From: a virus
IMG/VR virus record: IMGVR_UViG_3300035662_000072
Location: 1 to 37,724 of that record
Length of the DNA stretch: 37,724 nt
Reading direction: 5' to 3' (one strand)
Positions 1-37,724 of the stretch are shown one piece after another. The notes below the pieces were generated by a model. It searched no databases, was not told the DNA's origin, and worked only from the letters and a program-made list of their open reading frames with translations. How positions within the stretch are numbered: position 1 is the stretch's first letter; each line of letters opens with the position of its first letter. Both the position numbers and the translations under genes were made by a program.

Positions 1-304
1 AGCAGCGTGGCTAACCTTAGAGTAGAGCTTCACCCCAAGCAGACGGAAGTATTTAATGATAATCACCGTTTTAAAGTGGTTGCTGCAGGACGAAGATTTG
101 GAAAGTCTCGTCTCGCTGCTTGGACCCTCATCATTGAGGCATTAAAATCTAAAGAGAAGGATGTCTTCTATGTTGCTCCAACTTTTCAACAAGCTAAAGA
201 CATTATGTGGACGGTTCTTAAGGAACTTGGACATGAAGTTATCAAAACTGTACACGAGAATACGGCGGTAATAACTTTAGTAAATGATAGAAAGATTTAC
301 CTCA
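1..304. repeat. Left copy of terminal redundancy (terL start)
   Basis: Bases 1-304 are repeated at 37421-37724 with 12 substitutions and no indels. All 12 fall on third codon positions of terL and are synonymous. An exact direct terminal repeat of one molecule would be identical, so I infer a circular map (circular permutation or concatemer) in which the two contig ends come from slightly different strains. Confidence 0.93.
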
Positions 305-1269
305 AGGGATCTGATCGCCCTGATACTATGCGTGGTGTTGGTCTTGCTTACGTTGTAGTAGACGAGTATGCGGACATGAAGCCGCAAGTGTTCGAGCAGA
401 TCCTTAGACCAGCACTGTCAGATGTAAAGGGTGGAGCACTGTTCATTGGAACCCCAAAGGGCAGGAACCACTTCTACGAGTTGTACCAGATGGCCCAAAA
501 GGAAGAAGATGAAGATTGGTCCTCGTTTCACTTTACTTCTTTTGATAACCCTCTACTCGATCCTAAAGAGATTGAGGCTGCAAAGAAGTCAATGTCTTCC
601 TTCAGTTTTAGACAGGAATACCTTGCTAGTTTCGAAGCCGCCTCCTCAGAACTCTTCAAGGATGAGTGGATACACTATGTTGACAGTGATGATGTTCCTG
701 ACGATGGGCAGTACTATATTGCTGTGGACTTGGCTGGTTTTGAAGATGTAAGCAAGCAAGCTAGTAACAAAAAGAAGCATCTAGATGAATCTGCAATAGC
801 TGTGGTTAAGGTTACTCTGGATGGATGGTTTGTAGATACTATAGTGTTCGGACGATGGGATATCAAAGAAACCGCCAACAAAATATTAGAAACAGCAAGA
901 AGTTACGATGTGCGGCTAGTAGGTATAGAGCGGGGAATGGCACGGAACGCCGTACTCCCGTACCTACAAGACTTGATGAAGAAGAAGTCGTTTTTCATCT
1001 CAGTGACAGAACTGACACATGGCAACAAGAAGAAGACGGACCGCATAGTATGGGCTTTACAGGGACGCTTCGAGCATGGAAGGATTAAGCTAGTTAGAGG
1101 CGAGTGGACTAAGCAGTTCGTGGATCAGCTCCTTAACTTCCCTAACAGCGCGGTACATGATGACTTGATTGATGCCTTAGCCTACATTGATCAGATTGGC
1201 ATCACAGAGTTTACTGACATGATTGAAGATGACGAGTACGAACCCTTAGACACAGTATCAGGATACTAG
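7..1269 (+). CDS. terL: Terminase large subunit (ATPase and nuclease)
   Basis: DNA-packaging motor that pumps phage DNA into the prohead through the portal and cuts concatemers. The 420-aa protein has Walker A GRRFGKS at residues 28-34 and Walker B YVVVDEY at about 115-121. The C-terminal RNase H-like nuclease shows an acidic DLAG strand, a DESAIAVV strand and a final DDLIDALAY motif. The GTG start is chosen because the homologous second copy begins in the same way at 37427, overlapping the terS stop by 8 bp. AGGAG lies just upstream across the circular junction. Length fits compact phage large terminases. The assignment is secure; the packaging mode (headful or site-specific) is not decided by sequence alone. 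Confidence 0.96.
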   Translation: MANLRVELHPKQTEVFNDNHRFKVVAAGRRFGKSRLAAWTLIIEALKSKEKDVFYVAPTFQQAKDIMWTVLKELGHEVIKTVHENTAVITLVNDRKIYLKGSDRPDTMRGVGLAYVVVDEYADMKPQVFEQILRPALSDVKGGALFIGTPKGRNHFYELYQMAQKEEDEDWSSFHFTSFDNPLLDPKEIEAAKKSMSSFSFRQEYLASFEAASSELFKDEWIHYVDSDDVPDDGQYYIAVDLAGFEDVSKQASNKKKHLDESAIAVVKVTLDGWFVDTIVFGRWDIKETANKILETARSYDVRLVGIERGMARNAVLPYLQDLMKKKSFFISVTELTHGNKKKTDRIVWALQGRFEHGRIKLVRGEWTKQFVDQLLNFPNSAVHDDLIDALAYIDQIGITEFTDMIEDDEYEPLDTVSGY

Positions 1270-1277
1270 GAGCAAGC

Positions 1278-1379
1278 ATGGATTACGAAATGATGAAAGA
1301 ACAAGAAGAGATGGAAGTAGAAGTCGAATACGAAGAACTAGAAGAAACAGACCCTTTCGGTGACACCACTAAGGACTAA
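1278..1379 (+). CDS. Small acidic protein, 33 aa
   Basis: A 33-codon frame between terL and portal, starting ATG 5 nt after an AGGAG and ending 2 nt before the portal ATG. The product is almost entirely Glu, Asp, Met and Tyr, with a C-terminal DPFGDTTKD, and has no recognisable domain. The tight packing and good ribosome binding site argue that it is translated. A small acidic peptide at this position could act as a packaging or portal-assembly accessory, but that is speculation. Confidence 0.7.
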   Translation: MDYEMMKEQEEMEVEVEYEELEETDPFGDTTKD

Positions 1380-1381
1380 AC

Positions 1382-3373
1382 ATGGCTGATTTTAAAGAAG
1401 ACCCAGTATCTGAATCAGATAAAGACCTAGTAGCCTTTATTATTGATCATTGTGATCGGTGGAAAGAACACCGTGATAACAACTATCAGGCTAAGTGGGA
1501 CGAGTACGAGCGCCTCTACTACGGCGTATGGTCTGACGAGGACAAGACTCGTGACTCAGAGCGCAGTAGGCTTGTGTCCCCAGCTATCCGTCAGGCAGTA
1601 GAGAACAAGACCTCAGAGATCATTGAGGCTACCACAGGACGTGGTGAGTTCTTTGAGCTAGAGGATGACGCTGCTGACCAACAAGAGATGGACGTTGAGA
1701 TGGTTAGTAGACAGCTTCACGATGACCTAAAGAAAGACAAGGTGGACAAGGTTTGGGCAGAGGTAAACCGTAACGCTGAAGTCTTTGGCCTTGGTGTGGC
1801 AGAGATCCAGATTAAATCTACTATGGAATTGCAACCTGCTATGCAGCCTATGCCCGGTGGTATGGGTTCTGCTATTGGGGTAATGGAAGCAGAGCGTGTG
1901 TCTGTCCCTGTCAAGTCGGTGCATCCTCGTAACTTTGTTTGGGACCCTAACTCTGAGACTGTGGACGATGCATTGGGTGTAGCTATCGAGGAGTACACCA
2001 GCCTCTTTAAAGTAGTTAAAGGGATTGAAGATGGGATCTACAGAAAAGTTAATATTGGTCCTGAGTTTAGTGATGCTGATCTCATCCCAAATCAACTGGA
2101 CTCACTCTACCAAGAAGATAAGGTACGAGTCCTTCGCTACTACGGGTTAGTTCCTCGTGAGTACCTAGAGGATCTAGAGAACGAAGGTGGTGAGGTAGCT
2201 GACCTGTTCCCAGAGGACAGCGATGCAGACAAATACGCAGACATGGTGGAGGCTGTAGTTGTTATTGCTAACAACCAGTACCTGCTCAAGGCTGAAGCTA
2301 ACCCATACATGATGAAAGACCGTCCTATTGTGACCTATGTACCTGAGAAGGTATCAGGCAGACTAGTGGGTATGGGAACCGTGCAAAAAGGCTACAATAT
2401 GCAGAAAGCTATTGATGCCCAGCTCCGTAGTCATCTGGACTCTTTAGCACTGACTACGGCCCCTATGATGGCAGCGGACGCTACAAGGCTACCCCGTGGC
2501 GTGTCTTATAAGGTTCAACCCGGAAAGACCCTGCTTACCAACGGTAACCCTAACGAGATCCTCTTCCCGTTCAAGTTTGGTTCTACTGATGCAGGCAATA
2601 TCTCTACTGCTAAAGAGTTTGAGACTATGCTCCTTCAGGCTACAGGAACCCTAGATAGTCAGGCGATGACCCGCTCTGTGGCCCAAGGCGATGCTGGTGG
2701 GGCTTCTATGTCCCTTGCTATGTCTTCTATCATTAAGAAGAATAAGCAAGCACTCATGAACTTCCAAGATGACTTCTTGATCCCTCTGATTAAGAAGGTA
2801 GCCTATCGCTATATGCAGTTTGACCCAGAGCGTTACCCATCTAGGGACTTCAGATTCACCCCTGCCTCCACCCTTGGCATGGTAGCTAGGGAGTATGAGC
2901 AGCAACAGTTCATTGGACTACTCCAAACCCTTGGTCCTAACAGCCCTGTACTGCCCTTGGTCTTAAAAGGCATCATAAAAGGCTCTAGTCTGTCCAATAA
3001 GGAAGAACTTTCGGCTGCTTTGGACCAGATGAACCAGCCAGACCCGGCCCAACAACAGATGATGATGGCCCAACAGGAGGCTCAAATCGGGCTTCTACAG
3101 GCCCAGATCGCTGAACTGCAGGGTAGAGCACAGGAAAGCCAAGCAAACGCTCAGGAGAGCCTTGCAAAGGCCCAGAAAACCAGTGTTGAGACCCAGCTTA
3201 TGCCTGAAAAGATGCGGATTGATGTGATTCAGGCTTCTTCTACCAACCTTTCCAACGAGACTACGGATGATTTTGAGCGCAGGATCAAGCTTGCCAACGT
3301 AATCCTGAAGGAACGGGAGCTAAAAACCAAGGAAAACATCGTAGAAGCACAAATGAACAAAAAAGTACAGTAA
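1382..3373 (+). CDS. Portal protein
   Basis: Dodecameric ring at the unique capsid vertex through which DNA enters and leaves. The 663-aa protein has an acidic N-terminal region, a central wing/stem region, and a C-terminal Gln/Ala-rich helical stretch (about residues 555-663) that looks like a coiled coil or barrel extension. Large portals with such helical C-termini are typical of P22-like short-tailed phages. The position directly after terL supports the call. It starts 2 nt after the 33-aa gene, so translation is probably coupled. Identification rests on length, context and general resemblance, since portals are poorly conserved. Confidence 0.88.
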   Translation: MADFKEDPVSESDKDLVAFIIDHCDRWKEHRDNNYQAKWDEYERLYYGVWSDEDKTRDSERSRLVSPAIRQAVENKTSEIIEATTGRGEFFELEDDAADQQEMDVEMVSRQLHDDLKKDKVDKVWAEVNRNAEVFGLGVAEIQIKSTMELQPAMQPMPGGMGSAIGVMEAERVSVPVKSVHPRNFVWDPNSETVDDALGVAIEEYTSLFKVVKGIEDGIYRKVNIGPEFSDADLIPNQLDSLYQEDKVRVLRYYGLVPREYLEDLENEGGEVADLFPEDSDADKYADMVEAVVVIANNQYLLKAEANPYMMKDRPIVTYVPEKVSGRLVGMGTVQKGYNMQKAIDAQLRSHLDSLALTTAPMMAADATRLPRGVSYKVQPGKTLLTNGNPNEILFPFKFGSTDAGNISTAKEFETMLLQATGTLDSQAMTRSVAQGDAGGASMSLAMSSIIKKNKQALMNFQDDFLIPLIKKVAYRYMQFDPERYPSRDFRFTPASTLGMVAREYEQQQFIGLLQTLGPNSPVLPLVLKGIIKGSSLSNKEELSAALDQMNQPDPAQQQMMMAQQEAQIGLLQAQIAELQGRAQESQANAQESLAKAQKTSVETQLMPEKMRIDVIQASSTNLSNETTDDFERRIKLANVILKERELKTKENIVEAQMNKKVQ

Positions 3374-3377
3374 ACAC

Positions 3378-3406
3378 TTGACTTTTTAGTAAAAGTGTGG
3401 TATAAT
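3378..3406 (+). promoter_or_regulatory. Sigma-70 promoter for scaffold/capsid unit
   Basis: TTGACT (3378-3383), a 17-bp spacer and TATAAT (3401-3406), directly after the portal stop codon. The predicted start near 3413 leaves a leader of about 40 nt before the GTG at 3454. Together with the terminator at 5771 it defines a separate capsid transcription unit. Confidence 0.88.
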
Positions 3407-3414
3407 TAATACAC

Positions 3415-3432
3415 TGTTGTAGAAATACAACA
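3415..3432 (+). promoter_or_regulatory. 18-bp dyad / 5' mRNA hairpin with GAAA loop
   Basis: TGTTGTA-GAAA-TACAACA is a perfect 7-bp inverted repeat with a GNRA-type GAAA loop, placed within the first ~20 nt of the predicted transcript. It could be a 5' stabilising hairpin protecting a highly expressed capsid mRNA, or an operator. A related dyad lies at 36491-36508. Confidence 0.6.
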
Positions 3433-3453
3433 CAGTCCTATTTAGGAGAAACT

Positions 3454-3696
3454 GTGGATAAAGACATTCAAGAATACTATGAGGCTAGGTTTGACATGAT
3501 GGCCTCAAAAGGATGGAAAGATCTGATTGAAGACAGCCAGAAAATGCTGGATGCCTACAACAAGATCGAAAGATTGACGGGTGTTGAGGACTTACACTAC
3601 GCCAAAGGACAGTTAGATATCCTAAACTGGGTAATAAACCTTAAGCAAACTTCGGAAGAAGCCTATAGGGAGTTAACAGATGAAACGGATATTTGA
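3454..3696 (+). CDS. Hypothetical protein, 80 aa, capsid unit
   Basis: First gene of the capsid transcription unit. It starts GTG, preceded by TTAGGAGAAACT. The protein is predicted to be mostly helical (DKDIQEYYEARFDMMASKGW near the N-terminus) and acidic, with no known domain. It overlaps the next gene by 17 bp, indicating coupled translation. The position between portal and scaffold suggests a head-assembly accessory, which is inference from context only. Confidence 0.8.
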   Translation: MDKDIQEYYEARFDMMASKGWKDLIEDSQKMLDAYNKIERLTGVEDLHYAKGQLDILNWVINLKQTSEEAYRELTDETDI

Positions 3697-3913
3697 GTTC
3701 AGGTGCGTTAAAGACCACCTCACCGAAAAATTGGTCGATGATGAGGTACGCTCTATAGAGTGTCCGCATTGTCGCAATGAAGCTTCTCGTATTATCTCGT
3801 CACCCCGCATCAGTCTGGAGGGCATCACAGGTGCGTTTCCTTCAGCACATGAAGCGTGGGCAAGAAAGCACGAAGAAGCAACTAGAGTCGCTTACAAGAA
3901 ACAGCAAGCCTGA
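3680..3913 (+). CDS. FmdB-like zinc-ribbon protein
   Basis: 77-aa protein with a zinc-ribbon-like N-terminus: C9 and H13 form the first knuckle and CPHC (C28, C31) the second. Then comes a conserved-looking stretch RIISSPRISLEG and a Gly/Ala/His-rich tail. It resembles small FmdB-type putative regulators that are frequent beside capsid genes in aquatic phages. The first knuckle is Cys-x3-His instead of the usual CxxC, so metal binding may be altered. Its role in head morphogenesis or regulation is unknown. Confidence 0.75.
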   Translation: MKRIFEFRCVKDHLTEKLVDDEVRSIECPHCRNEASRIISSPRISLEGITGAFPSAHEAWARKHEEATRVAYKKQQA

Positions 3914-3965
3914 TTCCAAGTGACATTTTAAAGTTCCTAGAATCCGTTGTGGACAGGAGGATAAT

Positions 3966-4781
3966 GTGGCAGCATCTTTTACCGAAACGCAAGAAGAGTT
4001 ATTTGAAGCAAGTGATATTACTCAGCAAGAGACTCAGCAAGTAGCTGAACAACCTCAGACTGAAACCGTACAGGAAGCAACTCCTGCAGAGGAGAATCTT
4101 CCAACCAAGTACAAGGGCAAGGGTCTTGATGAGATTATCAGGATGCACCAAGAGGCTGAGAAGCTTATTGGTAGACAAGCCCAAGAAGTTGGTGAAGTAC
4201 GAAAGCTTGCGGATGAGCTAATCAAGCGACAACTCGACAATAAGAAAGAAGTTGAGGTCACAAAAGAAGACGAGATCGATTTCTTTGAAGATCCGAAGAA
4301 GGCAGTAAACCGAGCAGTAGAAGCACATCCTGCTATTCTAGAGGCAAGGCAACAAACCTTGGCTTTAAAACAGCAGCAAACGCTGACAAAGTTACAACAG
4401 GAATTTCCTGACTTTCAGCAGACAGTAGCTGATCCTTCCTTTGCGGAGTGGATCAAAGCCTCACCAGTGCGTATGCGACTGTATGCTGCGGCTGATGCAG
4501 ACTTTGACTTTGATTCAGCCTCTGAGCTATTGACAAGTTGGAATTATGTTAAACCTAAAGCGGTAGCTCCTTCAGCTTCTGCTCCTGCGCCAGAGATTAA
4601 AGCGGCACAGAAAGCAGCAGTCAAATCAGCTACTGTAGATGTTGGTTCTAATACTGGTGCTACTTCTGCAAAGGTCTATCGAAGAGCGGATCTAATCCGT
4701 TTACAACTGGAAGACCCAGATCGTTATTACCAGCTACAAGATGAAATTATGGCTGCATACGCTCAGGGTCGAGTTAAATAA
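3966..4781 (+). CDS. Capsid scaffolding protein
   Basis: Internal scaffold that templates prohead assembly and is then removed. The 271-aa protein is highly acidic and Gln-rich at the N-terminus, has long predicted helices (residues about 50-150), an Ala/Pro linker (about 200-215), and a basic helical C-terminus ending in YAQGRVK. Acidic helical proteins with a basic C-terminal hook immediately before the coat gene are characteristic of phage scaffolds. It starts GTG behind GGACAGGAGGATAAT. No protease motif was seen. Confidence 0.85.
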   Translation: MAASFTETQEELFEASDITQQETQQVAEQPQTETVQEATPAEENLPTKYKGKGLDEIIRMHQEAEKLIGRQAQEVGEVRKLADELIKRQLDNKKEVEVTKEDEIDFFEDPKKAVNRAVEAHPAILEARQQTLALKQQQTLTKLQQEFPDFQQTVADPSFAEWIKASPVRMRLYAAADADFDFDSASELLTSWNYVKPKAVAPSASAPAPEIKAAQKAAVKSATVDVGSNTGATSAKVYRRADLIRLQLEDPDRYYQLQDEIMAAYAQGRVK

Positions 4782-4805
4782 ACTTAATCATTTAGGAGAT
4801 TTAAA

Positions 4806-5750
4806 ATGGCTCTTGGTACTGATCATGTAACAAAAACAACAGCGGATAAATTTATCCCTGAGATTTGGTCTGATGAAATCATCGCTGCTTACAAAAAGAA
4901 CTTGGTTGCTGCTAACCTGTTCTCGAAAATGTCTTTCAAAGGCAAGAAGGGTGATGTCCTTCACATTCCTAAGCCCACCCGTGGTGACGCTGCGCTCAAA
5001 GCTGCATCCAGTCAGGTAACTCTGATTGCTGCAACTGAGACTGAAGTTCTTGTTAACATTAACAAGCACTATGAGTACAGCCGCTTGATTGAAGATATTG
5101 TCGAAGTTCAGGCTCTCTCTTCGCTGCGCCGCTTCTACACGGATGATGCTGGCTATGCATTAGCTAAGCGTGTTGATATCGACTTGGTTCAGCTTGGTCG
5201 TGGTGTTAATGGTGCTACCATTGGTACGAATGACTACGCAACTGCTGCTGCAAGCACGAACGCTTTCATTGGTTCGACTGGCGCAACGATATACAACTCC
5301 AGCACGTCTAACGCTGCTGCTCTTGGTGAGGCAGGTATTCGCCGTTCCATCCAGCGTCTTGATGATCAAGATGTTCCGATGACTGATCGTTTCCTGATTG
5401 TTCCTCCGTCAAGCCGCAACACGTTGATGAGCATTCAGCGTTTCACAGAGCAGGCTTTTGTTGGCGAAGCTGGTTCCGCTAACACAATCCGTAACGGTCA
5501 AATCGGTGACGTGTTTGGTGTTAAAGTATTTGTAAGCACCAACGCTGACACTGCTGCTGGTGGTTCTGGCACAGACCGTATCTGCTTGTTAGCACACAAA
5601 GACGCGTTTGTGTTAGCTGAGCAGATGGGTGTTCGCTCACAGACTCAGTACAAACAAGAGTATCTTGGTACTCTGTTTACCAGCGATATGCTGTACGGTG
5701 TTGCTGAGTTGCGTGACGGCTCTGCTGTTGCTCTCGCAGTTCCTGCCTAA
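4806..5750 (+). CDS. Major capsid protein
   Basis: Coat protein of the icosahedral head, 314 aa, presumably HK97-fold. Placement after the scaffold, strong TTAGGAG ribosome binding site, Ala-rich body and absence of Cys-rich or enzyme motifs support the call. The N-terminal region (DKFIPEIWSDEIIAAYKKNL) and the region DVLHIPKPTRGD resemble coat proteins of short-tailed marine phages. Transcription probably comes from 3378-3406 and stops at the hairpin at 5771. Confidence 0.92.
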   Translation: MALGTDHVTKTTADKFIPEIWSDEIIAAYKKNLVAANLFSKMSFKGKKGDVLHIPKPTRGDAALKAASSQVTLIAATETEVLVNINKHYEYSRLIEDIVEVQALSSLRRFYTDDAGYALAKRVDIDLVQLGRGVNGATIGTNDYATAAASTNAFIGSTGATIYNSSTSNAAALGEAGIRRSIQRLDDQDVPMTDRFLIVPPSSRNTLMSIQRFTEQAFVGEAGSANTIRNGQIGDVFGVKVFVSTNADTAAGGSGTDRICLLAHKDAFVLAEQMGVRSQTQYKQEYLGTLFTSDMLYGVAELRDGSAVALAVPA

Positions 5751-5770
5751 GGCTTTATAAGCTAACGGCT

Positions 5771-5804
5771 CTCCTCAGCCTCACAAGGGCTGGGGAGTTT
5801 TCTT
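5771..5804 (+). terminator. Rho-independent terminator after capsid gene
   Basis: CTCCTCAGCC (5771-5780), a 7-nt loop and GGCTGGGGAG (5788-5797) form a 10-bp stem with one G-U pair, followed by TTTTCTT. It lies 20 nt after the coat stop codon and probably reduces read-through from the strongly transcribed capsid unit into the fibre genes. Confidence 0.9.
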
Positions 5805-5844
5805 AAGCAGATACTGTCTGTTTAAGCAAACTAACGGAGATTAA

Positions 5845-7095
5845 ATGGCTATCTATCGTGGTCCTGGTGGTCCAGGTGATGCAACAGCAGATGCAGCCAA
5901 TGCCGCTGCACTAGCCCTACAGTATGCTACTCTGGCAGCTAACCAAGCTGCCGCTGCTGCTACAAGTGCTAACAATGCTGAGAACGACTCTACTGGTGCT
6001 ATAGCTGCTGCAACCGCTGCACAGGCTTCTGCTGCTGCTGCCTTAACTTCACAAATTACTGCTGCTTCTTCAGCAAGTAGCGCATCTAATTCTGCTTCTT
6101 CAGCACAGCTTGCATCTACAACATCTATTAACTTAGCTAACGGGTTTAATGTATCCGCTACTACGCTAAGTCCTGGTTCTTCTGCTACTGCTGCATTTAA
6201 TAATACTACTTACGAACTCTCTTTAGGTTTACCTAGAGGTGATGTAGGCGCTACAGGGGCCACAGGAGCTACTGGCGCAACTGGTTCAACAGGCGCTCCA
6301 GGACCAGGAAACACGCTTTCTATTGGTACGGTTGCGACTGGCGCTGCAGGCTCTAGTGCCAATGCTACAATCACTGGTACTTCTCCTAGTCAGACACTAA
6401 ACCTAACTATCCCTCGTGGTGATACTGGGGCTACTGGAGCAACAGGTGCTACAGGCTCTACAGGTGCTGCTGGAACCGCTGCAACGATTGCTGCAGGAAC
6501 TACCACAACTGGTGCTCCCGGATCTAATGCGTCAGTAACAAACTCTGGTACTAGTTCTGCTGCTGTGTTTGACTTTACTGTGCCTGCTGGTGCTACAGGC
6601 GCAACAGGTGCTACGGGAGCTACAGGAGCCGCAGGAGCTGCTGCTACGATTGCTGTAGGTACTACGACTACTGGGTCTCCAGGCTCTAGCGCAACAGTAA
6701 CTAACTCAGGCACTAGCTCTGCAGCAGTGTTTGACTTTACTATTCCTGCTGGACAGGGTGTGCCTACTGGCGGTACTACAGGTCAGGTATTGCAAAAGAA
6801 TAGTTCTACTAACTATGATACTTCTTGGATAACATTTAGTTCTTTACCTAGTCAAACTGGCAATAACGGTAAGTACTTAACCACTGACGGTAGTACAGCA
6901 TCTTGGGCTACGGTTGCTGGTGGTGGTCAGATGGAAGGTAGTGCAGCAGCTAAGGCAATCTTCTGGAATGCTCAGACAATTGGTGAGAACATCACTATTG
7001 ATGGTACTCACAATGGGTGGACAGTAGGCCCGATTACGGTTAACAATGGTTTTGCTGTAACGGTCAGCAACGGCGCAAGATGGGTGGTGTTCTAA
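5845..7095 (+). CDS. Tail fibre with collagen-like repeats
   Basis: 416-aa trimeric-fibre-type protein. An N-terminal GPGGPGDA motif is followed by about 90 residues of Ala/Ser/Thr/Asn-rich coiled coil similar in style to T7-like fibre shafts. Residues about 95-310 hold four repeats of a ~55-aa module, each ending in a hydrophobic strand plus a collagen-like block of GAT triplets (about 6240-6309, 6419-6478 and 6587-6648). A C-terminal domain of ~100 aa (after [14 protein letters not shown]) may bind receptor or cap the trimer. The ribosome binding site is CGGAG. It heads a run of fibre/adhesin genes. Confidence 0.82.
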
Positions 7096-7716
7096 ATGGC
7101 TATTACATTAGACGGTACTAACGGTATTACCACACCAGACCTAGAATCATCTGGGCCGGTGATTGGTACTACTGGAACATTTAGTGGAAATGTATCTGGT
7201 GTTGCAGGCACTTTTAGCGGTGCTGTACAGGTCAGTGGTGTTACTACTAATTTATATCCTCTTGTATCAGAAACTGCTAAAAGCGCCACAGGAGCAACTG
7301 TACAGTTTACAAGCATACCCTCTTGGGTTAAACGAATTACTGTAATGTTTAATGAAATTAGTACTAACGGTTCATCAAATGTACAAATTCAATTAGGTGA
7401 TTCTGGTGGTTATGAAACAAGCGGGTATACAGGAACTGCTTGGTTAGCAAATACTGTAAACACTGCCATGTCTGCTGGTTTTCTAATAACAGCAACTAAT
7501 TCTTCTACATACACATGGAACGGATCAGTTATTTTAACTAATTTCGGTAGTAATACTTGGATCTTACAAGGTTCCGTAGGTATTTCTAGTGTAGCTGCTG
7601 GTGGTGTTCAAAACGGTAAAAAGACTCTTTCTGATGTATTAACACAACTTCAAATTACCACAGTCAACGGCACAGACACCTTCGATGCTGGCACAATCAA
7701 CATAATGTATGAGTAA
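7096..7716 (+). CDS. Putative tail fibre/virion surface protein, 206 aa
   Basis: Begins MAITLDGTNGITTPDLES, a start commonly seen in fibre-associated proteins of aquatic phages, followed by a Gly/Thr/Ser-rich spacer (residues 20-50) and a beta-rich C-terminal domain (VQFTSIPSWVKRITVMFNE onward) resembling small jelly-roll-like virion domains. It starts 0 nt after the preceding fibre stop. No enzymatic motif. Probably part of the adsorption apparatus by context. Confidence 0.72.
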   Translation: MAITLDGTNGITTPDLESSGPVIGTTGTFSGNVSGVAGTFSGAVQVSGVTTNLYPLVSETAKSATGATVQFTSIPSWVKRITVMFNEISTNGSSNVQIQLGDSGGYETSGYTGTAWLANTVNTAMSAGFLITATNSSTYTWNGSVILTNFGSNTWILQGSVGISSVAAGGVQNGKKTLSDVLTQLQITTVNGTDTFDAGTINIMYE

Positions 7717-7726
7717 GGAATAAACT

Positions 7727-8143
7727 ATGGCTATTGCAATTAGTGGCGGTTCAACCAGCTTTACATCTACGATCTCAGCCTCTCCATCGGCTAACCGTAC
7801 TGTTACAGTCCCTGATGCTACCTTCACAGTAGGTTATCAAAACATCCCGCCGGTAGGAACCAAAACTGGATCCTATACTTTAACTACAGCAGATGTTGGT
7901 GAATATGTTCAGGTAGGCTCTGGTGGATCAATCACAATCCCAGACGCTACGTTTGCTGAAGGTGACGCAGTATCAATCTTTAATAACACAACGGGTGCAA
8001 TCACGATTACTTGCACAATCACGACTGCTTATATTGCTGGCACAGACGCAGATAAGGCTACTGTCAGTTTAGCAACCCGTGGTGTGTGTACGATTCTGTT
8101 TATTTCTGGCACAGTCTGCGTTATCACAGGAAACGTGTCATAA
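7727..8143 (+). CDS. Putative virion structural protein, 138 aa
   Basis: Beta-rich, Thr/Ser-rich protein with an N-terminal segment like that of its neighbours (MAIAISGGSTSFTST) and a body (TKTGSYTLTTADVGEYVQVG) that recurs in fibre-associated phage proteins. The ribosome binding site is AAGGAATAAACT. Located between two probable adhesin genes, it is best read as a fibre or decoration component; the exact role is unknown. Confidence 0.7.
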   Translation: MAIAISGGSTSFTSTISASPSANRTVTVPDATFTVGYQNIPPVGTKTGSYTLTTADVGEYVQVGSGGSITIPDATFAEGDAVSIFNNTTGAITITCTITTAYIAGTDADKATVSLATRGVCTILFISGTVCVITGNVS

Positions 8144-9853
8144 ATGACCGGCATCTTTCAGATTCTTCTTGCGGGACAGGGTGCGCCGACTATCCTTGCT
8201 GACTACCTTGTTGTAGCGGGTGGTGGTGGGGGCGCTTCTGAGCGAGGCGGTGGCGGCGGAGCTGGTGGCTATCGTGAACTTACTTCTCAAAGTTTAAATT
8301 TTGGAACTGCATACACCGTAACCGTTGGAGCTGGAGGTGCGGCTGGAACTGCAAGTACCAAAGGCGGGACTGGTAGTAATTCGGTATTTTCCACAATTAC
8401 TTCTGCTGGTGGAGGTGGTGGCGGTTTCGGAGGCGGAAGTGGCTCAGATTACGACGGAAACAATGGCGGTTCGGGTGGTGGCGGTTCGGCTGGTAACTCA
8501 ATAAGCGGAACTGGTGGAACGGGCAACACACCATCCCAATCTCCATCTCAAGGAAATAATGGTGGTAATGGTTCTGGCGGCGCTAACCCAAATAACGCTG
8601 GAGGCGGTGGCGGTGGAGCAAGTGCCGTTGGAAGTAACGGCTCAAATAACAACGGCGGTAATGGCGGCGCTGGAACGTCATCATCAATTACTGGAACCTC
8701 AGTACCAAGGGCTGGTGGTGGTGGTGGTGGTTCTTACCCTTTGTCTGGTACTGGAGGCACAGGAGGAACTGGAGGCGGTGGAAATGGTGGCACTTCTTCT
8801 ACATCACCAACTGCGGGAGCCGCTAATACGGGTGGTGGTGGCGGTGGTGACGAAAGAAATAACAACGGTGCAGCAGGCGGCTCCGGCATTGTCATCATTA
8901 AAGTACCTGACAACATAGGCGCATCATTCTCTAGCGGCGTTACATCTAGCCTGTCCACATCCGGTGGGTTCAACATCTACTCTGTAACTGCTACGTCTAC
9001 TACATCTGAGACTGTGACGTTTGTTCGTAACTTTGATGTTGACTTCTTGGTGATTGCTGGTGGAGGCTCTGGCTCTGATTACGGTGGTGGTGGCGCTGGT
9101 GGTTATCGGACATCCGCAGGGACATCTGGGGGCGGCGCAAGCGCAGAAACAGCATTGTCTTTGCGTGTGGGAACTGCTTATACAGTCACAGTAGGTGCTG
9201 GCGGTACTGGTGGTGCTACTGGAAACAATGGTTCTAATTCTGTTCTAAGTACAATTACTTCAACGGGTGGTGGCAAAGGCGGTGGTAACACAGGCAACGC
9301 AGACGGTTCTAGTGGTGGCTCTGGCGGTGGTGGACGATGGAATGGTGGCGATGGGGCTGGAACGGCAAATCAGGGCTATGCGGGTGGTAGCGGTCATCCA
9401 AACTCTAGCGCCCCTTTTGCGGCTGGTGGTGGTGGGGGTGCAGGTGCTGTTGGTCAAGCCGGTCAATCAACTATTGGCGGTGCTGGCGGTAATGGTGTTG
9501 CATCTACTATCACAGGCTCATCTGTACCTAGAGCCGGAGGCGGTGGTGGTGGACACTTTAATGGTGCTGGAAGCCTTGCCTCTGGTGGAACTGGGGGTGG
9601 CGGTTCTGGTGGCAAGGCTGGCGCTAGTATGACCGCTGGCACTGCAAATACAGGTAGTGGTGGGGGTGGGGCTGGAAATACTGGTTCTAGTGGCGGCAAC
9701 GGTGGCTCCGGCGTAGTCATCATCAAGATTCCAGATAACCGCACCGCTACATTCTCAGGCGGCGTAACGCAATCCTCCACAACATCTGGCGGCTTCAAGA
9801 TTTACACCGTGACGGCTACTTCAACCACATCAGAAACAGTAACTTTTTCTTAA
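8144..9853 (+). CDS. Glycine-rich adhesin with tandem domain duplication
   Basis: 569-aa protein dominated by runs of Gly, Ser, Asn and Thr. It consists of two long homologous halves. Each opens with a DYLVVAGGGG- or VDFLVIAGGG-type strand, continues through AYTVTVGAGG, a polyglycine-rich body and a GSG-VVIIK-PDN strand, and closes with GGF-IYTVTATSTTSETVTF. The second half ends at SETVTFS, exactly where the first half continues into the next unit. Glycine-rich sheets of this kind are known from receptor-binding adhesins such as T-even gp38 (established knowledge), so host recognition is the likely role. Confidence 0.8.
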   Translation: MTGIFQILLAGQGAPTILADYLVVAGGGGGASERGGGGGAGGYRELTSQSLNFGTAYTVTVGAGGAAGTASTKGGTGSNSVFSTITSAGGGGGGFGGGSGSDYDGNNGGSGGGGSAGNSISGTGGTGNTPSQSPSQGNNGGNGSGGANPNNAGGGGGGASAVGSNGSNNNGGNGGAGTSSSITGTSVPRAGGGGGGSYPLSGTGGTGGTGGGGNGGTSSTSPTAGAANTGGGGGGDERNNNGAAGGSGIVIIKVPDNIGASFSSGVTSSLSTSGGFNIYSVTATSTTSETVTFVRNFDVDFLVIAGGGSGSDYGGGGAGGYRTSAGTSGGGASAETALSLRVGTAYTVTVGAGGTGGATGNNGSNSVLSTITSTGGGKGGGNTGNADGSSGGSGGGGRWNGGDGAGTANQGYAGGSGHPNSSAPFAAGGGGGAGAVGQAGQSTIGGAGGNGVASTITGSSVPRAGGGGGGHFNGAGSLASGGTGGGGSGGKAGASMTAGTANTGSGGGGAGNTGSSGGNGGSGVVIIKIPDNRTATFSGGVTQSSTTSGGFKIYTVTATSTTSETVTFS

Positions 9854-9867
9854 TAGGAGAGATTAAA

Positions 9868-10239
9868 ATTAGCCACTTCGCAAAACTAGACGAAAACAAC
9901 ATCGTCACATTCGTGACCGTAGGCCGACAGGAAGATGACGGTAAAGAGGCAGAACTCTGCGCTCGTACAGGCGATGTCTATAAACAGACTTCGTACAACA
10001 CCCACGGCGGCGTACACGCTCTAGGTGGAACGCCTCTGCGTAAGAACTACGCTGGTATCGGCTACACCTACGATGCGGGTCGGGATGCTTTCATTCCTCC
10101 AAAGCCCTATGCCTCATGGGTGCTAAACGAGACAACTTGCCTGTGGGACGCACCTGTTGCCTACCCAGATGACGGCAAGCGTTACTCATGGGACGAGGCT
10201 ACAACTTCGTGGGTTGAAGTTGAAGGGGTTGCTGCGTGA
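9868..10239 (+). CDS. Virion-associated protein with probable ATT start codon
   Basis: A GTG at 9913 would give 108 aa, but the reading frame is open further upstream. At 9868 an ATT follows TAGGAGAGATTAAA, matching the spacing used for ATG in neighbours (AGGAGATTTAAAATGGCT before the coat gene). Read from ATT the protein begins (M)SHFAKLDENNIVT, which resembles the usual N-terminus of a small structural-protein family from cyanophages and other aquatic phages. The remainder contains GGTPLRKNYAGIGYTYD and aromatic-rich motifs of that family. Either this gene uses the rare ATT start or a G has been lost by mutation or assembly error. Function: virion or fibre-associated, by context. Confidence 0.8.
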   Translation: MSHFAKLDENNIVTFVTVGRQEDDGKEAELCARTGDVYKQTSYNTHGGVHALGGTPLRKNYAGIGYTYDAGRDAFIPPKPYASWVLNETTCLWDAPVAYPDDGKRYSWDEATTSWVEVEGVAA

Positions 10240-10433
10240 AACTTATCAAACTAACTAACGCCGCCAAAGGCCGCATCGGTGAGAGTCTAATCCTGAACAC
10301 AGACCTGATTGCATCGTTCTTTGAGCATAAACAAGAAGACGGCACAGAGGTTCGTGTAGCGTTTGGTATGAACGGCAACAACTGGGAAGTCTCGGAGAGC
10401 ATGGACGAGATTATGGAAAAGATTGAGGCATAA
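10236..10433 (+). CDS. Small hypothetical protein, 65 aa
   Basis: Starts GTG overlapping the previous TGA (GTGA), so translation is coupled. The compact alpha/beta protein begins MKLIKLTNAAKGRIGESLIL and has no Cys or membrane segment. No domain is recognised. Context suggests a minor virion or assembly factor. Confidence 0.75.
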   Translation: MKLIKLTNAAKGRIGESLILNTDLIASFFEHKQEDGTEVRVAFGMNGNNWEVSESMDEIMEKIEA

Positions 10434-10435
10434 CC

Positions 10436-10603
10436 ATGTCAACAATCGTCGAAGTCAAAGGCCAACTAGATACCCATGAGGCAGTCTGTGCTGAACGCTA
10501 TGCAGGCATCAACGCTAGGCTAAAGAGACTAGAACAGATCCTGCTTGGGACTACTGGTTTTATCGTAGTTCTATTACTCAGTTTAGTTCTTAAAGTAGGT
10601 TAA
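10436..10603 (+). CDS. Small single-pass membrane protein, 55 aa
   Basis: Reading frame begins 2 nt after the preceding stop. Residues 1-35 form a charged helical region (HEAVCAERYAGINARLKRLE). Residues about 36-55 are a strongly hydrophobic helix (LLGTTGFIVVLLLSLVLKVG) ending at the C-terminus. The layout recalls XhlA-like haemolysin/holin accessory proteins and other small phage membrane proteins. It lies far from the endolysin, so involvement in lysis is uncertain; DNA-entry or membrane anchoring are alternatives. Confidence 0.72.
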   Translation: MSTIVEVKGQLDTHEAVCAERYAGINARLKRLEQILLGTTGFIVVLLLSLVLKVG

Positions 10604-10604
10604 T

Positions 10605-10961
10605 ATGAGCAGAAAGATTAGTGTTGGTGGTTCTTTAACACCAAATACAAAAACAACAGTATACACTGTTCCTACAAAGAACTCTGCTTATTGGCAGTTA
10701 TTATTTCTATCTAATCATATTGGAAGTAATAAGTCAGTAAGTGCTTGGTGGTATAATAAACACAACAATACTGAAGTAACTATTTTTGATGCAGTTAACG
10801 TAGATGCTAAAAAAACATTACAGTTTGGTGGTAATGCAAATGAAACTGTTGTTCTTGAAGAAGGAGATGAGATTAGATTGTTAGTTGAAACTGGTTCTAG
10901 TTTTACCTATATTGTTACTTTAGATATCACCCCAAAGAGCGCAGTACAATTTAATGTTTAA
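10605..10961 (+). CDS. Putative virion decoration/fibre protein, 118 aa
   Basis: Beta-rich protein (NTKTTVYTVPTKNSAYWQLL, then SVSAWWYNKHNNTEVTIFD) resembling small phage structural proteins with a jelly-roll-like fold. The gene is more AT-rich than its neighbours (many AAT, TTA and ATT codons), a possible sign of separate origin. It starts 1 nt after the membrane-protein stop. The exact role is unknown. Confidence 0.68.
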   Translation: MSRKISVGGSLTPNTKTTVYTVPTKNSAYWQLLFLSNHIGSNKSVSAWWYNKHNNTEVTIFDAVNVDAKKTLQFGGNANETVVLEEGDEIRLLVETGSSFTYIVTLDITPKSAVQFNV

Positions 10962-10970
10962 GGAGATAGC

Positions 10971-11078
10971 ATGAAAGAATTTAAACCCTGCCCCGGATGT
11001 CCTAGCCCTGCTAAGTGCAAGAAAGCAGGAAAGTGCATGAAGAAGACTTCTAAGAAACCAGCTAAGAAAGGTTACTAA
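10971..11078 (+). CDS. Tiny Cys/Lys-rich protein, 35 aa
   Basis: Starts ATG 5 nt after AAGGAGATAGC. It contains four Cys (CPGC near the N-terminus, then KCKK and KCMKK) that could bind one metal ion, and 12 Lys in 35 residues, with a basic tail. The stop overlaps the next start (TAATG). Unknown function; possible DNA-binding or virion-packaged basic peptide. Confidence 0.7.
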
Positions 11079-11218
11079 TGCCACTCAAAAAAGGATACTC
11101 ACAAAAGACTGTCTCTGCGAACATTCGTAAAGAGATGAAGGCTGGTAAGCCACAGAAGCAGGCAATTGCGATTGCTCTGTCTACTGCTCGTAAAGCAAAG
11201 TCAAAGGCCAAGAAATGA
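11078..11218 (+). CDS. Tiny basic protein, 46 aa (DUF6496-like)
   Basis: Begins [20 protein letters not shown] and continues [20 protein letters not shown], a pattern I recognise as a widespread small phage family (DUF6496-like, from memory). Helical and Lys-rich. It overlaps both neighbours by stop/start fusion (TAATG upstream, ATGA downstream), so the cluster is translationally coupled. Function unknown. Confidence 0.78.
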
Positions 11219-11361
11219 AGCCCGGCCTCTATGCCAACATCAATGCAAAGCGTAAACGGATAGCAGAGGGATCTGGAGAGAAGATGCGTAAGGTAGGCTC
11301 TAAAGGCGCACCCACTGCTAAGGCATTTAAACAGTCTGCAAAGACAGCAAAGAAGAAATAA
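11215..11361 (+). CDS. Tiny basic protein, 48 aa
   Basis: Begins [20 protein letters not shown] and ends in a Lys-rich tail. I recognise the [12 protein letters not shown] pattern as recurrent in aquatic phage virion clusters. The ATGA overlap with the previous gene and the immediate junction with the next support real translation. Function unknown; the strong positive charge is compatible with nucleic-acid or capsid-interior binding. Confidence 0.76.
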
Positions 11362-11607
11362 ATGGTAAAGAAAGTATATCAGAACCCAGAAGGTGGCTTA
11401 AACGCCAAAGGCAGGGCATACTTTAAGAACAAGGAAGGCGCTAACCTGAAGCCTCCAGTGTCCTCTAAAGAGGCTGCAAAGTCTCCTAAGAAGGCTGCTC
11501 GTAGGAAGTCTTTCTGTGCTCGTATGAGTGGTGTACCGGGGCCTATGAAGGATGAGAAGGGCAGACCAACAAGGAAAGCACTGGCACTTAGGAAATGGGA
11601 TTGCTAA
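11362..11607 (+). CDS. Small basic protein, 81 aa (DUF6321-like)
   Basis: Contains NPEGGLNAKGRAYF near the N-terminus and KSFCARMSGVPGPMKDEKG plus ALALRKWDC at the C-terminus, a signature I associate with DUF6321-type phage proteins (from memory). Two Cys, strongly basic. It begins directly at the end of the 48-aa gene and ends directly before the adaptor ATG. Function unknown. Confidence 0.78.
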   Translation: MVKKVYQNPEGGLNAKGRAYFKNKEGANLKPPVSSKEAAKSPKKAARRKSFCARMSGVPGPMKDEKGRPTRKALALRKWDC

Positions 11608-12264
11608 ATGGCAAACAAAACTTATCTAGAACTTGTCAATGATGTGCTGGTTAGGCTTCGTGAGAACGAGGTTACTTCAGTCAATGACACCTCATACTCC
11701 AAACTAATTAGCAAGTTCGTTAATGACGCTAAGAGGCAGGTAGAAGACGCATACAATTGGAATGCTCTGTCTGAAACCTTAACTGTCTCTACTACTGCTA
11801 ACCTCTTTAACTATGTTATGACTAATGCTGGTATTCGCTTCAGGGTCTTTGACGTTATAAATGATACAAGCGATTGGTTCATGGAGAACGCTTCTACCAG
11901 TGATATGAATAATAAGTTTTTAAATCAAGCTCCTGAGTTAGGTTCTCCTCGCTACTATAACTTTAACGGTGTAGATTCTAATGGAGATACTCAAGTAGAT
12001 CTATATCCTATTCCTAATGGTACATATACTCTTAACTTTAACATCATTAAACCACAGGCACAACTAGCTCTTAACTCAGACCAGATAAAGGTTCCTGATG
12101 AGCCTGTCATCTTCTTGGCCTATGCGAAGGCACTGGCAGAACGTGGTGAAGACGGTGGACTAAGCAGCTCTGAGGCTTATGCTTTATATCAAACATCCTT
12201 AGCAGATCATGTGGCAAACGAAGGTAATCATTATCCAGATGAATTTACTTGGGACGCTATCTAA
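11608..12264 (+). CDS. Head-tail adaptor (SU10-type / tail tube A-like)
   Basis: 218-aa protein that probably forms the ring joining portal and tail. The N-terminal helical segment (LELVNDVLVRLRENEVTSV, then FVNDAKRQVEDAYNWNAL) and the C-terminal helices following PDEPVIFLAYAKALAERGED match the arrangement of short-tailed-phage adaptor proteins such as the SU10 adaptor family. The next gene starts within its stop codon (TAATG) and is probably the nozzle, as expected for an adaptor-nozzle pair. Confidence 0.78.
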   Translation: MANKTYLELVNDVLVRLRENEVTSVNDTSYSKLISKFVNDAKRQVEDAYNWNALSETLTVSTTANLFNYVMTNAGIRFRVFDVINDTSDWFMENASTSDMNNKFLNQAPELGSPRYYNFNGVDSNGDTQVDLYPIPNGTYTLNFNIIKPQAQLALNSDQIKVPDEPVIFLAYAKALAERGEDGGLSSSEAYALYQTSLADHVANEGNHYPDEFTWDAI

Positions 12265-14117
12265 TGGCATCTCCATCACAAACGGCTAGTATCGCAGCAC
12301 CAGGATTCTTTGGACTAAACATCCAAGAGTCTGCAGTGTCTCTGTCTTCTGGCTTTGCGCTAGAGGCTAACAACTGCGTGGTTGATAGGTATGGTCGTAT
12401 TGGTGCTCGTAGAGGCTGGACACCTGTGAACTCTGCTGTCAATACAGACTTAGGCGCTGCTAACCCAGTAGAGTTTATGTTTGAGTTAACTGATACTGGG
12501 TCTAGTCAATTCCTTAGTGCTGGTAACAATAAGCTGTTTACTGGTACTACCACGATGACTACCAAGACTGTACGCAATCAAGCTAACAGTGCAGACTTAG
12601 CCTACACAATCACTGGAAACAACTGGCAGGGAGCTGCTCTACCCTACGGTGATGGTTCTGATGCAGAGCCTCATGCCTACTTGGTTCAGTCTGGTCATCC
12701 TATGCTGATGTACCATCGTATGGCTACTCCGGGAACTGGAGCTACGTTTACAGTTTCTACTGTCTCTAGCGGCGCTATCACTGGTTTGACTATTACTGCT
12801 GCTGGATCAGGCTACAATGTAGGAGATATCCTAACCTTGTCTGGTGGAACCACTGCTGCTACCGTTACTGTGGCTACTTTGTCTGCTACAGGCGTGGCTA
12901 CTGTAACTATTACCACTGGTGGTGCTGGTTATTCAGTATCTAATACTCTAACTAGCACAGTAACAACCACTGCTAACCCACACTCTCACACAGGCTCCTT
13001 CGGCTTCCAGAGGCTCGCTGATGTAGGGACAATGCCTTTGGGGTATTCTGCTGGTGACTTCGCTCCTAACTGCGCTCTAGCGGCTTATGGACGTATCTGG
13101 GTGGCAGACATTGCTGGAGATCCTCAGACAGTATACTTCACTCGCTTACTAGATGGATCAGACTTCCAAGGTGGAGACTCTGGCTCTCTATCCTTAAACG
13201 CTGTCTTCCCTAACTCGGATAAGATAGTGGCTATTGCAGCGCACAATGGATTCCTTATTATCTTTGGTCGTAATAACATCGCTGTCTATGCTAACCCAAT
13301 CGATGTGACTACGCTGACCTTAGCAGACTATATCCCTAATGTGGGCTGTATCGCTAGAGACTCTGTTCAGAGCACTGGTACGGATATTATCTTCTTGTCT
13401 GATTCTGGGGTTAGAAGCCTTCAGCGAGTTATTCAGGAGAAGTCCTTACCTATGCGGGATATCTCTAAGAATGTTCGAGATGACCTTATGACTAGTGTGG
13501 CCTCTGAGACAGCAGCTAATATCAAGTCTGTCTACTATGACAGGGATGCCTTTTACCTGCTAACCTTACCTGTTACTAAGTCGGTATACTGCTTTGATAT
13601 GAGGACTCCTCTGCAGGATGGGTCTGCTAGGGCTACTACTTGGAGTGCTATAGAGCCTAAGTCCCTTATCGTAACAAACTCCAAAGAGTTATACCTTGGT
13701 AAACCTGGGTATATAGGAAAGTACTTTGGACACTCTGACAATGGGACTAATTATCGGTTTAGTTACTTTACGAACTACTTTGACTTTGAGCAGCCTACCG
13801 TTGAAAAGATCATGAAACAGATTGGGTTTGTGGTTATTGGGGGTTCTAACCAGAACGTGGCTGTTAAGTGGGGCTTTGATTATAACGAAAATTACTTTGC
13901 TTTTTCGAAAAAGCTTGACACTTCGGTAGTTTACGAGTATAATATAGGGGAATACAATATTGCTGAGTTCTCAGACGGTATTGTCCTCGATAAGTTTAAG
14001 ATACAGGCTGGTGGCACAGGGTCTGTTATGCAGATTGGACTAGAGGCTGAGATCAATGGCAACCCTATCTCTATTCAAAGGATTGACGTTTATATTAAAC
14101 AAGGAAAACAAGCATGA
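12264..14117 (+). CDS. Tail nozzle/tubular protein B-like structural protein
   Basis: 617-aa virion protein. ATG at 12264 overlaps the adaptor stop; an in-frame TTG at 12249 is possible but lies inside the adaptor gene. Beta-propeller-like strands surround motifs such as ANNCVVDRYGRIGARRGW and AAHNGFLIIFGRNNIAVY, typical of nozzle proteins of podoviruses. Residues about 160-245 are a Thr/Gly-rich beta insertion (AAGSGYNVGD) of a kind found as a movable surface module. A perfect consensus promoter lies inside its 3' end (13915-13943). Confidence 0.76.
   Translation: MASPSQTASIAAPGFFGLNIQESAVSLSSGFALEANNCVVDRYGRIGARRGWTPVNSAVNTDLGAANPVEFMFELTDTGSSQFLSAGNNKLFTGTTTMTTKTVRNQANSADLAYTITGNNWQGAALPYGDGSDAEPHAYLVQSGHPMLMYHRMATPGTGATFTVSTVSSGAITGLTITAAGSGYNVGDILTLSGGTTAATVTVATLSATGVATVTITTGGAGYSVSNTLTSTVTTTANPHSHTGSFGFQRLADVGTMPLGYSAGDFAPNCALAAYGRIWVADIAGDPQTVYFTRLLDGSDFQGGDSGSLSLNAVFPNSDKIVAIAAHNGFLIIFGRNNIAVYANPIDVTTLTLADYIPNVGCIARDSVQSTGTDIIFLSDSGVRSLQRVIQEKSLPMRDISKNVRDDLMTSVASETAANIKSVYYDRDAFYLLTLPVTKSVYCFDMRTPLQDGSARATTWSAIEPKSLIVTNSKELYLGKPGYIGKYFGHSDNGTNYRFSYFTNYFDFEQPTVEKIMKQIGFVVIGGSNQNVAVKWGFDYNENYFAFSKKLDTSVVYEYNIGEYNIAEFSDGIVLDKFKIQAGGTGSVMQIGLEAEINGNPISIQRIDVYIKQGKQA
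13915..13943 (+). promoter_or_regulatory. Perfect consensus sigma-70 promoter inside coding sequence
   Basis: TTGACA (13915-13920), a 17-bp spacer and TATAAT (13938-13943) inside the nozzle gene. The predicted start near 13950 is about 164 nt upstream of the tail-collar fibre gene at 14114, so it likely boosts expression of fibre, ejection and lysis genes. Confidence 0.88.
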
Positions 14118-15418
14118 GTAACTATGTAAAAGCTACTAACTTTGCTGTTAAAGACGGTCTAGCCTCTGGCAACCCAGCCAAGATCATCAAGGGAACAGAG
14201 ATTGATACCGAGTATAACGCTATCGCCTCTGCTATCTCGTCTAAGGCAGACCTAAACAGTCCTACCTTTACAGGTACTCCAGCAGGTCCTACTGCTTCCT
14301 TTGGGACCAACACTACTCAATTAGCTAGTACAGCCTTTGTCCAAAGTGCTATTGCTCCCTTGCTGCCTGCTGGCTTAATCTTACTGTGGTCAGGGTCTCA
14401 GGCAAGTATTCCTTCTGGCTGGGTGCTGTGTGATGGAACTAACTCAACTCCTGACCTTCGTGGCAGATTTGTTATTGGTGCTGGTTCTATTGCTGCAAGT
14501 GCAACAGGAACTGCAGGAGCATCTGTTACTGGCGATATCTCTGGAACCACTCTAACCGTCTCTGCGGTAACTTTTGGTACACTAGCTGTAAACGATATTG
14601 TAAATCACTCTTCGATCCTACAGACTGCTACCATCTCAGGTCTTGGTACTGGAACAGGAACTACGGGAACTTACACACTAACTTACACTGGTTCTACTTC
14701 TTCCTTTACAGGTTCTATTTCTGGAACCACACTTACAGTAACTGCTGTTGCGTCTGGTACAATTATCACAGATCAGGTTCTAACTGGTGGGTCTGTTACA
14801 GCAGGTACTAAAATTGTAAATCAACTTACTGGAACTACTGGCGGTATTGGTACTTACACTGTAGACACTAGCCAGTCTAGAACCTCAGCTAGCTTAACTG
14901 GTACTTATACCTTGGCTAGCACAACCCTGACTATTAACTCTACAGTTCTAAGAGTTTCAGCAGTTGCTTCTGGAACGCTTGCTGTTGGTCAGTTCTTAAC
15001 AGGAACTGGTATTGACTTTGGTATTAACATTACTGCCCTTGGATCAGGCACTGGTGGGGCAGGGACATATACTCTAAATACTGGTGAGTCTTTTGCAAGC
15101 ACTACAATATCAGCTTCTGGTGGAGTAGTAACTGTAGGGGCTTCTGGTGGTTCTGCTAATGCAACACTTGTAAGCCATACGCATACAACAACTGTGGGTG
15201 ACCCAGGCCATACGCACGGTTTAACAAACGTAGCTGGTACTGCTGGAGGCGCTAACGGTACACAGTATTACGGGGCTGTTACAGCAATTCCAGATGATCC
15301 AGGTTCTGTAAATACTGCGACAACTGGAATTAGTGTTTCTATTGCTTCAGCGGGTTCGTCAGGCACTAACGCTAACCTGCCGCCATACTATGCCCTTTGC
15401 TACATTATGAAGACCTGA
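14114..15418 (+). CDS. Tail-collar-domain fibre with inserted beta modules
   Basis: 434-aa fibre. Residues 1-80 resemble a fibre N-terminus (TEYNAIASAISSKADLNSP, then TGTPAGPTASFGTNTTQLAS). A phage tail-collar domain begins at about 86 (LILLWSGSQASIPSGWVLCD, then PDLRGRFVIGAGS) and ends with His-rich SHTHTTT at about 354-360 and NLPPYYALCYIMKT at the C-terminus. Between the two halves of the collar, residues about 141-333 hold three copies of a ~60-aa SGTTLTV-AVASGT-type beta module. ATGA overlap with the nozzle gene. Confidence 0.85.
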   Translation: MSNYVKATNFAVKDGLASGNPAKIIKGTEIDTEYNAIASAISSKADLNSPTFTGTPAGPTASFGTNTTQLASTAFVQSAIAPLLPAGLILLWSGSQASIPSGWVLCDGTNSTPDLRGRFVIGAGSIAASATGTAGASVTGDISGTTLTVSAVTFGTLAVNDIVNHSSILQTATISGLGTGTGTTGTYTLTYTGSTSSFTGSISGTTLTVTAVASGTIITDQVLTGGSVTAGTKIVNQLTGTTGGIGTYTVDTSQSRTSASLTGTYTLASTTLTINSTVLRVSAVASGTLAVGQFLTGTGIDFGINITALGSGTGGAGTYTLNTGESFASTTISASGGVVTVGASGGSANATLVSHTHTTTVGDPGHTHGLTNVAGTAGGANGTQYYGAVTAIPDDPGSVNTATTGISVSIASAGSSGTNANLPPYYALCYIMKT

Positions 15419-15702
15419 TGTATAAGTTTCCAGTAGTAAATAGACAAGAATATATAATGTACTTGGAGTTGTTTAGTAACTTATACTGGCTTCATACAGA
15501 TGTGTTTAAGTGGTCAGCAGAAACAAAGAAACATTATATTAGAGATTTAAACCAGCTTCAATCACTACTCAATGCTCCTTTATATGCAATGATAGACAAT
15601 GATAAGCTTAGTAAGTTTAGTAAAACGATAGGATTTGAATACTTAAAAAATTTGATAGGAAACGATGGAAATGTTTATCAGATTAATGTTAGGAGTTTAT
15701 AA
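15418..15702 (+). CDS. Hypothetical protein, 94 aa, next to tail fibre
   Basis: ATG at 15418 overlaps the fibre stop (TGATG); an upstream in-frame TTG at 15397 is less likely. Helical, rich in Tyr, Leu, Asn and Lys, without known motif, and more AT-rich than neighbours. Its place immediately after a collar fibre and its size would fit a fibre-assembly chaperone, but no sequence signature confirms that. Confidence 0.7.
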   Translation: MYKFPVVNRQEYIMYLELFSNLYWLHTDVFKWSAETKKHYIRDLNQLQSLLNAPLYAMIDNDKLSKFSKTIGFEYLKNLIGNDGNVYQINVRSL

Positions 15703-16601
15703 TGGGTAAGGCTATTGGAAAGTTTATCGGGGACATAACAGGGGCTAACCAAGCTCGTGATGCTGCAAACCAAGCAGCTCAATCACAACGAGAAGCTGCC
15801 CTAGCGTCAGTGTTCCGTCCTGTTGGGATGTCTTCTAGGTTTGGTACATCTAAATTTGGGTACGAAACTGTAGGAGGAATACCTAGAGTATCTTCTGCTG
15901 AGTATACAGTAGCTCCTGAGTTAAAAGCTATTCAGGACCAACTCTTTGGTCTAGCCCCATTTGCTGCTCAACAAGCTGCTGAGGCACAACAAGCTTCTCA
16001 ACAAGTAGGAATGGCAGGCCAACAGTTATTTGGATTAGGCCAGCAGTACATTGCTCAGTCTCCTGAGATGGCACGGCAGCAGTTCTTTAATGAACAGATG
16101 GCCTTGTTAGCTCCTGCTCGTCAGGCAGAAGAACAGCGACTGGCTTCCTCTGTTTTTGGTCGTGGTCGTGCTGGGTTAACCATCGGTGGGGCACAACCTG
16201 AACTGTCTACTTTAGCAGGTGCTCGTAGAATGCAAGAGTTACAGTTAGGTGCTCAAGCAGAGCAGGCAGCGCAGCAAAGGCAAATGTTTGGTTCTGGTCT
16301 CATGAGTCAAGGCCTTGGGTTGTTTGGTCAGCAGTACGCTCTTCCGGGTCAAGCTCTTGCTCCTCTACAGTCCTACCTTGGTACTATCGGTACTATCGAA
16401 GAGATGGGTCAGCAGCCTCTACAGCTTGGTCTACAGATTGGTGGAGCTGCTCAACAAGGCGCTTCTGCTGCTGCAGGATTACTCAGTCAAGCTGCTGCGA
16501 CTCAGTACGCTGGTGCAAAAGACGCTGCCGCAATAAACGCACAGTTGATTGCTGGTATAGCACAAGGCGCTGGTTCTGCATTTGGTGGTGGAAGACGATA
16601 A
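15702..16601 (+). CDS. Putative internal/ejection protein, 299 aa
   Basis: Ala/Gln/Gly-rich helical protein starting MGKAIGKFIGDITGANQARD, with long QQA-rich helices (residues about 80-200) and a Gly/Ala-rich C-terminus (AQGAGSAFGGGRR). Similar proteins in short-tailed phages are carried in the head and injected with DNA to form a conduit across the cell envelope. It starts on the stop codon of the preceding gene behind AGGAG. Identification is by composition and position, first of three such genes. Confidence 0.72.
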   Translation: MGKAIGKFIGDITGANQARDAANQAAQSQREAALASVFRPVGMSSRFGTSKFGYETVGGIPRVSSAEYTVAPELKAIQDQLFGLAPFAAQQAAEAQQASQQVGMAGQQLFGLGQQYIAQSPEMARQQFFNEQMALLAPARQAEEQRLASSVFGRGRAGLTIGGAQPELSTLAGARRMQELQLGAQAEQAAQQRQMFGSGLMSQGLGLFGQQYALPGQALAPLQSYLGTIGTIEEMGQQPLQLGLQIGGAAQQGASAAAGLLSQAAATQYAGAKDAAAINAQLIAGIAQGAGSAFGGGRR

Positions 16602-16610
16602 GGATAATAT

Positions 16611-18011
16611 ATGGCTAAGACAGGCATTTTTACACAGATACTTGGATACGATCCTGAAGAGCGTAAGCGTAAACGACAAGAAGAAGCAGCAAGAGTAAGT
16701 GCTTCGTTGTTAAGTGGAGACCCTTATCGGTCTATTGGGTTTTCTATCGGTCAGTTATTCGGAGCAGGGGCTAATAAGTTATTTGGATCAGAAGACCCAG
16801 AGATTAAGTTCCAATCTACTGTCCGTGACGCTATCTCTTCTGCTAGTCAAAACTATGAGGCAGGATCAGCAGACTATTATAAGGCTTTAGCAGCTTCTTT
16901 ACCGCAGACTTCTGAGTATGCTAACTCTATTGCAACAGCAAGAGAACTAGCTCAAAAGGCTGGACAAGAAGAGGAAAAACAGTTTAGGGATACCACAAAG
17001 TTTGTAGCAGATAATCCTGAAGCTTTAACAGGAGAAGCACAGAAACTGAATGCTCGTATTGCTGCTAAGTTAAGAGCTGCTGGTGTTGATCCTACACAGC
17101 CTTTATCTCGTGTTAATGAGATGGGGGTTGCTGAACCAATCGATCCTGTTTATTCAGAAAAAGTTAATCAATTTATTCAGGCTTTACCAGAAACACAAAG
17201 GTTAAATGCTTTAACTCAAGCTGCTACTCGTGGTACTATGAAGTTAGACATGGATTTAAATAAACCAGAGTCTATGTCTAAGATAGGCTTTGCTGCTGAT
17301 GACGGTCAGGCCGTATACAGACTAGGAGATCAACAGTTTAAGTTAGGTGTTGGAGGGCAGAGAACTCCTTACTTTGGCGGTTTTCGTAAAGAAGGTGCTG
17401 ATATTACTATTAACACTCCTAAAGAACGATTTGCAGTATTAGGTCAGTTTAGGGAAGCAATAAAAGATGTTAGTAAGCAGATTATTCCATTAAACAGGGC
17501 TTTGGAACTAAACTCTAGAAAAGAGAGTCCATTGTCAGCAGCGGCGTTAAAGCAAGAACTTGGTTCTGCCTTTGGAGATTCTCAGAAAGCAGCATCAGAG
17601 ATAGCAGCTTTAGGAAACACAGGAGCGTTAGATACTCGTATTGCAGGCCGTATTTCTAGTTTCTTAACAGGTACTGGTGTAGCTCCTCAAAAGTCTGACA
17701 TTGACGCAACATTAAAAGCTCTTCGAGATAACGTGCTAAAGCCTCAATATGAATCAATTGCAAGTACATATAGAGCTGCTGCGGGTGATGAAAAGGAAGC
17801 TAACTTATTGTTTCCTCCTTTTGAAAAGCAGTTTGCACTAACAAGAGGGCTTGAACCAAAAGCACCTGCTGCGCCAGACACTGTGTCTTTGTCGGCAGCA
17901 CAAAAGAAAGATCCACGTTATGCTGAAAATTCTGTACATACAAAACCAGATGGTAGTGTATACATAGTTCAAAAAGGCGTTCTGGTAAAACAAAAGAAAA
18001 AGGAACAATAA
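16611..18011 (+). CDS. Putative internal/ejection protein, 466 aa
   Basis: Large helical, Ala/Lys/Gln-rich protein (GYDPEERKRKRQEEAARVSA near the N-terminus) with a basic C-terminal tail (VQKGVLVKQKKKEQ). No enzymatic motif recognised. Ribosome binding site AAGGATAATAT. It lies between two other presumed ejection proteins with 2-9 nt gaps. Probably ejected into the host with the genome; alternative roles as inner-core structural protein cannot be excluded. Confidence 0.7.
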   Translation: MAKTGIFTQILGYDPEERKRKRQEEAARVSASLLSGDPYRSIGFSIGQLFGAGANKLFGSEDPEIKFQSTVRDAISSASQNYEAGSADYYKALAASLPQTSEYANSIATARELAQKAGQEEEKQFRDTTKFVADNPEALTGEAQKLNARIAAKLRAAGVDPTQPLSRVNEMGVAEPIDPVYSEKVNQFIQALPETQRLNALTQAATRGTMKLDMDLNKPESMSKIGFAADDGQAVYRLGDQQFKLGVGGQRTPYFGGFRKEGADITINTPKERFAVLGQFREAIKDVSKQIIPLNRALELNSRKESPLSAAALKQELGSAFGDSQKAASEIAALGNTGALDTRIAGRISSFLTGTGVAPQKSDIDATLKALRDNVLKPQYESIASTYRAAAGDEKEANLLFPPFEKQFALTRGLEPKAPAAPDTVSLSAAQKKDPRYAENSVHTKPDGSVYIVQKGVLVKQKKKEQ

Positions 18012-18013
18012 GA

Positions 18014-20683
18014 ATGGGTGATGATTTCTTTGCTGATTTAACTCCTGTTCGTAAGCCAAGAAGTGTTATGGGAGACTTGTCTGAGGACGAAGAAGAGCGT
18101 CTTAGAAGGCAAGGTAGTCCCGGCGCTGCTGTAACTGCAGGAGGCCCCGGCTTTGTGGCTGTAGAGCCTGACGTAGCCCCTACTAAAGTAGACTTTGGGG
18201 ATTATGTTGCTAATAGGCTAAAACTAGGATTCAGTAATCTTGTTACTTTACTGTCCTCAAGTGAAGCTGAAAAGCAGGTATTAAGGGGAGGACAGCCGTA
18301 CTTTGGCTTTGAGCCAGCAACTCAGCCTGATTTAGTAACACGAATGTTTGGTGCTGGTGTTGAAGCGGTTCCTATGGTTGCTTTACCTGTTCCTTTAAGA
18401 GGTGCTTCTTTGTTTGCCCGTGGCAGAACAGGAGCAGTCACTGGTGCGTTTGGGGCAGGTGCTGGAGCAGAATTTGCAGGTGGTATTGGTCAAGAAGTAG
18501 CAGGTGCTCCGGGTCGAATTACTGGCGAATTGGTAGGAGGAGTAACTGGAGGAGGAACGGGTCAAATATTAGGAGACTTGGTTAGCGGTAAATTAATCTC
18601 TATTGGGTCAAACTTATATCGTTCAATGTTAAAAGATGTGTCAGATGCTGTTGGTCCTGAGAATATGAATAAGATTCTTACGGCGGCTAATGCACAACAA
18701 ATGGAACAACTGCTTAAAGAAAATCCTCAGATGGTGGAGCAGTTAGCTAGGGTTCAACAACTAAAACAGTTTATTCCGGGCTTTGATCCTAATCTTTATC
18801 AGGCCACTGGAGCAACAACTGCTAGTACTAGAGCACGAGCAGCCCTTGAGCGTAGGCCAGAACAGATTCCTGAAGTAGAAAAACAAACTATTGCTAGTCA
18901 AATAGCTATCAAGAACAAGGCTGCGGAGCTATTTCCATCCTCGTCTTCGTCCTATGTATTTGCTGGTAGGCAGTTAGACCGTACAGCGGCTGCTCTGTCT
19001 ACTTTGGTTAACTCAGCAGATGACGATATACAGAGACTATCTTCACAGTTTGTCAAGACTGGTGCTCAAGATTTAGGTGCTCAGATTCGTGCGCGTTATA
19101 CAAACCGTAGGGAAGCTACTCGTCAATCTTTTGACACTCAGTATGACGCACTAGATGCAGAAGCCTCATCTAAGAATGTGAATCTAAAACCAGCACAGAC
19201 TGAATCTATTTATAACTTTGTCAATAGTAATAAGCAAGTATTTGAGCAGAACCCACAACTTTTTAAACTTGTTGATGATGCTTTTGCTCCTCAGAAAGTA
19301 GAAAGTATAAGTATACTAGGCCCTGATGGTCTTCCAATGACTGAAAATAAACCAGCCTTTGGGTCTACGTCATTTAAAGATGTTCGGTCACTCTATCGTC
19401 AAATTAACAAAGACTTGTATGCAGCAGATCTAGCAAACTCTCAAGGTGTGCCGGGAGCTGGTAGGCAGGCTATGCTATTGGGTGACTTAAAGGGTCAAGT
19501 AAAAGCACAGATTGATTCTCTTCCAGAAGATATTAGAGACAAGTTCTATGGTCTTAATGCAGCCTATGACCGCGACTATCGTGAGGTATTTAAGCGTGGT
19601 CTTGGTGGTCTATTAGGGGCAGAGACAAGGCTTGGTGTTCGTGTCAAGGACGAAGATGTAATTGATAAGCTAGTCAAACCATCAAATGTCGATGACTTCT
19701 TTAAAATCTTTGGTGATAATGATGAAACACAAGAGTATCTTAAGGCTGGTTTAATTGATAAGTTTTTGAAATCTACTTCATCCTTAAATGCTGATGGAAC
19801 AGTAAATCAAACAGCCCTTCGTACCTTTATGCGTACTAATGATGGAGTTGTTAGGAAGATCCCAGCACTACAAGACTTTCTGTCCAATACCGAAGGTGCG
19901 CTGGCTACACACCTTGCTAAGAAGAATGCTGCTCTGGAGGGCGAACAAGCTCTGGAGAGGTCTGCTCTTCGTGCAATTACTAAGCGTCAGGATCTAGAAA
20001 AGGTATTTGCTACCACTCAAGCAGGAGCTTTTGAGGACATGAATAGGCTGGCAGCTATTACAGCGGCAGCTAAGGCTGATCCAACTGGAAGATCCTTAAG
20101 AGGAATGCAGGGTATTATGTTGGATCGTGCCATAAACTCAACAGATCCTGTTAAGTTCTTTCAGGATAATAAACTAGCATTTACTAGGGCTTTTGGTAAA
20201 GAACAGTTTAATCAAGCCTCACAGTTAGTAGAAGCTGCTCAACTACTAACAAGAAAGCTTAATGTTTCACCGCCAATACAAATCCTTGAAGGAGACGTTC
20301 TTCAGCAGATGATAGGAACAAGTGCCACAGGTGTTATGTCTACGATCCGTAGGCCAATTGTGTCTGCTCCTCAGAAAGCAGCTATTCTGTTCTCAAGGTT
20401 CTTTCAGCAAAAGGGAATGGAAGCAAAAGATAATGCTTGGATTAACCTGTTTAAAGACACTGACGCTGCTAAAGAAGCCTTAAAACAAGTTAAAATTATT
20501 AATACTGATGCTGCCTCAGATAAGGCTAAAGACATCGCCCTCGGGGTTTTAAACACTGTGATGGGCAGGGTTGGTGTTAATATCTATCGTGCCGGAGTTG
20601 TGACTGGAATGGCAGAATCTCGTCCTGAACAGGTGCTTCCAGAAGAAGAAGATTTTTTTAGTGATCTTACACCAGTAAGGTAA
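18014..20683 (+). CDS. Large internal virion/ejection protein, 889 aa
   Basis: Longest gene in the window. The N-terminus carries DDFFADLTPVR (residues 3-13) and the last residues are EDFFSDLTPVR, so one short motif occurs at both extreme ends. Residues about 90-200 are Gly/Ala-rich and weakly hydrophobic (GAFGAGAGAEFAGGIGQEVA), which might interact with membrane. The remainder is long helical segments. No lysozyme or transglycosylase motif seen. By size and position it corresponds to the largest internal core/ejection protein of a podovirus. Confidence 0.73.
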   Translation: MGDDFFADLTPVRKPRSVMGDLSEDEEERLRRQGSPGAAVTAGGPGFVAVEPDVAPTKVDFGDYVANRLKLGFSNLVTLLSSSEAEKQVLRGGQPYFGFEPATQPDLVTRMFGAGVEAVPMVALPVPLRGASLFARGRTGAVTGAFGAGAGAEFAGGIGQEVAGAPGRITGELVGGVTGGGTGQILGDLVSGKLISIGSNLYRSMLKDVSDAVGPENMNKILTAANAQQMEQLLKENPQMVEQLARVQQLKQFIPGFDPNLYQATGATTASTRARAALERRPEQIPEVEKQTIASQIAIKNKAAELFPSSSSSYVFAGRQLDRTAAALSTLVNSADDDIQRLSSQFVKTGAQDLGAQIRARYTNRREATRQSFDTQYDALDAEASSKNVNLKPAQTESIYNFVNSNKQVFEQNPQLFKLVDDAFAPQKVESISILGPDGLPMTENKPAFGSTSFKDVRSLYRQINKDLYAADLANSQGVPGAGRQAMLLGDLKGQVKAQIDSLPEDIRDKFYGLNAAYDRDYREVFKRGLGGLLGAETRLGVRVKDEDVIDKLVKPSNVDDFFKIFGDNDETQEYLKAGLIDKFLKSTSSLNADGTVNQTALRTFMRTNDGVVRKIPALQDFLSNTEGALATHLAKKNAALEGEQALERSALRAITKRQDLEKVFATTQAGAFEDMNRLAAITAAAKADPTGRSLRGMQGIMLDRAINSTDPVKFFQDNKLAFTRAFGKEQFNQASQLVEAAQLLTRKLNVSPPIQILEGDVLQQMIGTSATGVMSTIRRPIVSAPQKAAILFSRFFQQKGMEAKDNAWINLFKDTDAAKEALKQVKIINTDAASDKAKDIALGVLNTVMGRVGVNIYRAGVVTGMAESRPEQVLPEEEDFFSDLTPVR

Positions 20684-20686
20684 ACC

Positions 20687-21127
20687 ATGAGTGAACCAGT
20701 AACACAAGCTGCCAAGGCTGCTGTCTCTGGCATTAGGGAAGCTTTAGCTGTAGGTAAGGAGCTAGAGGCTGTTACTAAGGACATTCAAGACCTTGGTAAG
20801 TCTGAGATCCAAGCCAGAGATGCCTACCGCCGTAAGCAAAAGAAGAGACCATCAGATACTTCTGTCTTCTCTGCTGTCGAGGAGTGGCGAGGAGTATACG
20901 AAATCAAGAAGCTACAGGACGAACTAAAGCAGGACATCATCGAGAAGCATGGTCAGGCTGCTTGGGCTGAGGTAGAGGTTATCCAGCAGAGAATCCTTAA
21001 GGACAACAAGGATTTAACTGATGAGTTTGGTAGAGACATACACAAACTTGCAATGCTCAAGTGGTACTGCTTTATAACTGCTTTCATCCTAGTTAGTTTT
21101 GCCTATGTCATGGGCTATAATCCTTAA
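20687..21127 (+). CDS. Tail-anchored coiled-coil membrane protein, 146 aa
   Basis: Residues 1-115 are charged and helical (LEAVTKDIQDLGKSEIQARD, RRKQKKRPS, then LQDELKQDIIEKHGQAAW). A single hydrophobic helix (WYCFITAFILVSFAYVMGYN) ends the protein. Its position directly before the holin and endolysin suggests a lysis accessory (spanin-like or antiholin-like), but the membrane segment is C-terminal, unlike an Rz inner-membrane spanin. Confidence 0.75.
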   Translation: MSEPVTQAAKAAVSGIREALAVGKELEAVTKDIQDLGKSEIQARDAYRRKQKKRPSDTSVFSAVEEWRGVYEIKKLQDELKQDIIEKHGQAAWAEVEVIQQRILKDNKDLTDEFGRDIHKLAMLKWYCFITAFILVSFAYVMGYNP

Positions 21128-21136
21128 GGAGTTATT

Positions 21137-21640
21137 ATGTTATCCCTTATTTCCTCTGCTGTTGGTTTCCTAGCCTCTGGTTTACCGCAGGTACTTAGCT
21201 TCTTCCAAGACAGGGCTGACAAGGCTCAGGAGTTAAAGCTTGCACAGATGCAGACTGAGCGTGAGCTAGCCCTGGCTGAAAGGGGCTTTTTAGCCCAGCA
21301 GAAGGTCGAAGAGATCAGGACTGACCAGATTGCCCTCCAGACCGATGCAGACCGCCAGAGCGCCGCTTTAGACCACGACAAGGCTATCATGGCTAGGGCC
21401 TCTAACTGGGTGGTTAACCTGAACGGGATAGTACGCCCAACAGTAACCTTTATCTTTGTCCTAGAGTTAGTGATGATTAACATAGCACTGACTTACTTCC
21501 TGCTGCGTGGTGGGCTAGGCAGTATGTCTGTAGAGCAGTTCATCGCAGCCACTGATGTCATCTTCTCTGAGGATGAGATGGCCTTGCTGTCTGGAATCAT
21601 TGCCTTCTGGTTTGGTTCTCGTCAGTGGGGCAAAAAATGA
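21137..21640 (+). CDS. Holin, GTA-type three-helix family
   Basis: Inner-membrane pore protein that times lysis. The 167-aa protein has an N-terminal hydrophobic helix (LISSAVGFLASGLPQVLSFF), a long charged coiled coil (about residues 25-85), then RPTVTFIFVLELVMINIALT and a last hydrophobic segment ending FWFGSRQWGKK. The RPTVTF and FWFGSRQWGK signatures match the 3-TM holin family found in gene-transfer agents and phages. The endolysin start overlaps its stop (ATGA). Confidence 0.88.
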   Translation: MLSLISSAVGFLASGLPQVLSFFQDRADKAQELKLAQMQTERELALAERGFLAQQKVEEIRTDQIALQTDADRQSAALDHDKAIMARASNWVVNLNGIVRPTVTFIFVLELVMINIALTYFLLRGGLGSMSVEQFIAATDVIFSEDEMALLSGIIAFWFGSRQWGKK

Positions 21641-22137
21641 AAGTAAGCAGTGCCTGCATAGAAGGGATTAAGAAAGATGAAGGAGTTAGAGTTCGTCCAT
21701 ATCGCTGTCCTGCTTTGCTTTGGACTGTTGGCGTTGGTCATGTTATCGATCCTAATCACATAAGGACACCATTCAATGAACGCAAAGGACTTAGTATCCC
21801 TGATGGGTGGGATAGAGTTTTGTCAATGGCTGAAGTGGATAGAATCCTCGCAGAAGACTTGGCTACATTCGAGCGAGGTGTACTTAGACTATGCCCTACA
21901 GGACTTACCCAAGGTAGGTTTGATGCCTTGGTTAGCTTTAGCTTCAATGTGGGGCTGGGAAACCTGCAAAGATCCACGATAAGGATGAAGCACAACAGAG
22001 GCGAATACGAAGCTGCTGCTGATGCTTTCCTTGCGTGGACCAAGGCAGGTGGTAAAGAGCTTCCCGGCCTAGTTAAGCGCAGGAAGCATGAGAGAGCTAT
22101 GTACTTAGTCCCAACTGAAGAGAACTCTGAGGAATAA
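21637..22137 (+). CDS. Endolysin, GH24 lysozyme (T4/P22 type)
   Basis: Cleaves peptidoglycan between MurNAc and GlcNAc for host lysis. ATG at 21637 overlaps the holin TGA; an in-frame GTG at 21625 would lie inside the holin gene. In the 166-aa product the catalytic triad is E15-(8 residues)-C24-(5 residues)-T30, the Glu-Cys-Thr variant of the T4 E11/D20/T26 arrangement. The WTVGVGHV motif follows, then FDALVSFSFNVGLG and KAGGKELPGLVKRRKHERAM, typical of the family. No signal-anchor sequence, so export depends on the holin. Last gene of the rightward arm. Confidence 0.95.
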   Translation: MKVSSACIEGIKKDEGVRVRPYRCPALLWTVGVGHVIDPNHIRTPFNERKGLSIPDGWDRVLSMAEVDRILAEDLATFERGVLRLCPTGLTQGRFDALVSFSFNVGLGNLQRSTIRMKHNRGEYEAAADAFLAWTKAGGKELPGLVKRRKHERAMYLVPTEENSEE

Positions 22138-22233
22138 GAAGTCTACCACTAGGTAGTTTGTTCCCTCCTCTGGGTCTTGTACATACTCTGCTCCACACAT
22201 AATTCCACAGATAAAGTTAAGTTCGATCATCAT
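22105..22233 (-). CDS. Microprotein, 42 aa, downstream of RNR
   Basis: Begins with ATG overlapping the RNR stop (ATGA) and ends inside the 3' end of the convergent endolysin gene (33-bp overlap). It encodes a hydrophobic protein (MMIELNFICGIMCGAEYVQD near the start and YLVVDFLFLRVLFSW near the end). The pattern of a short hydrophobic strand, acidic middle and LVVD-hydrophobic-R end resembles very small proteins seen in other marine phages (from memory). Function unknown. Confidence 0.72.
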   Translation of the reverse strand: MMIELNFICGIMCGAEYVQDPEEGTNYLVVDFLFLRVLFSWD

Positions 22234-24119
22234 ATTTCACAATGCCCCGCTACGCAGGCTAGGGTCTGCGCTCCCTCTACGTTGTCCTCTTCTTCCTTAA
22301 GATTATCCCACACAATCTCTGTAGGCATCTTTGAAAGAAGCTCCTCGTACTGCTCTTTAGTACACTCCTCGTAAGGTGCTTGTCGATAAGAGCCTCCATC
22401 CCAAGGTAGGAAAGAGATACCACTAATCTCATCGAAGTTCCTCCACACCCAAGCTCCTACGTCCATCCACTCATCTTCCTTGACAGAGATGGTGACAGAA
22501 GGTTTGTGCTCACACCAGTGACGCTGATACATAAGCCACAGATCAAGGTGCTGCATAGCTGTTAAGTCCACACGAGTACGAGAAGACTCTGGTGCTTTCA
22601 CTGGGAAAGAGAACACCGCAGTGCTGTCTGGCCTCATGACACAGTCCTCTGTAGGAATGCCTGAGTCTGTTAAGAACTTCGTGAGAGGATCTTTCTTATC
22701 TCCACGCACACGGCGAACATAATACTCACTATGTCTAGTATGAATACCAGAGGCAGAATTAACAAGTTGAGACACAGTGCCGCTAGGTTTGACACAAGTA
22801 ATCGCAGCAGACACAGGAATTCCCAAACGTGTTGCAAACTCATTGTTGGTAGTAATGGTGACATCGCGTAAGTATTCAAGAGATTGCGTAGTGCTTTCAC
22901 AGACCCTCCCCATCCAAGGATTATCTAAGATACCAGTTAATGATACACCCAAGAGGCGCTCCTCCTCAGTGTTCTTCTGCCAAATCTTACGAAGATATGG
23001 GAAGTGCGTCAGAGTGCTCTGAAATGTACCTAAGATTGTGGCGATGCGTACCTTATTAGCCAAGTCTGCAACGGTATCTTCGGCCCGTACGACAACTTCT
23101 GTGAGGTTACAGAACTGATATGGGCGAAGGATGATTTCTGAGCAGGGGTTAGTACCAAAGTCGTAATCTGAATCACGTCTCCCATTCTTTGTAGCCTGAG
23201 TTTTACTTGCTGCTCGTGAGAAGATTCCTCGCTCTCCAGAGTGACTGTTATAGAGGCTAGTCCACTCTTGGAGAAACTGTCCGATATCGGGTTTACTAAT
23301 GTAAGAAGCTGAGTTGTTAGCCAAAGCTCGTTGTGCGTTGTGTTCCCACCAGTTTCCACTCTTTGCGCTCCTCATGCGGTCATCTTCGAGATCAGACAGA
23401 CTGATCATTGCACTCCTTCGTACTCCACCCACAACGACAACTTCCCCGATCTTGCAGAGAATATCATGACATTCGAGTGATGTAAGTTTCCTACCCACTG
23501 CTCCTTTGAACTTGTCGGTAACAAATCTAAAAAGTTCATCCAAAGGTCCGGGACCAGAGGCACGTCCTCCAAAGGTTCTGAGTCTGGCTCCTGCAGGTCT
23601 AATTTTGGATAGGTCATACCTTGCCACTTCCCCAGAGTATAGTAGAGCGATGAGTTGGCGTAATGCCTTGGCCCATCCTTCTTTCGAGTCCGCAACAGAA
23701 ATAGTAGTCTCAGAATCAAACAACTGATCCGGCACTTCAGGTAATTGAGTAACATACTTATGCTCCACAGAAAAGCCCACACCTGTACCACACAGGAGAA
23801 TGTACATAGCCTCATCGAATGCTTTAGGGTCATCGATAGGCAGATAGCTGCAGTTATAACCAGCAGTGTTGTCACGGTCTAGTGCCTTGCCTGCAGTCAT
23901 GATAGCACGCATGGAAGGCATAACATCTAGATTCTTGACTGCACTGATAAGCTCTAGGCGTAGGTCATTGTTAGGAGAGAACTTGTACTTCTCTTCTAAG
24001 TGGTTAAACATAAAAGTAAAGTATCGGTCTACTGATTCTTCCCAGTGTTCACGGCGATTCTTCTCAGGCATGAACCTGCTGTAACGACTCTTTGCAATAA
24101 ACTGTTGATAGTAATCCAT
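22230..24119 (-). CDS. nrdJ: Class II (adenosylcobalamin-dependent) ribonucleoside-triphosphate reductase
   Basis: Makes deoxyribonucleotides for phage DNA synthesis using host B12. The 629-aa length and features match monomeric class II enzymes of the Lactobacillus leichmannii type. NPCSEI supplies N324, thiyl Cys C326 and E328; C90 and C337 are the substrate-reducing pair, with the same 11-residue spacing (C326 to C337) as C408-C419 of the reference enzyme. The C-terminal CVAGHC (C622, C627) is the thioredoxin-reducible shuttle pair. No intein or frameshift. Last large gene of the leftward arm, between two microproteins. Confidence 0.93.
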   Translation of the reverse strand: MDYYQQFIAKSRYSRFMPEKNRREHWEESVDRYFTFMFNHLEEKYKFSPNNDLRLELISAVKNLDVMPSMRAIMTAGKALDRDNTAGYNCSYLPIDDPKAFDEAMYILLCGTGVGFSVEHKYVTQLPEVPDQLFDSETTISVADSKEGWAKALRQLIALLYSGEVARYDLSKIRPAGARLRTFGGRASGPGPLDELFRFVTDKFKGAVGRKLTSLECHDILCKIGEVVVVGGVRRSAMISLSDLEDDRMRSAKSGNWWEHNAQRALANNSASYISKPDIGQFLQEWTSLYNSHSGERGIFSRAASKTQATKNGRRDSDYDFGTNPCSEIILRPYQFCNLTEVVVRAEDTVADLANKVRIATILGTFQSTLTHFPYLRKIWQKNTEEERLLGVSLTGILDNPWMGRVCESTTQSLEYLRDVTITTNNEFATRLGIPVSAAITCVKPSGTVSQLVNSASGIHTRHSEYYVRRVRGDKKDPLTKFLTDSGIPTEDCVMRPDSTAVFSFPVKAPESSRTRVDLTAMQHLDLWLMYQRHWCEHKPSVTISVKEDEWMDVGAWVWRNFDEISGISFLPWDGGSYRQAPYEECTKEQYEELLSKMPTEIVWDNLKEEEDNVEGAQTLACVAGHCEI

Positions 24120-24120
24120 A

Positions 24121-24288
24121 TTATAATTCTTCCCAATTAACTAGCGACTCTAATCTGTCTGCTTTGTCTTCAATAATATCATCAAACCTTTCAACTATAT
24201 CCTCTGAACGGATTGACAACTCCTCTATGAGCGTTAACTCATCCCACCTTTTCATGCGCTCCTTTATCTCTTCTAATGTTAAGGCCAT
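24121..24288 (-). CDS. Small acidic helical protein, 55 aa, upstream of RNR
   Basis: Frame ends 1 nt before the RNR ATG. The protein starts MALTLEEIKERMKRWDELTL and continues with SEDIVERFDDIIEDKADRLE, highly charged and helical. The same type of small protein, with LTLEE and ERFDDIIEDK motifs, recurs beside nucleotide or replication genes in aquatic phages (from memory). The first ATG has only a weak ribosome binding site; a second ATG (residue 12) has AAGGAG only 3 nt upstream. Function unknown. Confidence 0.75.
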   Translation of the reverse strand: MALTLEEIKERMKRWDELTLIEELSIRSEDIVERFDDIIEDKADRLESLVNWEEL

Positions 24289-24290
24289 AA

Positions 24291-25280
24291 TTATACCACA
24301 CTTTTCTTAGGTTTGCTACGCTTTTTACTAACTACTTGTGGCAGATAACTAACTGCCTTCTCTAGGCCAGTATCCCAGTCAGAGTAATTATCCCACCATA
24401 CTGTAGTCATATTGTCGTACCAGTAGGTTTTCTCAGCGACAGGATACCATCTCCAGCAGGCCATGCTCTCGTCACCTATTAGGTTCAGAGTCTTAACACC
24501 AACACTTGCAGCACAGTGGGCGATAGCAGAATCCACAGAGATAACGGCATCTAGTGTTTGGATTTTGTCTGCTGTATCAACCCACTTAAAACTATCTAAG
24601 AACCCTTCTCCAATCTGCAGAGATACAAAATCATACTCAGGATGTCTTAGCACAAACTTATCTACTACTTCTTTAGGAATCTGTTTTGCAGCCATGTTCC
24701 AAGACTTGTTATCAGTATTATAAAAGATACCAACCAAGGGCTTACTGCGCTTAGGAGCCACTATCTCAGGGTTACGGTACAGACCCTCTGCACCAAACCA
24801 CCGATCAGTGGGTGCTGCAGGTAACAGACCATGCTCCATCAGAAGGTAAGGCATAGACATCATCTTTATCCTAAACACCGAAGGAGGGCACTCGCTAGAG
24901 TTTTTACTAAACCCTGACTTAGTGTCCAGCCTACGCAGAAGTGGAATGATCTCTTCAGGATAGACGCAGAACACATTGTTTGTAAGCTGATTAATCATAG
25001 GAATGAAGCGCGAGAACTGTAGCATATCTCCCCAACCAGCCTCTGACCAAACTATTACATTACGTCCTTTGATGTTCTGTCCCGGCATCCAGACAGCAGC
25101 CTTATGAAAGTTATTCCTAACTCCGGGGAACTTAGCATTAGCATTCCAGAAGGCATCTGGTAAGGACCGAAGTTCGTGCAGTTTAAACCCGTTTGCCCAG
25201 TCTCCTTCACGGATTAGGTTCTGCCCTTTCTTGTAGTCCCTATCTGCGTCACTCCAGTTTATCTTTAGTGTTCCAATCAT
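24291..25280 (-). CDS. Glycosyltransferase family 9-like protein
   Basis: Probable sugar transferase, 329 aa from ATG at 25280 (an upstream TTG at 25295 is possible). Family features: EAGWGDMLQFSRFIP (the G-GD-hydrophobic-F region of GT9/heptosyltransferase-like proteins), VGIFYNTDNKSW in the middle, DFVSLQIG, and the nucleotide-sugar region LDAVISVDSAIAHCAASVGV followed by ACWRWYP. Found in the DNA-metabolism arm, so the acceptor could be a cell-surface glycan, virion protein or phage DNA base; none is shown by sequence. It overlaps the DUF3310 gene by 32 bp. Confidence 0.8.
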   Translation of the reverse strand: MIGTLKINWSDADRDYKKGQNLIREGDWANGFKLHELRSLPDAFWNANAKFPGVRNNFHKAAVWMPGQNIKGRNVIVWSEAGWGDMLQFSRFIPMINQLTNNVFCVYPEEIIPLLRRLDTKSGFSKNSSECPPSVFRIKMMSMPYLLMEHGLLPAAPTDRWFGAEGLYRNPEIVAPKRSKPLVGIFYNTDNKSWNMAAKQIPKEVVDKFVLRHPEYDFVSLQIGEGFLDSFKWVDTADKIQTLDAVISVDSAIAHCAASVGVKTLNLIGDESMACWRWYPVAEKTYWYDNMTTVWWDNYSDWDTGLEKAVSYLPQVVSKKRSKPKKSVV

Positions 25281-25620
25281 AATACTTGCCACCAATCTTA
25301 TCGTAGTTGTCTATCATGAACTCTAGGTAGTGCTTTGCCTTCTCAAGATCCTGCTTACCTGCTTTCTTACGATGACGCTGCACATACTTGATTACATTGC
25401 AGGCCCAAGGGTCTAAGCCCCAGTCAAGGAAGACATCCCAAGGCTCGATGTTAGACTTGTAATGATCGCCACCAATCTGCTTAGACTTGATGTAATCACC
25501 CAGTGTTTTAACATCTATACTAGTAGCTTTGTCAAACGCTTGGTCTACATTATGTAGATTTATTGGCTCAAGTTGCTGGACCCTATACCAGTCTGAAGGA
25601 GTTGCGTTATCAATGCTCAT
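25249..25620 (-). CDS. DUF3310 protein, 123 aa
   Basis: Residues about 48-110 form a clear DUF3310 signature: IGGDHYKSNIEPWDV, DWGLDPWACNVIKYVQRHR and KQDLEKAKHYLEFMID. The family occurs widely in phages, often in nucleotide-metabolism modules, and is sometimes annotated as nucleotide kinase-like without firm proof. It overlaps the metallophosphoesterase gene upstream by 11 bp and the glycosyltransferase gene downstream. Function unproven. Confidence 0.9.
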   Translation of the reverse strand: MSIDNATPSDWYRVQQLEPINLHNVDQAFDKATSIDVKTLGDYIKSKQIGGDHYKSNIEPWDVFLDWGLDPWACNVIKYVQRHRKKAGKQDLEKAKHYLEFMIDNYDKIGGKYYDWNTKDKLE

Positions 25621-26377
25621 ACTTCTTCCTTAAATAGTTAAGAGACACTGGCATCTCATCGAAGCTGCCGTTAGTTACTTCATGCAACAGCCATATACCA
25701 CGCCAGTACTTGTTACCCTGACTACCTAGATAGTCCTCGTCATGCAGGTAGCAGCAGCCACTAAAGAGGCCAGTGATCTGCGTGCCATCAGCACGATTAG
25801 AGTAGGCTATCTGTCTGTTCTGCACATGGCCCATCACTGAGGACATATGCTTCTTAGCTAGAAGAGCCGCAGCAGAGGCTACAGCACGCCCCATAACGCC
25901 AGAAGTAAAATAATGAGCGTACACAACCCCATCAATAACAACAGGTTCAAGGAACGGTACAACTTCCCAACCATGATGTTCGTAGTTAAGGTCGCTGAGA
26001 CTAATAGTTCCATCCAGTTTAGGGTCTCCTTCGACAGCTCTGGAAATTCTTTCTTCATGATTTCCAAGAGTGAGGACCATTCTTGGTTTGTACTGTCGTT
26101 CCTTGTTTCTCTTTGCTCGTTCATTATGTTCCTTAATGGGTGCTAACAACATCTCCATAGCTTTGTTAGTAACTTCGATATCAGTCTTGTACCGTCTGCC
26201 TTCAAAGGACTTCTTACCAACATCGTAGCTAGACAGGCTAGGCATATCTGCAAAGTCCCCAATCTGTACAATCACATCAGGTTTCTTCTCTATAAGATAC
26301 TTACCTACCCATGTCAGATAACTAAGATCAACACCGTCCTTGACTTGGCAGTCGGGGATTATGGCATGAACAGTCAT
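25610..26377 (-). CDS. Calcineurin-like metallophosphoesterase
   Basis: 255-aa metal-dependent phosphoesterase, possibly a nuclease. Motifs in order: IPDCQ near residue 9, VIVQIGDFAD near 36-45, LTLGNHEERIS near 106-116, HYFTSG near 154-159 and VMGHVQNRQ near 181-189, which are the Asp/Asn/His metal ligands of the superfamily. It resembles phage MPE/exonuclease-like proteins located in replication modules. Substrate (DNA end, nucleotide or protein phosphate) cannot be read from sequence. ATGA overlap with the upstream gene. Confidence 0.85.
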   Translation of the reverse strand: MTVHAIIPDCQVKDGVDLSYLTWVGKYLIEKKPDVIVQIGDFADMPSLSSYDVGKKSFEGRRYKTDIEVTNKAMEMLLAPIKEHNERAKRNKERQYKPRMVLTLGNHEERISRAVEGDPKLDGTISLSDLNYEHHGWEVVPFLEPVVIDGVVYAHYFTSGVMGRAVASAAALLAKKHMSSVMGHVQNRQIAYSNRADGTQITGLFSGCCYLHDEDYLGSQGNKYWRGIWLLHEVTNGSFDEMPVSLNYLRKKYEH

Positions 26378-26769
26378 ACGTTATAGCCCTGTTCTTTTAA
26401 GTCTTTTTTTTCTGCTTCGCTCAAAGAATCAAAGTATTGTTTTAACTCTTTCTTTACTTCTTCGACGTCACAGTCATCTTCTTCTTCTTCTGACTCATTG
26501 GTATCTACAGTTGCAATGTACTGATTAGGTCCAATAGTCTCGAATAACCCGTCCTTCTCCATCTCATAAGGATCTTTTAGAACAACACGTTCCATCACAC
26601 CGTTGTATCCAGTAGCTTCCAAGAACTTACAGAACTCGTGGAGAATCGTAGGCCATGCAGTGAAGTCTGCAAAGTAGTGACGTACCTTAACAGTCGAAGC
26701 CTCTGGATATTCTGTAGGCTCTTCAGTGTCAAACTCAGAATCATAAATGAATCGATAAACTTTACTCAT
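26374..26769 (-). CDS. Acidic hypothetical protein, 131 aa
   Basis: An N-terminal domain (residues about 1-85) with beta strands and aromatic residues (YFADFTAWPTILHEFCKFLE) is followed by a strongly acidic linker (ESEEEEDDCDVEE) and a helical tail (KKELKQYFDSLSEAEKKDLK). Overlaps both neighbours by a few bases. No family recognised. The acidic stretch could imply DNA mimicry or protein binding, which is speculation. Confidence 0.8.
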   Translation of the reverse strand: MSKVYRFIYDSEFDTEEPTEYPEASTVKVRHYFADFTAWPTILHEFCKFLEATGYNGVMERVVLKDPYEMEKDGLFETIGPNQYIATVDTNESEEEEDDCDVEEVKKELKQYFDSLSEAEKKDLKEQGYNV

Positions 26770-27103
26770 GTTTGCTCCTTAATAGTTCAAAAAAGTAATC
26801 TGCATCTACCACAGCCAAGGGCTTATCTCTGTTTTGTTTGATGATGCAAACAGGTTCGTATCCTCCTGCGTTTCCTCTGGCTTGTTCGTAATAACCGTAT
26901 ACTGAGATAGCTGCTCTGGACTTGCATTCCAGACTAATTGGCAAGACCCGTCTGGCTGCTGGACTGAGTAGCAGATCCTCCCCGGAGACGCCCATACTAA
27001 CTGAGCGAACATCGTCTGCCTCCAGATTGAACTTGGCTAGTATTAGATCTCTTACCCACTTTTGCAGGTGTCTTCCTTTGGACTTGGCGCTGCTCGGTTT
27101 CAA
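26762..27103 (-). CDS. PD-(D/E)XK endonuclease, Holliday-junction resolvase-like
   Basis: 113-aa nuclease, probable functional equivalent of T7 gp3 endonuclease. Motifs: SKGRHLQKWVRDLIL helix, D43 in SGEDLLLSP, and E59-C60-K61 in SLECKSR, giving the D...ExK active site. Then comes SVYGYYEQARGNAGGYEPVCIIKQNRDK, as in phage resolvase-like proteins. The start must be TTG at 27103 because an in-frame stop lies two codons upstream and no ATG precedes the catalytic motif. AAGGA lies 8 nt before TTG. Its 5' end overlaps the upstream gene by 107 bp. Confidence 0.85.
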   Translation of the reverse strand: MKPSSAKSKGRHLQKWVRDLILAKFNLEADDVRSVSMGVSGEDLLLSPAARRVLPISLECKSRAAISVYGYYEQARGNAGGYEPVCIIKQNRDKPLAVVDADYFFELLRSKHE

Positions 27104-27353
27104 GTGTTACATCCTTTCTTACTTTAATCCACTGCTTAGGTAGATGCATACGGGCATTGCTGTTGTCCATAGATACTGTATTAGCGATGCACAGTGCGTC
27201 ATCTGTTTCGTCAATAATCCAACCAATGCTGTGACAGAGGTGAACTTCCGCTTTAACATCTTCTTGCCATTCCACATCTGCTACTGCGTCAACCCATTGG
27301 ATGTACTGCAAAGGGCAGGTGACCAAATCTGGTTTTCGTTTCTTCGTATCCAT
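26997..27353 (-). CDS. Conserved-looking hypothetical protein, 118 aa
   Basis: Central region (WVDAVADVEWQEDVKAEVHL, then HSIGWIIDETDDALCIANTV, then ARMHLPKQWIKVRKD) resembles a small phage family I have seen in aquatic phages with no assigned function. About half the gene overlaps its neighbours in other frames: 73 bp with the exonuclease 3' end and 107 bp with the endonuclease 5' end. The overlapped C-terminal tail is basic and low-complexity, as expected for constrained overlap. Start ATG at 27353. Confidence 0.78.
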   Translation of the reverse strand: MDTKKRKPDLVTCPLQYIQWVDAVADVEWQEDVKAEVHLCHSIGWIIDETDDALCIANTVSMDNSNARMHLPKQWIKVRKDVTLETEQRQVQRKTPAKVGKRSNTSQVQSGGRRCSLS

Positions 27354-27985
27354 AACAATTGTCCATTCTCCAGTACTCGTTTATCATCGTTGTCGTATGC
27401 TTCCAAGACTGCCTTGTACATATCGGCTTCGGTAATACAGTCCTGAAGAATCTTCTCAGCTTTCTTTGGACCCACACCCCGAAGGCCAACAATGTTATCA
27501 ACCCTATCGCCAGTCAATAGCTGCGTATAGAAATGTCTGATAGCTTGTTGGTCATCGATCAGGTACTTCTTATCTTTAATAAAATTATAATGCCAACCAC
27601 GAATCATGTCAAGGTCTTTATCGATAGACATGACGATATATTCCTCAATGTCTCCAATCTCATAAGCCTTGATACCGATAGCGTCATCAGCCTCTTGTCC
27701 TTCTACTACGATACAACCCCATGCCTTCTCAAGGTACTCCCGAATCAGCTCATAGTGTTTGGGTTTAGCTGCGGTACGGTTTCCCTTGTAAGGCGCGGTT
27801 ACTGCTATGTCAGTCCTATAGTTCTTCTTACCTGTAAGATACCCTTGGTAGTCTCCTACATAGGGTTTCATCACCAGTTCTTCCATGAACTCAGCACACC
27901 GTGCCAAGCAAATCTTGTCGCTAACTTCTTCGGAAGCGAATCCGATTCGGTAGCATACAATGTCGGCATCGATGAGTGCTAACAT
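27281..27985 (-). CDS. 5'-3' exonuclease (FEN/PIN family)
   Basis: Removes RNA primers and degrades host DNA or recombination ends; equivalent of T7 gp6-type exonucleases. The 234-aa protein has metal-binding acids in LIDADIVCYR (D6, D8), a VEGQEADDAIG motif, SIDKDLDMI, and a helix-hairpin-helix-type DNA-binding region (TGDRVDNIVGLRGVGPKKAE). The start overlaps the preceding stop (TAATG). A perfect consensus promoter for the downstream genes is embedded within it (27584-27612). Confidence 0.92.
   Translation of the reverse strand: MLALIDADIVCYRIGFASEEVSDKICLARCAEFMEELVMKPYVGDYQGYLTGKKNYRTDIAVTAPYKGNRTAAKPKHYELIREYLEKAWGCIVVEGQEADDAIGIKAYEIGDIEEYIVMSIDKDLDMIRGWHYNFIKDKKYLIDDQQAIRHFYTQLLTGDRVDNIVGLRGVGPKKAEKILQDCITEADMYKAVLEAYDNDDKRVLENGQLLWIRRNENQIWSPALCSTSNGLTQ
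27584..27612 (-). promoter_or_regulatory. Perfect consensus sigma-70 promoter inside exonuclease gene
   Basis: On the minus strand TTGACA (27612-27607), a 17-bp spacer and TATAAT (27589-27584). The predicted start near 27577 would transcribe the end of the exonuclease gene and then the 118-aa, endonuclease, phosphoesterase, glycosyltransferase and RNR genes. Confidence 0.88.
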
Positions 27986-28218
27986 TACTTCTTCAGAAAC
28001 GCAGCCATAGCTTCGAGTGCCTGTGCTGCCTGCTTCTTACTGGAGAACTCGTTGTCATTGATAGTGACAGAGCCATCAGAGGACACAGAAAACTTAAAGC
28101 ATTCTCCTCCCCAGAATGAGGCAGGTAATCCGTCAACCTCTACTTCAAACACAGACTCTACTGGTGATACCTTCACATTAAACTTAGGTGTAGGTGCTGT
28201 TAATTTCTTTGTTGTCAT
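27985..28218 (-). CDS. Small hypothetical protein, 77 aa
   Basis: ATG at 28218 follows AAAGGAAAGAAG; a longer frame from 28275 would run back over the SSB gene and lacks such a site. The protein begins MTTKKLTAPTPKFNVKVSPV, has a short beta-rich core (VFEVEVDGLPASFWGGECFK, then DGSVTINDNEFSSKKQAAQA) and an Ala-rich final helix. It lies between the putative ssDNA-binding protein and the exonuclease, so a replication accessory role is likely by context only. Confidence 0.78.
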   Translation of the reverse strand: MTTKKLTAPTPKFNVKVSPVESVFEVEVDGLPASFWGGECFKFSVSSDGSVTINDNEFSSKKQAAQALEAMAAFLKK

Positions 28219-28231
28219 CTTCTTTCCTTTC

Positions 28232-28630
28232 TTATAGAACATCATCAGCGGTTTCAAAACTATTAGTTCCTTCATACACTATTAGATCAGTGATCTGAAG
28301 TCCTGAGATACCGGGGCACATCTGTCCGGGTTTGGTCTTGGATTCATAAGCATAGACCAAAGCAACCCCCTTAGATCCGTTACCAACCTTAGCGGTAACA
28401 GGAGCACCGTCACTATCCGTAACCTTGATAGCGTAGTTCAAGGACTTCGGAGTGATAAAGTACCCCTTGTCATCCTTCTTACGGGCCTCCAAGCCAATGC
28501 CTTTAAGAGCCTCTACAGCGGCCTTGCTTAGGTTACAAATGTCTACCTGATACTTACCAGACATCTTATTAGGTGTGTCTAGGAAAGCCCACATAATGTC
28601 ACCTTGAATCTTAATTGGTTTTGAATTCAT
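28232..28630 (-). CDS. Putative single-stranded DNA-binding protein (gp2.5-like)
   Basis: 132-aa beta-rich protein (IKIQGDIMWAFLDTPNKMSG, then KYQVDICNLSKAAVEALKGI) ending in an acidic/hydrophobic tail (SFETADDVL), the layout of OB-fold phage SSBs whose acidic tail contacts polymerase and primase. It has its own strong promoter (28660-28689) and a good AAGGAG site, consistent with the high dosage SSBs need. The family is divergent, so the call is based on resemblance, tail and context. Confidence 0.8.
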   Translation of the reverse strand: MNSKPIKIQGDIMWAFLDTPNKMSGKYQVDICNLSKAAVEALKGIGLEARKKDDKGYFITPKSLNYAIKVTDSDGAPVTAKVGNGSKGVALVYAYESKTKPGQMCPGISGLQITDLIVYEGTNSFETADDVL

Positions 28631-28659
28631 ACCTTCTCCTTTTTAAAGTTACAAATAAT

Positions 28660-28689
28660 ATTATATACTAGTTTAGTGTAGCTTGTCAA
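28660..28689 (-). promoter_or_regulatory. Consensus sigma-70 promoter for SSB operon
   Basis: Minus strand TTGACA (28689-28684), an 18-bp spacer and TATAAT (28665-28660), both hexamers perfect. The predicted start near 28653 gives a short leader of about 22 nt before the SSB ATG at 28630. It overlaps the 3' end of the 69-aa gene upstream. Confidence 0.88.
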
Positions 28690-28882
28690 CATCTTTCGGA
28701 TTAGATTTCATATCCTGAAACATGGCCATCATAAAGGCAGTGCTGAAGATACTCTTCAGCTCCTCCATCTTCTTAACCGATGTCTGCATATTAATAGTCC
28801 GATCCTTCCTTACATTGATAAACACCACGTCTTCCATGTCCTTCCAAAAATCATCTTCAAAGTCTAGTGGGTTTGTGCCCAT
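28673..28882 (-). CDS. Small hypothetical protein, 69 aa
   Basis: Starts ATG after AAAGGAACAAC and overlaps the DNA polymerase 3' end by 19 bp. Acidic N-terminus (NPLDFEDDFWKDMEDVVF) and a Met-rich helical C-terminus (FSTAFMMAMFQDMKSNPKDV). No recognised domain. Its last codons overlap the SSB promoter. Confidence 0.75.
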   Translation of the reverse strand: MGTNPLDFEDDFWKDMEDVVFINVRKDRTINMQTSVKKMEELKSIFSTAFMMAMFQDMKSNPKDVDKLH

Positions 28883-30504
28883 GTTGTTCCTTTCTTGTAT
28901 TCACCGTCTAGTGGGCAGCGAAGACCTAAGACTTCTCCTGCTTCCTTGATACTGCTTACTGCTAACTTACCTACTGCATCTGCATCATCCTGACTGCATT
29001 CTATCTGCCACTCGTCATGCACATTAGCTACGAAATTGGCATTAAGCTTTTGCTCCTGTATCTTCTTGTTTAGTAATACAAGACCCTGTTTCATGACTAT
29101 TGCACCAGCACTCTGCAGGAGTGTGTTAAGTGCTGCGTGTGCGGAACGCACTTGTAGTTTCCTACCGTCCAAACCCGGTAACGTCCCTTGTTCTGATAGG
29201 CGTTCAACCTTTTCTCTAAGACTCTTGAGAGCTGGAGTGTTGCGAAGAAAAGTACTGATGAGTTCCTGACCATCCTTTGCTGAACCACCGACAATCTTCC
29301 CGATTTTGGCAGGCCCCGCACCGTAGAGTAAGGCATATATAAATGTCTTGGCTTGCGCCCTTGTTTCCAAACCCGCAGCGAGTTGGTTTTTTGTATGGAT
29401 ATCGCCTTCAACGATTTCTTTTGCATAGCTTTCATCCTTCATATAGTGTGCCAACATACGAAGCTCTAAGGAGGCCGCGTCAGCACCCACTAAGACCTTA
29501 CCATCATCCACTGTCCAGCAATCCCTACACTCGTGACCCCAAGGACTGCTACTGCTGGGAACCTGAGCCATGTTAGGGCTGTGGTGTGTCATGCGTCCAG
29601 TGACTGCTCCATTGGTGATGACCTTACCGTGAACCCTGCGCTCGTCAGATACAAACTCAAGCCATGATTCAACCTGAGCCACCCGTTTCTGAATGAGTAG
29701 GTACTCTGCGATCCTCTTTGCCTCTGGAATATCAACTCCGTCAAGAACTGATTCATCAACTATCACCGCTCCTTTCTCAGTGTGCTTAGTAGGTTTCCAT
29801 CCCTTCTCAATCAACCGCTTTGCTATCTGCTGACGTGATCCCGGATTGAAAACCTCAACATCGTCCTTCAACTGCTTGCCTGTCTTCTCACTAAACCTTT
29901 GAGTAATAATAGGTGGGAAAATGGTTTGCAGTTCCTCTTCAATATCAGACAGCTTACGCTTCCATTGTCCAAGCAGGCACTGGGCTTTCACAGTATCGAG
30001 TTTAAAGCCATGCTTCTCCTGCTTAGCAATGATAGCCTGTACCCTATGCTCTAGCTCAATGGATTGCTCAGAAAACCCACGAAGCTCTTGCGTCAGATAC
30101 AGGTACAACTCACCACAGATTGTCACGTCTTCTTGACAGTACTCAATCATTTCATCTGTCAGGCCGCCCTCGAAATCTTCGTATTCCTTCTTGGTTCGGT
30201 TTACTAGCTTTGCGAGATTGGCTAGACTGTGACCACCCTCTCTTGACGGGCTTGATAGTCTTGACATAACCAGTGTGTCCCGTACTTGGCTCAGTCTGAT
30301 CGAAGTCTTCCATATTCTGTTTAGGACGGGGTAGTCGAATGATATTCCGTTGTGGGCGATTATCAGTTTGGCCTGCTGAATAAAATTGTTGAAGTCTTGT
30401 GCGCTTGTCCATGTCTTTACTTCTTTAGTATCCAAATTATAAGTAGAACAACACCAGATAGTGTTATGCTTAAGATTAGTTTCAATGTCAATTGCAACTC
30501 TCAT
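28864..30504 (-). CDS. Family A DNA polymerase with 3'-5' exonuclease
   Basis: Replicative polymerase, 546 aa, shorter than T7 gp5 (about 700 aa) but with both active sites. Proofreading domain: Exo I AIDIETN (D6, E8), Exo II IIAHNGISFDYPVL and Exo III YCQEDVTIC. Polymerase motifs: A DAASLELRMLAHYM, B RAQAKTFIYALLYG, C VHDEW. Counting from the motif B Arg, the position matching Pol I Phe762 is Tyr, as in T7 (Tyr526), a residue associated with lytic phages in published surveys. Starts ATG at 30504, overlapping the FkbM gene by 17 bp. Confidence 0.96.
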   Translation of the reverse strand: MRVAIDIETNLKHNTIWCCSTYNLDTKEVKTWTSAQDFNNFIQQAKLIIAHNGISFDYPVLNRIWKTSIRLSQVRDTLVMSRLSSPSREGGHSLANLAKLVNRTKKEYEDFEGGLTDEMIEYCQEDVTICGELYLYLTQELRGFSEQSIELEHRVQAIIAKQEKHGFKLDTVKAQCLLGQWKRKLSDIEEELQTIFPPIITQRFSEKTGKQLKDDVEVFNPGSRQQIAKRLIEKGWKPTKHTEKGAVIVDESVLDGVDIPEAKRIAEYLLIQKRVAQVESWLEFVSDERRVHGKVITNGAVTGRMTHHSPNMAQVPSSSSPWGHECRDCWTVDDGKVLVGADAASLELRMLAHYMKDESYAKEIVEGDIHTKNQLAAGLETRAQAKTFIYALLYGAGPAKIGKIVGGSAKDGQELISTFLRNTPALKSLREKVERLSEQGTLPGLDGRKLQVRSAHAALNTLLQSAGAIVMKQGLVLLNKKIQEQKLNANFVANVHDEWQIECSQDDADAVGKLAVSSIKEAGEVLGLRCPLDGEYKKGTTWAQTH

Positions 30505-31117
30505 GTAGGTAGATCCCGTTTCCTATTGTGTTAAATATTTTATCATACTTCAAAAGTTTTAGCAAGTTATCAAAGTATTCTACTTTCCCATGATTCTCCA
30601 CACAGATGATCTTAGGTCTACCTAACATCGTCTGAAGCACTGGGTAGTCTAGCCCTTCTATGTCTATACACAATAAATCAGGGACACCATACTGAGCATA
30701 CAAATTATCTAAAGTTACAACCTTTATTGGTACTACCTTATTTAGCTTGAACTCAGGGTGCAGCTTAATAAACTGAAGCACCGTATCGTAGTCAAAACTA
30801 TTCCTGCCTGAGAAATCATCTACCATAAAGAACTCCAACTCTCCAGCCACAGGCCCAACTCCAACATTCAGTATCGTATCCCTACCACGATGCCTGTTGA
30901 ATGCCTCTATGTGGTTTGGGTTTGCCTCCACACAGGTCCCTGAATGTCCACGTTCGTACAGCAAGGCAGTGTTACTGATATTAAAAGGATGGTGCGCCCC
31001 AACATCGAAGTAGCTGCACTTCTTAATTTTAAGTTTGTCAAGTATATTAAGAAGTATTAAGTCTTCTCCGAACTGAGAGTAGGTTCTATCCCCGAATGCC
31101 TGATCAGGATGACTCAT
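30488..31117 (-). CDS. FkbM-family methyltransferase
   Basis: 209-aa SAM-dependent methyltransferase. Motifs: SYFDVGAHHPFNISNT (SAM-binding loop with DVGA), GTCVEANPNHIEAF (acidic Glu at the end of the second strand), ILNVGVGP, and DLLCIDIEGLDYPVLQTM, the DIEG signature of the FkbM family. The family methylates sugar hydroxyls or small molecules (established knowledge); the phage substrate is unknown. Embedded between primase-helicase and polymerase with 4- and 17-bp overlaps, so co-expressed with replication genes. Confidence 0.9.
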   Translation of the reverse strand: MSHPDQAFGDRTYSQFGEDLILLNILDKLKIKKCSYFDVGAHHPFNISNTALLYERGHSGTCVEANPNHIEAFNRHRGRDTILNVGVGPVAGELEFFMVDDFSGRNSFDYDTVLQFIKLHPEFKLNKVVPIKVVTLDNLYAQYGVPDLLCIDIEGLDYPVLQTMLGRPKIICVENHGKVEYFDNLLKLLKYDKIFNTIGNGIYLHESCN

Positions 31118-32700
31118 AGTTCTTCCATCACAGTCTCGCTCATGCGTCCAGTAATCCGATCATAGTAGAGACCACAGGCAGGGCCAGTCAGTCCACTGAA
31201 TCGATTCTTCAGCACCCGCACCCGTGTTGTATGCCTCTCCTTGAGATCCTCAGCCTGTCCGTTACGCTCCAGACCCAGCACCATATCCGACAACTGACCA
31301 ATCGATCCTGAGCCTCGTAGAGCAGACAGAGAGGTACTTGCGCCTTCCTCGTGTCCCTTACCATCAGGACGCTTCAGGTGAGAGACACAGAACAGTGCTA
31401 TCCCAGTCTCCTGAACCACCATCCGAAGCTTAGTCATGATCTCGTCTAGGGCTTTTCGCTCGTCACCATTGTCTTGTGCAGATACCACGATACTAACGTG
31501 ATCAAGAAAAATATACTTGCAATCAAGGGCCTTAGCCATGAAACGAACCCGTGTGATAATGTTGTCGATTGCAGTAGAGCCAAAGTGATCAAAAAGATAC
31601 ACACGACCAGTACCCAGTGTAGCGTCAAAAGAATCTCGTAGTTCTTCATTAGTAACCTCGATGTCAGGTAGGTGCAGTGGCTTGTTAGCGTGTAGACTCA
31701 TTAGACTCTTAGCAGTGCGCTTGACAGACTCTTCTAAGAACAGCAGACCAATGTTGTCCTGAGTGTTATTGATAATGTGATACACAATCTCACGCAGAAA
31801 CTGAGACTTACCCAGACCTGAGCCAGCGGTTATAGTCACCATCTCTCCAGCCCTGATACCGTAGGTTAGGTCATTTAACCCACCAAATGGGTAGTTTACA
31901 TCAGACTTTTCCACTGGTTGATTCACCAAATCCCACAATCCTGAACCATCGATGATTCCATCAGGTGTGAACCGTTCAGCCCTCCACCACAGATCTACGA
32001 AGTCTTTTTCCTTGTTCTCTTGCGCGTACTCACAGGAGTCTTTAATACCTGTGCGTCCCTTAAATATCTTGGCTTTAGTTCCAAGTATTTCAGCAACTGC
32101 ATTAGCCGCTCCTCGGCCCGCATCATCGTTGTCAAAACAAATGACGATGTTCTCGAAGGAGTCGAGCCACTCGTAATTCGCTTTAATATCTTGGACTGCG
32201 TTGCCTGCACCATTCCTAACAGAAACCACAGGGTACTTAGAACCCAGCATCTGATACGCTGCCGCAGCGTCAAACTCCCCTTCCGTGATAGTAACATACT
32301 TACCTCCCTTGTTAAACAACTGCTGACCGAACAGTCCACCCTTGTTCCAGTCACCCTCAATGCTGAATCGCTTGTCTTCCATGTTCCTGCGCTTGAAAGC
32401 CACCAGCGTCTCTTCCTCGTTGTAATAGGGAAAGTAGTAGTAGCCGTCCTTGTTGCCTATGCCATAGGTCTGACAGGTAGACCTAGTTAAGTTACGGTCT
32501 ATCACCTGCTCATATGACAGATCATGAATGTTAGTCACTTTAGTATTCACCTTAGTTAGTTTCTGCACTGGTTCCTCTGCGTTAGCATTTCGTCTAGCCT
32601 TGCCACAACTAAAGCACCGTGTACCCCAATCATAGTAGGTAAGCGCATCACTGCTACCACAGTCAGGACAAGGCTGGTGTGCCTTTAACTGTTCAGCCAC
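31114..32700 (-). CDS. T7 gp4-like primase-helicase
   Basis: Bifunctional replication protein, 528 aa. N-terminal zinc finger C11-C14...C29-C32, TOPRIM primase centre with ITEGEFDA and VICFDNDDAG, then a RecA-like DnaB/gp4 helicase with Walker A GSGLGKSQ, LFLEES, FLDHVSIVV (Walker B region) and CVSHLKRP. Start GTG at 32700 behind AAAGGAGTAACTT, overlapping the 56-aa gene; no better ATG exists upstream. Translocates on ssDNA while making primers for the family A polymerase. Confidence 0.95.
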   Translation of the reverse strand: MAEQLKAHQPCPDCGSSDALTYYDWGTRCFSCGKARRNANAEEPVQKLTKVNTKVTNIHDLSYEQVIDRNLTRSTCQTYGIGNKDGYYYFPYYNEEETLVAFKRRNMEDKRFSIEGDWNKGGLFGQQLFNKGGKYVTITEGEFDAAAAYQMLGSKYPVVSVRNGAGNAVQDIKANYEWLDSFENIVICFDNDDAGRGAANAVAEILGTKAKIFKGRTGIKDSCEYAQENKEKDFVDLWWRAERFTPDGIIDGSGLWDLVNQPVEKSDVNYPFGGLNDLTYGIRAGEMVTITAGSGLGKSQFLREIVYHIINNTQDNIGLLFLEESVKRTAKSLMSLHANKPLHLPDIEVTNEELRDSFDATLGTGRVYLFDHFGSTAIDNIITRVRFMAKALDCKYIFLDHVSIVVSAQDNGDERKALDEIMTKLRMVVQETGIALFCVSHLKRPDGKGHEEGASTSLSALRGSGSIGQLSDMVLGLERNGQAEDLKERHTTRVRVLKNRFSGLTGPACGLYYDRITGRMSETVMEEL

Positions 32701-32863
32701 AAGTTACTCCTTTCTGTTTTTCTTTGTGCATTAATTGTATCACATCTGCCATCACTTTTGCAACCCCTTGATCCAAGGACAGACGAGCCATAGCAGACAC
32801 AGTGAACCAGTAGTGTGCTTCTTCTTGCATCTCAGCAATATATCGTTGTTCATCGTCATTCAT
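32693..32863 (-). CDS. Small hypothetical protein, 56 aa
   Basis: ATG at 32863, stop overlapping the primase GTG by 8 bp. Helical protein: MNDDEQRYIAEMQEEAHYWF at the start, a central SLDQGVAKVMADVIQLMHKE. Preceded by an AT-rich leader of about 106 nt from the strong promoter at 32977-33005. No family recognised; the translational coupling suggests co-production with primase-helicase. Confidence 0.72.
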   Translation of the reverse strand: MNDDEQRYIAEMQEEAHYWFTVSAMARLSLDQGVAKVMADVIQLMHKEKQKGVTCG

Positions 32864-32976
32864 ACTAAATAGTTCCTTAATAGTTATTAATAGTATTAAA
32901 GTAGTTATTAATAATAATTATCTTTTAAGTAATAAATAATAAATACTGTTTAGTTGCTTAATAATACTAAATAGTG
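32864..32976. repeat. Extremely AT-rich leader with short direct repeats
   Basis: Almost pure A/T sequence between the zinc-finger gene and the 56-aa gene. TAGTTATTAATA is exactly repeated at 32881-32892 and 32902-32913 (21-bp period), with several more AATAGT units around. TTATTAATAATAATTA (32905-32920) recurs exactly at 36931-36946 in the terS leader. It could be a DNA-unwinding element or an untranslated leader; no gene is seen in it. Confidence 0.65.
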
Positions 32977-33005
32977 ATTTTAGCATACTTAATAGTCCTT
33001 GTCAA
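32977..33005 (-). promoter_or_regulatory. Strong extended -10 sigma-70 promoter for replication genes
   Basis: Minus strand TTGACA (33005-33000), a 17-bp spacer ending in TGC, and TAAAAT (32982-32977). Same design as the terS promoter (TTGACA, 17 bp, TGC TATAAT). The predicted start near 32970 serves the 56-aa gene, primase-helicase and genes beyond. Confidence 0.86.
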
Positions 33006-33201
33006 TATCAAAGTCTAAGAAAGGATCTTCCTGATCTTCGGTGTCCTCCTCATGCGCTAGATCAGGTCTAACAGTAGAATTAATCTGATCAGCCACACTA
33101 CCGAAACAATGATTACACAGGTCTACGAAACCACCTGCCGAGGCATACTTCCTAGTAGCCTCAAAGTCTGTAAGGTTTTTATCACAACTTAAGCATCTCA
33201 T
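32989..33201 (-). CDS. Small zinc-finger protein, 70 aa
   Basis: CLSC (C3, C6) and CNHC (C29, C32) form a four-Cys zinc site separated by NLTDFEATRKYASAGGFVDL. The C-terminal half is acidic (AHEEDTEDQEDPFLDFDIDK). This arrangement is recurrent in small phage proteins of unknown role. ATGA overlap with the DUF1289-like gene upstream. The acidic tail plus zinc finger could bind host proteins, by inference only. Confidence 0.82.
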   Translation of the reverse strand: MRCLSCDKNLTDFEATRKYASAGGFVDLCNHCFGSVADQINSTVRPDLAHEEDTEDQEDPFLDFDIDKDY

Positions 33202-33392
33202 TTTCCGTCATCTCCATAAAGTTTGTTTAGTCTGTCCCTACATTCTACCATGATTCTGTCCTTCTCAGGGTCAGGTACTAGCGACCAGTCTAGGATCTCG
33301 TCTAAGCGCCTCCCGCACCCGTAGCATATACCCCACCCCTCGACCACCTGACAGATGCCCACACAAGGCGTTTTAGGGCTTCTCAGAGGCAT
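33198..33392 (-). CDS. DUF1289-like four-cysteine protein, 64 aa
   Basis: C10, C14, C23 and C26 (PCVGIC, then GICYGCGRRLDEILDW) match the DUF1289 pattern of small bacterial iron-sulfur or zinc proteins. Overlaps the coiled-coil gene upstream by 20 bp and the zinc-finger gene downstream by 4 bp. Probably acquired from a bacterial host; function unknown. Confidence 0.82.
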   Translation of the reverse strand: MPLRSPKTPCVGICQVVEGWGICYGCGRRLDEILDWSLVPDPEKDRIMVECRDRLNKLYGDDGK

Positions 33393-33567
33393 TATTTTTC
33401 CTCTCGTTGATCAGTTCAAAGTTTAACTTGGTGAGCAACTCGTTAGTCGTTCTTAGTTCCTCCTCAAGTCTCTCTGTCCTAGCCCTGAGCATAAAGTTCT
33501 CACGCTCCAATTCCGACACCATGTCGGGCAGTTCCACCTCATAAGGTACACCTGAAACTTTCACCAT
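33373..33567 (-). CDS. Small coiled-coil protein, 64 aa
   Basis: ATG at 33567 behind GGGAGGACTAAA. After a short N-terminus (MVKVSGVPYEVELPDMVSEL), residues about 20-55 form a Leu/Glu/Arg heptad pattern (ENFMLRARTERLEEELRTTN) typical of a dimeric coiled coil. No other motif. It may dimerise or bind a host coiled-coil partner. Confidence 0.78.
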   Translation of the reverse strand: MVKVSGVPYEVELPDMVSELERENFMLRARTERLEEELRTTNELLTKLNFELINERKNNASEKP

Positions 33568-33568
33568 T

Positions 33569-33640
33569 TTAGTCCTCCCAATATGACCGAAGAAAGCCGA
33601 AGATAATAGAAAATAGCATCAATAGCAAGAAGTTAGTCAT
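33569..33640 (-). CDS. Possible 23-aa membrane peptide
   Basis: ATG overlaps the stop of the 51-aa membrane protein (ATGA) and the frame ends 1 nt before the next ATG. The peptide MTNFLLLMLFSIIFGFLRSY plus three residues is one hydrophobic helix with a basic/aromatic end. Very short, so translation is inferred from packing and hydrophobicity only. Confidence 0.45.
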   Translation of the reverse strand: MTNFLLLMLFSIIFGFLRSYWED

Positions 33641-33792
33641 GCACCGTCCTTCCATGCCAACCACGCCAACCCGATATTAGACGCACAATAACCGAACCAC
33701 ACTATCGACATTGGCGCGTTCCCTAGTAGGGCATACCGAATCCCAATAGCCCCATAGATTAGCATCACCACTAAGATCAACGGGGTAGCCAT
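33637..33792 (-). CDS. Small two-helix membrane protein, 51 aa
   Basis: Starts within the preceding stop (TAATG). Two hydrophobic segments, PLILVVMLIYGAIGIRYALL (about 4-23) and SIVWFGYCASNIGLAWLAW (about 29-47), joined by a short turn, ending KDGA. Such early-region miniature membrane proteins may act in superinfection exclusion or membrane takeover, but nothing in the sequence proves it. Confidence 0.68.
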   Translation of the reverse strand: MATPLILVVMLIYGAIGIRYALLGNAPMSIVWFGYCASNIGLAWLAWKDGA

Positions 33793-34061
33793 TAGAAGTC
33801 CCTCGGCTTATAGTTCTTAGCCTTCTCAATCAATGCCTTGCTATGCAGCCCGATCAAGAAGTCCAAGTCCTTAAACACTGCCCCTAGGTCAGTCTTAGTC
33901 CTAGCGTGCATCATATGATAGAGAATATACAATTCGTCTGTCTTCATATCGTCTATGACTTCCTGCAGCTCTGATACCTTATCTTCTAGAGCCTCTACTG
34001 CGCTATAGTCAATAGTGTCCTGATCTGCGTCATTCCAATCATCGTAATTATATTCCTGCAT
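33792..34061 (-). CDS. Acidic helical protein, 89 aa
   Basis: Strongly acidic N-terminus (YNYDDWNDADQDTIDYSAVE pattern), then a coiled-coil-like helix (LEDKVSELQEVIDDMKTDEL) and a more basic C-terminus (SKALIEKAKNYKPRDF). No known domain. Acidic early phage proteins can mimic DNA or inhibit host enzymes; here this is only a possibility. Confidence 0.75.
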   Translation of the reverse strand: MQEYNYDDWNDADQDTIDYSAVEALEDKVSELQEVIDDMKTDELYILYHMMHARTKTDLGAVFKDLDFLIGLHSKALIEKAKNYKPRDF

Positions 34062-34072
34062 GGTCTAGTCCC

Positions 34073-34285
34073 TTATCTAATTGTTAACTCGTCAAAAGAA
34101 TCCATAGACTCACTAAAATAAGTGTTCCTCAGTAAGTCTAACTCATACCGCTTCTGCATCTCTGCCTTGACTATAGCGTAAGCGAATTCTACCATATCGT
34201 CAGATTTGCCGTACCAATTGTTAAAATCAGACAGATCTAGCCTCTCGTCTACTATGTCAAGTACTTCCTCATTCGTTAATAGCAT
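34073..34285 (-). CDS. Small hypothetical protein, 70 aa
   Basis: Start set at ATG 34285, because GGGAGAATTAAAA directly precedes it and the upstream gene stops at 34288; an ATG 15 nt earlier would place the ribosome binding site inside this gene. Acidic, helical protein (LLTNEEVLDIVDERLDLSDF, then WYGKSDDMVEFAYAIVKAEM). No recognised family. Confidence 0.74.
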   Translation of the reverse strand: MLLTNEEVLDIVDERLDLSDFNNWYGKSDDMVEFAYAIVKAEMQKRYELDLLRNTYFSESMDSFDELTIR

Positions 34286-34287
34286 TT

Positions 34288-34530
34288 TTAATTCTCCCAT
34301 AATTTACAGTTAAAAGACATAACCCCAACCACAGCCCCATTATGCAATACTTTAGGGCTGATCCAATTACCTGACCCTATAAAGTTTTCAGTCTGAAAAT
34401 CTTGTACTAATGACTGAAGACCCTCCATGCTTTCAGATTCTAGCACAGTAGTCGGGACATCCATTAATGGTTTGTCAGGGTCTTGAAACTTGTCAGGGTT
34501 TCCGCAGGTTTTGATTGTGATTGAATACAT
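34288..34530 (-). CDS. Small hypothetical protein, 80 aa
   Basis: Starts ATG after AAAAGGAGCATTA. Beta-rich N-terminus (MYSITIKTCGNPDKFQDPDK) and C-terminus (GSGNWISPKVLHNGAVVGVM) with a helical middle (SMEGLQSLVQDFQTENF). The compact alpha/beta arrangement has no known match from memory. Confidence 0.76.
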   Translation of the reverse strand: MYSITIKTCGNPDKFQDPDKPLMDVPTTVLESESMEGLQSLVQDFQTENFIGSGNWISPKVLHNGAVVGVMSFNCKLWEN

Positions 34531-34546
34531 TAATGCTCCTTTTCAG

Positions 34547-34636
34547 TTAGTCTAAATCCCACGGTTTAAAAATCATGATAACACCGGCACAGCCTAGCAA
34601 TAAGACTGCGATGCTTGCATATTCCCACATTGTCAT
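34547..34636 (-). CDS. Membrane peptide, 29 aa
   Basis: ATG at 34636 has a strong GGAGGATTAATC ribosome binding site located in the end of the upstream gene. The product has one hydrophobic helix (ASIAVLLLGCAGVIMIF, residues 7-23) with flanking Trp residues (MTMWEY and KPWDLD). The ribosome binding site makes translation likely in spite of the size. Confidence 0.65.
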   Translation of the reverse strand: MTMWEYASIAVLLLGCAGVIMIFKPWDLD

Positions 34637-34638
34637 GA

Positions 34639-34869
34639 TTAATCCTCCAATACCATGTGCTCTACTATCTCATGCCAATTGACATCAGACAGAAAGGCTA
34701 GAGCATAGTCTAAGGCAATGCCCTCTGCCTGTTCCTCAATAACTGACTCAACATAGTCACGGCACTCTTCAGGTGTCTTATAGTACTCTCCTGCTCCGTC
34801 ATCAAAGAATTCAAGATTGACTCTCCATGTTGCGTAGTTTGTCCAACCATTGTGTTTAGTGTTTTCCAT
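34639..34869 (-). CDS. NGWTNYATW-motif protein, 76 aa
   Basis: The N-terminus HNGWTNYATWRVNLEFFDDG is a hallmark of a small protein family widespread in phages and plasmids (DUF7249-like, from memory). The remainder is acidic and helical (EECRDYVESVIEEQAEGIAL). The family sits in early or accessory regions and is often near anti-restriction-type genes; its function is unproven. Confidence 0.82.
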   Translation of the reverse strand: MENTKHNGWTNYATWRVNLEFFDDGAGEYYKTPEECRDYVESVIEEQAEGIALDYALAFLSDVNWHEIVEHMVLED

Positions 34870-34894
34870 GTCTAGGTTCCTTTTCTAGGTTTGT

Positions 34895-35086
34895 TTACTC
34901 ATTGACTTCGTAAAATACTGCGCCGACTAGAGTGGCCTTGCCTTCGATTATAAAGGCCTCTAGTGCCTTTTCTAACTCTTGCCTACTGCTACCCACTAGC
35001 AACCGGCTAAATCCCTTAGAATCGGTATAGCGAAGCTTCTGTACTGGTGGTTTCAGTACTGGTGGAATAACCATTTCTAATTTCAT
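34895..35086 (-). CDS. Small hypothetical protein, 63 aa
   Basis: Start ATG behind AGAAAGGCACTACACT. Pro-rich N-terminus (VIPPVLKPPVQKLRYTDSKG), a helix (SSRQELEKALEAFIIEG) and a final strand (KATLVGAVFYEVNE). No family recognised. It shares a similar start context (AAGG, then ACTACAC, then ATG) with the 74-aa gene upstream. Confidence 0.74.
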   Translation of the reverse strand: MKLEMVIPPVLKPPVQKLRYTDSKGFSRLLVGSSRQELEKALEAFIIEGKATLVGAVFYEVNE

Positions 35087-35106
35087 AGTGTAGTGCCTTT
35101 CTAAGT

Positions 35107-35331
35107 TTACTTGCCTAAAGCATAGTCCCGAAGTGCTCGGATATACGCTGTCTTAGATTGTTGCATATTGGTATTGCCCTGCCAAGCCACTACAACAGTG
35201 CCTGACGGCTTTACGCCTAAGAATCTGCCTTTGTTGTTGGTTTGACCGCCGAAGACCCACTGACCCGCCTGTAATGCCTTGATCTGTGAATCCTGCATTG
35301 TCCACAGGTTTACTGGTTTGGTGAATTTCAT
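35107..35331 (-). CDS. Small beta-rich protein, 74 aa
   Basis: Start ATG behind AAAAGGACTACACC. SH3-like pattern: LQAGQWVFGGQTNNKGRFLG, then VKPSGTVVVAWQGNTNMQQS, then a short helix (KTAYIRALRDYALGK). The beta-barrel-like pattern and basic charge could suit nucleic-acid or protein binding. No family recognised. Confidence 0.74.
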   Translation of the reverse strand: MKFTKPVNLWTMQDSQIKALQAGQWVFGGQTNNKGRFLGVKPSGTVVVAWQGNTNMQQSKTAYIRALRDYALGK

Positions 35332-35362
35332 GGTGTAGTCCTTTTAAGTTAGTTTGCCTAAG

Positions 35363-35378
35363 ACTGTCTCTCGACAGT
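35363..35378 (-). promoter_or_regulatory. Intergenic GNRA-loop hairpin
   Basis: On the minus-strand transcript ACTGTC-GAGA-GACAGT is a perfect 6-bp stem with a GAGA tetraloop, in the gap between the 78-aa and 74-aa genes. There is no U-tract, so it is not a standard terminator; an RNA processing or stabilising element is more likely. Confidence 0.5.
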
Positions 35379-35401
35379 TTCGCCCATTTATGGCTCGTCA
35401 G

Positions 35402-35638
35402 TTAGGCTTTTTTCCTTGGCTTAAATTTACCAAGCAATTCTACTCCCTCTACCTTTGGAGCATAGAATTCTATCTGATATTGAGAATCCCATACGCCCGG
35501 AACCTTAAATAGCGAGTATTCGTAGCCTTCCTTTTGAAAAATATCTAGCAGGTCAGGCAATTCCCTTTTGTCGGTTGTGGTTGCCCATGTAAACGGGCTT
35601 GAAGCAAAGAAGTGGAAGTCTTGTGTTTTAGTGGTCAT
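35402..35638 (-). CDS. Small hypothetical protein, 78 aa
   Basis: Start ATG behind GAAAGGTAATAACC. Aromatic-rich alpha/beta protein (QDFHFFASSPFTWATTTDKR, then LLDIFQKEGYEYSLFKVPG) with a basic end (FKPRKKA). No family recognised; second gene of the leftward early operon. Confidence 0.76.
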   Translation of the reverse strand: MTTKTQDFHFFASSPFTWATTTDKRELPDLLDIFQKEGYEYSLFKVPGVWDSQYQIEFYAPKVEGVELLGKFKPRKKA

Positions 35639-35657
35639 GGTTATTACCTTTCGTTGG

Positions 35658-36002
35658 TTAGGCTGCGAATAAATGCTGGTCGATGTTCTCGCAGTAGTCG
35701 TTAATTTTTTCCATGACTAACTGCTCAAAGCCTTCGGTGATTGTGTAATCGTTGATCAAGTCCCAGCCGTCATTTCCGTAGACTAGAAAGACTGCCGCTT
35801 TTTTGTTCTTCTCAGTCGATAGAAAGACTAGGTGGATCTCGTCAACATTCAGGCACATGGAAACAATGCTCTCGTGGTTGCTGTCCTTCTCGAACCCGTC
35901 TCCGTAGTCATACCCGATGCAAGGCCAGCCAGCGTCGTTTGCGGTTGATAACAGTTGGCGTGTTACCTGCTCTTCTATCTTGCGTACTATCTTGCGTTCC
36001 AT
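35658..36002 (-). CDS. First leftward early gene, hypothetical, 114 aa
   Basis: Start ATG behind GAAAGGAAACAAA. Charged N-terminal helix (ERKIVRKIEEQVTRQLLSTA), then IGYDYGDGFEKDSNHESIVS and an alpha/beta body (EIHLVFLSTEKNKKAAVFLV). Closest gene to the control region, so probably the first phage gene expressed leftward. Host takeover or anti-defence roles are typical for this position (established for T7 gp0.3), but no known family is recognised. Confidence 0.8.
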   Translation of the reverse strand: MERKIVRKIEEQVTRQLLSTANDAGWPCIGYDYGDGFEKDSNHESIVSMCLNVDEIHLVFLSTEKNKKAAVFLVYGNDGWDLINDYTITEGFEQLVMEKINDYCENIDQHLFAA

Positions 36003-36038
36003 TTTGTTTCCTTTCGTTAGTTAATTAATACAAGTGTT

Positions 36039-36066
36039 AGTGTACCTAATAAACGGATTAGTTCAA
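36039..36066 (-). promoter_or_regulatory. Candidate leftward early promoter
   Basis: Minus strand TTGAAC (36066-36061), a 16-bp spacer and TACACT (36044-36039), each 4 of 6 to consensus. The predicted start about 35 nt upstream of the first leftward ATG (36002). Weaker than the others in the window; chosen because some promoter is needed here. Confidence 0.5.
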
Positions 36067-36123
36067 GAGAAAGTTACTAGGGAAAACCCTTATCTTGACT
36101 ACTGTGCTCAGGTATTGCCTGCC

Positions 36124-36132
36124 TGTGGATAA
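36124..36132 (-). promoter_or_regulatory. Perfect DnaA box
   Basis: TTATCCACA on the minus strand, the strongest consensus DnaA site, inside the only long non-coding region. A single box is not proof of DnaA use. Confidence 0.45.
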
Positions 36133-36419
36133 ATACCTGACAAGGGAACAAGGTCAAATCGGGCTGGAACCCGCATGAATACTAGAAAAACCGCTGGTGA
36201 GGCTTAGTTGATACCTGCCTAGCCTGAACCTAGAAAACCTGTCCTGAGCCTTTCTAATCAGTTTTAGAAGTATGTATATCTATACAGTACTGGTTACTGG
36301 TTATTTAGTGATCAGTAGCGCACCTGATTGGTGCAATAGTTTATGACTATGGATTGCATAGGTTTAGGCTATGGCTTCAGAGTGTTAGGTAGTGTCAGGT
36401 TAGTGTGACAGGGTACACA

Positions 36420-36634
36420 ATAGACACTCTCACTGCACAACCTGGCATGATTCTTGCATAGCAATTACTGTGCCAAGCACTGATCAGCACTGTTGCGTAA
36501 ATACAACACTATTCATTTATGCATATATCTGCATAGACGGGGGGTAGGGGTGGCATAGACTTAATAAATTATCTGGACCCTACAACACAGATGAGAGGTC
36601 AAAATAGACACTATATATAGGCTAAATTGTCTAT
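36420..36634. repeat. Reiterated ATAGAC motifs
   Basis: ATAGAC occurs at 36420, 36533, 36555 and 36604 on the plus strand and at 36634-36629 on the minus strand: five copies in 215 bp where about 0.1 is expected by chance. Two copies extend to GCATAGAC (36531-36538 and 36553-36560) and flank a G-rich stretch. They may be iterons or operator sites. Confidence 0.6.
36491..36508. promoter_or_regulatory. 18-bp dyad related to capsid-promoter dyad
   Basis: TGTTGCGTAAATACAACA, with half-sites TGTTG and CAACA. Over 23 bp (36489-36511) it matches the sequence at 3413-3435 at about 19 positions. Shared dyads in two regulatory places suggest a common protein- or RNA-level signal. Confidence 0.5.
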
Positions 36635-36761
36635 GAAAATACTAGATGTGGTAGTGCTAGAAAGTCCTTATAAATCAATAACTTACATCTGTGCAGTACA
36701 CCCTTGCAGATCTTAACTAAAAAGGACAGTGCTTATTCCTTCGTAATACCCAGAAGAGATG

Positions 36762-36783
36762 CCCTCTTAAGCCCTAAAGAGGG
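36762..36783. promoter_or_regulatory. Inverted repeat upstream of terS promoter
   Basis: CCCTCTT (36762-36768), an 8-nt loop and AAGAGGG (36777-36783), ending 19 bp before the -35 of the terS promoter. No U-tract on either side, so it is more likely an operator or structural signal than a terminator. Confidence 0.45.
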
Positions 36784-36802
36784 ACAGAGCTGTAGAAATA
36801 AC

Positions 36803-36831
36803 TTGACAAATCTCTAAAAATATGCTATAAT
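36803..36831 (+). promoter_or_regulatory. Perfect extended -10 sigma-70 promoter for terS
   Basis: TTGACA (36803-36808), a 17-bp spacer ending TGC, and TATAAT (36826-36831): both hexamers, spacing and extended -10 are ideal. The predicted start near 36838 leaves a leader of about 183 nt before the terS GTG. Confidence 0.92.
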
Positions 36832-36895
36832 AGGTGTTATAGTAAGAAACAACAATAAGTAATTATGTAGATCTGAGCAGTTGATCGCCTAAGAA

Positions 36896-36959
36896 GTTAC
36901 TAGTAACAACTAGTCATCTAAGAAGGAATATTATTAATAATAATTACTAGTTACCTTCT
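36896..36959. repeat. Nested inverted repeats in terS leader (possible pac site)
   Basis: A perfect 12-bp palindrome GTTACTAGTAAC (36896-36907). Then AGAAGG (36921-36926) pairs with CCTTCT (36954-36959) around a palindromic ATTATTAATAAT (36930-36941). ACTAGT occurs three times in 53 bp (36899, 36909 and 36946). Placement just before terS fits a terminase recognition site, an RNA leader structure, or both. Confidence 0.45.
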
Positions 36960-37020
36960 AAACAGTTATATCTACTACATACTAAAACAAACGATGTAAA
37001 ACTATATAGAGGAGAATTTA

Positions 37021-37434
37021 GTGTCAAACACTGAACCTCTGTCTGAAACGAAGTTGCCCCCTAGAAAGCGTGGCAGACCCCGTAAGGCAGACATTGAAGC
37101 CAAGAAGAGTCGTAACGCTGTAGGAAGACCTCCTGGAGAGGCCGCCAGGATAAAAGAATTCTATGCTCGTTTACTGTCCACCAGTGGCGAGAAAGTAATT
37201 GAGACTGTCCTTCGTAAAGCGATGGACGATGGTGATAAGGATCAGGTTGCCTGTCTTAAGATGTGTATCGACAGACTGCTACCGATTAGTCACTTTGAGA
37301 AGCAGGGACAGGGCAGGTCTAACGCAATACAGGTACAGATTGTTACCACTGGTACACCCCAGATAGCTGCAAGAGAAACTGAACAGATTGACTATGAAGT
37401 GATAGACGTAGACTCGGAGGAGCAGCGTGGCTAA
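37021..37434 (+). CDS. terS: Terminase small subunit
   Basis: DNA-recognition subunit of the packaging motor, 137 aa, start GTG behind GAGGAGAATTTA. The N-terminus is basic and holds an AT-hook-like KRGRPRK at about residues 16-22 and a second GRPPG. A helical core (RIKEFYARLLSTSGEKVIET, then QVACLKMCIDRLLPISHFEK) probably oligomerises into a ring. The C-terminus is acidic (DYEVIDVDSEEQRG) and may contact TerL. It overlaps the following terL start by 8 bp. Assignment by context, size and DNA-binding features. Confidence 0.87.
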   Translation: MSNTEPLSETKLPPRKRGRPRKADIEAKKSRNAVGRPPGEAARIKEFYARLLSTSGEKVIETVLRKAMDDGDKDQVACLKMCIDRLLPISHFEKQGQGRSNAIQVQIVTTGTPQIAARETEQIDYEVIDVDSEEQRG

Positions 37435-37724
37435 CCTTAGAGTCGAACTACATCCTAAACAGACGGAAGTATTTAATGATAATCACCGTTTTAAAGTGGT
37501 TGCTGCAGGACGAAGATTTGGAAAGTCTCGTCTCGCTGCTTGGACCCTCATCATTGAGGCATTAAAATCTAAAGAGAAGGATGTATTCTATGTTGCTCCT
37601 ACTTTTCAGCAAGCTAAAGACATTATGTGGACGGTTCTTAAGGAACTTGGACATGAAGTTATCAAAACTGTCCACGAGAATACGGCGGTAATAACTTTAG
37701 TAAATGATAGAAAAATTTACCTTA
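37421..37724. repeat. Right copy of terminal redundancy
   Basis: 304-bp copy of bases 1-304 at 96 percent identity (292 of 304), ending at the contig edge. Six of the 12 differences fall in six consecutive codons (copy 1 positions 24-39); the next difference is at copy 1 position 165. Confidence 0.93.
37427..37724 (+). CDS. terL: Terminase large subunit, partial second copy (5' end)
   Basis: First 99 codons of the terL found at 7-1269, cut by the window end. The encoded protein is identical, including Walker A GRRFGKS. All 12 nucleotide differences are synonymous. This is not a second gene but the circular overlap of the genome, seen in another allele. Confidence 0.93.
   Translation, partial: MANLRVELHPKQTEVFNDNHRFKVVAAGRRFGKSRLAAWTLIIEALKSKEKDVFYVAPTFQQAKDIMWTVLKELGHEVIKTVHENTAVITLVNDRKIYL

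Follow-up and report, generated by a model that had tools for sequence, protein, structure and literature searches.

Why should the largest protein of a phage ejection block begin and end with the same short peptide? The question is posed by a 37,724-nucleotide stretch of viral DNA (positions 1 to 37,724 of IMG/VR record IMGVR_UViG_3300035662_000072; hereafter the window), in which, as in dozens of relatives, a 622-aa tail gene is followed by a fibre gene, three genes that we call A, B and C, and lysis genes. By synteny, A (15702..16601, + strand, 299 aa) lies in the gp14/gp7-like position, B (16611..18011, +, 466 aa) in the gp20/gp15-like position, and C (18014..20683, +, 889 aa) in the gp16-like position. 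Like the gp16-like proteins of P22, Sf6 and T7, C closes an ejection block of three genes and is the largest of them, and the block follows the tail genes; unlike those families, it has no significant match to gp16 or internal virion protein profiles, its only match being to phrog_16692, a family of unknown function (E=4.5e-4). Other occupants of the same slot match the internal virion protein families phrog_342 and phrog_6651 with E values down to 6.6e-40, and by eye a small FPDGTS/FPDSMS-type module opens both P22 gp16 and several slot-C proteins. For B, the profile concerned is phrog_2534, whose annotation, "released from the phage upon host infection", is the phrase also applied to P22 gp20; it is matched by 5 of 52 group members (best E value 1.9e-10, there in the C-terminal half of B) and not by the window's own protein. 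Given that neither the window's B nor its C has such a match, the identity of both rests on position: C is a putative gp16-like ejection protein and B a putative gp20/gp15-like one, and their presence in the virion and ejection from it are likewise putative. The A proteins of the window and of a relative, L054 (6392-7510, 373 aa; L numbers designate loci), have the first ~80% in common and unrelated C-termini. Elsewhere in the window are a ribonucleotide reductase gene with a match to a B12-dependent-type insertion domain (PF21995; 22230-24119, minus strand), beside a lysozyme gene, and, upstream of the tail genes, GATGATG repeats of a collagen-like kind and a tail protein very rich in glycine (5845-7095 and 8144-9853).

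The protein C opens with MGDDFFADLTPVR and closes with EEEDFFSDLTPVR (in longer extracts of the reading frame, MGDDFFADLTPVRK at the start and PEEEDFFSDLTPVR at the end). Its N-terminal tag, DDFFADLTPVR, spans residues 3-13 (18020..18052, +), and its C-terminal tag, EDFFSDLTPVR, spans residues 879-889 (20648..20680, +), flush with the end of the protein; a sequence-only reading of this DNA, which first pointed out the match, placed the start at 18020, which is residue 3 of a frame that begins at 18014. The match is real, as that reading had proposed. The two tags are identical at 9 of 11 residues, and when we permuted the two 35-residue tails of C, none of 30,000 shuffles reached the observed ungapped BLOSUM62 score of 52 (best shuffle, 47). 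C therefore bears the same short peptide within about 5 residues of both termini, beyond chance, which is how we define paired end-tags. Across all six reading frames, the window contains no further copy of the DFFxDLTPV motif. At the DNA level only 22 of 33 bases match, and the same codon is used at 3 of the 9 identical residues, where the codon usage of the gene itself predicts 4.1, which bears out the further claim that the tags do not stem from a recent DNA duplication. The same reading had suggested that the tags might mark processed ends; among the proteins scanned, from about half of the window's genes, none was recognised as a protease.

To what extent does this particular peptide reach beyond the window? 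Both tags are kept in full-length close relatives of C (94 to 100% identical), except that DLTPVP replaces DLTPVR at the N-terminal end in L054 and L005. When all IMG/VR viral contigs were scanned with a degenerate DNA pattern for FFxDLTPV followed by R or S, convincing genes were found only in these close relatives, the remaining matches being very short frames or one internal chance match, and a phage-wide conserved FFxDLTPV signature is thereby ruled out. A true homologue of the window's C exists in the 888-aa protein of L060, L061 and L062 (46% identical over window residues 47-868), and more remote homologues (22% identical) in L036/L027 and in L091. None of these carries DFFxDLTPV at either end, and the 46%-identical homologue is without paired tags altogether. 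The literal motif thus fails as a shared feature of the protein's homologues, which the sequence-only reading had named as the finding that would count against it, while the wider pattern of paired end-tags, described next, stands. By tblastn with the C proteins of the window, L060, L036 and L148 as queries, we found no homologues in named phages.

We collected about 220 loci in three scans using the neighbouring 622-aa tail gene as bait. In this group of freshwater podoviruses, slot C, third in the block that follows the fibre gene, is extremely variable and holds many unrelated or deeply diverged proteins. In some relatives it is split into three genes of ~510, ~215 and ~680 aa (L065:6006-10182 and L084:8773-13032), of which the first and third match T7-like internal virion protein families. 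In a first batch, 153 protein clusters were each represented by one member, whose first 35 residues were scored against its last 35. Five scores were at least 33, all from slot C and all flush with both ends, and the next, 29, was scattered. The five pairs were DDFFADLTPVR/EDFFSDLTPVR, LTPQEQEELTRLETEL/LTDAEKEELQRLEAEV, SLQELEEELSKREQ/SVEDLEAELLRRQQ, AIDLEEYIRNL/SIDLERYIQEL and INWDEY/INWDAY. Paired end-tags were thus present in 5 of 26 slot-C clusters and in 0 of 127 others (Fisher p=1e-4), a comparison that carries the caveat that some tag-bearing families had been spotted by eye before the scoring rule existed. For a second batch, the rule was fixed beforehand (score of at least 30, starting and ending no more than 6 residues from the termini). 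Five of 137 clusters passed, and three of them were large slot-C proteins, those of L248, L214 and L185 (VIVNIDGQQV/VVVNIDGTNV); the other two, a fibre of L232 and an A protein of L214, were set aside as Gly/Ser-rich low-complexity matches. Four further proteins (L230, L225, L221 and L233) look paired to the eye and fall below the rule. A 12x12 cross-table of tags, whose members were picked for matching, is illustrative only. In the five first-batch types the tags begin at residue 2 to 4 and finish no more than 4 residues from the C-terminus, and each type of C has its own, independent peptide. Most slot-C proteins are without paired tags, so the device is optional. That matching ends recur with other motifs in other occupants of the same slot is what the earlier suggestion of a docking tag would lead one to expect.

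The way in which these peptides change is informative. Among the deeply diverged relatives that make up family F4, both ends switch jointly (the pairs are LTPQEQEELTRLEAEL/LTDAEKEELQRLEAEV, IDLEEYIRNL/IDLERYIQEL and INWDEY/INWDAY) over protein cores whose identity, taken per tenth of the length, is about 14 to 44% between L118 and the others and 43 to 72% between L148 and L163. In most pairs, codons at identical residues are shared no more often than chance predicts. Because the residues stay matched while the codons mostly do not, selection likely acts on the tags at the protein level. One pair, INWDEY/INWDAY of L163, has the same codon at all five shared residues and may have been copied recently. 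In the 21 tag codons, 0 synonymous changes separate the window from L054, compared to 196 in the 889 codons overall, which may reflect signals in the start and stop regions or recent exchange.

Given that both tags change together, any receptor specific for them must change with them. The portal and the scaffold had been offered as binding partners of the tag, and we compared three candidates among phages that differ in their tags: the portal protein (1382..3373, +; phrog_1216), the scaffold-like protein (3966..4781, +; phrog_19777) and the major capsid protein (4806..5750, +; phrog_267). In six phages with scaffolds 97 to 100% and capsid proteins 97 to 99% identical, slot C holds proteins with LTPQEQ tags, proteins with IDLEEY tags, or other, untagged proteins. 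Portals are likewise 97 to 100% identical between one LTPQEQ-tagged phage and untagged ones. Near identity across different tags or none makes all three unlikely as tag-specific receptors and speaks against the portal and scaffold proposal.

What does change with C is the end of B. We found that B (16611-18011 in the window) is chimeric, with a recurrent breakpoint near its middle, as is evident when the window is compared with the B proteins of L017-L172. The N-terminal part moves freely between phages: 283 pairs of loci share the start of B (first 100 residues) and differ in both the end of B and C. By contrast, the last 130 residues of B and the C protein agree, with 94 pairs sharing both and only six exceptions having the same B end and a different C, all of which include L149, where a misread fragment of 142 aa stands in for C. 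In eight other pairs C is shared and the B ends are 54 to 58% identical, just below threshold. Similarly, within the C-terminal half of the window's B (17403..18008, +), residues 265-456 are 32% identical to the B proteins of L060-type phages, those with the homologous C, and to no others. In one natural swap, L039 and L021 differ only in the last ~15 residues of B and the first ~55 of C, the remainder of C being 88 to 98% identical. In family F12, the tag is present at the end of B as well; a third copy on the B tail is not general (p=0.24) and is confined to that family. Genomic linkage could contribute to the co-inheritance, since the C-terminal half of B adjoins C, though the breakpoints fall inside B.

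These patterns can be set against what is known of cultured phages. In P22 and Sf6, gp16 and the preceding gp20 must match to function, and gp16 from another phage is still built into virions (PMC10883804). T7 gp16 stabilises the C-termini of gp15 (PMC8954989), and the two form an octamer of gp15 with a tetramer of gp16 (PMC11784390). In N4, the largest ejection protein is the virion RNA polymerase, and its N-terminal domain is proposed to bind the C-terminus of the tube protein gp51 (PMC12633501). Together with the co-inheritance, these data favour a docking of both ends of C on the C-terminal half of B. We propose that C is a gp16-like ejection protein whose flexible ends each carry a docking peptide, and that the two ends would recognise sites of one kind on a partner from their own exchangeable cassette, for which the C-terminal half of B is the likeliest candidate. 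One molecule of C would then occupy two equivalent sites on an oligomeric ring or tube of B, which would help to resolve the mismatch in copy number between B and C (8:4 in T7) and would hold C to the tube while DNA is delivered. Four C molecules with two tags each would fill eight B sites, an arithmetic that fits the T7 numbers and is not an observation. Under this scheme the tags would act in the core or delivery channel and not as a packaging label. Bivalent docking of C by its paired tags on the tube or ring of the matching B, whether in assembly or in the delivery of DNA, we regard as quite possible. The stronger version, that cassette-specific paired tags in a large group of uncultured podoviruses fit the C-terminal half of B, the periplasmic-tube protein, as a key fits a lock, reconcile rings in a 2:1 ratio and make the B half and C an exchangeable module, is more doubtful.

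Of the other explanations, contacts between C molecules survive best. The identical ends might pair with each other or bind the cores of neighbouring C molecules and so build a ring of C; here too the receptor would lie inside the cassette and change with C, and some tags resemble amphipathic helices that could self-associate (LEAEL, LEEELSKRE). However, DFFxDLTPVR and INWDEY are short, with many aromatic residues and prolines, and appear unlike coiled coils, and such a model does not need the co-inherited part of B; we consider it unlikely. Alternatively, the tags could act after delivery on a host component such as an inner-membrane or cytoplasmic protein, their diversity mirroring that of the hosts. 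Gp16-like proteins do reach the inner membrane and cytoplasm (PMC8954989), and phages whose virion genes are otherwise shared differ in their tags, but a host target alone leaves both the co-inheritance with B and the tag copy on the B tail of F12 unexplained, which renders this reading improbable. A role in packaging, in which both ends bind scaffold, portal or shell and bring C into the procapsid, has a precedent in T4, whose internal proteins are taken into the scaffolding core by a short conserved targeting sequence, the CTS (PMC3012670). Against it stand the nearly invariant scaffold, capsid and portal proteins described above and the finding that P22 virions take up Sf6 gp16 even when gp20 does not match, and that this gp16 fails to function unless gp20 is swapped too (PMC10883804). 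Packaging as the main role of the tags, as the sequence-only reading had it, is therefore doubtful and indeed distinctly improbable: it would be viable only if the receptor accepts very different peptides, although a site of that kind is still conceivable. Least probable of all is that the tags are functionless relics, short terminal duplications drifting in lockstep or spread by occasional recombination, since the shared codons of the L163 pair and the unchanged tag codons of the window and L054 are outweighed by residues that stay matched over near-chance codon sharing in most pairs and by repeated independent occurrence in a single gene slot.

The structure predictions were too weak to bear on the docking proposal. 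AlphaFold2 models were poor (mean pLDDT of 45 for C and 61 for B), and neither protein had a PDB match, whether by the fold of these models or by sequence. The last ~45 residues of B are predicted to form a small beta module, with strands at residues 442-460 and a pLDDT of about 82 to 92 up to residue 460. What the sequences show is the pairing of the tags, their confinement to slot C, the separate motifs of different C types and the joint inheritance of C and the end of B; that the tags bind, that they bind B and that they do so bivalently are inferences.

The arrangement resembles several known systems in part. Like the T4 CTS (PMC3012670), the tags are short peptides on otherwise diverse internal proteins. 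The CTS, however, is one sequence that occurs on several internal proteins and leads into the scaffolding core, whereas the tags of the window's group vary over scaffolds, shells and portals that are nearly identical, and DFFxDLTPV sits only at the two ends of C. The likeness to N4 lies in the proposed joining of the largest ejection protein to the C-terminus of the tube protein; the N4 polymerase has ~3,500 residues, and the available passages of that report describe no paired end-tag (PMC12633501). We found no paired identical end-tags in T7, P22, BPP-1, BcepC6B, HMO-2011, HTVC010P, HTVC115P, VpV262, MQM1, CRP-235, RHph_N3_13 or ctKR88, several of which are partial records. Four of these phages have a short peptide repeated in tandem near one end of their largest internal protein (EENPFARFKP/EENPFLKFKP; FDAAVAGTL/FDAAVAGVL), with both copies at the N-terminal end and sequences unrelated to DFFxDLTPV, as opposed to the one copy per terminus in the window. 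These tandem motifs lie within the first ~60 residues in Rhizobium phage RHph_N3_13 (L174:23736-27503), Bordetella phage BPP-1 (L182:6187-12345, minus strand), Aeromonas phage MQM1 (L183:23218-25674) and Roseobacter phage CRP-235 (L175:34522-37339). In the titles, abstracts and passages searched, mostly of openly available papers, we found no description of paired end-tags on ejection proteins. Our results suggest that the DNA-injection machine includes a two-handed docking device which, as far as we could find, has not been described before.

It is poorly understood how three ejection proteins that are unrelated and that unfold come to form one channel in short-tailed phages, and how rings of mismatched symmetry are matched. 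Paired tags that travel with one half of the tube protein offer a testable handle on which parts touch, and they point to places at which ejection genes might be exchanged while the machine keeps working. They could also mark ejection proteins in metagenomes that would otherwise be unrecognisable.
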